Positions 1-64,000 of a stretch of 64,000 nt of DNA are shown here, one piece after another. Position numbers and translations under genes: made by a program. The DNA comes from Solobacterium sp. (GTDB lineage: Bacteria > Bacillota_I > Bacilli_A > Erysipelotrichales > Erysipelotrichaceae): contig JAFUFO010000010.1 in assembly GCA_017469885.1 (NCBI GenBank), positions 1 through 64,000 on the forward strand, in the 5' to 3' direction. The notes beneath the pieces were generated by a model. The model ran no database searches. It was not told where the DNA came from and worked only from the letters and a program-made list of their open reading frames with translations. How positions within the stretch are numbered: the first letter of the stretch is position 1; each line of letters starts with the position of its first letter.

Positions 1-15
1 ATGAGTCTCTTCCAT
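1..15 (-). CDS. Start of a leftward gene, cut by the window edge
   Basis: Only the first five codons (M-E-E-T-H) lie inside the window, read leftward from an ATG at 15-13. The start is supported by an AGGAG Shine-Dalgarno sequence (complement of 21-25) at good spacing and by a possible promoter further upstream. Nothing can be said about function. A competing rightward reading, open from base 1 to a TGA at 103-105, has no visible start context. Confidence 0.45.
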
Positions 16-58
16 TTGTTCTCCTATCTTGGTTTTGCAGTTGCCAGACCGCATCTCC

Positions 59-87
59 ATTATAGGAGCTCCGCTGGGAGGGACTTA
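59..87 (-). promoter_or_regulatory. Possible promoter for the edge gene
   Basis: On the minus strand a perfect TATAAT (64-59) sits 17 bp from a weak -35-like TAAGTC (87-82). It would drive the gene beginning at 15. The -35 box is poor, so only the -10 is convincing. Confidence 0.35.
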
Positions 88-104
88 TCGGTTAACCTAT
101 TTTG

Positions 105-127
105 AACCCCCGGACTATCCGGGGGTT
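105..127. terminator. Strong GC-rich terminator hairpin
   Basis: Perfect 10-bp stem (105-114 with 118-127) around a 3-nt loop. On the plus strand it runs into TTTTC; on the minus strand the U-tract is broken. It works best for rightward transcription and could be the second hairpin for the leftward TRAP operon. Confidence 0.6.
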
Positions 128-137
128 TTCGTATACA

Positions 138-170
138 AAAAAAGCCAGATCATTACGGTCTGGCTTTTTC
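138..170 (-). terminator. Terminator of the TRAP/aldolase operon
   Basis: Perfect 9-bp stem AAAGCCAGA/TCTGGCTTT (141-149 with 159-167), with A-runs on one side and T-runs on the other, so it is bidirectional. It lies just past the leftward aldolase stop codon. Confidence 0.8.
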
Positions 171-177
171 GTTTCAT

Positions 178-203
178 GGCAGATCCGCCTCACTGGATCT
201 GCC
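178..203 (-). other. Hairpin after the aldolase gene, no U-tract
   Basis: Perfect 9-bp inverted repeat GGCAGATCC/GGATCTGCC (178-186, 195-203), 30 bp past the aldolase stop. It has no T-run and precedes the true terminator, so a 3'-end protective role is more likely than termination. Confidence 0.5.
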
Positions 204-232
204 GCTGCTGGAGGTTACCCTAAAAGGGGGAA

Positions 233-1027
233 TTAATGGTCGTTTCTTACCGGCTCAACGGAATTCGCAACGAGTTCCTTGAGCGCTTTCTGGAAGTGCC
301 ACATGTCATTGCCGAGAATGATCATGCTGTAGCCGGCTTCAATGTTCTTACGGAGGTTCTCCGGTGTCGGAGGAACGACCGGTCCAAGAACGCCGATGCC
401 CTTCTCTTTGCACTTTTTGACAAGAAGATCAAACGCTTCGTTGACCTCTTTGCCCATGGAGTAGCCGATCTTGAGACCGAGCGAGTTTGCATAGTCGATC
501 GGACCGAAGTTGACAGCGTCAATGCCCGGAACAGCGAGGATCTCATCGATGTTGTCAGAGAACTCGAAGTCCTCATCCATCGGGATCACCAGGGTGTCAC
601 GATTCTGCTGTTCAATGTACTTGTTCCAGTCAAAGTTGTTGTAGCCAAAGCCCGCTGCGCGGACATTGGATTCACCGCCGCGTCTTCCCAGCGGATAGAA
701 CTTGGCAGCTTCGACACAGCGTCTTGCCATCTCTGCTGTTTTGCAGTGAGGGATGACAACACCGTCAGCGCCCCATTCGAGAACCTTGCGGATTGCAACT
801 TCATCATCATCAGCCATTCTTACAAGAATTGCGATGTCATGAAGTTTTGCGGCCATGATCTGTTTCTCGAATGCTTCATCCAGCTGATAGTTGGTGTGTT
901 CAAGATCGAGATAAATGAAGTCCAGTCCGCTCTGTGCAATGTTTTCAATGACACAGGTTGTACCGGTGAAGCAGGCCATACCGAAGACGGGGCCCTTCTT
1001 CATCTTTTCTTTTAATGTCAGTCCCAT
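233..1027 (-). CDS. HpcH/HpaI-family aldolase
   Basis: A 264-residue class II (metal-dependent) pyruvate aldolase or citrate-lyase-like TIM barrel. The family cleaves 4-hydroxy-2-oxo acids, including 2-keto-3-deoxy sugar acids, to pyruvate plus an aldehyde. Visible motifs are the D-L-E-H segment near residue 42 (catalytic His), the arginine in ILVRM near 70, the acidic segment MDED that aligns with the metal-binding Glu, and GPIDYA, whose Asp is the second ligand. It is the last gene of a leftward operon, 22 bp after dctM, and probably degrades the organic or sugar acid imported by the TRAP system. The substrate cannot be read from sequence. The SD is weak, suggesting coupling to dctM. Confidence 0.85.
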   Translation of the reverse strand: MGLTLKEKMKKGPVFGMACFTGTTCVIENIAQSGLDFIYLDLEHTNYQLDEAFEKQIMAAKLHDIAILVRMADDDEVAIRKVLEWGADGVVIPHCKTAEMARRCVEAAKFYPLGRRGGESNVRAAGFGYNNFDWNKYIEQQNRDTLVIPMDEDFEFSDNIDEILAVPGIDAVNFGPIDYANSLGLKIGYSMGKEVNEAFDLLVKKCKEKGIGVLGPVVPPTPENLRKNIEAGYSMIILGNDMWHFQKALKELVANSVEPVRNDH

Positions 1028-1049
1028 GTTGAGTGATTACCTGTCTTTC

Positions 1050-2342
1050 TCAGTTCAGGCTGTAGCCGAGCAGTGTCGGCAGCCAGGTTGTGAGTGCCGG
1101 AATCGTTGAGATGAGAATCAGAACGATGATGTTGATGGTGATGTACGGCAACGCATGCTTGAAGATTTCAAATACAGGCATACCGTTGATCTTGTTGCAT
1201 GCATTCAGGCACATGCCTACCGGCGGCGTAACCAGACCGATTGCAAGACCGGTGATCATCATTGCGCCGAACTGCAGTGTGGAGAATCCATACTGGTGCA
1301 TTACCGGCAGAAGGATCGGTGTAAGCAGCAGGATTGCCGGGGATACATCGATGAAGGTACCGATGATGAGAATCATGATGACGAAGACAAGCGCAACACC
1401 AAGGCGCGGCAGTGCGAGTGCCTGGAAGAATGCCGCAACGGCCTGCGGAACGCCTTCCATGGTCAGAACCCATGTGAAGATGGTTGTGAAGCCGATGATC
1501 AGCATGATGGAGGAGCTGGAAATGAAGCTCTTCTTCAGTGCTTCCCAGACCTGGCCCCAGCTCAGCTCATGATAGATGAAGAAGCCGACAAGCAGGGAAT
1601 ACAGGCAGGCAACACCGGCACTCTCGGATGCTGTGCAGATACCGAAGGATACGCAGATAATGATGAACAGCGGAAGAATCAGTGCAGGCAGACCGCCGAG
1701 GAACGCCGCCTTGGCTTCTTTCGGATCGAGCTTTTCTCTCTTCGGATGCCAGCCATGCTTTTCCGAAAGGATATAGACCAGTAACAACTGTCCAAGACCG
1801 ATCATGATTCCGGGAACTGCGCCGGCCATGAAGAGTGCACCGACCGATCCGCCGGAGATCATGGAATAAACGATCATCGGAGTGGACGGCGGAATAATCA
1901 TACCCATGGTGGAGGAAGCAACCGTAACACCGGTCGCAGTTCCGCTCGGGTAGCCTGCCTCTTCCATTGCCGGGATCTCGATGGAGCCAAGTGCGGAAGT
2001 ATCCGCAACGGAGGAACCGGAGATACCGCCGAAGATCATGGATGCGACGACGTTGACTTCGCCAAGGCCGCCGTTGATCGGATGAAGCAGAACCGTGCAG
2101 AATTTCATCAGACGGTCTGTCATACCGCCAACATTCATGAGTTCACCTGCCAACATGAACAGCGGCATGGCAATCATGAGTTCGGAGAATGCGCCGTTCC
2201 AGATCCGCTGCGGGATCATCGACAGGAACGACGGGTTGAACATCATAATGTAGGTAATGCAGGATGCACCGATTGCAAATGCCAGAGGAACACCCAGAAG
2301 TGCAAAGATAATCAGTAATACAAGCAGAATTAACATTGCCAT
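1050..2342 (-). CDS. dctM: TRAP transporter large permease, DctM family
   Basis: A 430-residue polytopic protein of normal DctM length. It is the transport subunit of a tripartite ATP-independent periplasmic-type carrier that uses an ion gradient to import carboxylates or sugar acids. Hydrophobic helices occupy almost the whole chain. It has the family's conserved GxSGSSVAD segment (GGISGSSVADTSALG) and proline/glycine-rich re-entrant segments (IIPPSTPMIVY and the later VTPPVGMCLN). The start ATG has a GGAGGA SD and lies 14 bp after dctQ. With DctQ and DctP it forms a complete transporter. Confidence 0.93.
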   Translation of the reverse strand: MAMLILLVLLIIFALLGVPLAFAIGASCITYIMMFNPSFLSMIPQRIWNGAFSELMIAMPLFMLAGELMNVGGMTDRLMKFCTVLLHPINGGLGEVNVVASMIFGGISGSSVADTSALGSIEIPAMEEAGYPSGTATGVTVASSTMGMIIPPSTPMIVYSMISGGSVGALFMAGAVPGIMIGLGQLLLVYILSEKHGWHPKREKLDPKEAKAAFLGGLPALILPLFIIICVSFGICTASESAGVACLYSLLVGFFIYHELSWGQVWEALKKSFISSSSIMLIIGFTTIFTWVLTMEGVPQAVAAFFQALALPRLGVALVFVIMILIIGTFIDVSPAILLLTPILLPVMHQYGFSTLQFGAMMITGLAIGLVTPPVGMCLNACNKINGMPVFEIFKHALPYITINIIVLILISTIPALTTWLPTLLGYSLN

Positions 2343-2356
2343 AAGACAGTTCCTCC

Positions 2357-2848
2357 TTATGCTTCTACGGCCGGCTGTTCCGGTCCGAGGCCTTCAATGA
2401 TCTTGACGATGATGCAGATTGCGCAGAGCACGCCGCTGACCGGCATGATGCCGTACATATACTTCATCGGGATTTCCATACCCATGCTGATCTGCTTTCC
2501 GGCCATAGCTACATACTTGAAGCCCTGAACGGTGAATACAAGGTCAACAATCAGCGAAATGATCAGGTTGATAATGTTGACGACTCTCTTCACAGCAGGC
2601 TTGAAGGTGTTGTAGAGGATGTCGATCATGACATGCTCGTTCTTGATTACGTTGATGCCCATTCCCCAGAACGTTGTGAAGGCAAAGAGTGTGACATTGA
2701 ACTCAGACAGCTCTTTCCAGCTCTTGGAGAAGAAGTAACGCATGATAACAGTGAAGATGACCAGCACTGCAAGAAGTGCAAGTGCGATTACACCGATGTA
2801 GAAATACACGGTGAAGATCTTTTTCCCAAATTCTTTCAGTTTTTCCAC
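2357..2848 (-). CDS. dctQ: TRAP transporter small permease, DctQ family
   Basis: A 163-residue protein with four predicted membrane helices (about residues 14-36, 50-68, 88-108 and 130-150), the usual DctQ layout, including the tryptophan-rich loop FTTFWGMG. It partners with DctM in the inner-membrane complex. The start is a GTG preceded by GGGGAG; no better upstream ATG is in frame. It is separated from dctP by a 10-bp perfect hairpin that probably lowers its expression relative to the binding protein. Confidence 0.9.
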   Translation of the reverse strand: MEKLKEFGKKIFTVYFYIGVIALALLAVLVIFTVIMRYFFSKSWKELSEFNVTLFAFTTFWGMGINVIKNEHVMIDILYNTFKPAVKRVVNIINLIISLIVDLVFTVQGFKYVAMAGKQISMGMEIPMKYMYGIMPVSGVLCAICIIVKIIEGLGPEQPAVEA

Positions 2849-2870
2849 AATTATTCTCCCCTAGAAAGGA

Positions 2871-2896
2871 ACAGCGCACCGGATAAGGTGCGCTGT
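2871..2896 (-). other. dctP-dctQ intercistronic hairpin
   Basis: Perfect 10-bp inverted repeat ACAGCGCACC/GGTGCGCTGT with a 6-nt loop. There is no U-tract on the minus strand, so it is not an intrinsic terminator. Such hairpins after binding-protein genes usually protect the upstream mRNA from 3' exonucleases, giving an excess of binding protein over permease. Confidence 0.7.
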
Positions 2897-2916
2897 GTTC
2901 CGGAATGATGATTTGA

Positions 2917-4005
2917 TTAGCTCGCTTTTGCGACGATATCCTTCATCTGATCCATTTCTTCCTGAGTGCAGATGCCTTCAGAAACCATCTGCTCATAAAC
3001 CGGCTCAGCTGCAGCCTTGAATGCTTCAAGCTCTTCCTCTGTCGGTTCATAAACTTCTGCACCGGAGTCAATGATCTGCTGCTTAGCAGCTTCGGAGTTC
3101 TCATCGATCAGCTGGTCGTTGTAGTCGCCCATTTCAGTAGCGCACTCGGAGATGATGTTGCGGTACTCTTCAGGCAGGCTGTTCCACCACTGAGCGTTTA
3201 CATAGAAAGGATCCGGGTGGAACTGGTAGTTAACAGCTGTGAAGTACTTCTGAACTTCATAGAACTTCATGCCGACAACGTTGACCCAAGGGTTTTCCTG
3301 TCCGTCTGCGACACCGGTCTTGAGACCCATGTAGAGATCAGCATACGGAACGGATACAGTGTTGGCACCCATTGCCTGGAATGTCATGTCAATGGTCTTC
3401 ATGCCGTTTGTACGCATCTTGAGGCCCTTGAGATCTTCCGGCTTGGTGATCGGACGTGTGTTGTTGGAGAACTGACGGTATCCGCCTGCATCGCAGAGGT
3501 TGATGATGACTGTGCCTGTGGATTCTTCTGCTTCAGCGCAGACGCTCTTAGCGAGGTCGGACTTGAGAAGTGCAGAAACCTGAGCTCTTGTCTGTGTGAG
3601 GAACGGTGCTGTGAACATCAGCAGACGCGGGGAGAAGTCAAACTGTCCGCCGCGCATACCCTGTACAGTTCCCTGAACAACCTGTTCAAGCATTTCTTTT
3701 TCTGTACCGAGCTGGCCGTTGCCGTAAACAGTAACCTTTACGTGTCCGCCGGTCTTCTCTTCGACATCCTTGGCGAACTTTTCCATGGATACATAACGAG
3801 GGTTGCCTTCCGGCTGTGCATGTCCGACGATCATTTCGAAATCGCCGAGATCAGCTGCTGCAGCTTCTGTTCCTGCTGCTTCAGTTGCAGCAGCACCACC
3901 GTCTGCAGGTGCTTCTGCCGGAGCAGCGCTGGAGCTGCTTCCGCATCCTGCGAGCATCGCTACAGAGAGCGCAGCCGCGAGGACCTTTGCCAAATACTTT
4001 TTCAT
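2917..4005 (-). CDS. dctP: TRAP transporter solute-binding lipoprotein, DctP family
   Basis: A 362-residue extracytoplasmic solute receptor. The start is set at 4005 rather than the longer in-frame 4059 because AGGAGGA precedes it and it begins directly with a lipoprotein signal (MKKYLAKVL...) ending in the lipobox LAGC. An Ala/Glu/Thr-rich linker of about 35 residues follows. The mature domain has DctP features: the GNGQLGTEKEMLEQV segment, the NTRPITKPEDLKGLKMRT block whose arginine contacts the substrate carboxylate, and GQENPW. It is the first gene of the operon, downstream of a promoter carrying GntR-type operators and a cre site. The ligand is probably a sugar acid or organic acid (inferred from the aldolase). 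Confidence 0.93.
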   Translation of the reverse strand: MKKYLAKVLAAALSVAMLAGCGSSSSAAPAEAPADGGAAATEAAGTEAAAADLGDFEMIVGHAQPEGNPRYVSMEKFAKDVEEKTGGHVKVTVYGNGQLGTEKEMLEQVVQGTVQGMRGGQFDFSPRLLMFTAPFLTQTRAQVSALLKSDLAKSVCAEAEESTGTVIINLCDAGGYRQFSNNTRPITKPEDLKGLKMRTNGMKTIDMTFQAMGANTVSVPYADLYMGLKTGVADGQENPWVNVVGMKFYEVQKYFTAVNYQFHPDPFYVNAQWWNSLPEEYRNIISECATEMGDYNDQLIDENSEAAKQQIIDSGAEVYEPTEEELEAFKAAAEPVYEQMVSEGICTQEEMDQMKDIVAKAS

Positions 4006-4047
4006 GTTCTTTCCTCCTGATTTCTTTGGCCGTCCGGCTTTCGCCGA

Positions 4048-4061
4048 ACTTGTATACAAGT
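4048..4061. promoter_or_regulatory. GntR-type operator O1
   Basis: Perfect 14-bp palindrome ACTTGTATACAAGT. Its core TTGTATACAA is shared with the second site at 4185-4198 and fits the T-N-G-T...A-C-N-A pattern of FadR-subfamily GntR regulators. It lies just downstream of the predicted dctP transcription start, where a bound repressor would block elongation. Confidence 0.75.
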
Positions 4062-4073
4062 AGTGACAATCAC

Positions 4074-4102
4074 ATGGTAGGTCATCATGTAAGCGCTGTC
4101 AA
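4074..4102 (-). promoter_or_regulatory. Promoter of the dctPQM-aldolase operon
   Basis: On the minus strand a perfect -35 TTGACA (4102-4097), a 17-bp spacer and a -10 TACCAT (4079-4074). The start would fall near 4067, leaving a leader of about 60 nt before dctP. The -35 box overlaps a catabolite-response element. Confidence 0.6.
4088..4101. promoter_or_regulatory. cre site (CcpA operator)
   Basis: TGTAAGCGCTGTCA matches the cre consensus TGWAANCGNTNWCA at every defined position. It overlaps the -35 box of the dctP promoter, so CcpA would compete with RNA polymerase. Carbon catabolite repression of a carboxylate or sugar-acid operon makes biological sense. CcpA itself is not in this window. 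Confidence 0.65.
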
Positions 4103-4113
4103 CTAGTAAACTT

Positions 4114-4127
4114 AGTAAACGTTTCCA
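4114..4127. promoter_or_regulatory. Second cre-like site
   Basis: AGTAAACGTTTCCA departs from the cre consensus at the first base and one W position but keeps the central CG and terminal CA. It lies 26 bp from the perfect site, upstream of the dctP -35. Confidence 0.3.
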
Positions 4128-4184
4128 ATCGTTTGTTTAAGCCATTTTATGCTTATTCATGGTACAGGTTTACAATTTTTTCAT

Positions 4185-4198
4185 ATTTGTATACAAAT
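4185..4198. promoter_or_regulatory. GntR-type operator O2
   Basis: Perfect 14-bp palindrome ATTTGTATACAAAT with the same 10-bp core as O1, centred 137 bp from it and upstream of the gntR -35. A single regulator binding both could control both divergent transcripts, possibly by looping. Confidence 0.75.
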
Positions 4199-4219
4199 GG
4201 TGTGGAATGAGCAATTTTC

Positions 4220-4249
4220 TTTCCATGCATTAAAAATTCCTCATATAAT
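4220..4249 (+). promoter_or_regulatory. Promoter of gntR
   Basis: -10 TATAAT (4244-4249) with a -35-like TTTCCA (4220-4225) at 18 bp. It lies between O2 and the gene start, consistent with autoregulation. Confidence 0.5.
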
Positions 4250-4274
4250 GAGGCTGATGAGGTGATTTATCCCT

Positions 4275-4991
4275 ATGACGAAACCAAATTCCGAAGATAT
4301 CTACAGCGTTCTGGAACAGGAAATCGTTTCTCTTCAGATCATGCCCTTCGAAGATCTCAGCGAAAATGCACTCTGCGATCGATTCAATGTTTCACGTACG
4401 ATTGTCCGCAGTGCTCTGCAGCGGCTTGCGATGTCGGGATTTGTGGAGATTACTCCCTATGTCGGCACAAAGGTTACCGGCATCGATCTGGATGCGGTCA
4501 ATGAATTCATCTATCTTCGTACCGTTACCGAGACTGCTGTGCTTACCGACTGCCTGAAAACAATCACGCCCCTGCAGAAGGAAGAACTCCGTTTCCGCAA
4601 AAATGCTTTCGAAGAAAAGATTCGCGAAATCGGTGATCTGTCCAGCATGAATGCACGGATGACCAACGAAGTGCTTTCTTATGACCTTGAGTTTCATCAC
4701 TGCTATTTCCGTTACCAGAGAAAAGAACTGTTATGGAGCTTCCTGACGCAGCCGCGTCCGAATTATTCACGCTTTATCCGTCTCGATATGATGGGCGGCA
4801 AGAATATCCCGGACGTCCTGGAGGAACATGATAAACTGATGGACATTATCGACCGCGGAGCGGTCAAGGAAATTGAGCCCCTGCTCTCCCGCCACCTCAA
4901 CGGAGGAACCAGAAGACTCGGCACAAAGCTCTTCACCGAAGAGTACCGCCATTACATTCAGGCATCCGGTCTGAAGCAGCAATTCATCTGA
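4275..4991 (+). CDS. GntR-family regulator, FadR/FCD subgroup
   Basis: A 238-residue cytoplasmic repressor. An N-terminal winged helix (about residues 7-70, with the typical SENALCDRFNVSRTIVRSALQRLAMSGFVEI recognition region) is followed by an all-helical FCD ligand-binding domain. Candidate metal ligands in that domain are the D and H of DLEFH, the H of EEHDKL and the H of LLSRHL. The ATG follows GAGGTGA at 9 nt. It is divergent from the TRAP operon, and the shared intergenic region holds two identical-core palindromes. Inference: it represses the TRAP/aldolase genes until the transported acid, or a metabolite, binds the FCD pocket. Confidence 0.9.
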   Translation: MTKPNSEDIYSVLEQEIVSLQIMPFEDLSENALCDRFNVSRTIVRSALQRLAMSGFVEITPYVGTKVTGIDLDAVNEFIYLRTVTETAVLTDCLKTITPLQKEELRFRKNAFEEKIREIGDLSSMNARMTNEVLSYDLEFHHCYFRYQRKELLWSFLTQPRPNYSRFIRLDMMGGKNIPDVLEEHDKLMDIIDRGAVKEIEPLLSRHLNGGTRRLGTKLFTEEYRHYIQASGLKQQFI

Positions 4992-5000
4992 CCGCTATGA

Positions 5001-5023
5001 AAACGGAGCTTACGACTCCGTTT
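5001..5023 (+). terminator. Terminator of gntR
   Basis: Perfect 8-bp stem AAACGGAG/CTCCGTTT with a 7-nt loop, 10 bp after the stop. The insertion sequence begins only a few bases beyond it. Confidence 0.7.
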
Positions 5024-5036
5024 GGTACTCCAAATT

Positions 5037-5098
5037 CTATGGGGGACTAATCTGTGGGGGACCACTATGGGGGAACGGTGAAAAAATCTATGGGGGAC
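5037..5098 (+). repeat. Left-end cluster of four GGGGGAC boxes
   Basis: Boxes of the form TCTRTGGGGGAC begin at 5037, 5051 and 5087, and a degenerate copy (CTATGGGGGAAC) begins at 5065, giving 14, 14 and 22-bp steps. They are likely transposase-binding sites at the IS left end. Confidence 0.7.
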
Positions 5099-5157
5099 AC
5101 CTCCCGTTCTCTGTGAATTCCATTAATTCTTCAGGTTCCAATTGTTTGTTCGGCACT

Positions 5158-5207
5158 AAAAAGACGAGATACCTTCAGCTCACAACTGTAGATACCTCGC
5201 CTTTTTT
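5158..5207 (+). terminator. Terminator-like hairpin upstream of the transposase
   Basis: An interrupted stem pairs AAAAAGACGAGATA with TACCTCGCCTTTTTT and ends in a T-run, inside the IS and ahead of the transposase start. It probably stops transcription entering from outside, limiting transposase expression. Confidence 0.55.
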
Positions 5208-5251
5208 CTCCTTACTATTAGGAGTGACCAACTCTAGTAGAAAGGAGTTAT

Positions 5252-6700
5252 ATGCATGATTATACATCAGATATCATAGGCCTCGCTGACCCCGACTGCG
5301 AGGTCTTCAAAGTGGAAACAGAAGGAAACATCAAACAAGTACACATTCGATCCAGGAAACAGGCAGCTTACTGTTCCTGCTGTGGCCGCAGAATGAGGTC
5401 CAAGGGATGGCATGTGAGACAAGTTAACCATCAGATCCTCAACGGATGGCTGAAATCCGTCCTGATTGTTCACCAGAGAAAGTGGCACTGTCCTGCGTGC
5501 GGCATTTACGTTTACGACAGTTTTTCCTTCATTGAGAAGAAAAAACAAACGACGACTCTTATGCCATATATCATCCTCAATGAACTTAAAGATCTGAATG
5601 TCACAGTCAGACAGGTCGCCCGCCGGCTTAATGTTTCTGATACATACGTCCATGAGACATTCACAAAATATGTATCTATGGAGCGCCTTTCTTTAAGTGA
5701 TGCCATTTCAATCGATGAGGTATATCTCCATTTCGATAATTATGACAATTACGCTTTAGTCATAATGGATTTCAGAACCCAGGAGATCATCGATATCCTT
5801 CCTAACCGCAAGCAGGAAACGACAGAATACTATTTCAAACATGTGCTTCCAAAGGAAGAACGGGATAAGGTGAAATATCTGATTTGCGATATGTACGATC
5901 CTTATATTTCGTATATCGGGAAGTACTTTGTGAACGCAAAATACGTAGTCGACTCATTCCACGTTGTCTCAAATATCATCAGAAGGCTGCGCTACTACAT
6001 CAATGATGTAAAAAGAAAATATAAGGCAATCAACGAACAGAAACTGAATGAAGAAAACTATAAAAACAACCGCGACTGGAAGACAAAGAAAGATTCTCGC
6101 GAACTGTACGTTTTAAAACACTTTGATTGGGCGCTTCTCCAGAATAAAGATGATATTTCTTACACTTGGGACAGGAAGTATTTCCGTTTTTTAGATCAGT
6201 ACCTGGATACATATGACTGCGAAAAACTCTTTCTTGATCTCGACCCAAACTTCCGGCAGTTAAGGGATTTGAAAGAGCGTTACATTCGTTTTAACAGAGA
6301 TCATCAAGGTGACCCAAAAAGTGCGGAAGAAGACTTGAACGAAATCATTAAGCTATATGGATCATCCAAATTCTCAATGTTTCGTGAGTTCGCTGAACTG
6401 TTAAAAACATATAAAGAAGGTATCCTCGTTTCATTTACCTACATCACAGTAAAAGTCAGAGCCAGTAAAGACAAAATACTCATGCGGCTCTCTAACGGTC
6501 CAATGGAGAGCTTCAATAATAAACCAAAAGACTATAAGCGTAATTCGAATGGAGTCTCAAATTTCGATTTCACAAGAAACAGAATCTTATGGTCGCTAAG
6601 AGAAGACGCCAAGCCTTTGGCTATACCCCGAAAAATCATCCGTCATGAGGTCCCGGAAAAATATAAACGGGGTCCTTACAAGAAAAAGAAGAAGTATTAA
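5252..6700 (+). CDS. ISL3-family transposase
   Basis: A 482-residue DDE transposase. The N-terminus has an ISL3-type zinc finger: YCSCCGRRM near residues 44-52, with the second pair in WHCPACG near 81. A helix-turn-helix follows (VTVRQVARRLNVSDTYVHETF, about 120-140). The DDE catalytic core has candidate acidic residues at SIDEVYL, ICDMYDPY and NGPMESFNNKPK. The end is strongly basic (KYKRGPYKKKKKY). It is intact, with no frameshift or internal stop, so the element may be active. The start at 5252 follows GAAAGGAGTT at good spacing. Confidence 0.93.
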   Translation: MHDYTSDIIGLADPDCEVFKVETEGNIKQVHIRSRKQAAYCSCCGRRMRSKGWHVRQVNHQILNGWLKSVLIVHQRKWHCPACGIYVYDSFSFIEKKKQTTTLMPYIILNELKDLNVTVRQVARRLNVSDTYVHETFTKYVSMERLSLSDAISIDEVYLHFDNYDNYALVIMDFRTQEIIDILPNRKQETTEYYFKHVLPKEERDKVKYLICDMYDPYISYIGKYFVNAKYVVDSFHVVSNIIRRLRYYINDVKRKYKAINEQKLNEENYKNNRDWKTKKDSRELYVLKHFDWALLQNKDDISYTWDRKYFRFLDQYLDTYDCEKLFLDLDPNFRQLRDLKERYIRFNRDHQGDPKSAEEDLNEIIKLYGSSKFSMFREFAELLKTYKEGILVSFTYITVKVRASKDKILMRLSNGPMESFNNKPKDYKRNSNGVSNFDFTRNRILWSLREDAKPLAIPRKIIRHEVPEKYKRGPYKKKKKY

Positions 6701-6734
6701 TCACGGGAATCGCCCGGCTGGAGTTGGAAATCAA

Positions 6735-6780
6735 AAAGAAGTTTGGTTTGAGAATGATCTTCTCTCCAAACTTCTTTCAT
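6735..6780 (+). terminator. Transposase terminator
   Basis: Perfect 12-bp stem AAAGAAGTTTGG/CCAAACTTCTTT (6735-6746 with 6766-6777), followed by CATTTTTC. Confidence 0.7.
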
Positions 6781-6789
6781 TTTTCGTTA

Positions 6790-6868
6790 GTCCCCCACAG
6801 ATTCAGGACATTTTACTATGTGGTCCCCCATACTGGTCCCCCATAGAATTTGACATGTCCCCCACAGA
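6790..6868 (-). repeat. Right-end cluster of four GTCCCCC boxes
   Basis: GTCCCCCA cores begin at 6790, 6823, 6836 and 6857, the inverted counterpart of the left cluster. Measured from the outer end the steps are 21, 13 and 33 bp, so the two ends are not symmetric. Confidence 0.7.
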
Positions 6869-6933
6869 TTTTGGAGACCCCTCCATAGATACACGTTTCT
6901 ATATTTCGTGTGTCTACTTTGGCGGAATCATAT

Positions 6934-6953
6934 CACTGAATTCAGTGCTTTTT
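6934..6953 (+). terminator. Palindromic hairpin with plus-strand T-run
   Basis: The perfect 14-bp palindrome CACTGAATTCAGTG is followed by CTTTTT on the plus strand, between the IS and the 3' end of the leftward PBP gene. It could stop rightward read-through from the IS. On the minus strand it lacks a U-tract, so the PBP/recU operon has no obvious intrinsic terminator before the IS. Confidence 0.4.
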
Positions 6954-6963
6954 AAGTATTGTA

Positions 6964-9735
6964 TTATCCGTTGCCCGTCTGATCTCCGTCATTCTGCGGT
7001 TCCTGATCGCTGTTTTCACCCGGTTCCGGCGGGGCAGGCTGCTGGCTGTCCGGTGTTGGTGTAGTCTCCGGTGTCGGTGTGGCAGTCGGTTCCGGTGCGG
7101 CAGGTTTCGGTGTATGGAACTTTACGCAGATCTCATTGGATGCCTTGTCGGAAACATCGAATGCGTAGAAACCACACGCTTCATATTCGGTATCTTCATC
7201 GAGATCCGAGGCATCAGTTTCAAAGAAATTCTCTTCACTTGACAGTTCCGCAATGGTTTCGCCGCCTTTGCGGATCCGGGCTTTGTAACGAATCGGACCG
7301 TATACCCAGCTCCAGTCAAAGAGCCGGTTTCCCCAGGCTTCGACCAGCACGTTTCCGGCACCGTCACGCAGCGAGATGTCCATGGTGTTGTCTGCCTGTT
7401 CAAGACGTTCCGGATCAGGATATGAAGTCCATTCCAGTGCCAGTGTATCACCGTCAAGGGATGCATCGAAACTTGCAAGATCTTTGACTTCTTCGGTAGA
7501 CTGCGGATCCGCAAGTGTCGCAAACTCACTCTTCACAAGACCGGAAGTAACCAGAGACGGATCCATATCCGGCAGGACGGAAGAATAGGGGAACGTTCCG
7601 AGAATATGCGTAATCTGTGAGATTCCTTCCGGCATTGCCAGCGGTTCCGGCGCATGATCCCGGTTGAGGGAGTCAAGCACCAGAGAACAGATGTGTCCCG
7701 GAATATTGGCCGCAGACTTGTCGCGGTTGAAGTAGGTGTCCTTGTCCTTTACACCTTTTTCGTATCCGACCCAGGTACAGATCGTATACTCACTGGTATC
7801 ACAGACCATCCATTTATCCTTGGAGGCACCCTGCGGAATATTGTACTGGAGACCTTCATCACCCCAGTCAGAGGTTCCGGTCTTCCCGTAGGTCGCATAG
7901 TTTCGCGATAGAATGTCAAGGTAGTTGAATACGCCCCCGTGTACTGCGGTGTACATGAGCTGCGCAGCAAGGTAGGCAGCCTGCGGTGAGAGGACGTTGT
8001 TTGGCTCATAGTTCGGTACCAGCGGCTCACTGTTTCCGCTGCGGAATTCAATCTTCTGAATTGTATGCGGTTTAATGTAATTGCCGCCGTTCATCAGTAT
8101 TGCATGGGCTGCCATGACTTCTTCACAGGAAGCGGTGAAGTTGGAGCCGCCGATCGCAAAACCGATGTCAAAGTTGTCATAGGTGACCTGTGAGAAGCCA
8201 AGGCTGTTGACATACTGAACGACGGTGTCCCAGCCGGCGGCATCAATGACATCCTGGAGGGCCTGAATGGCAGGCGTATTCAGGGAGGCTGAAATCGCAT
8301 AGGACAGGGTGACCTGGCCGTTATATGAGCCGTTGGCATTCTTGATGATCATATTCGTTCCCCGATAGGTGATCGGACGGTCGGTGACCACATGGCTTGT
8401 GGACCAGCCGAGATACTCAAATGCAAGTGCATAGTCGAGGAATGGTTTGACACTGGAGCCTGGCTGCTTGTACTGATCGGTCGCATGGTTCAGCAGCATC
8501 GATCCGCCGCGGCCGTAGTTGCGTCCGCCGCCGATTGCGACAACTTCACCGGTCTGATTGTTTTCTGCGATAATGCCGATTTCCATGAGTTCATCCGGGA
8601 AGACGACTTCTTCGGTCCGCTCTGCCTGAATATCATCCATGACCGACTGAACCTCCGGGTCCATGAATGTATAGATGTCCATGGCAACCGACAGCGGGTC
8701 CTGTCCGGTGATATTGGATGCTTCTTCGATTACGGTATCGATATAGGACTGGAAAGCATAGGTTTCACCGCCGCCGGAATTCGGATTGATCAGGGTGTCC
8801 TCGACTTTAACCTTCTTGGCCAGGGAACATTCCTTCTCGGTGATGTATCCATGTCGCAGCATCAGATTCAGAACTGTGTTTCTGCGTGCGGTCGCATTGT
8901 CCAGAAAGTTATGCGGATCGTAGGTATATGGCGCATTGATGACGCCTGCCAGCATCGCGGCTTCCGCCAGATTCAGCTCACCTGCAGTTTTCCCGTAATA
9001 GTATTCCGCTGCCTTCTGAATGCCGCGGATATTTCCGGTGCCCCCGAAATTCATCTTGTTCAGATACATTTCGAAGATCATTTTCTTGTTGGATTCCTTT
9101 TCCAGCTGACGGGCAAGGTCGATCTGCTGGACTTTGTACTCAATGTTCCGGTTAGCTGTCTGCCCGGTTTCATCATTCTGGAAGTAGGTCAGCTTTACCA
9201 GCTGCATCGTAAACGTGGAGCCGCCGGAGAGTCCGCCTCTGCGCCGCAGCTTGTTCATGACATTGTCGATTGCCGATTTGGTAAATCGCGGCAGATCAAA
9301 TCCGTCATGTTCAAAGTAACGGCTGTCCTCAATCGCCAGGAAGGCGTCAATGACAGATTCGGAAATCTCGTTGTAGGTGACATTTTCACGAAGCTGCGTG
9401 CCGACGTCCGCAATCAGTGTTCCGTTGCGGTCAAAGATATGCGAGCTTTCCTGTGAAAAGAAGTCATCGATGACAAGTTCCGGCTCGTTTCTTGTCATCC
9501 GGTTAAGCGCAACGACACCGACCAGTCCGACGATCAGTTCCAGCACAATAAAAACAATCAGAACCAGCGTCCAGACGGCAAGCTGGTTGACTCTCCGTTT
9601 TCTGCGGCGGGTTCTCTGCGGAGATGCGGACGACGTACGTTTTGGGGCAGTCTTCCGCTGTACGGACGGTTTGGCAGAGGTACGCCTTGCCGGCTGATTC
9701 GGTTTATGTGAATTCGGTCGTTTCTGAAGACTCAT
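6964..9735 (-). CDS. ponA: Bifunctional class A penicillin-binding protein (PBP1A type)
   Basis: A 923-residue peptidoglycan glycosyltransferase/transpeptidase. It has a very basic cytoplasmic tail (residues 1-50), a single membrane anchor (about 51-77) and a GT51 domain with catalytic Glu136 in AIEDSRYFEHDGFD and GGSTFTMQLVK at 171-181. The transpeptidase domain has the SxxK serine at 427, SLN at 484-486 and KTG at 618-620. A beta-rich/fibronectin-like segment and a Pro/Thr/Glu-rich tail of about 45 residues (PEPTATPTPETTPTPD...) follow. The ATG overlaps the recU stop (ATGA), so translation is coupled. recU-ponA pairing is a known Bacillota arrangement. Confidence 0.95.
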   Translation of the reverse strand: MSLQKRPNSHKPNQPARRTSAKPSVQRKTAPKRTSSASPQRTRRRKRRVNQLAVWTLVLIVFIVLELIVGLVGVVALNRMTRNEPELVIDDFFSQESSHIFDRNGTLIADVGTQLRENVTYNEISESVIDAFLAIEDSRYFEHDGFDLPRFTKSAIDNVMNKLRRRGGLSGGSTFTMQLVKLTYFQNDETGQTANRNIEYKVQQIDLARQLEKESNKKMIFEMYLNKMNFGGTGNIRGIQKAAEYYYGKTAGELNLAEAAMLAGVINAPYTYDPHNFLDNATARRNTVLNLMLRHGYITEKECSLAKKVKVEDTLINPNSGGGETYAFQSYIDTVIEEASNITGQDPLSVAMDIYTFMDPEVQSVMDDIQAERTEEVVFPDELMEIGIIAENNQTGEVVAIGGGRNYGRGGSMLLNHATDQYKQPGSSVKPFLDYALAFEYLGWSTSHVVTDRPITYRGTNMIIKNANGSYNGQVTLSYAISASLNTPAIQALQDVIDAAGWDTVVQYVNSLGFSQVTYDNFDIGFAIGGSNFTASCEEVMAAHAILMNGGNYIKPHTIQKIEFRSGNSEPLVPNYEPNNVLSPQAAYLAAQLMYTAVHGGVFNYLDILSRNYATYGKTGTSDWGDEGLQYNIPQGASKDKWMVCDTSEYTICTWVGYEKGVKDKDTYFNRDKSAANIPGHICSLVLDSLNRDHAPEPLAMPEGISQITHILGTFPYSSVLPDMDPSLVTSGLVKSEFATLADPQSTEEVKDLASFDASLDGDTLALEWTSYPDPERLEQADNTMDISLRDGAGNVLVEAWGNRLFDWSWVYGPIRYKARIRKGGETIAELSSEENFFETDASDLDEDTEYEACGFYAFDVSDKASNEICVKFHTPKPAAPEPTATPTPETTPTPDSQQPAPPEPGENSDQEPQNDGDQTGNG

Positions 9736-10310
9736 GCATTCTCCCTGAAATAGACCTCATCGACTACTTTCAGATAATCGACGGGCCGGACATAGTTGTA
9801 TGGTATCTCGTAGGCGTTTTCCGTGAACCATTCATACGGAATAGAACGTCTGCCGCAGGTACGGATGTAATTGATCGCCGTCATCGCATCCGCAAGATAG
9901 GTGATGTTGCGTGATGTGAAGCGGACGATCAGAAACGCAATTGCGCCGTGCCGGCAGACTGCCTCCAGATGCGCAATCTGATGCGCATGGATGGACTTCA
10001 GTGGGAAGGAGGTGTTTACGGCACACTCCTTTGCCTCAAAGTCAATATATTTACCGCGGTAGATACCGTTGTAGTCAGTCGTGCTCGGAAGCTTGAAGTA
10101 GGCTTCCGTAATTTTCGCGGCGGAACGCATCGGATAATCGACCTTGACAATCTGAACGGGCGTCGGCTTCTTGTGAATGACTGCCCGGTCAATTGACAGA
10201 TAATACTCATTGGTCTGGTTGATATCCTTTTCAAGTGTCATGCCGCGGTCCGCGAAGGACGTTGGGTTATGGGTAACGGAAGCTTTTTTTCCGTTGGGAT
10301 AATTCACCAT
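9732..10310 (-). CDS. recU: Holliday junction resolvase RecU
   Basis: A 192-residue structure-specific endonuclease that resolves four-way junctions during recombination. The N-terminal NYPNGKK segment is typical of RecU. The catalytic core holds the Asp of GIYRGKYIDFEAKE and its E-x-K pair, and the chain ends with a conserved YFRENA-like segment. The start has a strong CGGAGG SD. It is the first gene of the leftward recU-ponA operon and is divergent from gpsB. Confidence 0.93.
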   Translation of the reverse strand: MVNYPNGKKASVTHNPTSFADRGMTLEKDINQTNEYYLSIDRAVIHKKPTPVQIVKVDYPMRSAAKITEAYFKLPSTTDYNGIYRGKYIDFEAKECAVNTSFPLKSIHAHQIAHLEAVCRHGAIAFLIVRFTSRNITYLADAMTAINYIRTCGRRSIPYEWFTENAYEIPYNYVRPVDYLKVVDEVYFRENA

Positions 10311-10333
10311 GAATAACCTCCGTTCGACACAAT

Positions 10334-10339
10334 ATTATA
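10334..10339 (-). promoter_or_regulatory. -10 box of recU-ponA
   Basis: A perfect TATAAT on the minus strand about 24 bp upstream of the recU ATG. No good -35 is visible at 17 bp; TTGTAT lies at 15 bp. Confidence 0.45.
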
Positions 10340-10404
10340 ACTTTTATATGACTGATACAAAAGCGAATGGGCAGAAAACTGAAAAAACCGCCGGCATTCA
10401 TGTT

Positions 10405-10424
10405 CACAAAATCGTAATTTTGTG
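10405..10424. promoter_or_regulatory. Perfect inverted repeat upstream of gpsB
   Basis: CACAAAAT/ATTTTGTG, 8-bp arms with a 4-nt centre, overlapping the region expected to hold the gpsB promoter. It resembles a dimeric-regulator operator; the protein is unknown. Confidence 0.45.
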
Positions 10425-10454
10425 TGAGAATATCTTTCGTGGGAGTGGGTATTC

Positions 10455-10796
10455 ATGGCAGGAAAGTTAAATCTTGATATTCAGACGATCCTCGACAAGC
10501 GGTTTGATATTGACTTCAAGGGTTACAGCGGACTTGAGGTTGATACCTTTCTTGATCTTGTGATCGAAGATTATCAGACGTATCAGGATATTACGGCAGA
10601 ACTGAATCAGAAAATCGCAGAGCTTGAGCGGACCAATGCGTCCCTTCGGGCGAAGCTGATTGAAGAAGAGGGAAGAACCCGTGCGCTCGTGGATCAGCAG
10701 AATTCGACCCCGGCAGCGCAGGGAGCTGCGAATGTTGATATTCTGAAACGGCTCTCACGGCTTGAAGAAGAAGTCATGAAGCAGAACAACCGCTGA
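10455..10796 (+). CDS. gpsB: Cell-division adaptor GpsB (DivIVA domain)
   Basis: A 113-residue cytoplasmic coiled-coil protein. The N-terminal DivIVA lipid-binding/PBP-docking domain contains ILDKRFDIDFKGYSGLEVDTFLDLVIEDY, a continuous coiled coil spans about residues 35-75, and a short C-terminal helix (DILKRLSRLEEEVMKQ) would form the trimerisation segment after a Q/A-rich linker. GpsB moves class A PBPs between septum and side wall; the adjacent divergent gene is such a PBP. The SD is GGGAGTGGG. The stop codon is only a few bases from the 5' end of rnpB. Confidence 0.9.
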   Translation: MAGKLNLDIQTILDKRFDIDFKGYSGLEVDTFLDLVIEDYQTYQDITAELNQKIAELERTNASLRAKLIEEEGRTRALVDQQNSTPAAQGAANVDILKRLSRLEEEVMKQNNR

Positions 10797-10799
10797 TTA

Positions 10800-11162
10800 T
10801 TTCGTACATATTCGGGCAGTCGCTGGTCTTCTGACCAGAGGAAAGTCCATGCTCGCACAGGCTGTGATGCCTGTAGTGTTTGTGCCGGCCGAATCAATAA
10901 GACCGGGCAGCGAAAGCTGACGGCGGAGTCCAACTCTAAAGGAGCGATCCCATGACGCGGACCCGTAACGTGCCACAGTGACGAAGCCGGAGCGGAAACG
11001 TTCCGGGTGGAACGAGGTAAACCCCGCAAGCGAGAAATCCAAATTTGGTAGGAGAATTCCCCGCGGCGAACCGAAGCCAAACGGGAGGTGCCTTCGGGCA
11101 GAGATAAATGGCTGCCATCCGGGCAACCGGAGACAGAACATGGCTTACAGAGTGTGTACGTT
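10800..11162 (+). ncRNA. rnpB: RNase P RNA, bacterial B type
   Basis: Catalytic RNA of RNase P, which matures tRNA 5' ends. The universal P4 strands are visible as GAGGAAAGTCCATGCTCGC near 10840 and ACAGAACATGGCTTAC near 11134. A CGTACA/TGTACG pairing joins the two ends (P1). Internal blocks such as GGTAAACCCC, GCGAGAAATCCAAATTTGG and GTGCCACAGTGACGAAG are those of B-type molecules of Bacilli and relatives. Ends are approximate. It begins almost directly after gpsB, so it has its own promoter inside gpsB or is cut from a gpsB transcript. Confidence 0.95.
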
Positions 11163-11163
11163 C

Positions 11164-11190
11164 AGAGAGGGTAATTCCTCTCTTTCTTTT
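11164..11190 (+). terminator. rnpB terminator
   Basis: Stem AGAGAGG/CCTCTCT with a 6-nt loop, followed by TTCTTTTT. Confidence 0.85.
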
Positions 11191-11197
11191 TGTGTCG

Positions 11198-11206
11198 TGC
11201 TATACT
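11198..11206 (+). promoter_or_regulatory. Extended -10 promoter of pgsA
   Basis: TGC followed by TATACT forms an extended -10 element about 30 bp before the pgsA start and just past the rnpB terminator. Confidence 0.45.
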
Positions 11207-11236
11207 GTTCTCGTTGCAATTTGAGGGGGTGCAGCT

Positions 11237-11830
11237 ATGAATCTGCCCAATCGGCTTACCTTGTTCCGGATCATTCTGATACCGCTGATGGTATTGGTCT
11301 ATCTGTTTCCATATGCGCAGTTCGGCATTGAACTGCAGACATTTTCCGTCGGCGCAGTCCGCCTTTCGGCGGTCAATGTCATCTGTCTTGCTATTTACGC
11401 AGTGGCGGCACTGACCGATTATCTCGACGGACAGATTGCCCGCAGCCGCAATCTGCAGACGACATTCGGTAAATTTGCCGATCCGATCGCGGATAAGATG
11501 CTTACATCCACGATGTTCATCCTGTTTGCCTCACGCGGAATCATTTCCGCAGTCCCGGTCATCATCATGGTGTGCCGTGATATCGTGGTCGATGGCTGCC
11601 GGATGATTGCGGCCGCAAATGGAAAAGTGGTTGCCGCACAGATGCTGGGAAAAGTGAAAACCGTTTCGCAGATGATCACAATTGCACTGATCCTGCTTAA
11701 CAATCTTCCGTTTGAACTCTGGCAGCTGCCGATCAGCGATGTACTTCTCTGGTTCAGCGCATTTGTCAGTTTTGCCAGCGGCGTATCCTACTTCAATCAG
11801 CTGAAGGAAGATATTTTTGAATCAAAATAA
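11237..11830 (+). CDS. pgsA: CDP-diacylglycerol-glycerol-3-phosphate 3-phosphatidyltransferase
   Basis: A 197-residue integral-membrane enzyme making phosphatidylglycerophosphate, the first step to phosphatidylglycerol. The CDP-alcohol phosphotransferase signature D-x2-DG-x2-AR-x8-G-x3-D-x3-D is complete in DYLDGQIARSRNLQTTFGKF and the following ADPIADK (about residues 58-84). Several hydrophobic helices flank it. The SD GAGGGGGTG precedes the ATG. The order pgsA-recA-rny matches other Bacillota, but cinA, often between pgsA and recA, is missing here. Confidence 0.93.
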   Translation: MNLPNRLTLFRIILIPLMVLVYLFPYAQFGIELQTFSVGAVRLSAVNVICLAIYAVAALTDYLDGQIARSRNLQTTFGKFADPIADKMLTSTMFILFASRGIISAVPVIIMVCRDIVVDGCRMIAAANGKVVAAQMLGKVKTVSQMITIALILLNNLPFELWQLPISDVLLWFSAFVSFASGVSYFNQLKEDIFESK

Positions 11831-11846
11831 TAAAAGATGCGTGTAA

Positions 11847-11866
11847 ATTGCGCCGAGGCGCGCAAT
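11847..11866. other. Hairpin between pgsA and recA
   Basis: ATTGCGC/GCGCAAT with a 6-nt loop, 30 bp before recA. It is followed by A-rich sequence, so it is not a terminator. No GAAC-N4-GTTC LexA box is visible in this gap. Confidence 0.4.
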
Positions 11867-11895
11867 AAAGAATAGTAGTTAGGAGATTGAATATT

Positions 11896-12936
11896 ATGGC
11901 AAAAGAAACAAAAACAGCGGTTTCCGCGGAAGACAGGAAAGATCAGCTTCTGCAGGACGCGCTCCGCGCTATTGAAAAAGAGTATGGCAAAGGCTCGATC
12001 ATGCGTCTTGGCGACCGGGCAGATGTATCGGTGGACGCGATTCCGACCGGCAGCCTGACACTCGATGCGGCACTTGGCATCGGCGGCTACCCGAAGGGCA
12101 GAATCATTGAGATCTACGGACCGGAATCCTCCGGTAAGACAACGCTTGCCCTGCATGCCATCGCTGAGTGTCAGAAAGAGGGCGGCCGCTGCGCATTCAT
12201 CGACGCAGAAAATGCGATCGATCCGCTCTACGCAAAGAATCTCGGTGTCGATATAGACGAACTGATTCTTTCCCAGCCGGATTCCGGAGAACAGGCACTG
12301 GAAATCACGGAAGTGCTCATCAAGTCCGGCGCAATTGACCTTGTCGTCATCGACTCCGTCGCAGCTCTGGTTCCGCAGGCGGAACTGGATGGTGAAATGG
12401 GCGATGCCAGCGTCGGTCTGCAGGCACGTCTCATGTCCAAGGCGATGCGCAAGCTCGCGGGTGTCATGAACCGTTCCAGCTGCACGGCAATCTTTATCAA
12501 CCAGCTGCGTGAAAAGGTCGGCATCATGTTCGGCAACCCGGAGACGACCCCGGGCGGACGAGCGCTGAAGTTCTACTCCAGCGTCCGGCTTGATGTACGC
12601 CGCGGTGAAACGCTGAAAAACGGACAGGATGTCTACGGAAACGTTGTTAAGATCAAAGTGGTCAAAAACAAGGTTGCGCCTCCGTTCAAGACTGCCACGG
12701 TAAACATGATCTACGGTGAGGGTATCTCTCATCTGGATGAAGTGATCAATCTGGCGGTTGAAAACGACATCATTGACAAGTCCGGCGCATGGTTCTCCTA
12801 TAAAGGAGACAAGATCGGACAGGGTATCCAGGCGGTCCGTGAGTTCATGAAGAACAATCCGGAAACTGACGCTGAGGTAACTGCGGCAGTCAAGGCAAAG
12901 CTGTTCGGAACCGCGGAAGAAACGGAAAAACCGTAA
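11896..12936 (+). CDS. recA: Recombinase RecA
   Basis: A 346-residue ATP-dependent strand-exchange protein. The ATG at 11896, after TTAGGAG, is preferred to an in-frame TTG 9 bp upstream. Walker A is GPESSGKTT, the catalytic Glu sits in [10 protein letters not shown] (most family members have EHA, here His is replaced by Asn), Walker B is [10 protein letters not shown] and the L2 DNA-binding loop is in the GNPETTPGG region. The C-terminal domain ends with a short acidic tail. It is followed by its own terminator. Given the missing LexA box, SOS induction by a canonical site cannot be seen. Confidence 0.96.
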
Positions 12937-12957
12937 GAAACAAACTGAGAAAACCAT

Positions 12958-12986
12958 AAAGCACCGCTGACGAAGGCGGTGCTTTT
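12958..12986 (+). terminator. recA terminator
   Basis: Perfect stem AAAGCACCGC/GCGGTGCTTT with an 8-nt loop, ending in TTTT. Confidence 0.85.
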
Positions 12987-13014
12987 ATCATGCATGAAGC
13001 CGCATTGGTTACGG

Positions 13015-13044
13015 TTGTGAAAAGGTGGTTTTTCAGTATATAAT
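13015..13044 (+). promoter_or_regulatory. Promoter of rny
   Basis: -35 TTGTGA (13015-13020), 18-bp spacer, -10 TATAAT (13039-13044). Confidence 0.6.
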
Positions 13045-13098
13045 ACACGATGGGAGTAATCCCGGAACAATATAAGCATTTGAATGGAGGATAGTAGT

Positions 13099-14652
13099 AT
13101 GAACGGTTTACTGATCGCCATTCTTGCTGGGATTGTCGGCATTGCGATCGGAATTGCCGTAATGACGGTAATGAGCCGGACCGGCCTTGATAAAGCGAAA
13201 AATGAGGCACAGTCCATACTCGATGAATCGAACGCAAAAGCGGAAAATATTGTCCGTCAGGCGAACCTGGACGGTAAGCAGCAGGTTTACGAAATGAAAC
13301 TGCAGGCGGAGAAGGAACTCAAGAGCCAGAGAGACCGTCTCCAGTCACAGGAAAACAAGCTTGTACGCCGTGAGGATAATATCGGTTTCCGTGAGGAAAA
13401 CCTGAACGCAAAAGAGAAGAAACTCGACGAAAAAACGAGACTCGCTGATGAAAAGCTTACACATCTCAGTAAGATGGAAGAAGATCTGAAGCGACGGATT
13501 GACAGTCAGATTGAAGTACTTGAAAAAGCAGCCGGGCTGTCCCGTGAGGACGCCAAGGCGGAACTGATGGATGCCGTCGCCAAGAAGTGCGAAAAGGATA
13601 TTGCGGCTTACCTGCATGAACAGGATGAGATTGCACAGGAAAAGGCCGCTGATAATGCGCGTAATATTATTGCGACTGCGATTCAGCGTTATTCGCAGGA
13701 AGAGACCATCGACCGTACCGTTTCTGTCGTTGCGCTTCCGAATGAAGACATGAAGGGCCGCATCATCGGACGGGAAGGCCGGAATATCAAAGCCATTGAA
13801 CAGGCAACCGGCGTTGATCTCATCATCGATGACACACCGGATGTGATCACCGTTTCCTGCTTCGACCCGATCCGCCGTGAGATTGCCCGTCAGTCACTCG
13901 AACAGCTGATGAAGGACGGACGCATCCAGCCGGGCCGGATTGAAGAAGTTGTAAACAAGGTGACCCGTGAACTGGATGAGACCATCGCCAAGATCGGTGA
14001 TGAGGCAGTGTTCAAACTCGGCATCAACCGTCTCAACCGTGAGCTTACAAAGCTCGTCGGAAGACTCCGTTACCGTTACAGCTACGGACAGAATGTACTG
14101 GAACATTCCATGGAAGTCGCGACATTTGCGGGCATCATGGCTGCCGAACTCGGACTTAACCAGCAGCTCGCAAAGCGTGCAGGCCTCCTGCATGATATCG
14201 GAAAGGCAATCGACTTTGAGCAGGAAGGTTCCCATGTGGAACTCGGCGCAAAGGTTGCCAAGAAGTACGGAGAAAACAACATTGTCATCAATGCGATCGA
14301 AAGCCATCACGGCGACAAGCCGGCAGATGACATCATCGCAGTGCTTGTGGCAGCAGCGGATACGCTCAGCGCAGCCCGTCCGGGTGCCCGTTACGAATCA
14401 ATGGAGAACTACATTGAGCGTCTCGAGCAGCTTGAAAAGATTGCGACAAGCTACGACGGTGTTGAAAAGGCATTTGCGATCCAGGCAGGCCGTGAGATTC
14501 GTGTCATGGTTCAGCCGGAGAAGATCAATGACGAAACCATGGTCAAGGTTGCGCATGATCTGAAGGATCGAATTGAAAACGAGATGACCTACCCGGGTCA
14601 GATCAAGGTAACGCTGATCCGCGAGGTACGCGTTCAGGAACTGGCACAGTAA
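13099..14652 (+). CDS. rny: Ribonuclease Y
   Basis: A 517-residue membrane-anchored endoribonuclease that initiates mRNA decay. The start is placed at 13099: the in-frame ATG at 13084 overlaps the GGAGG that serves as SD. The order of parts is one N-terminal membrane helix (about residues 2-24), a long charged coiled coil (30-190), a KH RNA-binding domain with GRIIGREGRNIKAIE, and an HD domain with HDIGKA and the SHHGD segment. The length is standard. It is followed 3 bp later by ymdB, as in many Bacillota. Confidence 0.95.
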   Translation: MNGLLIAILAGIVGIAIGIAVMTVMSRTGLDKAKNEAQSILDESNAKAENIVRQANLDGKQQVYEMKLQAEKELKSQRDRLQSQENKLVRREDNIGFREENLNAKEKKLDEKTRLADEKLTHLSKMEEDLKRRIDSQIEVLEKAAGLSREDAKAELMDAVAKKCEKDIAAYLHEQDEIAQEKAADNARNIIATAIQRYSQEETIDRTVSVVALPNEDMKGRIIGREGRNIKAIEQATGVDLIIDDTPDVITVSCFDPIRREIARQSLEQLMKDGRIQPGRIEEVVNKVTRELDETIAKIGDEAVFKLGINRLNRELTKLVGRLRYRYSYGQNVLEHSMEVATFAGIMAAELGLNQQLAKRAGLLHDIGKAIDFEQEGSHVELGAKVAKKYGENNIVINAIESHHGDKPADDIIAVLVAAADTLSAARPGARYESMENYIERLEQLEKIATSYDGVEKAFAIQAGREIRVMVQPEKINDETMVKVAHDLKDRIENEMTYPGQIKVTLIREVRVQELAQ

Positions 14653-14655
14653 TCC

Positions 14656-15435
14656 ATGAAGATTCTGTTCCTCGGTGATGTTGTCGCAAAGACCGGAAGA
14701 ATTGCGGTTCTGAACCGGCTTGCGGACCTGAAACGCAGCTATAAAGCGGACTTTACAGTCATCAACGGGGAAAATGCGGCGCATGGAAAAGGCATTACTT
14801 CCGCAATCTATGATGAACTGATTGCGGCAGGCGCCGATGTTGTTACTCTCGGGAATCATGCATTCTCAAAATCCGCGATCACCGAACGATTCAGGCAGTG
14901 TCCTTACCTGGTACGGCCGGCCAATATGGAGCCGGAAGATATCGGACGCAGCTGGGTGATCCGGGAGTGTCAGGGAAAACGGATTGCGACGGTCAATATT
15001 CTCGGCGGGGTGTTCATGGACCAGGCGCTGGGGGAATCGTATCCGGTGATGGACCGGATCCTGCAGGATATTGATGCGGATATTATTCTCGTGGACCTTC
15101 ACGCGGAGGCGACGGGAGAAAAGGAACTGTTCTGGTTCCGCTTCCGTAACCGGGTAAGCGCGGTGATCGGAACGCATACCCATGTCCAGACAGCGGATGA
15201 GCGTGTCGTAAACGGATGCGCATACATCAGTGATGTCGGGATGTGCGGCTCCTTTGACTCCGTGCTCGGACGCGACAGCGATGAACTGATTGCGCGCAGC
15301 CTCGGTGAACCGACACGATACACGCCGGCGGAAACACCCGCTGTCATCTGCGGCGTTGTGATTGAGATTGATGATTCAACAAACAGGGCAGTGGGAATTA
15401 CAAGAATTCAGGAACGTCCGGAAGCGGATGCCTGA
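14656..15435 (+). CDS. ymdB: YmdB-type metallophosphoesterase
   Basis: A 259-residue cytoplasmic dimetal phosphodiesterase of the TIGR00282 family; B. subtilis YmdB hydrolyses 2',3'-cyclic nucleotides and affects biofilm and RNase Y-linked behaviour. Metal-binding segments are visible: GDVV near residue 7, NGENAAHG near 38, GNHAFSK near 67 (GNHTWD in most members), LHAEATGEKE near 148 and GTHTHVQTADE near 173. It lies 3 bp after rny and shares its transcript; no SD is obvious, so translation is probably coupled. A strong terminator follows. Confidence 0.93.
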   Translation: MKILFLGDVVAKTGRIAVLNRLADLKRSYKADFTVINGENAAHGKGITSAIYDELIAAGADVVTLGNHAFSKSAITERFRQCPYLVRPANMEPEDIGRSWVIRECQGKRIATVNILGGVFMDQALGESYPVMDRILQDIDADIILVDLHAEATGEKELFWFRFRNRVSAVIGTHTHVQTADERVVNGCAYISDVGMCGSFDSVLGRDSDELIARSLGEPTRYTPAETPAVICGVVIEIDDSTNRAVGITRIQERPEADA

Positions 15436-15449
15436 GGAAGAAACAGCAG

Positions 15450-15481
15450 ACAGAATCCGGAACGTCCGGATTCTGTTTTTT
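15450..15481 (+). terminator. rny-ymdB terminator
   Basis: Perfect 12-bp stem ACAGAATCCGGA/TCCGGATTCTGT with a 3-nt loop and T6. Confidence 0.9.
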
Positions 15482-15548
15482 AAAAAATTCATCAAAAAAT
15501 GCGTGGATTCATGGAAGTTTTTCCGTACAAAAATATGTAGTTATGTCA

Positions 15549-15578
15549 TTGAAACCTGTAAAAGGGAGATGATATAAT
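15549..15578 (+). promoter_or_regulatory. Promoter of the ferredoxin gene
   Basis: -35 TTGAAA (15549-15554), 18-bp spacer, -10 TATAAT (15573-15578). Confidence 0.65.
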
Positions 15579-15603
15579 TCCATGGAAGAGGAGGAAGAAC
15601 ATA

Positions 15604-15783
15604 ATGGCAGTTGTAGTAGATAAGGAAAATTGCATCGGATGCGGTGCCTGCACAGGTGTTTGCCCGGTATCCGCTCTGACACTTGATGCAGACGGAAAGT
15701 CTGAGTGCAATGCAGATACATGCATTTCCTGCCTTACATGTGTCGGAACCTGCCCGGTCGGCGCGATTAAGGAAGGCGAGTAA
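15604..15783 (+). CDS. 2[4Fe-4S] ferredoxin
   Basis: A 59-residue clostridial-type ferredoxin, a soluble low-potential electron carrier. Two CxxCxxCxxxC(P) motifs are complete: C10, C13, C16, C20-P and C40, C43, C46, C50-P. An additional Cys at 35 lies between them. The ATG at 15604 follows GAGGAGGAAG; an ATG at 15582 is out of frame. It is monocistronic, with its own promoter and terminator. Confidence 0.93.
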   Translation: MAVVVDKENCIGCGACTGVCPVSALTLDADGKSECNADTCISCLTCVGTCPVGAIKEGE

Positions 15784-15801
15784 TTCGTAAATTACAAAGT
15801 G

Positions 15802-15824
15802 AAACCGGCGATTGCCGGTTTTCT
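15802..15824 (+). terminator. Ferredoxin gene terminator
   Basis: Perfect stem AAACCGGC/GCCGGTTT with GATT loop, followed by TTCTTT. Confidence 0.8.
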
Positions 15825-15834
15825 TTATGCCCTG

Positions 15835-15840
15835 TATAAT
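15835..15840 (+). promoter_or_regulatory. -10 box of miaB
   Basis: Perfect TATAAT, 31 bp before the miaB ATG, directly after the ferredoxin terminator; no clear -35. Confidence 0.4.
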
Positions 15841-15871
15841 TGAGCCGCATTGAATCGAGGAATTTCCATTT

Positions 15872-17296
15872 ATGAAACAGAACTATCAATTACCTGACCA
15901 CGGCGCAGAACGCATGCGCACCGGCAGTGCGAAGCGGATCACGTTTTCAATGACGGATGATCTTCGCCATCTTGGCCAGGGGAAAACATATTTTATCCGG
16001 ACCTACGGCTGTCAGGCGAATGTGCGTGACTCTGAAACGCTGTCCGGCATGCTGGGAATGATGGGATTTATACCGGCTTCCGGTCCGGAAGACGCGGATC
16101 TTTCCATTTTTAATACATGTGCGGTCCGCCGTGCGGCGGAGGAACATGTCCTAGGAGAACTCGGCAGTCTCAAACCGCTGAAAACGAAACATCCTGAGAA
16201 GATCTTTGCGGTCTGCGGATGCATGGCACAGGAAGAGTCGATGGCCAGACTGATTGCGGAGAAATGCCCGCAGGTGGACCTGCTGTTCGGTACACATAAC
16301 CTGGAACGGTTCCCGCAGCTGCTTGCACGTACACTCTCCGGGGAACGGACGATCGAGGTCGAATCCGACGGCGCCGGATCTGTTGTCGAAGGAATGCCGG
16401 TCAGCCGTTCAAGACGGTATAAGGCATTCGTGAATATCATGTATGGCTGCGACAAATTCTGCACGTACTGCATTGTTCCATATACACGCGGAAAGGAACG
16501 CAGCCGCCGGATGCAGGATGTCATTGCGGAAATTCGCGCCGCAAAAGAATCCGGGGCACGGGAAGTGACGCTGCTCGGACAGAATGTCAATGCCTACGGA
16601 CGGGATCTCGGTCTTGCGGACGGCTTCAGCGAGCTTCTGCGGGAAGCGGCAGAGACCGGAATTGAACGGATCCGCTTCTATACCAGTCATCCGCGGGATT
16701 ACCGGGAAACGACCATCGATGTGATGAAGGAATATCCCAATGTCATGCCGGCGCTTCATCTTCCGGTTCAGTCCGGCTCAGATGAGATCCTGAAACGGAT
16801 GAACCGCGGCTATACGATCGGCCGCTATTATGAACTGGTCGACCGGATGCGGGAGAAGATTCCCGGCATTACCTTTACGACCGATCTGATCGTCGGATTT
16901 CCGTCGGAGACCGATGCACAGTTTGCGGAAACGCTTGAACTTGCGGACCGCTGTCAGTTTGACAGTGCCTTTACCTTTGTTTACAGTCCGCGGGAAGGAA
17001 CACCTGCCGCCGCAATGGAAGACGATGTTCCTGCGGAAGTGAAGAAGGAACGTCTTGCGGCACTGAATGAAAAAATCGGATTCTATGCCCGCCGCAACAA
17101 TGAAGCGGAAGTCGGAAAGATCCGAAAGGTTCTGTGCGACGGTCCCAGTAAAAAAGATCCGTCGGTTCTCTGCGGGTACAGTGAAGAGAACCGGCTCGTG
17201 AACTTCACCGGAGAGAATATCCGGGAAGGGGATATCGCGGATGTGCGCATTACAGAAGCGCGCAGCTTCAGTTTGAACGGCGAAGCGGTCCGTTAA
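15872..17296 (+). CDS. miaB: tRNA-2-methylthio-N6-dimethylallyladenosine synthase MiaB
   Basis: A 474-residue radical-SAM methylthiotransferase modifying A37 of tRNAs that read UNN codons. The N-terminal UPF0004 domain has its three cluster cysteines in TYGCQANVRDSE, FNTCAVR and VCGCMAQ. The radical-SAM motif C-x3-C-x2-C is in YGCDKFCTYCIVPYTRGKE. The C-terminal TRAM RNA-binding domain spans roughly residues 405-470. The SD is GAGGAA. The N-terminal extension of about 35 residues (MKQNYQLPDHGAERMR...) is typical of Bacillota MiaB. Confidence 0.95.
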   Translation: MKQNYQLPDHGAERMRTGSAKRITFSMTDDLRHLGQGKTYFIRTYGCQANVRDSETLSGMLGMMGFIPASGPEDADLSIFNTCAVRRAAEEHVLGELGSLKPLKTKHPEKIFAVCGCMAQEESMARLIAEKCPQVDLLFGTHNLERFPQLLARTLSGERTIEVESDGAGSVVEGMPVSRSRRYKAFVNIMYGCDKFCTYCIVPYTRGKERSRRMQDVIAEIRAAKESGAREVTLLGQNVNAYGRDLGLADGFSELLREAAETGIERIRFYTSHPRDYRETTIDVMKEYPNVMPALHLPVQSGSDEILKRMNRGYTIGRYYELVDRMREKIPGITFTTDLIVGFPSETDAQFAETLELADRCQFDSAFTFVYSPREGTPAAAMEDDVPAEVKKERLAALNEKIGFYARRNNEAEVGKIRKVLCDGPSKKDPSVLCGYSEENRLVNFTGENIREGDIADVRITEARSFSLNGEAVR

Positions 17297-17309
17297 CATT
17301 CCGCGGAGG

Positions 17310-17339
17310 AACGTTTCACGTTATAATAAGTTAAACGTT
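17310..17339. promoter_or_regulatory. Promoter -10 framed by an inverted repeat
   Basis: TATAAT (17322-17327) upstream of the RNase J-like gene lies between the arms AACGTTT (17310-17316) and AAACGTT (17333-17339), a 7-bp inverted repeat with 16-bp spacing. A protein bound there would cover the promoter. Confidence 0.4.
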
Positions 17340-17363
17340 GTTTTTAAACGGAGGAATAATTCT

Positions 17364-19031
17364 ATGAGTAAGGTACGTATTTTTGCGCTCGGCGGACTCG
17401 ACGAAGACGGCAAAAACATGTTCATTATTGAAAATAATGACGATATCTTTGTGATTGAATGCGGTATGCGCTATCCGACCGCAGATGAACAGCTCGGTGT
17501 TGAAATGATTACGCCGGACTTCCAGTATCTTGTAGAGAACGAAAAACGCATCAAAGGTGTGTTTGTCACACACGGCCACGATGATGTCATGGGCGCGTTG
17601 ACCCAGTTCCTGAAACAGGTGAAGGCACCGATCTACATGGCGCCGCTTACAGCCCGTCTGTTTGAACGCAAGGCGCGGAAAGAAGGAATCCGGGATGTGG
17701 AAATTCACCGGATTCGCCGCAATACGAACTTCAAGATCGGCAAAACGGAGATCCGCACTTTCGGCACGACCCAGTCCATCGCCGACGGCTTCGGCGTCGC
17801 CATCCGTACGGAAGATGGCTATGTTGTTTATACCAGTGAATTTATCGTCGACTACGATGTCAAGATGGATGCGTTCCGCTTTGACCTTACCGAAGTTACG
17901 GAACTTGGTTCCCGCGGCGTCCTTGCGCTTCTGACCGAATCGGTCGGTTCAACGCGGGAAGGACATTCTTCCCCGAATCACCGGATCACCTCACAGGTGG
18001 AACCGATTTTTGACAATGCGGAAGACCGCATTGTCTGTACGGTATACAACCAGAACCTCTACCGTGTCATTGAACTGGTCGAGCTTGCGAACAAGTTCAA
18101 GCGCAAGGTGATGATTTATGATGATGAACTGCGCAGCCTGATGGTGGATATGGCAGACCTCGGTTACTACCGGATTCCGGCCGGGCTTGAGATCGCACCG
18201 CAGAACTTTTCCAATGACATGGATAATGTCTTGGTCATCATCGGCGGAACCGGAAGCACGATCTTTCGCAAGGTCCACAAGATTGCCAGCCGCGAAGATG
18301 ATGTAATCCAGCTGCGTGATACGGATACGGTTATTGTGGCGTCTCCTGCTGTCCCGGGTACGGAACGGGATGCGTCAAACATGGAAGATGACCTGTACAA
18401 GGAAACCTCACGTGTATACGGTGTTGATACCAAGCGGACATTCTCCATGCATGCGTCCATTGAAGATCTTAAGATGATGATCTACCTCATGAACCCGCAG
18501 TACTATGTACCGGTGAAGGGGGAATACCGTCAGCTGATTTCCAATGCGAATATTGCGCTTGATATGGGATATCCCGCAAACAACATCATTGTGCTGGAAA
18601 ACGGAATGATCGCCTGCATTGACGGCGGTCAGCTTCAGCGCGAAATGAAGACGGTTCCGGTCGGTGATGTCATGGTCTCCGGCGGCGACAGTCTGGATGC
18701 GGCAGGCATGGTTCTCAAGGATCGTGAAACACTGAGCACCGACGGTGCGATCGTGGTCGGTGTTGTGGTAAATCATGGCACCAAGGAAATCATCGGCGGC
18801 CCGGATGTACAGAGCCGCGGCGTCATCTATCTCAAGGATGCAGACTATATCATCCGTGAAATCGGTGTGATCATGGAAGATACGATCAATACCGCTGTGG
18901 CGGAAAAGCGATACGATAATCTGGAGTGCCGTGCAGAGGCGCGTGAGAAGATTGCGCGCTATGTCATGAAGGAAACCGGAAAGCGTCCGATGATCCTTCC
19001 GGCAATTGTTGAGATCAATACGAAAGACTGA
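17364..19031 (+). CDS. RNase J-family protein with degenerate active site (J2-like)
   Basis: A 555-residue beta-CASP metallo-beta-lactamase fold protein of normal RNase J length, with a C-terminal RNase J domain (PVGDVMVSGGD and the MEDTINTAVAEK region). The catalytic motifs are eroded. HGHDDH reads HGHDDV (Val75), the TTHSIPD-like histidine is Gln (GTTQSIAD, residue 137), the bridging Asp is Glu159 (YTSEF) and the PVHGEYR histidine is Lys385 (PVKGEYR). A catalytically weak or inactive partner of a canonical RNase J1 encoded elsewhere, as with J2 in Bacilli, is the best reading. The SD is GGAGGAAT. Confidence 0.85.
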   Translation: MSKVRIFALGGLDEDGKNMFIIENNDDIFVIECGMRYPTADEQLGVEMITPDFQYLVENEKRIKGVFVTHGHDDVMGALTQFLKQVKAPIYMAPLTARLFERKARKEGIRDVEIHRIRRNTNFKIGKTEIRTFGTTQSIADGFGVAIRTEDGYVVYTSEFIVDYDVKMDAFRFDLTEVTELGSRGVLALLTESVGSTREGHSSPNHRITSQVEPIFDNAEDRIVCTVYNQNLYRVIELVELANKFKRKVMIYDDELRSLMVDMADLGYYRIPAGLEIAPQNFSNDMDNVLVIIGGTGSTIFRKVHKIASREDDVIQLRDTDTVIVASPAVPGTERDASNMEDDLYKETSRVYGVDTKRTFSMHASIEDLKMMIYLMNPQYYVPVKGEYRQLISNANIALDMGYPANNIIVLENGMIACIDGGQLQREMKTVPVGDVMVSGGDSLDAAGMVLKDRETLSTDGAIVVGVVVNHGTKEIIGGPDVQSRGVIYLKDADYIIREIGVIMEDTINTAVAEKRYDNLECRAEAREKIARYVMKETGKRPMILPAIVEINTKD

Positions 19032-19054
19032 GGTTCGTGATACAATAAAAGGTA

Positions 19055-22000
19055 ATGACAAAGAAGAAAACAACCAGAAAAAAGAGCAGTTCCAGGACCC
19101 AGACAAAGCCGCTTGTCGACAGCGAAACGAGAGACTGGATTACTGTTGTAATCATTCTCGCGATCACTGTTGTCGCATATATGCAGATGGGGGTCGTGGG
19201 TGTATATCTGAGCCGGCTATGCCGGTTCCTTTTCGGTAAATTTTACTATGTGATTCTCGGTGCAGTCGTGATTCAGATCCTGATTACGATGATCAACCGC
19301 AAGGACGGAAATACCCGTTCGAAAAACCCGCTTGCGGTAATCGCGATCATCCTTGCGGTGCTTCTGTGGTGCGCCTATGCGGATACCCCGAAAGAACTGT
19401 CGGGATTTCAGGTGTTTACCGAATATGTGAAGAATACGGCTTCGTTCTTTTCGGATGAACCGGCAATGGAGCCGGCCGGCGGTATAATCGGTGCATTTCT
19501 GTTTTCACTGACCACCGCTACGGTAGACCGTGTCGGAACGGTCCTTGTCATCATCGTTCTGTTTATCATTGCGGCATTACTGCTGGTAAATCTGGATGTC
19601 TACAAGCAGGCATTCGAAACCGTCTGGACGTATCTTTCCACCAGGGATGAAGAAGACGATGACGACGAAGAGGATGATGAAGAGGAAGAGGAGGAAGACG
19701 ACGAAGATGATGTCGTCTTTGAAGAGGTCCCGTTTGAACCGGAAATGATTGAGCCCGTGCGCAGTCTGCCGGAAGAAAAGGCACAGCCGAAGATCCGGAT
19801 GATTGAGGCGGATGACGGAACATCACCGATTCCGGTTCAGCCGATTCCGCAGGATGAGTTTGATGATACACCGGAACCGCTGTCCGGATTCTATGAGGAA
19901 CATCCAAAGACTGGCTCCGGCTCCGCGATGAATATTCTGACCGATACAAAGCCGGCCGCTGATGATAAGCTGAGCAGCTGGATCGAAGATGCCATTACAC
20001 CGGCGGAACTGCCCCGGAAAACAGAAGCTTCCGCCGCAACCACATTCATTACCGTAGATGATCTTTATGACCGCACACCGCGCGGTCCGCGTACGGATTC
20101 CGACCGGAAGGTCAGTGATGATGAGCCGGTTCGTCCGATGATGACCTATGAGGAAGCCATGCGGCTTCATCAGCAGCGTGAAGAAGAACAGGCAAGCGGA
20201 ATGCGGCCGTATCCGGAGGATATGATCCGCCGTCCGCATAATGCAAGTGCAGAACCTGCCTATCAGCCCCATACCTATCAGCCTCAGGCAGAGCCGGTTG
20301 AGACACATCAGCCGCTTGCGGGCGGATATGAAGAAGATCCGATGTACCGTCGGCAATATCCGGAAGAACCGGTCAGCGCAGCGCGTCCGTATCCGGAACA
20401 GCCAGTCGCCGAACCCGTGCCGGCATATCAGCCGCGTCATGCCCGTACCGCTGTAAACCGGGAACCCATGAAGGAGTTCCGGTCTGCGGACTATCTTGAT
20501 CTCTCACGGCCGCAGACACATGCCGGTGATATCCGGCCGCAGGAATATCCCGAACAGGTCGGCATGCCCGAACAGCCGGAGGATCTTACCGTTTATCCGA
20601 AAGCACCGGAACCTGCACCTGCGGCGCCGGAAACACCGGCCGGAAGACGTTCGAACCGTCCGTATAAGCTTCCGAAACTGAATATTCTCGATCCGGTTCC
20701 GCCCAAGGCGAAGGATGATGTCAATGTTCAGGCAGCTCGTGAAAAGGGTGAGCTTCTGATTCAGGCACTTCGCAATTTTGATATCGAAGCACGGCTGATC
20801 GATACGCATATCGGTCCGTCCGTCACGCAGTTTGAAATCCGTCCGGATGCCAATGTCAAGGTATCGCGGATCCTCGGACTTGCGGATGATATCAAGATGC
20901 AGCTGGCGGTAAAGGACGTCCGTATTGAAGCGCCGATTCCCGGACACAATGCGGTCGGTGTGGAAATCCCGAACCAGAAGGCAACACCGGTCAAGATGAA
21001 GGAACTCTTCACCGATCTGCCGGATGGAACTGCAGAACCGCTGCTGATCGTGCTCGGAAAGGATCTGCTTGGCAAGACCATTACATGCCGTCTTGATAAG
21101 ATGCCGCATCTGATGATCGCCGGTGCGACCGGTTCCGGTAAATCCGTATGTATGAACTCCATCATCACATCACTTCTGCTTCGGACGAAGCCGGAAGATG
21201 TGAAGATGCTGCTGGTTGACCCGAAGAAGGTCGAATTTACGCCTTATCAGCGTATTCCGCATCTGATCGGTCCGGTCATCAATGACCCGACGCAGGCAAG
21301 CAATGCGCTGAAGGTGATCGTCAAGATCATGGATGAGCGTTATGACTTCTTCGCAAAAGCCGGTGTCCGCAATATTCAGGGCTATAACAAGATGGTTTCC
21401 GAAATGGGGCCGACCCAGGAAGACGGAAGTCCGTCACCGAAGAAGATGCCGTACATCGTCGTTATCGTCGATGAAATGGCTGACCTCATGAATGTCGCAG
21501 GGAAGGAAGTGGAAAGCTCCATTCAGCGTATAACACAGCTTGCCCGTGCAGCCGGCATTCATCTGATCATCGCAACACAGCGTCCTTCGACCGATGTCAT
21601 TACCGGTGTCATCAAGGCAAATATCCCGAGCCGTATCGCATTTGCGGTTTCCTCGGGAATTGACTCCCGTACGATTCTCGACCATGTCGGTGCGGAGCGC
21701 CTGCTTGGAAACGGTGACATGCTTTATATGCCGATCGGTGTTTCTTCGCCGACCCGTGTACAGGGCGTATTCATTACCGATGAGGAAGTCAAACGCATTA
21801 CCGACTATGTTTCGGCAGAGGCGGTACCGATGTATGACGATTCCTTTATCCGCCTGGAAGGCGTCAATGACGGAGAAGGAAGCGTCGGAGGCGTTGCCGG
21901 TGCAGCGGAGGATCCGCTCTTTGATGAGATCCGCGAGTATGTCGTGGATGTCCAAAAAGCTTCCACGTCACTCCTGCAGAGACGGTTCGGCATTGGTTAT

Positions 22001-22102
22001 AACCGTGCCGCAAGAATGATCGATCTCCTGGAAGAAAAGGGAATCATCGGACCTGCGCAGGGCAGCAAGCCGCGTGAGGTATATATCAAAAAAGACGAAT
22101 GA
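19055..22102 (+). CDS. ftsK: DNA translocase FtsK/SpoIIIE
   Basis: A 1015-residue septal DNA pump. Four membrane helices lie in residues 1-185. A highly acidic tract of about 30 Asp/Glu follows (about 197-225), then a long Pro/Gln/Tyr-rich linker (about 230-530). The motor has Walker A AGATGSGKSVCMN and Walker B YIVVIVDEMADLM. The C-terminal gamma domain (VQKASTSLLQRRFGIGYNRAARMIDLLEEKGIIG) would read KOPS/SRS sites. There is no strong SD; an extended -10 (TGATACAAT, 19038-19046) ends 8 nt before the ATG, suggesting a leaderless transcript. Confidence 0.95.
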   Translation: MTKKKTTRKKSSSRTQTKPLVDSETRDWITVVIILAITVVAYMQMGVVGVYLSRLCRFLFGKFYYVILGAVVIQILITMINRKDGNTRSKNPLAVIAIILAVLLWCAYADTPKELSGFQVFTEYVKNTASFFSDEPAMEPAGGIIGAFLFSLTTATVDRVGTVLVIIVLFIIAALLLVNLDVYKQAFETVWTYLSTRDEEDDDDEEDDEEEEEEDDEDDVVFEEVPFEPEMIEPVRSLPEEKAQPKIRMIEADDGTSPIPVQPIPQDEFDDTPEPLSGFYEEHPKTGSGSAMNILTDTKPAADDKLSSWIEDAITPAELPRKTEASAATTFITVDDLYDRTPRGPRTDSDRKVSDDEPVRPMMTYEEAMRLHQQREEEQASGMRPYPEDMIRRPHNASAEPAYQPHTYQPQAEPVETHQPLAGGYEEDPMYRRQYPEEPVSAARPYPEQPVAEPVPAYQPRHARTAVNREPMKEFRSADYLDLSRPQTHAGDIRPQEYPEQVGMPEQPEDLTVYPKAPEPAPAAPETPAGRRSNRPYKLPKLNILDPVPPKAKDDVNVQAAREKGELLIQALRNFDIEARLIDTHIGPSVTQFEIRPDANVKVSRILGLADDIKMQLAVKDVRIEAPIPGHNAVGVEIPNQKATPVKMKELFTDLPDGTAEPLLIVLGKDLLGKTITCRLDKMPHLMIAGATGSGKSVCMNSIITSLLLRTKPEDVKMLLVDPKKVEFTPYQRIPHLIGPVINDPTQASNALKVIVKIMDERYDFFAKAGVRNIQGYNKMVSEMGPTQEDGSPSPKKMPYIVVIVDEMADLMNVAGKEVESSIQRITQLARAAGIHLIIATQRPSTDVITGVIKANIPSRIAFAVSSGIDSRTILDHVGAERLLGNGDMLYMPIGVSSPTRVQGVFITDEEVKRITDYVSAEAVPMYDDSFIRLEGVNDGEGSVGGVAGAAEDPLFDEIREYVVDVQKASTSLLQRRFGIGYNRAARMIDLLEEKGIIGPAQGSKPREVYIKKDE

Positions 22103-22124
22103 GCGGGTCATGTACCCGCTTTTT
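22102..22124 (+). terminator. ftsK terminator
   Basis: Stem AGCGGGT/ACCCGCT with a 5-nt loop and T5, starting on the last base of the stop codon. Confidence 0.8.
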
Positions 22125-22150
22125 CGATACGGAAATAGAGATCGTTTCCG

Positions 22151-22180
22151 TTGCAAATCCAAATAAAGTTAATCTATGAT
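22151..22180 (+). promoter_or_regulatory. Promoter of the small Cys-rich protein gene
   Basis: -35 TTGCAA (22151-22156), 18-bp spacer, -10 TATGAT (22175-22180). Confidence 0.55.
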
Positions 22181-22203
22181 AAAAACGAAGGGAGGATAAA
22201 AAG

Positions 22204-22386
22204 ATGAACTTTGGAAGTTTTGTGGTAATCGTAATCCTCGCTGTTGTAGTAATTCTCGACATCCGTTATCTCAGACGAAAAGGATTCAGTGACTGCGCCG
22301 GCGACTGCAATCAGTGCCACGGCACCTGCAAGTGGTCTGATGATCTGAAACAGGCGCGTCGCGAAATCGCTGCCGAAAAAGAATAA
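22204..22386 (+). CDS. Small Cys-rich single-pass membrane protein
   Basis: 60 residues: an N-terminal membrane helix (about 4-20), a basic stop-transfer RYLRRK, then four cysteines in CAGDCNQCHGTC and a charged tail. The layout resembles the FeoB-associated Cys-rich membrane protein family, but no feoA/feoB genes are nearby, so that name is only an analogy. A strong GGGAGG SD and its own promoter support a real gene. The CxxxCxxCxxxC pattern could bind a metal or an Fe-S cluster at the cytoplasmic face. Confidence 0.75.
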   Translation: MNFGSFVVIVILAVVVILDIRYLRRKGFSDCAGDCNQCHGTCKWSDDLKQARREIAAEKE

Positions 22387-22428
22387 TTCTGCATTGTCCG
22401 ATTCATTTAGTTACGGAGTTTTGATTTT

Positions 22429-23670
22429 ATGATTTCTGAGGAAATCGCCCGCGGTGTATATCTCCATATACACGAGACGAAAAAATTCAAAACACAGGTG
22501 CTCTCAATCACATTTCTCTGGCCGATGAATCCATCCATTCGGGCGGAGAGTTTTTTACTGTCTTATCTGCTTTCGGATACGACAGAGCATTTTCCGAAAA
22601 AACAGGATCTGCTTTCCCATCTGGACCATCTGTACGGCGCATCTCTGAATGTCTCAGGTGTTCCGCGCGGCGCATGTGACCGGCTCAAGATCTCGCTTGC
22701 CGGTGTACATGTGAACGGACTTAATGATGATCTGGTGGAACAGCTCGCCGGGGTCGGTGCGGAATGCATTTTCCATCCACGTCTTGAAAACGGAGTGTTT
22801 CCGGATGCCATGTTCCGGGAATGCCAGGAACAGGCAATCGTAAGTGTCCGCATGATCAAGGATGATCCGCAGACCCGATGTGCGGAAGCGGCTGCCCGGG
22901 TGTACGGCGGGTCCATGGCAAACCGTGTGCTTCCTTCACCGCGCCAGCTTGCGGCACTGACACCGGAACGCTGCGCCATTGCATGGAGATGGATCCGTGA
23001 TCATGCGCGGGTAGATATTCAGGTACTCTCCGATCTTCCGACCGCCGAAGTCCGCAGATTCTGTACGGCGCTGTTTCCGTTCCGGGATCGCACCGCAAAC
23101 CCGAAACTGCGATGCTATATACCGGGAAAGGAAGAACGGGTGGAATCCGTCCGGAACATTTCCCAGAGTCATATTGTCCTGCTGTTTGAAAGCGGCATTC
23201 TGATGGGAGATCCGGAGTATCCCGCATATGCACTGGCCAACGGTATTTTCGGCGGTCTTCCGTCAAGTCTTCTGTTTCAGAACGTACGTGAAAAACAGGG
23301 ACTCTGTTATTCCATCGAATCCGGACTGCTGCGATATGACGGCGTCATGCGGGTGAGCACCGCGGTAGACGCACCGCATATCGAAGAAGCGATCCAGTCG
23401 ATTCTTGCGCAGGTGGAGGTAATGAAGAAGGGGGAATTCTCCGAAGAAGATCTCTCAATCGCAAGACATATGTATATCAATACGCACCGGACGATGCTGG
23501 ATGATCCGGATGCGATTCTTTCGGAACAGTACCGGCGCGCTCTGGTATCCGGAGCGCTGGATATCACATCCATGATCACACTGTTTTCCCGGATGGACCG
23601 TGAATCCGTCATCCGGGCATTTGCGCCGCTGAAACTCAAAACCGTTTCCATCGTAAGGCAGAAGGGGTAA
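22429..23670 (+). CDS. M16-family peptidase-like protein, YfmF type (no zinc motif)
   Basis: A 413-residue protein with the two-domain M16 fold. The region where active members have HxxEH reads TTEHFPKKQDL, so the zinc site is absent. Features kept are the LDHLYGASL segment and the C-terminal FGGLPSSLLFQNVREKQGLCYSIESG substrate-binding block with its R...Y pair. It is followed 4 bp later by an active-type M16 gene. The pair matches YfmF/YfmH of Bacillota, in which an inactive and an active subunit act together, like mitochondrial processing peptidase. Confidence 0.85.
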   Translation: MISEEIARGVYLHIHETKKFKTQVLSITFLWPMNPSIRAESFLLSYLLSDTTEHFPKKQDLLSHLDHLYGASLNVSGVPRGACDRLKISLAGVHVNGLNDDLVEQLAGVGAECIFHPRLENGVFPDAMFRECQEQAIVSVRMIKDDPQTRCAEAAARVYGGSMANRVLPSPRQLAALTPERCAIAWRWIRDHARVDIQVLSDLPTAEVRRFCTALFPFRDRTANPKLRCYIPGKEERVESVRNISQSHIVLLFESGILMGDPEYPAYALANGIFGGLPSSLLFQNVREKQGLCYSIESGLLRYDGVMRVSTAVDAPHIEEAIQSILAQVEVMKKGEFSEEDLSIARHMYINTHRTMLDDPDAILSEQYRRALVSGALDITSMITLFSRMDRESVIRAFAPLKLKTVSIVRQKG

Positions 23671-23674
23671 CAGA

Positions 23675-24949
23675 ATGCGGAACGAACGTTTTCAGGAAGA
23701 ATGGACAGAACATACATGCCGCAGCGGACTGAAGCTTGTGCTGATTTACAAGCCGCAGTTCTGTACAAGTGCGTTTCTGATGATGACACCGTTCGGCAGT
23801 CTGGACTGGTATCAGGATGATGCCTCCGGGAAGCGGAGCTATTATGAGCCCGGCACGGCACATTTTCTGGAACACAAACTGTTTGAATCAGGGCAGGAAG
23901 ACGTTATGCGTACGTTCAGCCGGTTTGGTGCGAATGTCAATGCGTATACGTCCTACGATTCCACCGTCTACTATTTCACGACACCGGCGGAAGAGATTTC
24001 CGCACCGCTCAGTCTTCTGCTGGATTTTGTGCAGGATCTTTCGATTACCCCGGCTTCGGTCGAAAAGGAAAAGCCGATCATTCTGGAGGAATTTGCGACC
24101 TACCAGCAGGATCCGGATGCCCGTCTGTTTCTTGAAAGCATGCGTTCCATCTATCGCACGCATCCGCTCCGCACGGATATCGTCGGAACGGAAAAATCCA
24201 TTCGCCGGATCACGGAGGCGGGTCTGCGGGAGGCTTATGCGAAAAACTATCATCCTTCCAATATGACATTGATTGCGGTAACGCCGCACCCGGACGAGGA
24301 CCTGATTGAGATTGCGGAACGCAACCAGTCCGCAAAGCAGTTTGCGCCGGCAGTTCCCATGCGGCGGTGGATCGCGCCTGAAGCTCCGGAAGTGGAACGC
24401 GAATATGATGAGTTTCTGATGGATATCGAACAGCCCAAGAGTGCAGTGATCATAAAACTTCTGCCGGACGGGATGAGTGCAGAAACAATGGTTCTGTATG
24501 AATGGGCACTTCGCTTTGCGCTGGAACGTCAGTTTACCGCAGTAAATCCTGCATATCAGAAATGGATTGATGAGAAGCGCATTACCCCGTATTTCGGCTA
24601 CGAAGTGGAATATAACCGGGACTTTGCGTTTATCTACTTTGAAGACACGACCGATGAGCCGCAGAAACTGCGGGAGTTTGTGACGGAACAGTTTACGTAT
24701 CTTCAGAAACACGGCATCAGCAAGGCGGAGATCCAGCAGATGAAGTGCCGTGTCATCGGAGCGGCAGTACGTTCCTTTGATCATCCGATGGATATGGCGG
24801 CTTCCTGGGGCCGCGGTATTCTGCGATCCATCAATCAGTTTGATGAGGTGGCGCTGATCGAACAGCTGAATTCGGAAGTATGTCTCGAAATACTTAACAA
24901 AATCGGAAAATTGTACATTTCCTGTATAAAACTGGCGCCGGAACACTGA
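23675..24949 (+). CDS. M16-family zinc metallopeptidase, YfmH type
   Basis: A 424-residue active member. The inverted zinc motif HxxEH is HFLEH (about residue 68), with the third ligand Glu expected about 76 residues later in EKPIILEEFATYQQDPDARL. The R/Y pair of the C-terminal half is less clear. The SD AGGGG overlaps the end of the upstream M16 gene, with which it presumably forms a heterodimer. The stop codon lies inside the stem of a terminator. Confidence 0.88.
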   Translation: MRNERFQEEWTEHTCRSGLKLVLIYKPQFCTSAFLMMTPFGSLDWYQDDASGKRSYYEPGTAHFLEHKLFESGQEDVMRTFSRFGANVNAYTSYDSTVYYFTTPAEEISAPLSLLLDFVQDLSITPASVEKEKPIILEEFATYQQDPDARLFLESMRSIYRTHPLRTDIVGTEKSIRRITEAGLREAYAKNYHPSNMTLIAVTPHPDEDLIEIAERNQSAKQFAPAVPMRRWIAPEAPEVEREYDEFLMDIEQPKSAVIIKLLPDGMSAETMVLYEWALRFALERQFTAVNPAYQKWIDEKRITPYFGYEVEYNRDFAFIYFEDTTDEPQKLREFVTEQFTYLQKHGISKAEIQQMKCRVIGAAVRSFDHPMDMAASWGRGILRSINQFDEVALIEQLNSEVCLEILNKIGKLYISCIKLAPEH

Positions 24950-24963
24950 GCATGCCAGTTTTT
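24928..24963 (+). terminator. Terminator overlapping the M16 gene end
   Basis: Stem AAAACTGGC/GCCAGTTTT (24928-24936 with 24954-24962) plus T5. The left arm is coding sequence and the stop codon is in the loop. Confidence 0.7.
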
Positions 24964-25025
24964 CTATTAGGCAAAAATGGCACGGCAATGCAGTAATTGC
25001 CGGAAATACCGGTTTGCGGGTACTT

Positions 25026-25067
25026 CTTTCACATTGGAATAATACAGGTACAGACCACATGTGAAAG
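25026..25067 (+). promoter_or_regulatory. Inverted repeat covering the ssb SD
   Basis: CTTTCACAT (25026-25034) is perfectly complementary to ATGTGAAAG (25059-25067). The right arm overlaps the AAGGAG SD of the downstream GTG-start gene. If both arms are in the transcript they could hide the ribosome-binding site. Confidence 0.4.
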
Positions 25068-25079
25068 GAGATTACTGAC

Positions 25080-25403
25080 GTGAATGAATGTGTAGTAGTG
25101 GGAAGAGTGATGGAAGTTCCCGAAATCCGAAAAACAGCGAAAGGAAATGTGGTTGCCTCGATGCTGGTGGAGAGTGACCGCAACTTCCGGGACGAGGACG
25201 GGACGATCGGAACGGATGTATTCAACATTACGCTCTGGCGCGGTGAGGCAGAACAGGCCAGATCGATTCTCAAACCGGGATCCATGGTCGCTGTGCGCGG
25301 AAGACTCAGCGGACGGATGGTCCAGAAGGAAGACCGGACTTATTATTTCTGTGAGGTGATCGCAGAACATGTAGATTATCTGCGGGGATTGAATCCGGCG
25401 TGA
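25080..25403 (+). CDS. ssb: Short single-stranded DNA-binding protein
   Basis: A 107-residue single OB-fold protein with typical SSB strands (NECVVVGRVMEVPEIRKTAKGNVVASMLVESDR and later FNITLWRGEAEQARSILKPGSMVAVRGRL). It lacks the Gly/Gln-rich linker and acidic DxDDxPF tail of the replication SSB, so it resembles accessory, SsbB-like paralogues. The replicative ssb, normally beside rpsF/rpsR, must be elsewhere. The start is GTG with AAAGGAG 10 nt upstream. Confidence 0.85.
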   Translation: MNECVVVGRVMEVPEIRKTAKGNVVASMLVESDRNFRDEDGTIGTDVFNITLWRGEAEQARSILKPGSMVAVRGRLSGRMVQKEDRTYYFCEVIAEHVDYLRGLNPA

Positions 25404-25440
25404 ACCGGGATTGTATCATTCCGGCCCGATTCTGAACATG

Positions 25441-25466
25441 AGATCCGCTCCGGCGGGTCTTTTTCA
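25441..25466 (+). terminator. ssb terminator
   Basis: AGATCCGC pairs with GCGGGTCT (one G-U), short loop, then TTTTTC. Confidence 0.7.
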
Positions 25467-25528
25467 TGTGTGACCCATCATGCTTTTTGTTAATATAGTT
25501 ATGTTGATTAACCACAGGAGATAAAACT

Positions 25529-26950
25529 ATGGCATTTGATTCATTAAGTGATCGTCTGAATAAAACCATGCGGAATATCATCGGAAAAGGAAAACTGACC
25601 GATGCCAACATGGAGGATATGCTGAAGGAAGTGCGGCTTGCACTCCTTGAGGCAGATGTTAACTATCGCGTCGTAAAGGACTTCCTGAATCACGTCCGTG
25701 ACAAGGCGAGAGGTGAGGATGTTCTGAATTCCGTTGAACCGGGTGAAATGCTCGTCAAGATCGTGCATGATGAGATCATTTCTCTGCTTGGTGAAGAACG
25801 CGCGGAACTGAACTTTAAAGAAGACGGTATGACCATCATCATGATGGTCGGTCTGCAGGGAACCGGTAAAACAACCAGTGCCGCAAAGATTGCGCGTCTC
25901 TGCAAGACAAAATACAACCGGAAGCCGATGCTGATTGCGGCGGACATTATCCGTCCGGCTGCGATCGATCAGCTGAAGACCCTCGGTGCGTCCATCGATA
26001 CCGAAGTCTTCTCGCTCGGTACGCAAGTCAAGGCGCTCGAAACTGCAAAGCAGGGTGTGGAATACGCAAAAGCCAACGGCTACGATACGGTTCTGATCGA
26101 TACCGCCGGCCGTCTCCACATTGATGAAGAACTCATGCAGGAGCTTGCGGATATCAACGCTGCGGTGTCTCCGGATGAAATCCTTCTGACGGTTGATGCG
26201 ATGACCGGTCAGGATATCGTCAATGTCGCAAAATCCTTTGCGGATCAGCTTCCGCTCACTGGACTTGTCGTCACAAAGTTTGACGGCGACAGCCGCGGCG
26301 GCGGAGTACTCTCTGTCAAGGCAATTACCGGACTGCCTGTAAAGTTTGTCGGTGAAGGTGAAAAGATCGATGACATGGATGCCTTCTATCCGGACCGTAT
26401 GGCAGACCGGATCCTCGGCATGGGAGATGTTGTCTCGCTCGTTGAAAAGGCCCAGGAAAAACTGGACATGGAAGAGGCTGAACGCACCGCACAGCGGATG
26501 ATGGACGGTGTATTTACCATGGATGACATGCTGAGCCAGCTGGAACAGTTCCAGAAGCTCGGCCCGCTTAGCGGCATTCTGAAGATGCTGCCGGGATACG
26601 GACAGTTCGCGGATATGATCGATGAAAACAAGGCAAATGATTCCCTGAAGAAAACCAAGGCAATCATTCAATCCATGACAAAGGCGGAACGCATCGATCC
26701 TTCCAGAATGCGCGGATCGATGAAGAAACGCGTTGCGGCGGGCTCCGGCACAACCGTCACCGAAGTCAACCGGCTCATCAATCAGTTTGAGAAGATGAAA
26801 AAGATGATGGGTGCGATCGGAAACATGCAGAAGAAAGGTTCCCTGAATGAAGAGAATCTCAGCCGCATGATGGGCGATATGGAAGAGCAGATGAAGCGGA
26901 ATCCGCAGATGCGCTACGGAAAACCCGGCAAGAACCCATTTAAATTCTGA
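25529..26950 (+). CDS. ffh: Signal recognition particle protein Ffh
   Basis: A 473-residue SRP54 GTPase delivering ribosome-nascent chains to FtsY. It has an N-domain helical bundle (1-90), then the G-domain with G1 GLQGTGKTTSAAK, G3 DTAGR and G4 TKFDGDSRGGG. The methionine-rich M-domain (about 300-445) contains the SRP-RNA/signal-binding segments SKMTKAERIDPSRMRGSMKKRVAAGSG. A basic FKF-type end closes it. The usual upstream partner ylxM is absent. The SD is CAGGAG. Confidence 0.96.
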   Translation: MAFDSLSDRLNKTMRNIIGKGKLTDANMEDMLKEVRLALLEADVNYRVVKDFLNHVRDKARGEDVLNSVEPGEMLVKIVHDEIISLLGEERAELNFKEDGMTIIMMVGLQGTGKTTSAAKIARLCKTKYNRKPMLIAADIIRPAAIDQLKTLGASIDTEVFSLGTQVKALETAKQGVEYAKANGYDTVLIDTAGRLHIDEELMQELADINAAVSPDEILLTVDAMTGQDIVNVAKSFADQLPLTGLVVTKFDGDSRGGGVLSVKAITGLPVKFVGEGEKIDDMDAFYPDRMADRILGMGDVVSLVEKAQEKLDMEEAERTAQRMMDGVFTMDDMLSQLEQFQKLGPLSGILKMLPGYGQFADMIDENKANDSLKKTKAIIQSMTKAERIDPSRMRGSMKKRVAAGSGTTVTEVNRLINQFEKMKKMMGAIGNMQKKGSLNEENLSRMMGDMEEQMKRNPQMRYGKPGKNPFKF

Positions 26951-26958
26951 TTACTGAA

Positions 26959-26986
26959 AAATCTGTCCTGCGGGACGGATTTTTTC
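26959..26986 (+). terminator. ffh terminator
   Basis: Stem AATCTGTCC/GGACGGATT (one G-U) with a 4-nt loop, then a T7 run. Confidence 0.85.
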
Positions 26987-27086
26987 GTTTTGAACCGTAA
27001 TCCGATTCACAGGATGAAAATCTATGATATTTTATTATTAACAAGAAGGGCATTCTGTGCATTTAATGGAATGCAATCACTGCAAC

Positions 27087-27103
27087 GCCGGATGGAATCC
27101 GGC
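27087..27103. other. Perfect hairpin in the EIIA leader
   Basis: GCCGGAT/ATCCGGC with a 3-nt loop, 47 bp before the PTS gene. No T-run follows, so it is not a terminator; it may be a leader structure or operator. Confidence 0.4.
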
Positions 27104-27150
27104 ATAAACAGAAATAGAAAAAGTTCAGGTGTAAAGGAGAATAATGAGTT

Positions 27151-27660
27151 ATGGGACTGTTTGATTTTCTGAAGAAAAAGGAAGAAGAGCCGGTTAACAA
27201 CATCAGTGTTGCGGATGACGTGATCATCGCACCTGCTGATGGTGAGCAGATCGACATTGCGACAGTCAGCGATCCGGTATTCGCTGAAAAGATGATGGGT
27301 GACGGTGTTGCATTCCGCTTCCCGCTCGAGAAAGTAACCATCTGTGCTCCGGCAAACGGAACACTTTCCGTGCTGTTCCCGACAGGACATGCATTCGGCG
27401 TTACCATGAACAACGGTGTTGAAGTACTGGTTCACATCGGTATCGAAACCGTCAACGCAAAGGGTGACGGATTCACACTCTGCAGCAAAAAGCAGGGCGA
27501 TACCGTCAAAGCCGGTGATCCGATCGTCGTTGCGGATTTTGCAAAACTCAGCAAGACCTATGATGTTTCCACAATGCTGATCATCACAAATCCGAACGAT
27601 CAGACCATTACCTTCAAGGGCCCGGGCAAAGTCGAAAAAGGCCAGCCGGTCATTGAGTGA
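27151..27660 (+). CDS. PTS glucose-type EIIA component
   Basis: A 169-residue single-domain EIIA of the glucose family (PF00358), a soluble phosphocarrier between HPr and a membrane EIIBC. The two active-site histidines are in TGHAFGV (about residue 89) and VLVHIGIETV (about 104, the phosphorylated one). GDTVKAGDPIV and the C-terminal VEKGQPVIE hairpin are typical. No EIIBC gene is adjacent, so this is a free-standing, Crr-like unit that could serve several transporters. AAAGGAG lies 11 nt before the ATG. It is flanked by terminators on both sides, an insertion into the usual ffh-rpsP order. Confidence 0.93.
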   Translation: MGLFDFLKKKEEEPVNNISVADDVIIAPADGEQIDIATVSDPVFAEKMMGDGVAFRFPLEKVTICAPANGTLSVLFPTGHAFGVTMNNGVEVLVHIGIETVNAKGDGFTLCSKKQGDTVKAGDPIVVADFAKLSKTYDVSTMLIITNPNDQTITFKGPGKVEKGQPVIE

Positions 27661-27670
27661 AAATGATTTG

Positions 27671-27705
27671 AAGACTGTCAAGCAAAAATGCTTGACAGTC
27701 TTTTT
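27671..27705 (+). terminator. EIIA gene terminator
   Basis: Perfect 14-bp stem AAGACTGTCAAGCA/TGCTTGACAGTCTT with AAAA loop and T-run. Confidence 0.95.
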
Positions 27706-27749
27706 CTGTTCTGCCATAATCAGTTCTGTTCGTAAGGAGGAATATAAAC

Positions 27750-28034
27750 ATGGCAGTTAAGCTGAGACTTACCCGTATGGGTGCGAAAAAAGCTCCGAGA
27801 TACCGTATCGTTGCGGCAGATTCCAGAAGCCCGAGAGACGGTCGTGTCATTGATACACTGGGCTATTATGATCCGACAACGGAGCCGGAGACAGTAAAGG
27901 TTGATGCAGAAAAGGCAATCGACTGGATGAAGAAGGGCGCACAGCCTTCCGATACTGTCCGCAACATTCTTTCCCGTCAGGGCATCATGAAGAAGTTCAA
28001 TGATGAAAAGAATGTCGGAAAAGAGAAGAAGTAA
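27750..28034 (+). CDS. rpsP: 30S ribosomal protein S16
   Basis: A 94-residue S16 beginning [32 protein letters not shown], the family signature. It is slightly long because of a lysine-rich tail ([14 protein letters not shown]). A strong AAGGAGG SD precedes the ATG, and a CATAAT at 27715-27720 may be the -10. It starts the rpsP-khpA-rimM-trmD run. Confidence 0.97.
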
Positions 28035-28040
28035 TTAAAC

Positions 28041-28292
28041 ATGGCAGAGCTGGATAAGGTTCTTCTTGACCTGGTCAGCCCGATGGTAGAAGACAAGGAA
28101 TCTCTTTCCGTTAAGGAAATGCCGAGTGAAAGCGCGCGTGAAGTTGTTCTGCATGTTTATGCAAAGAACGACGACATTGCACGTCTGATTGGCCGCAGAG
28201 GATCCATGGCATCTGCACTGCGCCAGGTAATGTCGGTTGCGTCACACACCGATGATAAAAAGGTGACAATCAAGTTCGAGGAAATCGGCTGA
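28041..28292 (+). CDS. khpA: KH-domain RNA-binding protein KhpA
   Basis: An 83-residue single KH domain with the GxxG loop IGRRGSMASALR. KhpA forms a heterodimer with KhpB (Jag/EloR) and binds many RNAs, with links to cell elongation. It starts 6 bp after rpsP with no strong SD, so translation is probably coupled. The position between rpsP and rimM is the standard one (ylqC). Confidence 0.9.
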   Translation: MAELDKVLLDLVSPMVEDKESLSVKEMPSESAREVVLHVYAKNDDIARLIGRRGSMASALRQVMSVASHTDDKKVTIKFEEIG

Positions 28293-28298
28293 TCTTAC

Positions 28299-28346
28299 AG
28301 AGAGTTCACAGCACATCGCTGCGGGCTCTCTTTTGTTTGTTATAAT
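28299..28346 (+). terminator. Weak terminator plus rimM -10 box
   Basis: AGAGAG (28299-28304) pairs with CTCTCT (28326-28331), with an inner CAGC/GCTG, and is followed by TTTTGTTTG. TATAAT at 28341-28346 follows at once and lies 19 bp before the rimM ATG, so rimM-trmD may have their own start in addition to read-through. Confidence 0.5.
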
Positions 28347-28365
28347 GCAGATTGCAGGAGGCACC

Positions 28366-28875
28366 ATGGCATATATCGAAATAGGACGGGCTGTGAATAC
28401 CCACGGTCTCAAAGGAGAACTGAAAATTGAAAGCTGGTCGGATTTTGACGATATTCGCTACCAGCCCGGAAATACGATTTATCTTGTCCGTGATGATGAG
28501 GTAAATGCATTTACCGTGCGCAGTTACCGGCCGCACAAGGGATTTGCGCTTGTCGCATTTGAAGAACTTGAAGATATCAATGCGGCGGAGCCGTTCAAAG
28601 GATATACCGTATGTGTTGATGAGAAAGACCGGCATGAGCTCCCGGAAGGGGAATATTACTATGATCAGCTGATCGGACTGCTTGTGCAGGATGAAGACGG
28701 CCGTCATATCGGTGAGGTGATTGCCGTAGAGGAAACCAACGGTGCACAGGACAATCTTCGCGTGAAACGGGAAAACAACAGCGATGCGCTGATTCCGAAT
28801 GTACCGGCGTTTGTAAAGAATGTGGATCTTGAGGTCAAGGTGATCACGATTCATGTGATCGAGGGGCTGTTATGA
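28366..28875 (+). CDS. rimM: 16S rRNA processing protein RimM
   Basis: A 169-residue 30S maturation factor that binds S19. The N-terminal RimM barrel has the IGRAVNTHGLKGELKIESWSD signature; the C-terminal PRC barrel includes YYYDQLIGLLVQDEDGRHIGEV and a terminal IPNVPAFVKNVDLE. The ATG at 28366 follows CAGGAGG; the in-frame upstream extension lacks an SD. Its stop overlaps the trmD start. Confidence 0.95.
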   Translation: MAYIEIGRAVNTHGLKGELKIESWSDFDDIRYQPGNTIYLVRDDEVNAFTVRSYRPHKGFALVAFEELEDINAAEPFKGYTVCVDEKDRHELPEGEYYYDQLIGLLVQDEDGRHIGEVIAVEETNGAQDNLRVKRENNSDALIPNVPAFVKNVDLEVKVITIHVIEGLL

Positions 28876-29591
28876 GAATCTCAGTGCTGACGCTCTTTCC
28901 GGAACAGTTTGAGGGGTTCTTTTCCACAAGCATCGTAGGACGCAGCGTGGAACGCGGTATCGTAAACGCTGATCTTGTGCAGATCCGTGATTTTGCGAAA
29001 GATACCCATCGGCATGTGGATGATACGCCGTTCGGAGGCGGGGCCGGAATGGTCATGAAGTGCCAGCCGGTATTTGACGCGCTGGAATCGGTGCGCACTC
29101 CGGACAGCCGTGTTGTGCTGCTCAGCGCTTCAGGGAAGCCGTATACCCAGAAGAAAGCGCATGAACTTGCATCCGTGCCGCACCTGATTCTTCTGTGCGG
29201 ACACTATGAAGGCGTGGATGAGCGCATCGCAGAAGCGTGTGATGAACAGATCTCCATCGGTGACTATGTGCTTACCGGCGGAGAGCTTGGCGCCATGGTC
29301 ATTGCGGATTCCGTGATCCGTCTTCTGCCGGGCGTAATCAGAGAAGACAGCATTGCGGAAGAGTCCTATGAAAACGGACTTCTGGAATATCCCCAGTATA
29401 CCCAGCCGGCAGATTACAACGGCAGCCGGGTACCGGACGTCCTGTTGTCAGGGCATCATGAAAATATCCGGAAGTGGCGGCTTACGCAGTCCCTGCTCAG
29501 AACGCGTGAAAACCGTCCGGATCTCTTTGCGGCCCATGAACTTACCAGAGAAGAACAGAAACTGCTTGATGCGGCGGACAGGGAATCCTGA
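28872..29591 (+). CDS. trmD: tRNA (guanine-N1)-methyltransferase TrmD
   Basis: A 239-residue SPOUT methyltransferase making m1G37. Signatures are FGGGAGMVMKCQP, LLCGHYEGVDERI and the trefoil-knot SAM site SIGDYVLTGGELGAM; GLLEYPQYTQP also fits. The start overlaps rimM by ATGA. In most Bacillota rplS follows, but here an unrelated gene does. Confidence 0.97.
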   Translation: MRISVLTLFPEQFEGFFSTSIVGRSVERGIVNADLVQIRDFAKDTHRHVDDTPFGGGAGMVMKCQPVFDALESVRTPDSRVVLLSASGKPYTQKKAHELASVPHLILLCGHYEGVDERIAEACDEQISIGDYVLTGGELGAMVIADSVIRLLPGVIREDSIAEESYENGLLEYPQYTQPADYNGSRVPDVLLSGHHENIRKWRLTQSLLRTRENRPDLFAAHELTREEQKLLDAADRES

Positions 29592-29595
29592 TCCG

Positions 29596-29623
29596 TTGCA
29601 TTTTTATTTCTTCATGGTACTAT
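29596..29623 (+). promoter_or_regulatory. Promoter after trmD
   Basis: -35 TTGCAT (29596-29601), 16-bp spacer, -10 TACTAT (29618-29623), ahead of the gene at 29645. Confidence 0.4.
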
Positions 29624-29644
29624 GTACATGCTTTTGAGAAGACT

Positions 29645-30559
29645 ATGAACAACGATGCGCTGATGATCAGAGTAACCGTACACCGCAGATCGATTTTTCC
29701 GAAGGTGGTCACTCCGAACATGATCATGCTGGAGGGGATGAAATCCGGCGGTGTCATTAACGGAAGGTTCAGACCGGAGGAGAACGGACAGAGTTTTACG
29801 ATTGCCTACCGTCCGGATCGGATCGGCCGCGGGATTCAGATCCGCTGGGACGAAAATGACGTCCGCTTTACGGAACTGTGCCTGAATCTGCCGTCCAGTG
29901 AAGAAGAACTGGATGACTTTTTCCGCATGAGTGCCCGGCTTGCCCGGCAGGATATCAGTGAAGTTCTGATCAATGACAAGCCATTCATGCCGAAAGAATT
30001 TCACACGATCCGGGAAAGCTACCGTGTCTATAATCTGAAACTCCTTCACGAAATGATGGGGAATGTCCTGAATGAACCGCCGGGAAGAATTTCCATCGGC
30101 TGTGTATTTCATCGGCTGGTTGCCGGCGAGAAGGAAGCGGACCGCATGTGGGCGGGAGTTGATGCGTCCGCGTTCCGTGACTGGATGCATGAATCTCAGG
30201 CAGTGGATGCCTATTTCTCGGAAGCCCGTGTGGAAGAAAATGATACAGCGCAGGAATACCGCGCTGTATTCCCGATGCCTTCCGGCACCACAGTGATTCT
30301 TCCGGATCACGAAGAACTCCCGATCCGGTTCTATGATCTTGAGACAGGCCGGCCGCGCTATACGATTTCCGAGTGGCTTGTGGAACTGGTTGACGATTCC
30401 ACGCGAAATGTAATCGGACAGCTTCCGCTCGGGGAATTCCGCAGCCGTCTTCCGCAGGATAAGATTTCCTATTTTGATGCGGCTGACTCACTGCTGAAAC
30501 CATTTACGGTAGAAGAACTCCAGCTTCTGCTTGGACAGGCGAACCAGGAACATGCCTGA
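29645..30559 (+). CDS. Protein of unknown function, 304 residues
   Basis: Not recognised. It is soluble, acidic overall, and has no signal peptide or membrane helix. The first half includes a beta-rich segment (VTVHRRSIFPKVVTPNMIMLEG); the second half has mixed alpha/beta character, ending in a short helix (VEELQLLLGQANQEH). Only a weak GAGAAG precedes the ATG; the alternative in-frame ATG at 29663 has no better SD. It overlaps the downstream GNAT gene by 8 bp, so the two are co-expressed. Confidence 0.7.
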   Translation: MNNDALMIRVTVHRRSIFPKVVTPNMIMLEGMKSGGVINGRFRPEENGQSFTIAYRPDRIGRGIQIRWDENDVRFTELCLNLPSSEEELDDFFRMSARLARQDISEVLINDKPFMPKEFHTIRESYRVYNLKLLHEMMGNVLNEPPGRISIGCVFHRLVAGEKEADRMWAGVDASAFRDWMHESQAVDAYFSEARVEENDTAQEYRAVFPMPSGTTVILPDHEELPIRFYDLETGRPRYTISEWLVELVDDSTRNVIGQLPLGEFRSRLPQDKISYFDAADSLLKPFTVEELQLLLGQANQEHA

Positions 30560-31058
30560 CCGTCTTTTTTTGCGGCCGTTTGAACCGGAGGACGGCGAAT
30601 CATTTTATCGCAATGTAATGAAGGATTCCGCACCGGAACTCTTCGGGCTGGATCATCCGGCATTGCCTGCTGATGCGCAGAACTATATTGCAGAACGGAT
30701 TCCGTTCTATGAGCGTCCGCATTTTTATGATTTTGCGGTTGTAAGAAGATCTGACGGGGAAGTCATCGGCGAGGTCAATGCCGCTTATATTTCTCCGGAT
30801 ACTGCGGATATCGGCTATGTGATCGGCCCGCTGTTTCGGGGACAGGGCTACGCGAAGGAAGCGGTGAAGCTTCTGATCACACGACTGACGGAGGACGGCA
30901 TTCATAAGATCTACGGCGCATGCCGTGCCGATAACATCGCATCGCATGCGGTGATGCGTGCCTGCGGAATGCGGAAAACCATGAAAATTCCCGTACGGGT
31001 ATCTGTAAGAGAAGCGGAATCGGGGCTTCACTGGTACCTGATTGAATTACAGCACTAG
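30552..31058 (+). CDS. GNAT-family N-acetyltransferase (RimJ/RimL-like)
   Basis: 168 residues. It starts with the RLFLRPFEPEDGESFYRNV segment usual for RimJ/RimL-like enzymes and carries the acetyl-CoA pyrophosphate loop RGQGYAKEA (motif A, about residues 101-109) and the NIASHAVMRACGM motif B. The acceptor could be a protein N-terminus or a small amine; this cannot be resolved from sequence. The ATG at 30552, after CAGGAA, is chosen over an in-frame TTG at 30531. Confidence 0.85.
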   Translation: MPDRLFLRPFEPEDGESFYRNVMKDSAPELFGLDHPALPADAQNYIAERIPFYERPHFYDFAVVRRSDGEVIGEVNAAYISPDTADIGYVIGPLFRGQGYAKEAVKLLITRLTEDGIHKIYGACRADNIASHAVMRACGMRKTMKIPVRVSVREAESGLHWYLIELQH

Positions 31059-31060
31059 AG

Positions 31061-31091
31061 TGCAGTTTGCATAATCGCAGACTGCATTTTT
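31061..31091 (+). terminator. Terminator after the GNAT gene
   Basis: TGCAGTTTGC/GCAGACTGCA (one G-U) with a 6-nt loop, then TTTTT. Confidence 0.8.
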
Positions 31092-31136
31092 GTTATTATA
31101 GTTAAAAAGTATTCATTCATGCAGGGAGGTTTTACT

Positions 31137-33035
31137 ATGAGCATGGGTCCCGGCGGAATGGGACGCGGCATGCGCGGCTTTATGACGGAAGAGGAAAAAC
31201 AGCAGGCACCGAAGGTTACCAAAGAACTGCTGGTCCGGGTGTTTTCCTGGCTGAAACCGTACTGGAAACAGTTTGCTCTGACGCTGTTCTGTATTCTGAT
31301 TTCATCTGTTCTTTCCATTCTTCCATCTGTCCTCACCGGTGAGATTATCGATAAGGGATTGTATGGGCGGAATCTGCCACTGCTGATCCGTCTGATTCTG
31401 CTGTCACTGCTGGTGACATTTCTTTCCAATCTCATCGGTGTTGCGGAATCGTATCTGAACTCCTGGATTGCCCAGCATATTACCTTTGATATGCGCAACC
31501 AGCTGTTCCGCCATCTTCAGACCATGTCACAGCGCTTTTTCACCACGAACAATCAGGGCGATATCGTGACCCGGATGACATCGGATGTGGATGGAGTAAA
31601 GCGTGTTGTCACGGATACGTTTTCCAGTATCCTTTCAAACACCATTACTCTGATTGTCGCTATGACCGCAATGTTTCAGCGGAACTGGATCCTTGCGGTG
31701 CTCGGCATTATCATTGTGCCGCTGTTTGCGATTCCGACACGGCGTGCCGGAAAGACCAGATGGTCTCTGACCAGAGAAGCGCAGGCCTGCAATGATGAAA
31801 TCAACGGTATTCTCAATGAGACGCTGTCCGTCAGCGGACAGACTCTGGTAAAACTGTTCGGCAAGGAAGAAACGGAATACAAGCGCTATGAAGAGGCGAA
31901 CCGGCGGATGATCGCACTGAATATCCGTGAGTCGATGGCTGGCCGCTGGTTCCGCGTAATTATCAGCACCGTATCCTCGATCGGTCCGATGCTGCTGTAC
32001 CTTGTCGGCGGCATTCTGATGATGAAATACAACAGTGATCTTACGGTCGGCGACATCACCGTGCTTGTAACGCTGCTTTCCAGGATGTACGGCCCGGTAA
32101 ATCAGCTGCTTAACATTCAGGTGGACTGGATCCGGTCCATGGCACTGTTCACAAGAATCTTTGAGTATCTTGATATGGAGCCGGAAATCAAAAACTGTCA
32201 GAACCCGATCATTCCGGCAGCCGCGACCGGTTCCGTGAAGTTTGATCATGTTGGATTTTACTATGAATATCCGCATCAGATTCTCAAGGACATCAGTTTT
32301 GAACTGAATGCCGGTCACAGTATCGCCATCGTCGGTCCGTCCGGTTCAGGAAAGAGCACCATGATCAATCTGATTCCGCGTCTCTATGATGCGACAGAGG
32401 GAACGGTATATTTTGACAGCGTCGATGTACGAAAGCTTGATCTTGCATGGCTCCGGTCCAATATCGGCATTGTTACCCAGGATACCTATCTGTTTAACGG
32501 AACCATCCGGGACAATCTCCTGTACGCAAAGCCGGAGGCGACCGAGGAGGAACTGATCGAGGCATGCCGTAAGGCAAATATCTATGACTTTATCGAAGCA
32601 CAGCCGGACGGTATGAATACGATTGTCGGCAACCGCGGTCTGAAACTGTCCGGCGGTGAAAAACAGCGTATCTCCATTGCCCGTGTTCTGTTGAAAGATC
32701 CTGCACTGATGATCTTTGACGAGGCGACTTCTGCGCTGGATTCCATCAGTGAACAGAAGATCCAGGATGCGATCGACCCGCTGATTGAAAGCCGGACATC
32801 GATCCTGATTGCCCACCGGCTCAGTACGATCCTTGCGGCGGATGAGATCCTCGTCCTGAAGAACGGCGAGATCGTGGAGCGCGGCCAGCATGCAGATCTG
32901 GTACGGCAGGGCGGTGTCTATACCGAACTCTATGAAACACAGTTCGGTGCCGGAAATGTAAGCGGTCCGGAAGACGAAGCAGGACGGGTCGCCGGCTGGA
33001 ATGCCAGCTATACCGAAGGTGAAGGCAATGCATAA
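31137..33035 (+). CDS. ABC-type multidrug/lipid exporter, fused membrane and ATPase domains
   Basis: A 632-residue half-transporter of the MsbA/LmrA/MdlB type that would work as a homodimer; no second half-transporter gene is adjacent. A Gly/Met-rich N-terminus (MSMGPGGMGRGMRG) precedes six membrane helices (about residues 45-345). The nucleotide-binding domain has Walker [10 protein letters not shown], signature LSGGEKQRIS, Walker B LMIFDEATSALD and the H-loop IAHRLST. The ATG at 31137 follows GGGAGG. The substrate is unknown. Confidence 0.93.
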   Translation: MSMGPGGMGRGMRGFMTEEEKQQAPKVTKELLVRVFSWLKPYWKQFALTLFCILISSVLSILPSVLTGEIIDKGLYGRNLPLLIRLILLSLLVTFLSNLIGVAESYLNSWIAQHITFDMRNQLFRHLQTMSQRFFTTNNQGDIVTRMTSDVDGVKRVVTDTFSSILSNTITLIVAMTAMFQRNWILAVLGIIIVPLFAIPTRRAGKTRWSLTREAQACNDEINGILNETLSVSGQTLVKLFGKEETEYKRYEEANRRMIALNIRESMAGRWFRVIISTVSSIGPMLLYLVGGILMMKYNSDLTVGDITVLVTLLSRMYGPVNQLLNIQVDWIRSMALFTRIFEYLDMEPEIKNCQNPIIPAAATGSVKFDHVGFYYEYPHQILKDISFELNAGHSIAIVGPSGSGKSTMINLIPRLYDATEGTVYFDSVDVRKLDLAWLRSNIGIVTQDTYLFNGTIRDNLLYAKPEATEEELIEACRKANIYDFIEAQPDGMNTIVGNRGLKLSGGEKQRISIARVLLKDPALMIFDEATSALDSISEQKIQDAIDPLIESRTSILIAHRLSTILAADEILVLKNGEIVERGQHADLVRQGGVYTELYETQFGAGNVSGPEDEAGRVAGWNASYTEGEGNA

Positions 33036-33039
33036 TCAT

Positions 33040-33062
33040 AAACCCGGCACGGCCGGGTTTTC
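33040..33062 (+). terminator. ABC exporter terminator
   Basis: Perfect stem AAACCCGGC/GCCGGGTTT with ACG loop, then TTCC. Confidence 0.75.
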
Positions 33063-33100
33063 CTTATGCGTGGAGGCGTTCTATGAAGTAAAATGACTTC

Positions 33101-33691
33101 ATGTCATTGCTGGACAGGGATATCCGGGAGCCGCTGTTTGAATGGCTGGAGGCAAATCATTCGATGGTGCGGATTCTGGAAGAAAAACAGATTGGACGCA
33201 GCCGGGCGGATGTAGTCGCAGTCACGGAACAGGGACTGATCGGAATGGAAATCAAAAGTGATGCGGATACCTATGCAAGACTTTCGCGTCAGGTGAAGGA
33301 TTATGACCGGTACTATGATTTCAATGTGATTGTCGCAGGGACAAGTCATGCGGGACACGTTGCGGAACATGTCCCGGAATGGTGGGGTATTGTCACCGTT
33401 GAAATGGATCGGGGACAGATGGATTTTTATGAAATGCGCAACGCAAAGCCCAACCCGAAGATGAAGATTGAAAAGCAGCTGTCTCTGTTGTGGCGGCCGG
33501 AACTGGCCCTGATCCAGGAACGGAACGGCCTGCCGAAATACCGGGAAAAATCAAAGGAATTTGTACAGAAGAAGCTTCTCGAGAAACTGCCTGCGGACCT
33601 TCTGCATGAGGAAATCGTTCATGCGCTGTTTGAACGGGACTATACACTGATTGAGGCGGAAATCGACGCCTTCCGTGCCGGCCGCAGGTGA
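33101..33691 (+). CDS. sce7726/PD-(D/E)XK nuclease-like protein
   Basis: A 196-residue protein. The N-terminal half resembles the sce7726 family: RADVVAVTEQGLIGMEIKSDADTYARL provides a D...E-x-K arrangement (D37, E50, K52) expected for a PD-(D/E)XK fold, and the conserved QVKDYDRYYD follows. The C-terminal half is basic and helical. The cellular role is unknown. No SD lies at proper distance: the nearest GGAGG (33072-33076) precedes a two-codon mini-ORF (ATG AAG TAA, 33083-33091). A TAAAAT (33089-33094) ends 6 nt before the start, so leaderless translation is possible. Confidence 0.75.
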   Translation: MSLLDRDIREPLFEWLEANHSMVRILEEKQIGRSRADVVAVTEQGLIGMEIKSDADTYARLSRQVKDYDRYYDFNVIVAGTSHAGHVAEHVPEWWGIVTVEMDRGQMDFYEMRNAKPNPKMKIEKQLSLLWRPELALIQERNGLPKYREKSKEFVQKKLLEKLPADLLHEEIVHALFERDYTLIEAEIDAFRAGRR

Positions 33692-33780
33692 TGAACGACA
33701 GGTATGCGTGCAGTATGAAACCTGCGGTAAAAACAGGCATGGATTCCGATCATTGCCTGTTATATACGCGCGCGGGATGA

Positions 33781-33786
33781 TATAAT
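33781..33786 (+). promoter_or_regulatory. -10 box of cdaA-cdaR
   Basis: Perfect TATAAT, with TGTTAT 17 bp upstream as a weak -35; the AAAGGAG SD of cdaA follows. Confidence 0.5.
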
Positions 33787-33811
33787 AACTTTCCGAAAGG
33801 AGTATTTTGCC

Positions 33812-35434
33812 TTGTCAACTTATAACGTAAATCTGACACTGGAGAATATCCGAACGATTACGATCATGTTTCTGGATATTTTCATCATGTGGATGGTCCT
33901 ATACAATACGATCCGTCTCGTACAGTCCAATTCAAAGACCGTACAGATTTTTAAGGGCGTTCTGCTGATCCTGATCATTGACTCCTTTGCGACACTGCTC
34001 GGTCTCAAGACCGTCTCTTATGTCACAAATATCTTCATCAACTGGGGATTCCTTGCGATCATCATCATCTTTCAGCCTGAGATACGATCCGTGCTGGAGC
34101 GGCTCGGCAAGACGAATGTATTTACCAGGATCACGACCCTGACCGGAAACGAGAAGGAGAACCTCGTGGATCAGATCGTCACAGCGACGATGCTGCTGAG
34201 CAACGACCAGACCGGTGCGCTGATTTCCATCGAGCAGAGCCATACGCTCGAAGATTTTATTGCGACCGGCACAAAGCTGAATTCCGATGTTACAGCGGAA
34301 CTGCTGACATCTATCTTTGTTACTTCAACACCGCTTCATGACGGTGCGGTTATTATCCGCGGTGACAAGATTGCCTGTGCGAGTGCTTATTTCCCGCCGA
34401 CCAATCTTGAACTGCCGTCCCGCTATGGCGCAAGACATCGTGCGGCGATCGGTATTTCAGAAATCACGGATGCCGTGACAATTGTTGTCTCCGAAGAGAC
34501 CGGTGCGATTTCCATCACGGAAGGCGGCACGATTACAACGGTAAACCGCAAGCAGCTGCGTGATTATCTGCTGCGTGTGATCTGCGGTGAGGAAACGGAA
34601 GTCACTCCGACAAGCCGTCCGAAGCTGAACAATGAAGCTGCTCGTGATGTCATCATTGAAGATACGGAAACGAAGAAGACGGATGAGCAGGTGAAGGGCG
34701 GACTCACCGGAACGATTTCCAAACTGGCCATCAAGCGCCAGGAAGCCAAGCGTGAAAAGATTCCGGTTGAAGCGGTTGTCAACGGTGAAAAGGACAAGGT
34801 GACTCCGGCCAAGGAAGACGCTAATCCGGATGCCGGCATCAAACGTATTGAAGAAGGTGCGCATGACATCAAGCTTCCGCGCAAGAAGGAACGTCCGGTT
34901 CCAAGTTATCCGGAACATTCCGCATCGCATCGGTTTGAAGAAAACAAGCGTGCGGAAATGGAGGCACAGAAGGAACTGGTTCGTGCCAAGGAAGCGGAAA
35001 TGGCAGAGATTCAGCGGGCACGCGAGGAAGCTGCCAAGGATGCTCTTCGCAAGGAAGCGGAGGATCGCGTTCGCCGTGCAGATGAACTGCGGATGCGGGA
35101 ACTTCAGCAGCGTGAAGCCCAGCAGCGCGAGGCACAGCAGCAGGAGGCTCAGCAGCGTGCTGCCGCGGAAACTGCCAATGGAAACCGGCGGATGACTGCT
35201 GAAGAAGTTCAGGCACAGCGTGAAGCTGCCCGCAGACAGCTGTCCGGAAAACCGGAACAGCCGCTAAATCCGAATGGTGTCATCATGGATGACAAATCTC
35301 GTCAGTTCGACACAACCAAGCTGGATCTTTCCAAGATCATGGGCATGAACGATGAACTGACAAAGACATTCCAGATGCTTGATTCACTTGAAGACGGGGA
35401 TAAATCCTCCAAGAAAAAAGGAGGTAACCGATAA
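33812..35434 (+). CDS. cdaA: Diadenylate cyclase CdaA with long C-terminal extension
   Basis: Membrane c-di-AMP synthase, 540 residues against about 270-280 for the family. Three N-terminal membrane helices (about 14-35, 47-65, 70-88) precede the DAC domain, with DGA at 177-179 and RHR at 208-210 intact. From about residue 265 an extra hydrophilic region begins: a Lys/Glu-rich linker, then a predicted coiled coil (about 370-460) rich in Glu/Arg/Gln with tandem QQREA-type repeats, and a final segment (LDLSKIMGMNDELTKTFQMLDSL). The start is TTG with AAAGGAG 9 nt upstream. It overlaps cdaR by one base. Confidence 0.93.
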   Translation: MSTYNVNLTLENIRTITIMFLDIFIMWMVLYNTIRLVQSNSKTVQIFKGVLLILIIDSFATLLGLKTVSYVTNIFINWGFLAIIIIFQPEIRSVLERLGKTNVFTRITTLTGNEKENLVDQIVTATMLLSNDQTGALISIEQSHTLEDFIATGTKLNSDVTAELLTSIFVTSTPLHDGAVIIRGDKIACASAYFPPTNLELPSRYGARHRAAIGISEITDAVTIVVSEETGAISITEGGTITTVNRKQLRDYLLRVICGEETEVTPTSRPKLNNEAARDVIIEDTETKKTDEQVKGGLTGTISKLAIKRQEAKREKIPVEAVVNGEKDKVTPAKEDANPDAGIKRIEEGAHDIKLPRKKERPVPSYPEHSASHRFEENKRAEMEAQKELVRAKEAEMAEIQRAREEAAKDALRKEAEDRVRRADELRMRELQQREAQQREAQQQEAQQRAAAETANGNRRMTAEEVQAQREAARRQLSGKPEQPLNPNGVIMDDKSRQFDTTKLDLSKIMGMNDELTKTFQMLDSLEDGDKSSKKKGGNR

Positions 35435-36855
35435 TGTCAGAAAACAAAGACAGACGGTTCGATAACCAGGAACAGGCAAGCAAAACAGAACTTGCCAACC
35501 GGATTGCCGGCCAGTCCAAGCGTGTCGCCAATACCTATCAGCACATCGGTGACCATGTAGTCCGGATTATCCGCTGGTTCTCATCCTTCATTGATAAAAC
35601 ACTCTTCAACCGCAGATATTCCAAATTCGTATCGCTGATTCTCGCAGTGATGATGTATGCCGTTGTAAATTACAACAGTCGTGCATCTATTTACACGAAT
35701 ACGCTGCGCACGGCAAAAGATTTAAGCAATGTTACGGTTACTGCGAAATACAACGCAGATACCTTTGAACTCTCGGGACTTCCGGAAACCGCGGATATTA
35801 CAATCACCGGTGATGCGACCAGCGTTACCAGTGCCGCCAATGTAGACGGTGTGATCTTCGCAGACCTTGAAGGTCTTACAGAAGGCACCCATGAAGTCAA
35901 ACTTGAAGCAGAAGGCTATGGCGCCAATGTTTCCATTAAAATCGATCCAAGCACTGCTGTGGTTACACTGAAAAAGAAGACCACACAGGCATACGATCTC
36001 AGCTATGACTTCATCAACCTCGATAAGATGGAGAACATCTATTCGGTCGGTACGCCGGTATTTGAATTCACCCGGGTCAATGTTCGTGCATCGAAGGATA
36101 CGCTGAATTCCATCGCGTTTATCAAGGCACTGATCGACGTCACCGGACAGACAGCTGACTTCACACAGGATGCGCGTCTGGTTGCCTATGACGCAAATGG
36201 TCTTCCGGTTGTTGCGGATATCTATCCGTCAACTATTGAGGTTACTGTGCCGGTCACCTCACCGAACAAGACTGTACCGATTGCGGTCGAAGTTACCGGC
36301 GATATTCCGGAAGGACAGGCAATCGACAGTATTGAGATGGATCAGCAGTCCGTTACGATCTACGGTCCGGAATCCGTTCTCGGACAGATCGATCAGGTTG
36401 TCGTAACGCTGAATGCCTCCACCATTACGAAGGATTCGACGATCATGCGTCCGATTACATTGCCGGCAGGAGTCAACTCCAGCAACATCAACCAGATTAC
36501 GGTTTCCATCAAGCTGGCAGAAGGTTCCTCACGGACCATTGACAACGTCAAGATCAATTACCGCAATAACGTCAACAACTACAAGGCTTCCACGTCCGAC
36601 AACAAGACAACGACCAGTGTCACCGTCTTCGGAACGGAAGCGAATATCGCTAATATTACCGCAGATGATATCAATGTTTACGTTGATATGAAAGACGCAA
36701 AGCCGGGTATTCAGGAATTCCCGCTCGAAGTCGAACAGCCGATGGGCGGTCTTGTGAAGTATTCCCTCACAGAACCGACGTTTGAGATGAACGTCCTCGG
36801 CGAGACCAATGATGACGGCGGAAACGGTGATAATGCGGATGTGAATATCGGCTGA
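35434..36855 (+). CDS. cdaR: YbbR-domain regulator CdaR
   Basis: A 473-residue partner of CdaA. A cytoplasmic N-terminus (about 60 residues) precedes one membrane helix (about 66-84); repeated extracytoplasmic YbbR domains follow, recognisable by VTVTAKYNADTFELSGLPETADITITGD and three further copies of this fold. CdaR modulates CdaA from the outer face of the membrane. The ATG shares a base with the cdaA stop and has a strong AAAGGAGG SD. The third gene of the usual operon, glmM, is not here; a terminator follows. Confidence 0.93.
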   Translation: MSENKDRRFDNQEQASKTELANRIAGQSKRVANTYQHIGDHVVRIIRWFSSFIDKTLFNRRYSKFVSLILAVMMYAVVNYNSRASIYTNTLRTAKDLSNVTVTAKYNADTFELSGLPETADITITGDATSVTSAANVDGVIFADLEGLTEGTHEVKLEAEGYGANVSIKIDPSTAVVTLKKKTTQAYDLSYDFINLDKMENIYSVGTPVFEFTRVNVRASKDTLNSIAFIKALIDVTGQTADFTQDARLVAYDANGLPVVADIYPSTIEVTVPVTSPNKTVPIAVEVTGDIPEGQAIDSIEMDQQSVTIYGPESVLGQIDQVVVTLNASTITKDSTIMRPITLPAGVNSSNINQITVSIKLAEGSSRTIDNVKINYRNNVNNYKASTSDNKTTTSVTVFGTEANIANITADDINVYVDMKDAKPGIQEFPLEVEQPMGGLVKYSLTEPTFEMNVLGETNDDGGNGDNADVNIG

Positions 36856-36885
36856 TCGATAGCCGAAAGGACATCAGAAACAATG

Positions 36886-36919
36886 AAAGAAACTGAGACA
36901 CGTGCTCAGTTTCTTTTTT
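36886..36919 (+). terminator. cdaA-cdaR terminator
   Basis: Perfect 12-bp stem AAAGAAACTGAG/CTCAGTTTCTTT with a 7-nt loop and T-run. Confidence 0.93.
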
Positions 36920-36949
36920 GTTCGGGCGGTGTGAATGCATATATTCTTG

Positions 36950-36958
36950 TGCTAGAAT
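36950..36958 (+). promoter_or_regulatory. Extended -10 promoter of the two-component genes
   Basis: TGC plus TAGAAT (36953-36958) forms an extended -10 ending 7 nt before the response-regulator ATG. Transcription would start at or next to the A of ATG. Confidence 0.5.
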
Positions 36959-36965
36959 TGAAACC

Positions 36966-37628
36966 ATGAAACGGGTAGTCAGTATTGTAGAGGATGAGCG
37001 CGATCTGAATGAGCTTGTCAAACGATATCTGGAAAAGGAAGGATATGAGGTCCGCTCATATCTGACGTTTGATGATGCCTCGATTCATACCGGTGACGAC
37101 GATGTTCATCTCTGGATCTTGGATATCATGCTGGGAGACAAATCCGGTTTTGATCTGATTGAGGAAATCCGCCGTCAGAATCCGAATGTCCCGGTGATTT
37201 TCATGTCTGCCCGTGACAAGGAATTTGACCGGATCATCGGCCTTGAGAAGGGAAGCGATGACTATATCACCAAACCGTTCTCGCCGAAGGAACTGGTTCT
37301 TCGCGTCAATAACATCATGCGGCGTACATACCGCAATGACAACGAAACAATCACGGTTGATGGCTACCGCATCAACGATGTCAAACGCACCGTTACTGAT
37401 GCGGCAGGGTCGTCGATCGATCTTTCCACGAAAGAATATGAACTCCTGATGATGTTTGTAAAGAACACCGGAACTGCCTTTTCGCGTGAACAGATTCTGG
37501 AACAGGTCTGGGAAACGAATTACTACGGCAGCGACCGGGTGGTGGATGACACCATGCGGCGTCTGCGCAAGAAGATGCCGGATCTGAACATTCATACGAT
37601 CTATGGATTCGGGTATCGGCTTGGCTGA
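36966..37628 (+). CDS. OmpR-family response regulator
   Basis: 220 residues. The receiver domain has the acidic pair in VEDERD, the phospho-acceptor Asp in LWILDIMLGD (about residue 52) and the conserved Lys in YITKPFSPKEL. A winged-helix DNA-binding domain follows, with STKEYELLMMFVKNTGTAFSREQILEQVWE. The ATG at 36966 is preferred over an in-frame TTG at 36918 that lies in the terminator T-run. No SD is visible. The stop overlaps the kinase start (TGATG). Confidence 0.92.
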   Translation: MKRVVSIVEDERDLNELVKRYLEKEGYEVRSYLTFDDASIHTGDDDVHLWILDIMLGDKSGFDLIEEIRRQNPNVPVIFMSARDKEFDRIIGLEKGSDDYITKPFSPKELVLRVNNIMRRTYRNDNETITVDGYRINDVKRTVTDAAGSSIDLSTKEYELLMMFVKNTGTAFSREQILEQVWETNYYGSDRVVDDTMRRLRKKMPDLNIHTIYGFGYRLG

Positions 37629-39100
37629 TGAAACGGATTCGTTTATGGCTGCGGGAGCTTTCCCTGACCCAGCAGCTGGTCACAATTCTTTTTCTCGTAA
37701 TCTCTGTTCTGACGATTTTCATTTTTGCCTTCCTGACTCCAGGTATTAATCAGTTCACCTCCGCCGAAATGTACCGCATGCTGCATGCGGCGCATATCCG
37801 CGCGGCATACTATGTCGATTCTGTGGATCATATCAGTCAGGTCGACTTTTTTGATGAGGAGAACGGCATCATTCATGTCCTCTATGACAATACCGACCGC
37901 TCATTCGGCGGACATGCCGGCGAGGCAGATGAGCTGCTGAGTGATGCGCTGTCGGAAGACATACGCATGCATCTGCCGGAAGCGGCGGACGGAATGAAGG
38001 ACTATCAGTTCGGAGAAACCGGTGGACGCCATACGGTGCTGTATACCATTTCCAGAGTGCAGGACGGGCGTTACCTTGTGACGATGATCTCGTCTGCCGG
38101 AGAATCGCAGTTCCGCAGTATGCTGGTGAACAATATCGTCAATGCGAATATGATGATTGCCATTGTGCTGTTTGTCATTCTAACGGTATGGGTCGCGACG
38201 ATCATCTATCCGCTGAATCAGATCAAGGCATACATCACCAGAATCAAGAATGACGAACCGGTTGAACTGACGGTCAACCGTCACGATGAGATCGGTGAGG
38301 TTGCGGACGCGCTGCGTGAAATGGACAGCGAACTGCAGAAACAGAACCGGGAAAAACAGGAGATGATACAGAACATCTCCCACGATCTTAAGACGCCGAT
38401 TGCGACCATCCGCAGTTACGGAGAATCCATTAAAGACGGCATCTATCCGTACGGAACCCTGGAGAAATCCATTGACGTGATCATTGAACATGCCGACCGG
38501 CTCGAGAAGAAAGTACGCTCCCTGATTGCGCTGAACAAGATGGGGTATCTACTGGATGACTGTGAGGAAGGGGATACGCTTGTCATGTCGGAAGTCATCG
38601 ACAAGGCTTTGCTTTCGCTGAAGGTCATCCGTCCGGAAATCACCTTCCGGCGGGAACTGGATAAGGGCGTGAAGTTCCATGGCGATGAGGATCCCTGGCG
38701 CATCGTTGTTGAGAATCTTGTCGATAATGCGCTGCGATATGCGGTTACGACGATCACCATTGAACTGCATCCAGGTGAACTTAAAGTAATCAACGACGGA
38801 AAACCGATCGATAAAGAGCGTATCTCAAAACTGTTCCACCCGTACGAAAAGGGTACGGATGGGCAGTTTGGCCTTGGCCTTTCCATTGTCTATAAAATCG
38901 TCACAACCTATGGCTACCGCATTGAAGCGGAGAATCTTGCGGACGGCGTATGTTTCCGGATCTGGAAGGAACTTCCGAGGAAGGAAATCCGCGCAATTCA
39001 AAAGGAAAAGAAGAAAGAAGAACGCGAGAAAGCAAAAGAGATCCGCCGGATGGAACGCCAGGAGAAGAATGAACGCAGGAACAGTCCTCCGGAGTCTTAA
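37628..39100 (+). CDS. Membrane sensor histidine kinase
   Basis: 490 residues. Two membrane helices (about 16-38 and 175-197) bracket an extracytoplasmic sensor domain of about 135 residues. HAMP (about 198-250), HisKA with the phospho-accepting His in NISHDLKTPIATIRSYGES, and an HATPase domain with N-box VENLVDNALRY and GLGLSIVYKIV follow. A strongly charged tail of about 35 Lys/Glu/Arg residues closes it. It partners with the overlapping response regulator. The stimulus is unknown; next to cdaAR and a Mur-like ligase, a cell-envelope signal is plausible but unproven. Confidence 0.92.
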   Translation: MKRIRLWLRELSLTQQLVTILFLVISVLTIFIFAFLTPGINQFTSAEMYRMLHAAHIRAAYYVDSVDHISQVDFFDEENGIIHVLYDNTDRSFGGHAGEADELLSDALSEDIRMHLPEAADGMKDYQFGETGGRHTVLYTISRVQDGRYLVTMISSAGESQFRSMLVNNIVNANMMIAIVLFVILTVWVATIIYPLNQIKAYITRIKNDEPVELTVNRHDEIGEVADALREMDSELQKQNREKQEMIQNISHDLKTPIATIRSYGESIKDGIYPYGTLEKSIDVIIEHADRLEKKVRSLIALNKMGYLLDDCEEGDTLVMSEVIDKALLSLKVIRPEITFRRELDKGVKFHGDEDPWRIVVENLVDNALRYAVTTITIELHPGELKVINDGKPIDKERISKLFHPYEKGTDGQFGLGLSIVYKIVTTYGYRIEAENLADGVCFRIWKELPRKEIRAIQKEKKKEEREKAKEIRRMERQEKNERRNSPPES

Positions 39101-39117
39101 CGGAAGACTGTTTTTCA
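39080..39117 (+). terminator. Terminator overlapping the kinase stop
   Basis: AACAGTC...TCCG (39080-39091) pairs with CGGA...GACTGTT (39101-39112), one mismatch, then TTTTTC. The stop codon lies in the loop. Confidence 0.7.
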
Positions 39118-39135
39118 TGTACAATAACCGGAGAT

Positions 39136-39897
39136 ATGAGTGATACAACGATGATGATCTGCGGCGTCAGAACCGCATACCGCCATACCGGAACCGGAAG
39201 AGATGTCATCCTGCTTCATGGATGGGGGCAGAACATGTTTATGATGTCTGCGATTGAAAACCATCTCAACCAGTTTTTTTCTGTATGGAATCTTGATTTC
39301 CCCGGACACGGAGAAAGTGATGAACCTCCTGTCGCATGGGGAATGGAGGAATACACAGACTTTCTTGCGGAATTTATCCGGCTGAATGGTATTCAGGATC
39401 CGATTCTGATCGGGCATTCGTTTGGATGCCGTGCCGCAATCCGTTATGCGGCGGAACATCCGGTACATAAAATGTGTCTGACCGGCGCTGCCGGAATCCG
39501 GCCGAAACAGTCCAATGCACAGAAAATGCGGGTGAAGGCATATAAGGCCGCAAAGTGGCTTCTGAAAACAACACACCAGGACGAAGCGCTGAAAAAACTG
39601 CAGGACCGTTCGGGCTCACAGGATTATCGGAATGCGCATGGCGTGATGCGGGAAACTTTTGTTAAAGTGGTAAATGATGATGTCAGTCCGCTTCTGCCCA
39701 AGGTGAGCTGCCCGGTGCTTCTGGTCTGGGGCAGCAACGACACTGCGGCTCCGCTCTGGATGGGCCAGCAGATGGAACGGGAAATGCAGGATGCAGGCCT
39801 TGCCATATTTGAAGGGGATGACCATTTTGCATACTGGAATCAGGCGGAGCGGTTTAACCGTGTGCTTGATGCATTCTTAAAGGAAGACATGTTATGA
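39136..39897 (+). CDS. Alpha/beta-hydrolase
   Basis: A 253-residue soluble hydrolase. It has the oxyanion motif LLHGWGQN, the nucleophile elbow GHSFG (Ser about residue 95), the acid in VWGSNDTAAP and the base His in GDDHFAYWNQ. The fold is that of esterases or C-C hydrolases; the substrate is unknown. The SD CCGGAG is close to the start, and TACAAT (39120-39125) may be a -10. It overlaps the MurF-like gene by ATGA, so the two are translationally coupled. Confidence 0.88.
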   Translation: MSDTTMMICGVRTAYRHTGTGRDVILLHGWGQNMFMMSAIENHLNQFFSVWNLDFPGHGESDEPPVAWGMEEYTDFLAEFIRLNGIQDPILIGHSFGCRAAIRYAAEHPVHKMCLTGAAGIRPKQSNAQKMRVKAYKAAKWLLKTTHQDEALKKLQDRSGSQDYRNAHGVMRETFVKVVNDDVSPLLPKVSCPVLLVWGSNDTAAPLWMGQQMEREMQDAGLAIFEGDDHFAYWNQAERFNRVLDAFLKEDML

Positions 39898-41465
39898 GAG
39901 TTGTCTATTTTATAATCATTATTCTTGCGGCGCTGGTGCCTGCCAAGCATGCGCTCCATATGTTCCAGCAGAACCGTTATGAACTGGGACGGTTTTCTTC
40001 CTGGATTATGGAAAACGTAGAGGGCGGCGCAAAACGTGCAATCATTCCGGCTGCGGTCATCACGGCAGTTGCGGTTGCGTGTATGGGTCTGTCGGTGAAT
40101 CATGTCCTGCTGTTCTGTATTGTGATCGGAGCCGTGCTTGCGGCGGTTCTGATTCTGCGGGAAACAAAGGCGACCTATATCAAACCGCTTGTCTACAGCG
40201 ACCGTGTCAAACGTCAGATCGCGGTGCTTGCGGTACTGTATCTTCTGATACAGTTCTGGCTGCTGTTCCGTTACCGCCGGTTTAATCTCTGGATGATGCT
40301 GGCGCTTTCCTATTTCGGCCCATGGCTTCTGATCTATCCGATGGCACTGATCACCGGGCCGGTTGAAAAGCGGGTCAATCAGGGCTTTGTCAATGACGCA
40401 AAGCGGATCCTTGCCCAGCATGATGACATGATCCGCATCGGTATTACCGGATCTTATGGAAAGACGACGACCAAGAATATCATGAATGCCGTCCTTTCCC
40501 AGCAGTTCAATACACTGATCACACCTGCCAGCTACAATACCCCGATGGGAATCACACGGACGATCCGTGAGATGATGAAACCGATCCATCAGGTGTTCAT
40601 ATGTGAGATGGGTGCCGACCATGTCGGCGATATTACGTATCTGATGGAGTTTGTAAAACCGACAATCGGCGCGGTTACGTCCATCGGTCCCCAGCATCTT
40701 TCAACGTTCGGTTCCCAGGAAAACATCACGAGAGAAAAGATGCAGGAAATCGAGCTGCTTCCGGAAGACGGATTCGGTGTTCTGAATGTGGATAATGACT
40801 TTATCCGTAATTATAAGATTCAGTCAAAGGTGAAAACCGCAACGTATGGTCTGCATCATGATGCAGATTATACCGCAAAGGATATTTCTTACAGCCCGGG
40901 CGGAATGAAATTCACGGTTGTATGCCATGGGGAAGAGTATCGCATGGAAACTCATCTGCTTGGCGAACTCAATATTTTGAATATTCTCTGTTCGATCGCA
41001 GTCGCACGGCATCTGGAAATTCCGTGGGAATCCATCCGCCGCGGCGTACGGCAGATGAAACAGGTAGAGCATCGTCTCGAACAGCGGATCATCAACGGCC
41101 GGATGTTTATTGATGATGCATTCAATTCCAACCCGAGCGGCTCCGCGATGGCGCTGGATGTACTGGCCATGATGCCGGGGAAACGGGTTATTGTCACGCC
41201 GGGAATGATCGAGCTCGGTGACCAGCAGGAGGCGATCAACCGGGAATTCGGCGCCCGCATGAAGGGTCGTGCCGATGACGTGATCCTTGTCGGTTCGCAT
41301 CAGACCAAACCGATTCTGGAAGGTCTGAAGCTTTCCGGATTTGATATGGATCATGTATCTGTGGTCGATAAGGTGACGGAAGCCTTTGACATAGTGTATC
41401 GGATTACAACGCCGGAGGATACGATCCTTCTGGAGAATGATCTTCCGGACGCATTTAACAGGTAA
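39894..41465 (+). CDS. Membrane-anchored MurF-like Mur ligase
   Basis: 523 residues. The N-terminal 155 residues are hydrophobic, with about five membrane helices, in place of the soluble UDP-MurNAc-tripeptide-binding domain of ordinary MurF. The Mur ligase centre starts with the ATP loop GITGSYGKTTTK (residues 183-194); the YNTPMGITRTI and CEMGADHVGDI segments are MurF-like, and the C-terminal domain has DDAFNSNPSGSAMALDVL. It probably adds an amino acid or dipeptide to a membrane-associated precursor, or acts as an additional MurF. No second MurF is in the window. Coupled to the hydrolase upstream and followed 7 bp later by an Ntn hydrolase. Confidence 0.85.
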   Translation: MRVVYFIIIILAALVPAKHALHMFQQNRYELGRFSSWIMENVEGGAKRAIIPAAVITAVAVACMGLSVNHVLLFCIVIGAVLAAVLILRETKATYIKPLVYSDRVKRQIAVLAVLYLLIQFWLLFRYRRFNLWMMLALSYFGPWLLIYPMALITGPVEKRVNQGFVNDAKRILAQHDDMIRIGITGSYGKTTTKNIMNAVLSQQFNTLITPASYNTPMGITRTIREMMKPIHQVFICEMGADHVGDITYLMEFVKPTIGAVTSIGPQHLSTFGSQENITREKMQEIELLPEDGFGVLNVDNDFIRNYKIQSKVKTATYGLHHDADYTAKDISYSPGGMKFTVVCHGEEYRMETHLLGELNILNILCSIAVARHLEIPWESIRRGVRQMKQVEHRLEQRIINGRMFIDDAFNSNPSGSAMALDVLAMMPGKRVIVTPGMIELGDQQEAINREFGARMKGRADDVILVGSHQTKPILEGLKLSGFDMDHVSVVDKVTEAFDIVYRITTPEDTILLENDLPDAFNR

Positions 41466-41472
41466 CATTACG

Positions 41473-42396
41473 ATGAAATGGGCTATTCTTTCGACATGGA
41501 AAATGTCGTTTCAGGGAAACCTGGAAGCTTCACAACAGCTGGCAGAGCATGGTTCTGCGGGGGATGCCGCAGTGCACTGTATTCAGAACGTGGAAGATAA
41601 TCCGGCATTTCAGTCCGTTGGCTACGGCGGACTTCCGGATGCGGAAGGGCACACCGTGCTGGACGGCGCATTCATGGACGGTGATACGCTGCGTTTCGGA
41701 GCGGTAGGCTCCATCGAAGGATTCCGCTCTCCCATCGCAATCGCAAGATCACTGAAAGATACCCCGTTCAATAATTTCCTTGTCGGACCCGGCGCGGAAC
41801 AGTATGCCAGGGAACGTGGATTTGAAGAACGGGATAATCTTACGCCGGAAAGCTTTGAGCGGTATCAGAAGGAAAAGCATCAGAATCAGGAACTTTATTC
41901 CTATGATGGGCATGATACGGTCTGTGCACTGGCACTGGATGATTCCGGAAGTATGTGTGCCGGTGTCAGCACATCCGGTCTGTTTCTGAAAAAGAAGGGA
42001 CGTGTCGGAGACTCTCCGGTCATCGGCAGCGGGTATTATGCGGATTCGGGAATCGGAGCGGCTGCGGCGACCGGTGTCGGCGAGGACATCATGAAAGGGG
42101 TGCTCAGCTTCCGTGCGGTAATGTATATGCGCAGCGGTATGTCTCCGATGGAGGCTGCAGAGACAGCGGTACGTGAATTGAAAGAGGAACTGGAAGAGCG
42201 AATCGGATCGTGTAATTCCGTTTCCCTGATTGTCCTTGGGAATGACGGACGCTTCGGTGTCGGTACGACAATCGAGTTCCCGTTTGTCTATGCGGCAGAT
42301 GGGGAGAAAGCAGCATTATATCTTGCGTCCCCGTCCGATGACGGGCATACAGTGATCCGCCGGATCGAAGATCATTCGACAGTTTCACAGGATTGA
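41473..42396 (+). CDS. N4-(beta-N-acetylglucosaminyl)-L-asparaginase-family Ntn hydrolase
   Basis: 307 residues of the glycosylasparaginase branch of the asparaginase-2 family. The self-cleavage site and catalytic Thr are in GHDTVCALALDDSG (Thr about residue 146), followed by STSGLFLKKKGRVGDSPVIGSGYYAD and AAATGVGED, all family hallmarks. No signal peptide is present, so it is cytoplasmic. The ATG at 41473 is used because the in-frame upstream part overlaps the ligase gene. It may hydrolyse beta-aspartyl or GlcNAc-Asn linkages; next to a Mur ligase, a wall-recycling role is possible. Confidence 0.9.
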   Translation: MKWAILSTWKMSFQGNLEASQQLAEHGSAGDAAVHCIQNVEDNPAFQSVGYGGLPDAEGHTVLDGAFMDGDTLRFGAVGSIEGFRSPIAIARSLKDTPFNNFLVGPGAEQYARERGFEERDNLTPESFERYQKEKHQNQELYSYDGHDTVCALALDDSGSMCAGVSTSGLFLKKKGRVGDSPVIGSGYYADSGIGAAAATGVGEDIMKGVLSFRAVMYMRSGMSPMEAAETAVRELKEELEERIGSCNSVSLIVLGNDGRFGVGTTIEFPFVYAADGEKAALYLASPSDDGHTVIRRIEDHSTVSQD

Positions 42397-42400
42397 AGAA

Positions 42401-42426
42401 AAGGCGTGACGACACGTCTTTTTTTT
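42401..42426 (+). terminator. Terminator after the Ntn hydrolase
   Basis: AAGGCGTG/CACGTCTT (one G-U), ACGA loop, T8. Confidence 0.85.
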
Positions 42427-42441
42427 GCGCAGTGAAAGCCG

Positions 42442-42477
42442 AACAGTGCACCGGCAGTCTCCGGACCGGTCTGTTTT
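42442..42477 (+). other. Second, imperfect hairpin
   Basis: AACAG...CCGG pairs with CCGG...CTGTT around a 6-nt loop with an internal loop, followed by TTTA. Possibly a back-up terminator. Confidence 0.35.
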
Positions 42478-42497
42478 ATAAATGGAAAAACAAAAAT

Positions 42498-42512
42498 CGT
42501 TTTCTGAAAATC
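42498..42512. promoter_or_regulatory. CodY-like box upstream of the amino-acid ABC operon
   Basis: CGTTTTCTGAAAATC matches 12 of 15 positions of the CodY consensus AATTTTCWGAAAATT and shares the core TTTTCTGAAA with the site near oppA. It lies upstream of the predicted promoter. Confidence 0.45.
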
Positions 42513-42526
42513 TGAAAAACTTTACT

Positions 42527-42554
42527 TTGTGAAGATTTCATGTTTTCATAAAAC
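42527..42554 (+). promoter_or_regulatory. Promoter of the amino-acid ABC operon
   Basis: -35 TTGTGA (42527-42532), 16-bp spacer, -10 TAAAAC (42549-42554). Confidence 0.4.
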
Positions 42555-42596
42555 AGTCTGAAAGATTTAAACTCTTTCACAGGAGGGATAGATTCT

Positions 42597-43439
42597 ATGA
42601 AACGGATACTCTGTACAATTCTTACGCTTGCGTGCAGTGTTGTTCTCACGGCATGCGGCGCATCATCCACTTCTTCAGAAGCCGTCACATACGGATTTCT
42701 GGATGAAACACTCGGTACGGAAAACTATGCGATCGGATTCCGCCTCGGGGACGAAGAACTTGCGGAGACGGTATCCGCGGCAGTAAAGGCGCTCGTGAAA
42801 AACGGAACCTACGCATCCATTGCGGAGAATTATCCGGACATCAAGGACTATCTGAGCCTGAGTGCGGAAGACATCAGCGATGATGAGATTGCACAGCCCG
42901 GTTCCGGAGATCCCAACTATACCTTCAAACACGGATTTGATCTTGATTATCCGCCGTATTCTTATCTGAACGATGCCGGTGAAGTCGGCGGTTTTGACGT
43001 GGAAATGGCACAGGCGGTATGCGACTATCTTGGCTGGAAGTATGAGGCGGTTCCGTTTAACTGGGATTTCAAGGATGCGGAACTCAACGCCGGAAGCTGT
43101 GACTGCATCTGGTCCGGTTTTACCAAAGAAGGCCGTGAGGATATGTATACCTGGGGTATTACCTATTCTTCCAATACGCAGATGATCATGGTTGCGAGCA
43201 ACTCCGGAATCAAGACACTTGCGGATCTTGCCGGAAAAACCGTCGGTGTTCAGATTTCCACCTCTGCGGCAGAGATGCTGGAAGGGGACCGGGCAGATCT
43301 TGCGGCGACATTCAATGAACTGAAGATTTATGAAACCTATACCGTTGCCTTCAATGACCTCAAGGCCGGCGCAATCGATGCGATTGCAATCGATGTGACC
43401 GCAGGCTCTTACCTGATCGCAAACGAAAACAAGCAGTAA
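42597..43439 (+). CDS. Amino-acid ABC transporter binding lipoprotein, circularly permuted
   Basis: 280 residues with a lipoprotein signal ending LTAC (Cys20). The order of the solute-binding fold is rearranged. Residues about 30-85 (FLDETLGTENYAIGFRLGD... then ALVKNGTYASIAENY) correspond to the part that normally ends family 3 binding proteins such as GlnH. The usual N-terminal lobe follows from about 108 (FDLDYPPYSYLNDAGEVGGFDVEMAQAV) through the second lobe, and the protein stops at AGSYLIANENKQ, where that closing segment would normally begin. An acidic linker (AEDISDDEIAQPGSG) joins the old termini. It is the first gene of an ABC operon; ligand contacts (SGFTKEGRED, the Arg) look preserved. 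Confidence 0.9.
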   Translation: MKRILCTILTLACSVVLTACGASSTSSEAVTYGFLDETLGTENYAIGFRLGDEELAETVSAAVKALVKNGTYASIAENYPDIKDYLSLSAEDISDDEIAQPGSGDPNYTFKHGFDLDYPPYSYLNDAGEVGGFDVEMAQAVCDYLGWKYEAVPFNWDFKDAELNAGSCDCIWSGFTKEGREDMYTWGITYSSNTQMIMVASNSGIKTLADLAGKTVGVQISTSAAEMLEGDRADLAATFNELKIYETYTVAFNDLKAGAIDAIAIDVTAGSYLIANENKQ

Positions 43440-43475
43440 TCAATCCTGCTGTAACGGCAAAGGAGAACGTTCTCT

Positions 43476-44123
43476 ATGACACTATCAACGATGTTCCTGA
43501 CGATGCTGCCGGGGATGCTGCGGACAATCACAATCTTTGTGCTGACGCTGGTGTTTTCACTTCCGCTCGGCATGGTTGTCATGATGCTGCGGAAGAGCAG
43601 AATCGGTATCGTACAGATACTTACCAAAATCTTTATTGCCGTCATGCGCGGAACCCCGCTGATGCTTCAGCTTCTGGTCTGGTATTTCGGTCCGTATTAT
43701 CTGTTCCGGATGCCGATCGGCGGATATCGCTTTACCGCGATCATTCTCGGTTTTTCCCTGAACTATGCCGCATATTTTGCGGAGATTTACCGTGCAGGCA
43801 TCGAGGCGATTCCGGTCGGTCAGTATGAAGCGGCAGATGTGCTTGGTTACAGCAGGGCACAGACCTTCTTCAAGATCATTCTTCCGCAGGTGGTCAAGAC
43901 CATTCTTCCAGCCGTTACCAATGAAGTGATCACGCTTGTCAAAGATACGTCACTTGCATTCGCACTTGCCTACAGTGAAGTGTTTTCCATTGCCAAACAG
44001 ATTTCTTCATCCCAGACGAGTTTCATGCCGTTTCTGATTGCGGGCGTGTTCTACTTTATCGCAAACTACGCGGTGGCATTCGGAATGGAAGCTGTCGAGC
44101 AGATGTTCAAGTACTATGACTAG
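43476..44123 (+). CDS. Polar amino-acid ABC transporter permease
   Basis: A 215-residue HisM/GlnP-type membrane subunit with five helices, a [18 protein letters not shown] segment and [15 protein letters not shown]. The EAA loop is [29 protein letters not shown], which docks the ATPase. The SD is AAGGAG. Only one permease gene is present, so it should act as a homodimer with the ATPase encoded next. Confidence 0.93.
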
Positions 44124-44133
44124 GGGGATCGAT

Positions 44134-44925
44134 ATGACGGAAGAACGCAGATCGAATTATGATGATGTTCTGTTTCGGATGGATCACATTCAGAAATCAT
44201 TCGGCGGAACCGAGGTGCTGAAGGATATCAGTGTATCTGTTCGTGCCGGTGAAGTTGTCAGTATTATCGGACCTTCCGGTTCCGGAAAGAGTACGCTTCT
44301 GAGATGTGCGACATTTCTGGAAACCATTGACGCCGGAACCATCTGTTACCGTGATGTGATCGCGGCGGAAAATGATTCCTCCGGCAAAGCCGTTTACGGC
44401 AGTCCGGCAGATATCCGTAAGGCGAAGAAGGAGTTTGGACTGGTATTTCAGCAGTTCAATCTGTTTCCGCACTTTTCGGTTCTGAAAAACATTATGGATG
44501 CGCCGGTTTCCGTTCAGAAGCAGCCAAAGGAAACTGCACGTGCCAAAGCGATGGAACTGCTTCGCAAGATGGGGCTTGAAGACAAGGCAGATGCGTATCC
44601 CAAACAGCTCTCCGGCGGTCAGCAGCAGCGTGTTGCGATTGCCAGGGCCCTTGCGATGGAACCGGAAATTCTGTTTTTTGACGAACCGACCTCGGCACTC
44701 GATCCGGAACTGACCGGAGAGGTGCTCAAGGTAATCCGGCTGCTTGCGGAAGAGAAGATGACGATGGTAATCGTTACACATGAAATGCCGTTTGCCCGGG
44801 CTGTTTCCAACCGTGTGATTTTCATGGACGGCGGTGTGATTGTCGAACAGGGAGATCCGGAAAAGGTATTTGGTTCTCCGGAACAGGAGCGGACACGGCA
44901 GTTCCTGAGGAATTACCAGCAATGA
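44134..44925 (+). CDS. Polar amino-acid ABC transporter ATPase
   Basis: A 263-residue GlnQ/HisP-type nucleotide-binding protein. Walker A is GPSGSGKST, the Q-loop [14 protein letters not shown], the signature [15 protein letters not shown], Walker [13 protein letters not shown] and the H-loop IVTHEM. The ATG at 44134 (SD AGGGGGA) is used; the longer reading overlaps the permease out of frame. Its stop overlaps the racemase start (ATGA). Confidence 0.95.
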
Positions 44926-45710
44926 CCCTCACAAGGGAGATTTCCTATGTCCTTATGGACCCGAGCGGCAATCGCACAATCCTGGTGGAAACGCCTGTGG
45001 ATGCGGCTGATCAGCCGCGGATTGCGGAAGTGCTGATGAAGGAAGAACCATCTGCTGAACAGACCGGATTTCTGCGTATTCCGGCCGATGATACGATCAC
45101 GCTGCGCATGGCAGGGGGAGAGTTCTGCGGAAATGCGGCAATGAGCGCTGCGGTATATCGGGCAGAACAAAGCGGAATCACTTCCGCAGACATACAGGTT
45201 TTATTCGATGGCATGACACAGTCCGTAAAGGTCAGTGTGAAACGAAACGCTGACGGATCCTGGAACGGGGAAGTGGAAATGCCTGCACCGCGATCCATTG
45301 AAACGGCAGTGATGCCGGATGGAAAACGATTTCCGGTTGTTCACTTTGACGGAATCAGTCATGTGATCATCGGGCAGGGAATGGAAGAACATGCGGAACA
45401 GCTGGCAAAAGAGCGCTGTGCTGCGTTGAAAGCAGACGCAGTCGGGCTTCTGTATCTGGACCTTGAACATTCTGTTCTTACCCCACTGGTTTATGTGCCG
45501 GGTGCGGGGACGATGTGCTGGGAGAGTGCCTGCGGAAGCGGCACCACCGCAGTCGGTTGCTGGCTCGCACGGGAAAGAAACGAGGAAGTTCAGCTGTCAT
45601 TACAACAGCCGGGCGGAACACTCTCGATTCGTGCAGATGCGTCCGGGCATGCGGTGCTGGGCGGAAGCGTAATTAACCTCCATCGGAAAACGGCTGCCGT
45701 TACATTATGA
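44922..45710 (+). CDS. DapF-fold amino-acid racemase, CntK/histidine-racemase-like
   Basis: A 262-residue PLP-independent two-cysteine racemase/epimerase. Catalytic cysteines are C69 in [10 protein letters not shown] and C204 in [11 protein letters not shown]. It looks closer to staphylopine-pathway CntK (histidine racemase) than to DapF: the N-terminal [10 protein letters not shown], the EQTGF segment, [20 protein letters not shown] and QQPGGTLSI blocks match CntK by eye, whereas DapF has NDF near its start and a GNG-R-C-G motif. Coupled by ATGA to the amino-acid ABC ATPase, so the transported amino acid is probably its substrate or product. No opine synthase or dehydrogenase gene is nearby. 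Confidence 0.82.
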
Positions 45711-45717
45711 AATGAAC

Positions 45718-45749
45718 AAATACCAGTACAGACAGTACTGGTATTTTTA
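45718..45749 (+). terminator. Terminator of the amino-acid ABC/racemase operon
   Basis: Perfect stem AAATACCAGTAC/GTACTGGTATTT with a 5-nt loop and T5. Confidence 0.92.
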
Positions 45750-45755
45750 GAAGGC

Positions 45756-45782
45756 AAAAAAAATCCCCGCATCTCTGCGGGG
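45756..45782 (-). terminator. Terminator of the tRNA cluster
   Basis: On the minus strand CCCCGCA/TGCGGGG with a 4-nt loop runs into ATTTTTTTT. It lies 6 bp past the tRNA-Gly 3' end. Confidence 0.92.
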
Positions 45783-45788
45783 TCTAGG

Positions 45789-45859
45789 AGCGAACGAGGG
45801 GAATCGGACCCCCGTGTCCACCTTGGCAAGGTGGCGTTCTACCATTGAACTACGTTCGC
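45789..45859 (-). tRNA. tRNA-Gly (GCC)
   Basis: A 71-nt cloverleaf on the minus strand: acceptor GCGAACG/CGTTCGC, D-loop AGTTCAATGGTAGAA, anticodon loop TTGCCAA and T-arm GTCCGATTC. The discriminator is U and the next bases are CCT, so CCA is not fully encoded and must be completed by the CCA-adding enzyme. Confidence 0.97.
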
Positions 45860-45867
45860 ACTAAGTA

Positions 45868-45943
45868 TGGCGGTTCCGACGAGGATCGAACTCGCGATCT
45901 CCTCCGTGACAGGGAGGCATGTTAGCCACTACACCACGGAACC
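45868..45943 (-). tRNA. tRNA-Asp (GTC)
   Basis: Acceptor GGTTCCG/CGGAACC, anticodon loop CTGTCAC and T-loop GTTCGATCC, with CCA encoded at the 3' end (45870-45868). Middle gene of the leftward Ser-Asp-Gly cluster. Confidence 0.97.
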
Positions 45944-45948
45944 ATATA

Positions 45949-46039
45949 TGGCGAAGCAGGAGGGATTTGAACCCTCGCGCCGGTTTCCCGACCTATGCCC
46001 TTAGCAGGGGCACCTCTTCGGCCTCTTGAGTACTGCTTC
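45949..46039 (-). tRNA. tRNA-Ser (GCT)
   Basis: A class II tRNA of 88 nt plus encoded CCA. Acceptor GAAGCAG/CTGCTTC, anticodon loop CTGCTAA, and a long variable arm around TAGGTCGGGAAACCGGCGC. First gene of the leftward cluster; reads AGC/AGU. Confidence 0.97.
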
Positions 46040-46078
46040 ACTCTGCCAAGCGCATGTTCTCTTCAACAGTGCCTTCAT

Positions 46079-46108
46079 AATATACCACAAGGATTTTGAT
46101 ATGGTCAA
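46079..46108 (-). promoter_or_regulatory. Promoter of the tRNA cluster
   Basis: Minus strand -35 TTGACC (46108-46103), 18-bp spacer, -10 TATATT (46084-46079), 40 nt before tRNA-Ser. Confidence 0.65.
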
Positions 46109-46233
46109 GCACATTTTTGAAGAATTTTCGGGAACTTTTTTCCGGCTGTAAATGTACCGGATTCATAGGGTTCTGCACAGTTCCTGTCTGCATATTATAA
46201 TGCATTCAAGGACAAAAGGGGAGATAAAAACCT

Positions 46234-46686
46234 ATGCTCAGTATTGGCACGAAAGCACCGGCATTCTGTCTGCCGGATCAGAACGGCACCATGCATGAAC
46301 TGAAAGAATTCCGCGGCAGAAAAGTCATTCTGTATTTCTATCCGAAGGACAGCACATCCGGCTGTACAAACGAAGCGTGCAGTTTTCGGGATGCATACCC
46401 GGATATTACGGAGAAGGGTGCGGTTGTGATCGGCATTTCCAAAGACAGTGCCGTATCACACCGGAAGTTTGCGGAAAAGAATGCACTGCCGTTTCTTCTT
46501 CTGGCAGACGAGGACACATCGGTAATTCAGGCATATGATGCCTGGAAGGAAAAGAAACTGTATGGCCGCGCCTATATGGGGACGGTTCGCTGTACTTATC
46601 TGATCGATGAGAAAGGTATCATCATAAAGACGTATGAAAAAGTGAAGCCGTCAGCTCATGGCGCAGAGACGCTTGGAGATCTCTGA
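46234..46686 (+). CDS. bcp: Thioredoxin-dependent peroxiredoxin Bcp/PrxQ
   Basis: A 150-residue peroxidase of the AhpC/TSA superfamily. The peroxidatic and resolving cysteines are spaced by four residues in TSGCTNEACSFRD (about 43 and 48), the atypical 2-Cys PrxQ pattern. The start has GGGGAGA upstream; TATAAT at 46195-46200 is a likely -10. It overlaps yaaA (TGATG), making a peroxide-stress pair. Confidence 0.95.
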   Translation: MLSIGTKAPAFCLPDQNGTMHELKEFRGRKVILYFYPKDSTSGCTNEACSFRDAYPDITEKGAVVIGISKDSAVSHRKFAEKNALPFLLLADEDTSVIQAYDAWKEKKLYGRAYMGTVRCTYLIDEKGIIIKTYEKVKPSAHGAETLGDL

Positions 46687-47444
46687 TGCGGATTATTCTT
46701 TCACCGTCGAAAACGATGCGTACGGAAGAGGTGATCGTGCCTGAGACGGTTCCTGTGTATCTTTCAAAGGCAGAGGAACTCGTCCATGCATTGAAGGCAC
46801 TTACGCCCGATGAACGCAGGAAGGTATGGAACTGCAGTGAAAAACTTGCGGCGGAAAATGAACTGCGCCTTGCGCATATGAATCTGCATGGGGCAGTATC
46901 ACCGGCACTTTTTTCCTACAGCGGTCTTGCGTTCACGCATCTGTCTCCGGAATCTCTGGACGATGTCAGCCTGGCATATCTTCAGGACCACCTCCGGATT
47001 CTCTCCGGACTGTACGGGATTCTTCGCCCGCTGGACGGAATCGTTCCGTACCGTCTTGAAATGGCTGCAAAGCTGTCGGTCCGCGGAAGAAGAAATCTTT
47101 ATGAATACTGGGGCAGTCTCCTGTATGAAGACCTTTACCGTGACAATGATGTCGTGATCAATCTTGCGTCTGAAGAATACAGCAGTGCGGTTACTCCATG
47201 GCTCAGGGAACCGACGCGTATGATTCACATCGTCTTTGCGGAGGAAGTCCGCGGAGCGCTGAAAACAAAGGGAACATTTGCCAAGATGGCACGCGGACAG
47301 ATGACCCGCTGGCTTGCGGAAACGCAGGCGGAGGACCCGCAGATCATCAAAACTTATACCAGAGGATATTGTTATGAATCTTCTGCGTCGGATGACACTC
47401 ACTGGGTATTTGTCCGGGCAGCCGGAAAGGAGACTGAAAAATGA
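46686..47444 (+). CDS. yaaA: Peroxide stress protein YaaA
   Basis: A 252-residue DUF328/UPF0246 protein; in E. coli the homologue limits intracellular free iron during H2O2 stress. Family segments are the start MRIILSPSKTM, FSGLAF-like SYSGLAFTHL, LSGLYGILRPLDGIVPYRLEM, and the end VNLASEEYS-type region INLASEEYSSAV. It overlaps bcp upstream and the GNAT downstream, so all three are one transcript. Confidence 0.93.
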   Translation: MRIILSPSKTMRTEEVIVPETVPVYLSKAEELVHALKALTPDERRKVWNCSEKLAAENELRLAHMNLHGAVSPALFSYSGLAFTHLSPESLDDVSLAYLQDHLRILSGLYGILRPLDGIVPYRLEMAAKLSVRGRRNLYEYWGSLLYEDLYRDNDVVINLASEEYSSAVTPWLREPTRMIHIVFAEEVRGALKTKGTFAKMARGQMTRWLAETQAEDPQIIKTYTRGYCYESSASDDTHWVFVRAAGKETEK

Positions 47445-47989
47445 TTCTTTATACACCACGCCTGATATTACGGAAGTGGGGGCTGTCTGATGCGGAGGAC
47501 CTCTTCCGGTATGCGAGTGATCCGGACGTCGGACCGATTGCCGGCTGGCCGCCGCATAAGAGCGTCGCGGAAAGCAGGATGATCATACAGAACGTATTTA
47601 CCGGACCGGAGGCATATGCCGTGTGCCGGAAGGAAGATAATCGTGCGATCGGCGCAATCGAACTGAAACTGCAGGGACATACGGACATGAGTGACCGCAG
47701 TGATGAGTGTGAACTCGGCTACTGGATCGGAAAACCGTTCTGGGGACAGGGCATGATGCCGGAGGCGGCAGAGGAAATTCTGCGCCATGCATTTGAGGAT
47801 CTTGGCATGCGGGCTGTATGGGCTGGCTATTATGACGGAAACACGAAGTCGAAACGGGTTCAGGAAAAGTGCGGGTTCGTCTATGTGCGGACCACGCAGA
47901 ATCTCGAAGTTCCGTTAATGCATGAAACGCGGACCGGTCACTGCAATGTACTGACCAGAGAGCGATGGCAGGAACTGCACAGGAAATAA
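47441..47989 (+). CDS. GNAT-family N-acetyltransferase (RimJ/RimL-like)
   Basis: 182 residues starting TPRLILRKWGLSDAEDLFRY. The acetyl-CoA loop is WGQGMMPEAAEEIL, and NTKSKRVQEKCGF is motif B. The acceptor is unknown. The ATG overlaps the yaaA stop (ATGA). A bidirectional terminator follows. Confidence 0.87.
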   Translation: MILYTPRLILRKWGLSDAEDLFRYASDPDVGPIAGWPPHKSVAESRMIIQNVFTGPEAYAVCRKEDNRAIGAIELKLQGHTDMSDRSDECELGYWIGKPFWGQGMMPEAAEEILRHAFEDLGMRAVWAGYYDGNTKSKRVQEKCGFVYVRTTQNLEVPLMHETRTGHCNVLTRERWQELHRK

Positions 47990-47992
47990 TTG

Positions 47993-48020
47993 AAAAGGCT
48001 CGCCGTGGCGAGCCTCTTTC
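47993..48020. terminator. Bidirectional terminator between convergent genes
   Basis: AGGCTCGCC/GGCGAGCCT with a 2-nt centre; T-rich on both exits. It serves the rightward bcp operon and the leftward deoD. Confidence 0.85.
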
Positions 48021-48038
48021 ATTGGGTAAAGTTTCTTA

Positions 48039-48749
48039 TTACGCTGCCTCGAGCGCAATTTTCATCATGTCGGTAAACTTCTTCTGACGTTCTTCCGCAG
48101 AAGCTTCTTCATTGTAGACAAAGCTGTCGGAGACAGAGAGCAGGCAGGCTGCGTTCTTTCCGAGAACCTTGGCATTGGAGAACAGACCGAAGCTTTCCAT
48201 TTCCGCACAGATGCAGTGGCGCTCGTTTACGACATATTCGGTGTGCGCACTGTTCCGCTGTTCCGCATAGAATACATCGCCGCTGTGAACAACTCCTTCA
48301 TGAAGATGAATGCCGAGATCCTTTGCGGCCTGACGAAGTTTTTCGTTCAGCGCAGCGGAAGGATACTGGATATCACTGGTATCACCGTTCTGATACAGCG
48401 CATAGGTGGATTCGGAATAAGCAGCTGTCGCAAGGACGGTATCGAAGAGTTTGAGTTCTTTGGTGTAGCCGCCGGTCGATCCGATACGGATGATGTTTTC
48501 AACATCATAGAACTTGAACAGTTCATACGAATAAATGCCGACGCTCGGAATTCCCATGCCGTGCGCCATGACGGAGACGGGTTTTCCCTTGTAAGTGCCG
48601 GTATATGCCAGCATATTTCTGACTTCGTTTACAACGCGGGCATTCTCAAGAAATGTTTCCGCAATAAACTTTGCGCGAAGCGGGTCACCCGGCATCAGTA
48701 CGGTTTTCGCAAAATCACCGCGTTCAGCGCTGTTATGAGGTGTAGACAT
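48039..48749 (-). CDS. deoD: Purine-nucleoside phosphorylase, DeoD type
   Basis: A 236-residue hexameric phosphorylase cleaving purine (deoxy)nucleosides to base and pentose-1-phosphate. Conserved residues are H5 (STPHN), the phosphate-binding GDPLRAKFIA, RIGSTGG (most members have Cys in place of the Thr), EMESFGLF for ribose binding and the catalytic Asp in SVSDSF. A TATAAT on the minus strand (48788-48783) is the likely -10; AAAGGAA lies about 11 nt upstream of the ATG. Confidence 0.95.
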   Translation of the reverse strand: MSTPHNSAERGDFAKTVLMPGDPLRAKFIAETFLENARVVNEVRNMLAYTGTYKGKPVSVMAHGMGIPSVGIYSYELFKFYDVENIIRIGSTGGYTKELKLFDTVLATAAYSESTYALYQNGDTSDIQYPSAALNEKLRQAAKDLGIHLHEGVVHSGDVFYAEQRNSAHTEYVVNERHCICAEMESFGLFSNAKVLGKNAACLLSVSDSFVYNEEASAEERQKKFTDMMKIALEAA

Positions 48750-48810
48750 ATAATTGTGTATTCCTTTCTGTCTGTTTCCTCAATTATAGCGGACAAATAA
48801 ATGATGCCGC

Positions 48811-48845
48811 AAAAAAAGACCGCCCGCAGCGGTGTACGGACGGTC
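48811..48845 (-). terminator. ddl terminator
   Basis: Minus strand stem GACCGTCCG/CGGGCGGTC (one G-U), then T7. It separates ddl from deoD. Confidence 0.8.
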
Positions 48846-48872
48846 GTATACAGAGAGTTAAGGGTTCGGTGC

Positions 48873-50081
48873 TCAGCCGAGTTTTGAGGCCTTTGTGCCG
48901 GCAGGAGCGGCATAGGTGCTGAGCAGGTTGGTGTCATAGGAGAACGTCATGCGGGAACGTCTGCGCTCACGGTCCAGCGCAAGTTCAACAAGGCGGTCCA
49001 TCAGTTTCGGGAAGGAGACGCCGGAGGCAGTCCACAGATAGAATGCCAGGGATCCCGGGATCGTATTGATTTCGTTCACATAAACCTGATTCGTATCGGT
49101 ATCCATCATGAAGTCGATGCGGCAGACACCGCTGGAACCGAGTACGCGGAAGGTTTCAAGTGCAAGCCTGCGGATTTCATCCGTTTTCCCATCCGGAAGA
49201 TCCGGATTGACATTGCGTGTGGTGGAAGCCATTCCCTTGGATCCGGAGGAACCGGTCTTGGAGGATTTGGATCCGCCCTCATATTTGTCCTTGAAGTCAA
49301 GCAGCTCATTGTCCGCCGCATGATACACTTCTTCAAGCACAGAAGCTTCTGCGCGGAACGTATCTCCGAGAACGGAACAGTTCAGCTCCCGCATCGGCTT
49401 GATTACCTTTTCCGTAATGATCTTGGCATCATACTGCCGGGCATTTTCGAAGCACGCAATATATTCTGCATCGGAGTGGGCAATGGAGATACCGACCGAG
49501 GAACCGGTGCAGGCAGGCTTGATAATTACCGGATAGCCAATGCCGTGAACCTTCTCAATGATTTCATCCTGTTTGGTTTCCAGTTCTTCGCCGTATACCC
49601 AGAACCAGGGAGTAACCGGCAGTCCGCTGTTTTCCAGCGTGTGCTTCTGAAGCACTTTATCCTGTCCGACCGCAGCCGCGATAAGATCACAGCCGGCATA
49701 GGGAACTTTCAGCATTTCAAAGAATCCCTGGATCGTTCCGTCTTCGCCGTTGGTTCCGTGCATGACAGGAATCGCGACATCAACGGTAAACAGGTCCTTC
49801 CGATGGAAGAGGCCGGTATGGACCGGATGGATGACCACCTTGTTGTCTTCCTGTACAAGATCTACCTGCGTGCACTTGCGAAGCAGGGCAGGAATGTCCT
49901 TGTAATTGGTGAGATCCAATAACAGATCCGAGCAGTACATCTTACGGTCTTTAGCGACATACACCGGGATGACATTGTATTTTTCGTGATCAAGCGCGTC
50001 CATCGCCTGATGCGCGGATATGACAGATACTTCATGTTCTACGGATTCGCCGCCGAAGAACACTGCAATGTTGAGTTTCAT
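48873..50081 (-). CDS. ddl: D-alanine-D-alanine ligase with enlarged omega loop
   Basis: A 402-residue ATP-grasp ligase making D-Ala-D-Ala for peptidoglycan. Motifs: FGGESVEHEVSVISA, MHGTNGEDGTIQG, ATP-binding IIKPACTGSSVGI, and CRIDFMM...EINTIPG for Mg2+ and carboxylate binding. The Lys-Tyr pair of the omega loop (DFKDKY, near 262-267) argues for D-Ala-D-Ala rather than VanA-type depsipeptide activity. Directly after it an insertion of about 25 Ser/Gly/Lys-rich residues (GGSKSSKTGSSGSKGMAS...) lengthens the loop. The C-terminus is also extended. The SD is TTGGAGGAA. Confidence 0.93.
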   Translation of the reverse strand: MKLNIAVFFGGESVEHEVSVISAHQAMDALDHEKYNVIPVYVAKDRKMYCSDLLLDLTNYKDIPALLRKCTQVDLVQEDNKVVIHPVHTGLFHRKDLFTVDVAIPVMHGTNGEDGTIQGFFEMLKVPYAGCDLIAAAVGQDKVLQKHTLENSGLPVTPWFWVYGEELETKQDEIIEKVHGIGYPVIIKPACTGSSVGISIAHSDAEYIACFENARQYDAKIITEKVIKPMRELNCSVLGDTFRAEASVLEEVYHAADNELLDFKDKYEGGSKSSKTGSSGSKGMASTTRNVNPDLPDGKTDEIRRLALETFRVLGSSGVCRIDFMMDTDTNQVYVNEINTIPGSLAFYLWTASGVSFPKLMDRLVELALDRERRRSRMTFSYDTNLLSTYAAPAGTKASKLG

Positions 50082-50194
50082 ACTTCAGATTCCTCCAACC
50101 TGCCTTATTATAACGCGTGCATTAAAAATGCCAAAATGATCTTTTTATAATGCATTTTGCATGATGGTATAGTATATGCGTAGGAAATCAGAAA

Positions 50195-51484
50195 ATGAAA
50201 AAAGCATTGGTATTAGCCGGGGGAGGAACCCGCGGCAGTTATCAGAACGGTGCGATTCATGCGCTGCGCCGGCTGGGAAAAGATGATTGGGATATCGTGA
50301 CCGGAACGTCGATCGGTGCACTGAACGGGATGATGGTGGTACAGCGGGACTACCGTGTGATGGACCGTGTGTGGCATACGCTGACGCAGGATAAGATTCT
50401 CAACGGGAATATTTCCGTTGATATGGATCTTTCGGATATGTTCAATGAGCGCACGCAGATCGTGCCGTTTGTAAAGGATTTTATCAAGGACCGGGGAGCG
50501 GATATTACGCCGTTTATCAGTTATGTGGAAGAACTGTTTGATCCGGACCGCTTCTGCGGCAGTCCGATTGATTTCAGTTGTGTTGTATGCCGTCACAAAG
50601 ACCGGAGTCCGGTATTTGTCACAAAAGATATGATGATGGAACACGGGGTGGACTGGCTGGTCGCGACTGCCTCTGCCTACCCGGCATTTCCGGTTCATAA
50701 ATTTGAAGAGGGTGAGTTTATCGACGGCGGATATTATGACAATATGCCGATCGATCTGGCACTGCGGATGGGTGCTGAAGAAATCATCGGCATCGATCTC
50801 AACAGCAATCCGAATCATACAAACTATTTTGACCGCAGCGGGATAACCTATATCTTCCCGCAGGTTGAAACCGGAACCTTCCTGACATTTGACCGTGATG
50901 TGATCGACCGGCTGGAAATCCTTGGATACTATGACACGATGAAGGCGTTCGGCAAGTTTGACGGGGTGAAATACACCTTTGAACTGACACAGCTGCCGAA
51001 ATGGTATGAACGGTTCCGCCTGGATCTTCTGATTCTCGAAGAGCGGATCCGCCGGGCGAGTGAAATCACCAACCGGCTGTATTCCTCACAGGTCGTGACA
51101 GACAGGCTCGCCCAGCAGCAGCGCCGCAAGGTTATCGATGACCGGCAGATGTTCTTCGGCTTCATGGATAATCTGATGACCGCATGCGGTCTCGATACGG
51201 AACGGATCTGGACCTACCGTGCCGCAAGAAATGCAGTGCTTGCCGGATTTGCGGACTGTGCAACGGAAGACTTTGAAGTTCGTCCGGAGCGTCTCAGTAT
51301 GGATGGGATTCTGTCTTATGCGTCAAAACTCAGCACAAAGGGCGTTGTGGAGAAAACCATGCATACCAGACTCTATCCTTCGCATGCATTCCTGAGCGAC
51401 GGTGTACTGCTTACGATGTATCCGTTTGAAAACGCACTTGCCATGTTCCTGGGGGAACTGATGAATGAACTGAAAGAGGAATGA
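50195..51484 (+). CDS. Patatin-like phospholipase
   Basis: A 429-residue cytoplasmic serine lipid acyl hydrolase. The oxyanion loop GGGTRGSYQNG, nucleophile GTSIGAL (Ser about 40) and dyad Asp in DGGYYDN (about 181) are all present. The C-terminal about 230 residues are helical and less conserved. No signal peptide. It is divergent from ddl and 1 bp from the dUTPase gene, starting a rightward operon. The lipid substrate is unknown. Confidence 0.9.
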   Translation: MKKALVLAGGGTRGSYQNGAIHALRRLGKDDWDIVTGTSIGALNGMMVVQRDYRVMDRVWHTLTQDKILNGNISVDMDLSDMFNERTQIVPFVKDFIKDRGADITPFISYVEELFDPDRFCGSPIDFSCVVCRHKDRSPVFVTKDMMMEHGVDWLVATASAYPAFPVHKFEEGEFIDGGYYDNMPIDLALRMGAEEIIGIDLNSNPNHTNYFDRSGITYIFPQVETGTFLTFDRDVIDRLEILGYYDTMKAFGKFDGVKYTFELTQLPKWYERFRLDLLILEERIRRASEITNRLYSSQVVTDRLAQQQRRKVIDDRQMFFGFMDNLMTACGLDTERIWTYRAARNAVLAGFADCATEDFEVRPERLSMDGILSYASKLSTKGVVEKTMHTRLYPSHAFLSDGVLLTMYPFENALAMFLGELMNELKEE

Positions 51485-51485
51485 A

Positions 51486-52004
51486 ATGGAACGTATCGCA
51501 AAATTTGAAAAGGTGAGCTTCACGCAGTACAAGGAAGCGGTACAGAAGATCGATGCAGAGCGCAGCGAACCGGAGATCCGGGCATTGTATGAGTCGATCC
51601 GCCTGCCGAAGCGGGCAACTGAGGGAAGTGCGGGTTATGATTTTTATGCGCCGGAACGGGTGACGCTGGCCCCTGGCAAGCAGATCCTCGTGCCCACCGG
51701 AATTCGTGCTAGAATTGAACCGGGATATGTTCTCATGCTGTTTCCGCGCAGCGGTCTTGGCTTTAAATACCGCCTCCAGCTGAATAATACGGCCGGGGTA
51801 ATCGACAGCGATTACTACAATGCGGACAACGAAGGACATATTTTCTGCAAACTGACCAATGATACAAGAGACGGGAAAACCGTAGTGATAGAAGCCGGAG
51901 ACGGTCTGGTCCAGGGAATCTTCATGCCGTTTGGAATCACGGAAGATGATGATGCCCATGCACAGCGGACCGGCGGATTCGGCAGTACGACAGGAAAGCG
52001 ATAA
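51486..52004 (+). CDS. dut: dUTP diphosphatase
   Basis: A 172-residue trimeric dUTPase removing dUTP and supplying dUMP. Motif 1 is TEGSAGYDFYAPE, motif 2 PRSGLG, motif 3 NNTAGVIDSDYYN, motif 5 RTGGFGSTTGK. An N-terminal extension of about 35 residues (MERIAKFEKVSFTQYKEAVQKID...) is unusual for bacterial dUTPases but seen in related Bacillota. The SD AGAGGA lies at the patatin gene end. Confidence 0.94.
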   Translation: MERIAKFEKVSFTQYKEAVQKIDAERSEPEIRALYESIRLPKRATEGSAGYDFYAPERVTLAPGKQILVPTGIRARIEPGYVLMLFPRSGLGFKYRLQLNNTAGVIDSDYYNADNEGHIFCKLTNDTRDGKTVVIEAGDGLVQGIFMPFGITEDDDAHAQRTGGFGSTTGKR

Positions 52005-52009
52005 GTAAT

Positions 52010-52867
52010 ATGACAGAAGAAGAACTGAAATTGAGTTATTTCAAGACGGAGCCGATTCCGGCTTCCATCCTTGAACGCATGGAAGAATGCCGCAGAAAGG
52101 GAATGCTGGTGCCTGATGAGACACTGATCAAGCGTCCGAGCCAGATTGCCGGTATCCGGGAAGCGTCCCGGATCAACGCGGCAGTGCTGGATGAAGTCGC
52201 CGGAAAAATCCATGCTGGAATGACAACACAGGAAATTGATGATATCGTGCAGGAATTCACGCATGCCCAGGGCGCGATCTGTGCGCCGTATCAGTTTGAA
52301 GGATTCCCGAAATCCGTGTGCACCTCCATCAACAACGAGGTATGCCACGGTATTCCGGCAAGACATCGCAAGCTTCATGAAGGGGATATCATCAACGTTG
52401 ATGCGACAACGATTTATAAACGCTATTACGGTGACGCAAGCCGTATGTTCATGATCGGCAAATGCACGGATGCCCGCCGGAGACTGGTTGAGGAAACCAA
52501 AAAGTGTCTCGAGATCGGACTGGAAGCCGCAAAACCGTGGAACACGGTAGGTGATATCGGCGCCGCAATTTCCAAATATGCCCGTTCGAAAGGCTATTCG
52601 GTCGTCCAGGAACTCGGCGGCCACGGTGTCGGTGTGGACTTCCATGAAGATCCGTTCGTAGCGCATGAGGCAAGGGCACATACCGGAATGGTGCTGGTAC
52701 CGGGCATGGTGATTACAATCGAACCGATGATCAATGCGGGCCGAGCCGGCGTGGTCATTGACCCGTATAACGGCTGGACCATTTATACAAGAGACGGCAG
52801 TGACAGTGCACAGTGGGAACACACGATCCTGATCACGGAAACCGGCAACGAGATTCTTTCCTATTAA
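52010..52867 (+). CDS. map: Type I methionine aminopeptidase
   Basis: A 285-residue dimetal enzyme removing initiator Met. Metal ligands are in INVDATT, YYGDASRMF, GGHGVGVDFHE, TIEPMI and WEHTI. The N-terminal extension of about 40 residues has a cysteine in EECRRKGML but no SEC-C zinc motif. It follows dut by 5 bp with no clear SD, so it is probably coupled. It lies outside its more usual adk-map-infA location, so it may be a second copy. Confidence 0.94.
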   Translation: MTEEELKLSYFKTEPIPASILERMEECRRKGMLVPDETLIKRPSQIAGIREASRINAAVLDEVAGKIHAGMTTQEIDDIVQEFTHAQGAICAPYQFEGFPKSVCTSINNEVCHGIPARHRKLHEGDIINVDATTIYKRYYGDASRMFMIGKCTDARRRLVEETKKCLEIGLEAAKPWNTVGDIGAAISKYARSKGYSVVQELGGHGVGVDFHEDPFVAHEARAHTGMVLVPGMVITIEPMINAGRAGVVIDPYNGWTIYTRDGSDSAQWEHTILITETGNEILSY

Positions 52868-52870
52868 GTT

Positions 52871-53299
52871 ATGGATGACCGGCTACGCATAGAACTCGAA
52901 CAGGCTGCGGTGCGGGGATGCACCTTTGAGGCATCTCCGGCCTGGCATTTTCTGTTTCTCGAAAACACAGCGCTTCTGCAGGACCTGCTGGAACTTGTGC
53001 GGGATGCGGAAGACAAAGAAGCGATCACAGATGCGGTCGTCGCATTTTCTGATTCTTCACCGGCTTCGGCTGCGGATGCGTGTGCCGCGCTGAACCGGAT
53101 GTACAGCGCAGTGCAGGGGAATGGAGTATGTTTTTCCAATGCACTTACTGCGTTCTTCTCAGAGGCAGAGGCAGATCGGCTTAAGGAAGCACTTGGTGTC
53201 CCGACGGAGTATATCTGTGCCGGCACGCTGGTATTCGGGAACTTTGAGTCTGCCGATCCTGCGGAAATCCGCTGGAATGTTTTTTCGTATATGAAATGA
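52871..53299 (+). CDS. Protein of unknown function, 142 residues
   Basis: Not recognised with confidence. Soluble and mainly helical, with no signal or membrane segment. The end PTEYICAGTLVFGNFESADPAE loosely recalls the C-terminal strand of nitroreductases, but the FMN-binding N-terminal region of that family is missing. It lies 3 bp after map with no SD, so it is translated by coupling in the patatin-dut-map transcript. Confidence 0.6.
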   Translation: MDDRLRIELEQAAVRGCTFEASPAWHFLFLENTALLQDLLELVRDAEDKEAITDAVVAFSDSSPASAADACAALNRMYSAVQGNGVCFSNALTAFFSEAEADRLKEALGVPTEYICAGTLVFGNFESADPAEIRWNVFSYMK

Positions 53300-53332
53300 A
53301 TCACTTTCAATCGCAAAAGGTGAGGAATAAAG

Positions 53333-54967
53333 ATGAACAACATGATTTACGTAACGGGGCACCGGCACCCGGATTCGGACAGTATCTGCGCAGCGATTAC
53401 CTACGCGGATCTTTTGCGCCGGTGCGGACATGAGGCGATACCCTGCCGGCAGGGACCGCTGAATGAAGAAACCAAATTCATTCTCAAACGGTTCCATCAG
53501 GAAAATCCGCTGCTTCTTACCGATGCGCGGACAATGATCAAGGACATTGATATCGACCCGCCGATGGTCATCCGGAAAGACGAAACTGTGCATCATGCGT
53601 GGCATGAGATGCTGCGGACACAGAACCGGTCGCTCTTTGTCGTAGACGAAGAGGGCAAGCTCTGCGGAATCTGCACCACCTCCAATCTTTCCTATGTACG
53701 ACTGCAGCCGGATGGCGATCTGGATGCGCTGATGGCGACCGCAACACTGGAAAGCATTGCACGTACGATCGGCGCAAAAATCCGGGTCGCGGCGAAAGAC
53801 TTCCGCAATAACGGAACCATTCACATCGTCACGGTAGACGAGGAGGAGATTGAACACTATCCGCTGAAAGATGGCATCGTTCTGATGTCAACGGGATCGG
53901 AAAAGCAGAAACGGGTGATCGACTGCGGTGCAGCCTGCCTCGTTCTGACCTGCGAAGAGCCTGCCTCGGAAGAGGTGCTGGAATACGCCCGTGAACACGA
54001 CTGCGCACTGATTGAAACCGGTCTGGATACGATGCATGCGGCCCGGATTATCAGTGAATCGTATGCTGTGGAAAACATCATGACCCAGAATCCGATCTTC
54101 TTCCGGGAAACGGAGTATATCAATGATGTTTCCGCAAAGATGACAAAGAGTCGTGTCCGCAGTTACCCGGTACTGGATGAAAACGACCGGATCGTCGGCG
54201 CAATTTCGCGGTATCATACGCTGAATCATAACCGCCGCAAGTTTGTCCTTGTCGATCACAGTGCCGTGAATCAGAGTGTGATGCATGTGGACGAAGCGGA
54301 ACTGATCGCAATCATCGACCATCACCATATCGGCGGCATTCAGACCGACCGGCCTATCATGTACCGGAACGTCAAATGCGGCTGTACCTGTACCATCATC
54401 TCCAATCTGTATCAGGAAAACGGTCTTCTGCCGGATGCGGATATGAGCGGACTCCTGCTGTCCGCGATCCTCAGCGACACGCTGAACTTCCGCAGCCTCA
54501 CCACAACTGAAATGGATCGTGTTGCGGCTGACTGGCTGGCAAAGCGTGCCGGGATCGATGATATCGATGCCTATGCACGGGAAATGCTCGGCGCATCCGT
54601 ATCGCTGAAAGACAGCAGTATGACGGAAATCCTCAACCGCGACCTGAAGACCTATGAAGTCGCAAATTACAAGTTTGCGATCGGTCAGACCAACTACAGC
54701 CGGATGGAAGAGGTTCAGAAGATTCTGCCGGAGTTCAAGGAAGCAATGCAGGCGGAACAGGAAAAACTGAAGCTCGATCTTCTGGTCATGCTGTTCACGG
54801 ATGTGATGGGCGAGGGCTCCCTGTTTGTGTTCTACGGCCCGCTGTCCAATGTCATCTATGACATGATTGAGACCAAGTTTGATGAGCACAGCGGATTTGA
54901 TCCGAATATCATCTCACGGAAACAGCAGATGATGCCGAAACTCTCCGCGCTAATTAAAAACATCTGA
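53333..54967 (+). CDS. ppaC: Mn-dependent inorganic pyrophosphatase with CBS-DRTGG insert
   Basis: A 544-residue family II pyrophosphatase (DHH superfamily) with an internal regulatory module, longer than the roughly 310-residue basic form. Metal and phosphate-binding segments are GHRHPDSDSICAA at the start, LVDHSAVNQS, and IAIIDHHHIGG. Between the first DHH part and these lie two CBS domains flanking a DRTGG domain (about residues 65-300). In characterised homologues AMP/ADP inhibit and diadenosine polyphosphates activate through this module. GTGAGGA precedes the ATG. Confidence 0.94.
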   Translation: MNNMIYVTGHRHPDSDSICAAITYADLLRRCGHEAIPCRQGPLNEETKFILKRFHQENPLLLTDARTMIKDIDIDPPMVIRKDETVHHAWHEMLRTQNRSLFVVDEEGKLCGICTTSNLSYVRLQPDGDLDALMATATLESIARTIGAKIRVAAKDFRNNGTIHIVTVDEEEIEHYPLKDGIVLMSTGSEKQKRVIDCGAACLVLTCEEPASEEVLEYAREHDCALIETGLDTMHAARIISESYAVENIMTQNPIFFRETEYINDVSAKMTKSRVRSYPVLDENDRIVGAISRYHTLNHNRRKFVLVDHSAVNQSVMHVDEAELIAIIDHHHIGGIQTDRPIMYRNVKCGCTCTIISNLYQENGLLPDADMSGLLLSAILSDTLNFRSLTTTEMDRVAADWLAKRAGIDDIDAYAREMLGASVSLKDSSMTEILNRDLKTYEVANYKFAIGQTNYSRMEEVQKILPEFKEAMQAEQEKLKLDLLVMLFTDVMGEGSLFVFYGPLSNVIYDMIETKFDEHSGFDPNIISRKQQMMPKLSALIKNI

Positions 54968-54992
54968 TTAATTACGCAGTCTTGCAGAATTG

Positions 54993-55027
54993 AAACTGTC
55001 CGCGATGCTTTGCGGGCAGTTTTTTTG
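54993..55027 (+). terminator. Pyrophosphatase terminator
   Basis: AAACTGTCCGC/GCGGGCAGTTT (one G-U), 8-nt loop, T8. Confidence 0.9.
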
Positions 55028-55097
55028 GTGCGTATTATTCACTCAATCAGAGAACATAAAAACGAATGAAATTGTATGAAAAATTTTACAAAGAATT

Positions 55098-55133
55098 GTG
55101 AAATAATTTCACGAATTGTGTAAATTTCGTGAA
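55098..55133. promoter_or_regulatory. Overlapping palindromes upstream of oppA
   Basis: The perfect 15-bp palindrome GTGAAATAATTTCAC (55098-55112) overlaps an 8-bp inverted repeat TTCACGAA/TTCGTGAA (55108-55115, 55126-55133). They sit just upstream of the -35 box, the position of an activator or upstream operator. The regulator is unknown. Confidence 0.5.
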
Positions 55134-55141
55134 GTAGTATC

Positions 55142-55170
55142 TTGAAATGAATATTTCGAATCGGTAAAAT
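55142..55170 (+). promoter_or_regulatory. oppABCDF promoter
   Basis: -35 TTGAAA (55142-55147), 17-bp spacer, -10 TAAAAT (55165-55170); start near 55177. Confidence 0.7.
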
Positions 55171-55177
55171 TTATTTA

Positions 55178-55192
55178 TATTTTCTGAAAGGG
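55178..55192. promoter_or_regulatory. CodY-like box at the opp transcription start
   Basis: TATTTTCTGAAAGGG matches 11 of 15 of AATTTTCWGAAAATT; the poor half is the SD region. It overlaps the predicted +1, a blocking position. opp operons are classic CodY targets in Bacillota. Confidence 0.4.
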
Positions 55193-55204
55193 GGAATATA
55201 AGAA

Positions 55205-56899
55205 ATGATTAATTTCAAAAAGCCTTTAAGCCTCGCGCTCGCCGCAATGCTGCTCGTAGGCTGTGGCACATCCACAGATGCAGGCGCTCCTGCTGAAGGT
55301 ACCGACGCAGGTACAACGGATGCAGCTGCTCCGGCTGATGCCGGCACAGAAGCTGCTGCGACCGGTGCTCCGGAAGAAGTAGTAGTCGCATTTGATGCTG
55401 ACCTCAGCACCATGGATCATCACATTGCGACTGATGGAAACTCCTTCATCATGCAGTCCATGTGCTATTCCGGTCTGATGTCGCTCACTGCTAATGGTCA
55501 GCCGACAGAAGAACTCGCTGAAAGCGTTGATGTAAGTGATGATGGTCTGGTTTACACATTCCACATTGCGCCGGACGCAAAGTGGTCCAACGGAACCGAT
55601 GTCACCGCAAATGACTTCGTATTTGCATGGCAGCGTCTTGCTGATCCGGATCTTGCATCTGAGTATGCATTCATCCTTGAGACAATCCACGTTGTAAACT
55701 CCAGCGAAGTTGTCGCAGGTGAAAAGCCGGTTGAAGAACTTGGCATCAAGGCAGTTGATGACAAGACATTCGAAGTTACACTGTCTCTGCCGTGCGACTT
55801 CCTGCTTGGCCTGATGGCATTCCCGAGCTTCTTCCCGCTGAACAAGGAATTCTTTGAGTCCCAGGGCGACCAGTTCGCGCTCGGTGTAGACAACATGATC
55901 TACTGCGGTCCGTACAACATGACAGACTGGAAGCAGGGTGAGTCCTACACATTCACAAAGAACCCGGATTACTTCAAGAACGATCCGGATGCTGCGGAGA
56001 CTGTTGTCTTCAAGTTCCAGCAGGATACACAGACTGCAGTTCTTGACTATCAGTCAGGCAACATCGACGTTGTCAAGCTCCAGGGTGAGCAGGTTGATAT
56101 GTACAAGGAAGACCCGGGATTCACAAACCGTCTCCAGGGTTACCTCTGGTACATTCCGGTCAACCTGACTGTTGACAAGCTCCAGAACCTCAACCTCCGT
56201 AAGGCGCTCCACTATGCAATTGATCGTGAGACCATTGCAGCGAACGTTCTTAAGGACGGCTCCATTGCCGCAGAAGGTGAAATTCCTGTTGAACTCGCTA
56301 CCGGTCCGGACGGAAAAGACTTCCGTGAAACCGCAGGCAAGATCACAGAATATGATCCGGCAAAGGCTGAAGAATTCTATAAGGCAGCAGTTGAAGAACT
56401 CGGCGGCGATGTAACACTCGATCTTCTCTATGAAGACTCCGAAGCTTCCTCCGCAGTTGCAGTCAACCTCCAGCAGCAGCTCCAGACAAACTGCCCGGGT
56501 CTGACCGTTACACTGAACCAGAAGCCGAAGAAGACACGTCTCGAGCTCATGAAGACTCAGCAGTATGAACTCGGTCTCACACGTTGGGGCCCGGACTATG
56601 CTGACCCGCAGACTTACATGGATCTCTTCCTCTCCACCAACGTTTCAAACAACCAGGGACGTTACAACTCCGCTGTCTATGATGAACTCGTTCTCAAGGC
56701 AACTCAGGGTGAAGACGCAACTGATTCTGCTAAGCGTTGGGCTGACCTCGTTGAGGCAGAGCGTGTCATGGTCGCTGAAGACTTCGCAGTTATTCCTATT
56801 TACCAGAATGGCGGCGCGATGCTGATCAGCACCGATATCAAGAACGTCAACTTCCACAGTGCTGGTGTTGATGACTACAGACACATCTACGCAAACTAA
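55205..56899 (+). CDS. oppA: Oligopeptide-binding lipoprotein OppA
   Basis: 564 residues of the SBP family 5. The lipoprotein signal ends LVGC (Cys19). An Ala/Asp/Thr/Glu-rich linker of about 35 residues follows, then the mature fold with LAESVDVSDDGLVYTFHIAPDAKWSNGTDVTANDFVFAWQRLADP, LRKALHYAIDRETIAANVL and the C-terminal TRWGPDYADPQTYMDLFLS. It captures extracellular peptides for OppBCDF. GAAAGGGGG is its SD. A long hairpin separates it from oppB. Confidence 0.95.
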   Translation: MINFKKPLSLALAAMLLVGCGTSTDAGAPAEGTDAGTTDAAAPADAGTEAAATGAPEEVVVAFDADLSTMDHHIATDGNSFIMQSMCYSGLMSLTANGQPTEELAESVDVSDDGLVYTFHIAPDAKWSNGTDVTANDFVFAWQRLADPDLASEYAFILETIHVVNSSEVVAGEKPVEELGIKAVDDKTFEVTLSLPCDFLLGLMAFPSFFPLNKEFFESQGDQFALGVDNMIYCGPYNMTDWKQGESYTFTKNPDYFKNDPDAAETVVFKFQQDTQTAVLDYQSGNIDVVKLQGEQVDMYKEDPGFTNRLQGYLWYIPVNLTVDKLQNLNLRKALHYAIDRETIAANVLKDGSIAAEGEIPVELATGPDGKDFRETAGKITEYDPAKAEEFYKAAVEELGGDVTLDLLYEDSEASSAVAVNLQQQLQTNCPGLTVTLNQKPKKTRLELMKTQQYELGLTRWGPDYADPQTYMDLFLSTNVSNNQGRYNSAVYDELVLKATQGEDATDSAKRWADLVEAERVMVAEDFAVIPIYQNGGAMLISTDIKNVNFHSAGVDDYRHIYAN

Positions 56900-56928
56900 G
56901 TAAAGAATCCTGTATTACTCTACTGACA

Positions 56929-56972
56929 GACAGATCACAACAGAGCGGAGACGCTCTGTTGTGACTGTCTTT
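56929..56972 (+). other. oppA-oppB intercistronic hairpin / partial terminator
   Basis: A 12-bp perfect stem CACAACAGAGCG/CGCTCTGTTGTG with GAGA loop, extended by GACAG/CTGTC across a small bulge, then TTTATTC. The short U-tract suggests partial termination or mRNA protection, giving more OppA than membrane subunits. Confidence 0.75.
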
Positions 56973-56999
56973 ATTCAAATTTAGAAAGGGGAACACTGA

Positions 57000-57935
57000 A
57001 TGTCGAAATACATTACCAAACGTGTCCTCGTCAGTCTCGGCACACTCATCGTGATCCTGTTTGTCCTGTTTCTGATGCTGGATAAAATGCCGGGTAGTCC
57101 GTTTAACGATGAAAAACTGACGGAGGCGCAGAAGGCGCTTCTGTACGCCAAGTACGGTCTTGATCAGCCGTTCTTTGTCCGTTTTGCAAAGTATTTCATT
57201 GCAATGATAAAGGGCGATCTCGGTGTTTCTTATGTAATCAGCAAAAACAAAGCGGTTGCTGATCTTGTGGCAGCACCGCTCTGGCTGTCCATCCGGATCG
57301 GTGCCCGTGCAATGCTTCTGGGTACGGTTCTCGGACTGCTTCTCGGAATTGCTGCAGCGCTCAACCACAATACGTGGATTGATACGCTGTGCTCATTTGT
57401 CTCCATTATCGGTGTAAGCGTTCCGTCCTATGTATTCGCGCTTCTTCTTGCGTATTACATCGGATTTGTACTGAAACTCACACCGATTCTGTTCAGCTCC
57501 AAAAATGTTGCTGCCTCGATGATTCTTCCGACGATCGCATTATCCATGTTTCCAACGGCGAACATTTCCCGTTTCACACGTTCGGAAATGATCGATGTAC
57601 TGAACTCGGAATACATTCTGCTCGTTGAGGCAAAGGGCGTCCGTCAGGGCGGCCTGATCTTCCGTCATGCACTCCGCAATACCCTGATTCCGATCATTAC
57701 GATCATGGGTCCGATCCTTGTCAATCTTCTGACCGGTTCAATGGTCGTTGAAAAGGTTTTCGGTATCCCAGGCATCGGTATGCTTATGGTGCAGGCGATT
57801 CAGAACAATGACTATAACGTCGTCATTGCATGCGCATTCGTCTATTCGGCAATGTACATTGCGATGATGCTGATTGTTGATATTCTCTACGGCGTGATCG
57901 ATCCTCGAATCCGCGTTGCGAAAGGAAGTGCGTAA
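57000..57935 (+). CDS. oppB: Oligopeptide ABC transporter permease OppB
   Basis: A 311-residue membrane subunit with about six helices, the N-terminal RVLVSLGTLIVILFVLFLM helix, and the EAA loop LVEAKGVRQGGLIFRHALRNTLIPIITIMG. The end VFSAMYI-like VYSAMYIAMMLIVDILYGVIDPRIR is typical of OppB. The SD is GAAAGGGG. It lies 1 bp from oppC. Confidence 0.95.
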   Translation: MSKYITKRVLVSLGTLIVILFVLFLMLDKMPGSPFNDEKLTEAQKALLYAKYGLDQPFFVRFAKYFIAMIKGDLGVSYVISKNKAVADLVAAPLWLSIRIGARAMLLGTVLGLLLGIAAALNHNTWIDTLCSFVSIIGVSVPSYVFALLLAYYIGFVLKLTPILFSSKNVAASMILPTIALSMFPTANISRFTRSEMIDVLNSEYILLVEAKGVRQGGLIFRHALRNTLIPIITIMGPILVNLLTGSMVVEKVFGIPGIGMLMVQAIQNNDYNVVIACAFVYSAMYIAMMLIVDILYGVIDPRIRVAKGSA

Positions 57936-57936
57936 T

Positions 57937-58959
57937 ATGAGTGAAATTATTAAAAATACACACGAACCTGTTCTCGGCGACGGATATTCCAAAGAGGATT
58001 TTGTCTTCGTCCAGCAGGGCGAACGGCTGAATGATAAAGCATACAAGGCGACCTCATACTGGAGGGATGTCTGGAGTCACTTCTCCAAGAACCGCGGTGC
58101 GCTCGTTGGCTTTGTCATTATTCTGATTATTATTATCTTTGCAATTATCGGTCCGATGATCTCCGGACACTCATATGACACGATCATCATTGAACACCAG
58201 AGCCTTCCGCCGAAAATCCCCGGAATCTTCGGCGGCGTGGAACGCGGTATTGATGTATATGCGCAGAAGGGCGTTACCGATGTCAATTACTGGTTCGGCA
58301 CTGATTACAACGGCCGCGACCTGTTCACCCGTGTATGGCAGGGAACCCGTATTTCTCTGCTCGTTGCCTTCGTAGCGGTTATTATCGACATCGCGATCGG
58401 TATGTCCTACGGTCTGATCTCCGGCTACTTCGGCGGAAAGGTCGATATGGTCATGCAGCGGTTTGCCGAAATTCTCAACGGTATCCCGACACTCGTTATC
58501 GTTACACTGCTCGGTCTTGTGCTTCCGTCCGGTATCTGGTCGATCATCTTTGCACTGATGATCACCGGCTGGATCGGTATGGCACGAATTTCCCGTGCTG
58601 AAGTGCTCAAACTCAAGGAAAGTGAATACATTCTTGCGTCCAAGACACTCGGCGCTAAGGATTTCGCCATTATCTTCAAGGATATTCTTCCGAATATCTT
58701 CGGACAGCTTGTCATTATGGCGATGTTCTCGATTCCGAACGCGATCTTTACCGAAGCATTCCTGAGCTTCGTCGGTCTTGGTATTCAGCCGCCGCAGGCT
58801 TCGCTCGGTTCACTTATTTCCGATGGATATAAGTCACTGACCATCCATCCATATCAGATTGCGACTCCGGTTATCGTGCTTGCGCTTCTGATGCTCAGTT
58901 TCAACCTGTTTGCGGACGGTCTGCGTGATGCGTTTGACCCGAGCATGAAACAGATGTAA
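57937..58959 (+). CDS. oppC: Oligopeptide ABC transporter permease OppC
   Basis: A 340-residue partner of OppB. An N-terminal cytoplasmic segment with SYWRDVWSHFSKNRGALVGF precedes the first helix; the GTDYNGRDLFTRVWQGTRISL block and EAA loop EYILASKTLGAKDFAIIFKDILPNIFGQLV are family hallmarks, as is ADGLRDAFDP at the end. The ATG at 57937 follows AAAGGAAG; longer in-frame starts overlap oppB. Confidence 0.95.
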   Translation: MSEIIKNTHEPVLGDGYSKEDFVFVQQGERLNDKAYKATSYWRDVWSHFSKNRGALVGFVIILIIIIFAIIGPMISGHSYDTIIIEHQSLPPKIPGIFGGVERGIDVYAQKGVTDVNYWFGTDYNGRDLFTRVWQGTRISLLVAFVAVIIDIAIGMSYGLISGYFGGKVDMVMQRFAEILNGIPTLVIVTLLGLVLPSGIWSIIFALMITGWIGMARISRAEVLKLKESEYILASKTLGAKDFAIIFKDILPNIFGQLVIMAMFSIPNAIFTEAFLSFVGLGIQPPQASLGSLISDGYKSLTIHPYQIATPVIVLALLMLSFNLFADGLRDAFDPSMKQM

Positions 58960-58972
58960 AGGAGGAACAGTT

Positions 58973-60064
58973 ATGCCGACACCTAAAGACTTAAATGACC
59001 GCGTACTGTCGATCCGTGACCTGAACATCAGTTTTGATACCGCAAGCGGTACTGTACATGCGATCCGCGGTGTCCGTATGGACCTGTTCCGCGGTGAAAC
59101 CATTGCGATCGTCGGTGAGTCCGGTTCCGGTAAATCCGTAACGGTCAAGACGATCATGGGAATTCTGGCGAACAACGGTCATATTGACAGCGGTTCAATC
59201 AACTACACATTTATCAATGAAAAAGGGGAAAAGGAAACCGTCGATATGACGCGCCTTTCCCAGAAAGAAATCCGCTACCGTTTCTGCGGCAAGCACATTG
59301 CCATGGTATTCCAGGATCCGATGACCTCGCTCGATCCGACCATGACGATCGGAAAGCAGATCATGGAAGGCATGATCCTGCATCTGAAGCTTTCCAAGGC
59401 GGAAGCAAAAAAACGGGCGATCGATCTTCTTGCAAAAGTAGGAATTGAAAATCCGGAAAAGCGGTTCAAGCAGTATCCGCATGAACTCTCCGGCGGTATG
59501 CGGCAGCGTGTTGTCATCGCGATTGCGCTTGCCTGTGAACCAGATATTCTGATCTGTGATGAACCGACCACCGCACTTGATGTTACGATTCAGGCGAAGA
59601 TCCTCGAGCTGATCAAGGAAATCCAGGCGGAATCAAACTTTGCGGTTATCTACATCACACACGACCTTGGCGTTGTCGCGAAGGTTGCGGACTATGTGGA
59701 TGTCATGTATGCAGGAAGAATCATCGAAAAGGGAAACATCGACGAAATCTTCTATGATCCGCGTCATCCGTATACCTGGGGTCTGCTTGCGTCCATGCCG
59801 GATACCGATACCAATTCCAAGCGTCTCTTTGCGATTCCGGGAACTCCTCCGAATCTTCTGGAGAAGGTTACCGGCGACGCGTTTGCGCCGCGTAATCCGT
59901 TTGCGCTGAAGATCGATTATGAAGCAGAACCTCCGATGTATGATGTCGGCGGTCAGCATCGTGTGGCTTCCTGGCTCTGTGATCCGCGTGCACCGCATGT
60001 TGCGATGCCGGAACAGCTCCGGGAGCGCATGGAGAAGATGCGGAAGGAGGGCATTCTTGAATGA
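58973..60064 (+). CDS. oppD: Oligopeptide ABC transporter ATPase OppD
   Basis: A 363-residue ATPase. Walker [12 protein letters not shown]-loop MVFQDPMTSLDPTMTIG, signature LSGGMRQRVVIAIAL, Walker B ILICDEPTTALDV, H-loop YITHDL. The C-terminal OppD/F domain holds a candidate Fe-S cysteine segment (SWLCDPRAPHVAMPEQL) around residue 343, although the canonical C-x5-C pattern is not complete. The SD AAAGGAGG is strong. It overlaps oppF by ATGA. Confidence 0.95.
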   Translation: MPTPKDLNDRVLSIRDLNISFDTASGTVHAIRGVRMDLFRGETIAIVGESGSGKSVTVKTIMGILANNGHIDSGSINYTFINEKGEKETVDMTRLSQKEIRYRFCGKHIAMVFQDPMTSLDPTMTIGKQIMEGMILHLKLSKAEAKKRAIDLLAKVGIENPEKRFKQYPHELSGGMRQRVVIAIALACEPDILICDEPTTALDVTIQAKILELIKEIQAESNFAVIYITHDLGVVAKVADYVDVMYAGRIIEKGNIDEIFYDPRHPYTWGLLASMPDTDTNSKRLFAIPGTPPNLLEKVTGDAFAPRNPFALKIDYEAEPPMYDVGGQHRVASWLCDPRAPHVAMPEQLRERMEKMRKEGILE

Positions 60065-61011
60065 CAGTGATTGATAAGAATACAGCTCCGCTGCTTCATG
60101 TGGAAGGCCTTAAGCAGTATTTCCGGATCAGTTCTTCCTATACCACAAAGGCGGTAGACGGAATCAGTTTTGATATCTGGCCCGGCGAAACATATGGTCT
60201 TGTCGGTGAGTCCGGTTCCGGTAAATCGACGACCGGACGTGCCATTATCCGTCTTTATGACCCGACCGGCGGAAAGATCATCTTTGACGGACATGATATC
60301 AGCGGAAAGATGTCCAGAGAAGATGAGCGTTACCTAAGAACCAATATGCAGATGATCTTTCAGGATCCGATGGCTTGTCTGAATCCCCGTAAAAAGGTTA
60401 AGGAAATCATCGCTCAGGGACTTGAGATCCATCATCTGTACAGCTCCCAGAAGGAACTGGAAGATAAGGTTTATGCCATTATCGATAAAGTCGGACTCTC
60501 CCGTGAACATGCGACACGTTATCCGCATCAGTTTTCCGGCGGACAGCGTCAGCGTATCGGAATTGCCCGTGCGCTTGTCATGAATCCGAAGCTTGTCATC
60601 GCGGATGAAGCGATTTCCGCGCTTGATGTCTCCATTCAGGCGCAGGTCGTAAACCTGATGAAGGACCTGCAGGATGAACTCGGTACCACGTACCTGTTCA
60701 TTGCGCATGATCTTTCGATGGTCAAATACATCAGTGACCGCATCGGCGTCATGCATCTGGGACACATCGTGGAAACGGGAACCACGGATGAAATCTTTGA
60801 AAACCCGATTCACCCGTATACCCGTTCACTTCTGAGCGCTATTCCGCGGCCGAATCCCCGGATCGAGAAGAAGCGTGTCGCAGTGGAATATGACAAGGAA
60901 AAGGAAGGCGTGGATTACACTGCCGGTCATATTCATCAGCTTACTGACACACACAGCGTTCTTGCGACCGACGAGGAATTTGCAATCTGGTCCAGGAATC
61001 ACAGTTATTAA
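60061..61011 (+). CDS. oppF: Oligopeptide ABC transporter ATPase OppF
   Basis: A 316-residue ATPase heterodimerising with OppD. Walker [14 protein letters not shown]-loop [16 protein letters not shown], signature [15 protein letters not shown], Walker [16 protein letters not shown]-loop FIAHDL, and the C-terminal [18 protein letters not shown] block. It completes the opp operon and is followed by a terminator. Confidence 0.95.
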
Positions 61012-61018
61012 TTCTTCG

Positions 61019-61044
61019 AAAGGGATCTCAAAGATCCCTTTTTG
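61019..61044 (+). terminator. opp operon terminator
   Basis: Perfect 10-bp stem AAAGGGATCT/AGATCCCTTT with CAA loop and T5. Confidence 0.93.
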
Positions 61045-61113
61045 CGAGATTTCAAGGCGGAAAACATGTAGAATGATACCGCTGAACAATATTAAAGAAA
61101 GGTAGTTAACAAT

Positions 61114-62325
61114 ATGTCGCAATTCTTTCCGTTTCGGGCGCTCCGTCCGGCTAAGGGGAAGGCAGGCAGCACCGCATGTCTTCCATATGATGTTCTGTCA
61201 GAGACACAGGCAAGAAAACTGGCAGTAAATCCGTCTTCTTTTATCCATGTCATTAAATCCGAAGCTGATCTTCCCGAAGGAACAGATCTCTACAGCGATA
61301 TCGTTTATCAGACGGCCGCCGCGAATCTTGCAAAGATGGAACAGGACGGGATCCTCTGTGAAGCGGAAGCGCCGGAATATTACATCTATCGTGAGATCAG
61401 CGCGGATCATGCGCAGACCGGGGTTGTCGGAACCGTTTCGTGCCGGGAATATGAAGCCGGAATTATCAAGCGTCATGAACTGACGGTCGCAGAGAAGGAA
61501 GACGACCGCACCAGGCATATCCTTACCTGCATGGCGCAGACCGGACTTGTTTTTCTGACATTCCCGAAGAATGAGAGTTTAGGCAGATGCATTGCCGAAG
61601 TCACCGCACAGGAACCGGATGAGAATTTCTTACAGAATGAGGTAAGACATCAGGTCTGGGCTGTTCGTGACGCTGAGATGATCCGTCGGATCGGAGAGTG
61701 TTTCCGTGAGATTCCGTCCCTGTATATCGCAGACGGACATCACCGTGCCGCATCCTCATGCCGTGCCGCTGAAAAACTGGGCGCGGATGATTCGAAGGAA
61801 GCAGGGCGCTTCATGGCATGTGCATTCCCGGCAGAAGATCTTTCACTGCTTGGATATCATCGTTATGTTAAGGATCTCAACGGCATGGATGAAACAGCAT
61901 TCATGGCCCGTGTGAAAGAGGTATTTGAAGTTCGTGAAGGCGGAGATACCGTGCGTCCGGATGCACCGCATGAAATCATCATGCGGCTTGGCAATACAAA
62001 CTATATCCTGACCCCGCACAGTGACTGTTATGATGCTTCTGACAGTATCAGCCGGCTGGACGTCTCCATCCTGCAGGAAAACCTGCTTGCACCGGTACTT
62101 GGAATCGATGATCCGCGCCGCAACAAACGTATCTCCTTTATCGGCGGAATGGATGCCGCAGAACAGATCTGTGCACTCACTGCTGAAGGAGGCGTTGGAT
62201 TTGTCCTTTATCCCACCAGTATTCAGGATCTGATTGCGGTTGCGGATGACCGGAGAATCATGCCGCCGAAGTCCACCTGGTTTGAACCGAAACTGCTCAG
62301 CGGTCTGTTCATTCATAAGCTGTAA
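61114..62325 (+). CDS. DUF1015-family protein
   Basis: 403 residues, full family length. Conserved blocks are FPFRALRP at the start, PYDVLSETQARKLAVNPSSFIHVIK, GIIKRHELTVAEKEDDR, YIADGHHRAASS and the HPTS-like FVLYPTSIQDLIAVADDRRIMPPKSTWFEPKLLSGLFIH end. The biochemical function is not established; DGHHR resembles a metal or nucleotide-phosphate site. Soluble. The SD is AAAGG. Flanked by terminators, so it is monocistronic. Confidence 0.9.
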   Translation: MSQFFPFRALRPAKGKAGSTACLPYDVLSETQARKLAVNPSSFIHVIKSEADLPEGTDLYSDIVYQTAAANLAKMEQDGILCEAEAPEYYIYREISADHAQTGVVGTVSCREYEAGIIKRHELTVAEKEDDRTRHILTCMAQTGLVFLTFPKNESLGRCIAEVTAQEPDENFLQNEVRHQVWAVRDAEMIRRIGECFREIPSLYIADGHHRAASSCRAAEKLGADDSKEAGRFMACAFPAEDLSLLGYHRYVKDLNGMDETAFMARVKEVFEVREGGDTVRPDAPHEIIMRLGNTNYILTPHSDCYDASDSISRLDVSILQENLLAPVLGIDDPRRNKRISFIGGMDAAEQICALTAEGGVGFVLYPTSIQDLIAVADDRRIMPPKSTWFEPKLLSGLFIHKL

Positions 62326-62332
62326 ATAAAAA

Positions 62333-62355
62333 CTGTCCGCAAGAGTTACGGACAG
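62333..62355 (-). terminator. Hairpin reading as a leftward terminator
   Basis: CTGTCCG/CGGACAG with a 9-nt loop. Only the minus strand continues into T5. On the plus strand it could still end DUF1015 mRNA weakly. From 62356 to 62603 no convincing gene is visible. Confidence 0.45.
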
Positions 62356-62603
62356 CAGAGGGGCAGGCCATTTTCCGATACAGAATCTGCGTCTTCTGCA
62401 CAGGATTCTGACCTGATATTATTTAACACCAGCAAAAGCCATAAAAAAGACATAGTATACCCCCGATAAACTGCGCATTCGTGCAGGTATTCATGCCAAC
62501 AGGAATCATTTGGTGTGTTAAGACCTCATTGTTAGCGGATATTATTCTATTTTTTCGCCGGACTGATAAAATAAGAGTTGTATCTTGCAGGAGAATAAAC
62601 GGC

Positions 62604-64000
62604 ATGGGAGATCTTTATAAATGTAAAAAATGCGGTCAGCTCTGCTATGGGGCATCGGTATCTGAAGTAGACGGAAACCTCGCATCAGAGATTTTGACCA
62701 CCATCGCAAACGATGGGTTTATTGAAGCGCCGGATTCGATCCCATTTCTGGATTCGGATTTTTCACAGTTCCTGCAGAAGCATGTCGGCATCGCAGCCAT
62801 ACGTTACGAGGCGACTCCTTCATTTCCGAATGTGATCTCCAATATGCGCCGTGACAAGGTTGTCATCGGAACGAAGAAGATTGAGGACGGGTATGTATGT
62901 CTGAGCTGTCCGATCTGTCAGTCTCAGGAGTTTTTCTCCCGGATCGGTTCACTGCCGACCACATTTGCGGACGGCAAATGGGATAATTATGTAGACAGCG
63001 ATCATACCTGGTATCTGCTCAGTGACGGCAACCGCGGGCTGGGGTCCTTTACGGAACTCGAACGCAGGGAACTGACAACCTATATTCTTCAGGAAGACCG
63101 GGAAGATGCGCAGCAGATCTATGATGACATCATCAAGGAAGGGTATGACTCTGTGATCAAATCCAAAGGCGGGTTTGCCCAGACCAAGGATGTTGATCTG
63201 ACACAGTACTTCCGGACATTGATGAACGTAAAGACGGACATTCAGATCATGGAAACCCGCCTGTTTGATCTTGTGCTCAATCAGCTTCCGGCAGAACGTG
63301 AGTATATCAACTCAACGTGCCGTTCGGAAGAGACCATTGTCAGTGAAATCGATAAGGAAAAACATCAGATTTCTGAACAATCCGAGCGGCTCCGCAAAGA
63401 ACTGGAATTCCATATCCGGGAAGACTGGCGGGAGGCAAACGGTATATCTGTTCCGCAGGAACCGATCAAACCTGTGATTGAAGCACCCGTTGAACCGGAG
63501 TACCGGCAGGCAGGACTGTTCAACCGGAAAGAAGTCACCCAGCAGAATGATGCGCTGCGTGCCGAATATGCGGCCAAAGTGCAGGAATATAACGGAATCC
63601 TGCGCAGTTATGAAGAATCCATGGACGCATACAAAACGGCCAGGGAAGAATACGAGCGCAGACAGAAAGAAATCTTTGAACAGGAGAAGACAGCCTGGGA
63701 GACAGATTCGGAAAATGTAGAAAAACAGAAGAAGCTGGATGAACTGACTGCGCGTGACGGTGAACTTGATGAAATGCTGAAGAACCCGATGGAGTATGCG
63801 CAGAAAATGCTGGAGAACTCCGGACCGGCAAAAGTGAAGCGGCTGTATGAAGCGGAAATTCAGCGTAATGCAAAGATGCTGCGGAAGGGATATCAGACAG
63901 AGTCTGACCTCCAGAATGTGCTCTTTGTTTTCCCGAAATACCTCGATATCCTTGCGGTTTCAAAGATTTATGAATACCTGGTAACCGGCCGTGTCACCTC
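62604..64000 (+). CDS. Zinc-ribbon/coiled-coil protein of unknown function (3' end outside window)
   Basis: At least 465 residues, open to the window end. The ATG follows GCAGGAGA. The N-terminus has a CxxC zinc knuckle (YKCKKCGQLCYG, C7/C10 with C14) and a second cysteine cluster (YVCLSCPICQSQEFF, about 96-102), so one or two zinc ribbons. A mixed alpha/beta part follows, then a Pro-rich hinge (VPQEPIKPVIEAPVEPEYRQ) and a coiled coil of over 100 residues rich in Glu, Lys and Gln. No membrane helix is seen so far. The family is not recognised. Confidence 0.8.
   Translation, partial: MGDLYKCKKCGQLCYGASVSEVDGNLASEILTTIANDGFIEAPDSIPFLDSDFSQFLQKHVGIAAIRYEATPSFPNVISNMRRDKVVIGTKKIEDGYVCLSCPICQSQEFFSRIGSLPTTFADGKWDNYVDSDHTWYLLSDGNRGLGSFTELERRELTTYILQEDREDAQQIYDDIIKEGYDSVIKSKGGFAQTKDVDLTQYFRTLMNVKTDIQIMETRLFDLVLNQLPAEREYINSTCRSEETIVSEIDKEKHQISEQSERLRKELEFHIREDWREANGISVPQEPIKPVIEAPVEPEYRQAGLFNRKEVTQQNDALRAEYAAKVQEYNGILRSYEESMDAYKTAREEYERRQKEIFEQEKTAWETDSENVEKQKKLDELTARDGELDEMLKNPMEYAQKMLENSGPAKVKRLYEAEIQRNAKMLRKGYQTESDLQNVLFVFPKYLDILAVSKIYEYLVTGRVT

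Follow-up and report, generated by a model that had tools for sequence, protein, structure and literature searches.

A family-wide cytoplasmic tail with conserved short motifs on the diadenylate cyclase CdaA of Erysipelotrichaceae, a possible tether for a cytoplasmic partner

Diadenylate cyclases of the CdaA/DacA type (TIGR00159), described from B. subtilis, S. aureus and L. monocytogenes, combine an N-terminal transmembrane domain with a DAC domain carrying DGA and RHR motifs, are encoded in the order cdaA-cdaR and are the only DAC protein of their genome. In the cdaA-cdaR-glmM operon of other bacteria GlmM ties c-di-AMP synthesis to cell-wall synthesis. We analysed a cdaA gene in a 64,000-nucleotide stretch of Solobacterium sp. 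DNA (contig JAFUFO010000010.1, positions 1 to 64,000; hereafter the window), which shares all of these CdaA/DacA features and, with the operon, the translational joining of cdaA to cdaR. In class relatives outside Erysipelotrichaceae the protein stops soon after the DAC domain, whereas the window CdaA adds 274 residues with conserved motifs. The features of the locus are as follows.

33796-33802: AAAGGAG, Shine-Dalgarno sequence of cdaA, with the TTG start 9 nt downstream
33812..35434, plus strand: cdaA, 540 aa, TTG start, a single open frame without internal stop
33869..34084, plus strand: CdaA_N transmembrane domain, aa 20-91 (Pfam PF19293, E 7e-7)
34184..34531, plus strand: DAC catalytic domain, aa 125-240 (Pfam PF02457, E 2e-38), DGA and RHR motifs intact
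34610..35431, plus strand: C-terminal cytoplasmic tail, aa 267-540, 41% charged, net charge +2, free of Cys
35434..36855, plus strand: cdaR, YbbR family (PF07949, E 3e-36), its start overlapping the cdaA stop

The protein scores 234.2 bits against NCBIfam TIGR00159 (cut-off 188.8), has CdaA_N followed by a DAC domain with DGA and RHR, is the one DAC protein of its genome and is followed directly by cdaR. Judged by its sequence it is a complete, standard membrane-anchored CdaA diadenylate cyclase and a predicted maker of c-di-AMP. The same genome encodes a GdpP-type phosphodiesterase, and a search of it for the c-di-AMP riboswitch RF00379 found none, despite the presence of cyclase and GdpP-type enzyme. 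Solved CdaA structures align to the window protein up to about aa 258, and since homology ends there the tail is taken as approximately aa 267-540. An earlier reading of the locus made from the letters alone (the sequence-only reading) had proposed a 270-residue extension in frame after the DAC domain, which is borne out as a 274-residue tail uninterrupted by a stop. Its view that cdaA and cdaR are translationally joined also holds, as the stop codon of cdaA shares nucleotides with the ATG of cdaR (TAATG) and a GGAGGT lies inside the end of cdaA.

The check named by the sequence-only reading was a comparison of CdaA lengths across relatives, with short relatives as the case against it, and the relatives turned out to be long. 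CdaA was found in all 40 genomes of our first search, with frames of 425-646 aa in genus relatives (23 genomes, G009 being cut by a contig end) and 265-323 aa in another family of the same order (16 genomes); the tail is present in 22/22 of the full-length genus relatives first drawn, and a wider draw within the genus gave frames of 375-444 aa as well. Across Erysipelotrichaceae 137 of 145 genomes had a CdaA match, with frames of roughly 304-657 aa that are graded by genus, the lone 269-aa frame (L157) being cut by a contig end. In a wider draw on the rest of the class, the CdaA frames listed outside Erysipelotrichaceae reach at most 315 aa and none has the tail, and the 36 loci that matched a tail pattern in a collection of species genomes all bear the title Solobacterium or Erysipelotrichaceae/Erysipelotrichia. 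Loss of a stop codon or an error of assembly is rejected as the origin of the tail, as long frames occur throughout the genus and family and in several single-contig genomes; a long frame is also present in a record that is not titled as a MAG (L059). The tail appears to be undescribed so far: a search of the open-licence full-text literature for a C-terminal extension or disorder of CdaA, or for CdaA in Erysipelotrichaceae, found no earlier account of it.

No Pfam or NCBIfam family matched the tail above cut-off, nor did any solved structure in the PDB (best E 0.22). An alignment of 22 tails resolves it into short conserved blocks between unconserved spacers that vary in both length and content, the conserved set comprising IKLPxKK, PSYP, RMTxEEV and FDTTKLDISKIVG. 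The counts given below refer to 42 distinct genus tails, and those for M1, M2, M4 and M5 hinge on the regular expressions chosen.

34718..34744, plus strand: motif M1, SKLAIKRQE, in 34/42 tails
34754..34777, plus strand: motif M2, EKIPVEAV, in 35/42 tails by a loose pattern
34868..34912, plus strand: motif M3, IKLPRKKERPVPSYP, the best conserved, with IKLPxKK in 42/42 and PSYP in 40/42 tails
34922..35179, plus strand: charged helix, aa 371-456, a variable spacer and probably a single alpha-helix (AF2 pLDDT 92-98 over most of it)
35105..35159, plus strand: QQREA tandem repeats within the helix, 15-nt unit, 3.7 copies
35186..35242, plus strand: motif M4, RRMTAEEVQAQREAARRQL, a short helix, in 36/42 tails (RMTxEEV type)
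35306..35395, plus strand: motif M5, FDTTKLDLSKIMGMNDELTKTFQMLDSLED, in 37/42 tails (DTxxLDIS type), cleanly deleted in L015
35420..35425, plus strand: GGAGGT, Shine-Dalgarno sequence of cdaR, in frame with a near-invariant Gly-Gly of the tail and also present in tail-less relatives

M3 is the sole motif well shared past the closest genera, IKLPxKK recurring in 16 of 67 other family tails longer than 60 aa. Other Erysipelotrichaceae genera carry different motifs, so the tail as a trait spreads wider than any single motif; some of their tails have none of M1-M5, and the tail may therefore serve several functions or no common one. The tail is under purifying selection: between the window and its nearest relatives Ka/Ks, where calculable, is 0.02-0.07 for the enzyme core, 0.02-0.15 for the motifs and 0.08-0.28 for the whole tail. 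The terminal Gly-Gly is rejected as a conserved protein motif, as its codons are the cdaR Shine-Dalgarno sequence and occur without a tail too. The extent of the tail given by the sequence-only reading (aa 267-540) stands, and the Gly-Gly part of its 'distinct terminal segment' is the ribosome-binding site of cdaR.

The AF2 model of CdaA, built from just 30 close sequences and with a core too poor (pTM 0.27) to speak for or against docking on the DAC domain, shows one long helix standing by itself in a tail that is otherwise poorly ordered. The tandem QQREA run had been recognised correctly from the letters, and its copy number and unit vary among relatives. The coiled coil proposed along with it did not survive: even in the best heptad register, hydrophobics fill 20% of the a and d positions against 21% in shuffled sequences (p=0.78). 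The helix has instead an excess of opposite-charge pairs at i+3/i+4 (34, versus 18.0 ± 3.4 by chance), and the helices of five relatives agree (six tested in all). Together with the predicted helix this is the signature of a single alpha-helix; aa 371-456 thus look like a charged single alpha-helix of ~86 residues. Such tethers have been misread in this way before, INCENP being an example with the same salt-bridge signature (PMC4571873). Like these, the window helix is long, rich in E, R, K, Q and A, free of heptads and was first called a coiled coil; it differs in belonging to a bacterial membrane-bound cyclase, in occurring in some relatives only (13 of the 42 genus tails have a helix of this charged type and 29 do not) and in being known from sequence and prediction.

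Together these data suggest that the CdaA tail is a flexible tether whose motifs dock a putative cytoplasmic partner, and that it places or regulates c-di-AMP synthesis, a reading to which we assign a probability of roughly 0.55. In this model a mostly disordered or extended, lineage-specific tail has been added to an ordinary CdaA and would present conserved short linear motifs, with IKLPxKKxRPxPSYP at their core, at distances from the membrane that vary; the charged helix would set the motif spacing in the clade of the window. The CdaA-CdaR complex may recruit one or more cytoplasmic proteins through these motifs, in which case the tail would act as a tether and the docked partner might position or regulate c-di-AMP synthesis. 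The near-invariance of the motifs, the variation of the spacers and the retention of the tail in every full-length genus relative first drawn are consistent with this. The sequence-only reading had offered a tether and coiled-coil oligomerisation side by side, and conserved motifs on variable spacers fit the former and not the latter.

With the tail joined straight to the DAC domain and its motifs conserved, these could also fold back on that domain or on the dimer interface and tune activity in cis. We consider such autoregulation unlikely, as a contact in cis would not need spacers so unequal that tails range from ~90 to 390 aa.

The tail could likewise be tolerated disorder, a growing low-complexity sequence of little specific function that reflects a tendency of the lineage towards charged or disordered C-termini. 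Low-hydrophobicity ends of at least 40 aa occur in 10 of 206 sampled ORFs of the window genome and in 0 of 108 from a genome belonging to a different family of the order, and the repeat run differs in copy number. However, ends of at least 150 aa are found in only 1 of the 206 ORFs, the motifs are conserved over 42 divergent tails, Ka/Ks is low and the tail persists through Erysipelotrichaceae, making this explanation improbable as well.

A partner might instead lie within the complex itself. CdaR of Erysipelotrichaceae has a cytoplasmic N-terminus of 50-60 residues that carries ELAxxIAxQSxKV.

35482..35604, plus strand: cytoplasmic N-terminal helix of CdaR, KTELANRIAGQSKRVANTYQHI..., before the transmembrane segment (AF2 helix 17-57, moderate confidence), its motif conserved in the family

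Binding of the CdaA tail to this helix, whose ELAxxIAxQS motif typifies the family, was assessed by count and by tree. Among the 115 family loci scored first, every locus with a tail of at least 70 aa had a CdaR motif score above 37, and all but one of those with tails under 70 aa scored ~32 or less; in the tree, tail and CdaR motif are both absent from a clade with short tails that branches within the long-tail genera. However, the tree, in which long branches leave the placement of L166, L151, L152 and L138 unsure, gives only two supported independent tail/CdaR-motif pairs, and the association is therefore without significance. Exceptions run both ways, with the CdaR motif beside short tails in L148 (32 aa) and L142 (53 aa) and a decayed motif beside tails in L133 and L143, and a related CdaR N-terminus (L185, 25.7 bits) accompanies a tail-less CdaA outside Erysipelotrichaceae. 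In published work, moreover, CdaA meets CdaR through the CdaA transmembrane region (PMC6368335). The two-way exceptions and tail-less carriers weaken the CdaR N-terminus as a strict tail partner and leave the putative partnership weakly supported; with only two independent pairs in addition, direct binding is kept as a rival and is quite unlikely. Equally doubtful is the idea that tail and CdaR helix together would form a family-specific cytoplasmic scaffold coupling c-di-AMP synthesis to a new partner. In loci L025-L030, from another family of the order, the CdaR N-terminus bears another conserved motif, D[ST]TT[DE]FFL, and CdaA is without a tail.

Finally, pairing of CdaA molecules through a coiled-coil helix that controls cyclase activity via DAC oligomers would draw on the confidently predicted 86-residue helix and on the reliance of DAC activity on higher oligomers (PMC8573169), but is very improbable given that none of the six helices is enriched in heptad hydrophobics and that most genus tails lack this helix.

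The tether reading leaves glmM to be considered, which the sequence-only reading had noted as missing from the operon. This is true of the window, where cdaR is followed by a response regulator and then a histidine kinase with no adjoining glmM, and no GlmM scored above cut-off in the window assembly (G000, 95.7% complete) or the near-identical G533, through either loss or an assembly gap. In G022 a HAD gene and aroG flank glmM, and the same HAD-aroG junction in G000, G533 and G001 has no glmM; no canonical GlmM was found in the two near-identical assemblies (G000 and G533; loci L173, L182 and L183). A tie to the tail is rejected: counted by the GlmM active-site motif, glmM lies 3′ of cdaR at 18/33 genus loci and 43/47 other family loci, with CdaA tails of varied length. 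Most tailed relatives thus still have glmM after cdaR, so the tail does not stand in for this linkage, and unlinking is an event separate from the tail. Two further proteins have extended ends of their own. At 36918-39100, where many relatives place glmM, the histidine kinase that follows the response regulator has a charged low-hydrophobicity end of ~48 aa, and at L182:2130-3221 a HAD-type protein has a long KPEKPVKEE-type C-terminal tail exceeding that in G022.

Erysipelotrichaceae are common in animal guts. Many Gram-positive bacteria cannot do without c-di-AMP, and it is unclear what besides GlmM and CdaR controls CdaA (PMC8573169, PMC13289029). The tail, family-wide and with a near-invariant motif of 15 residues, is a ready bait for a further protein that may control CdaA.
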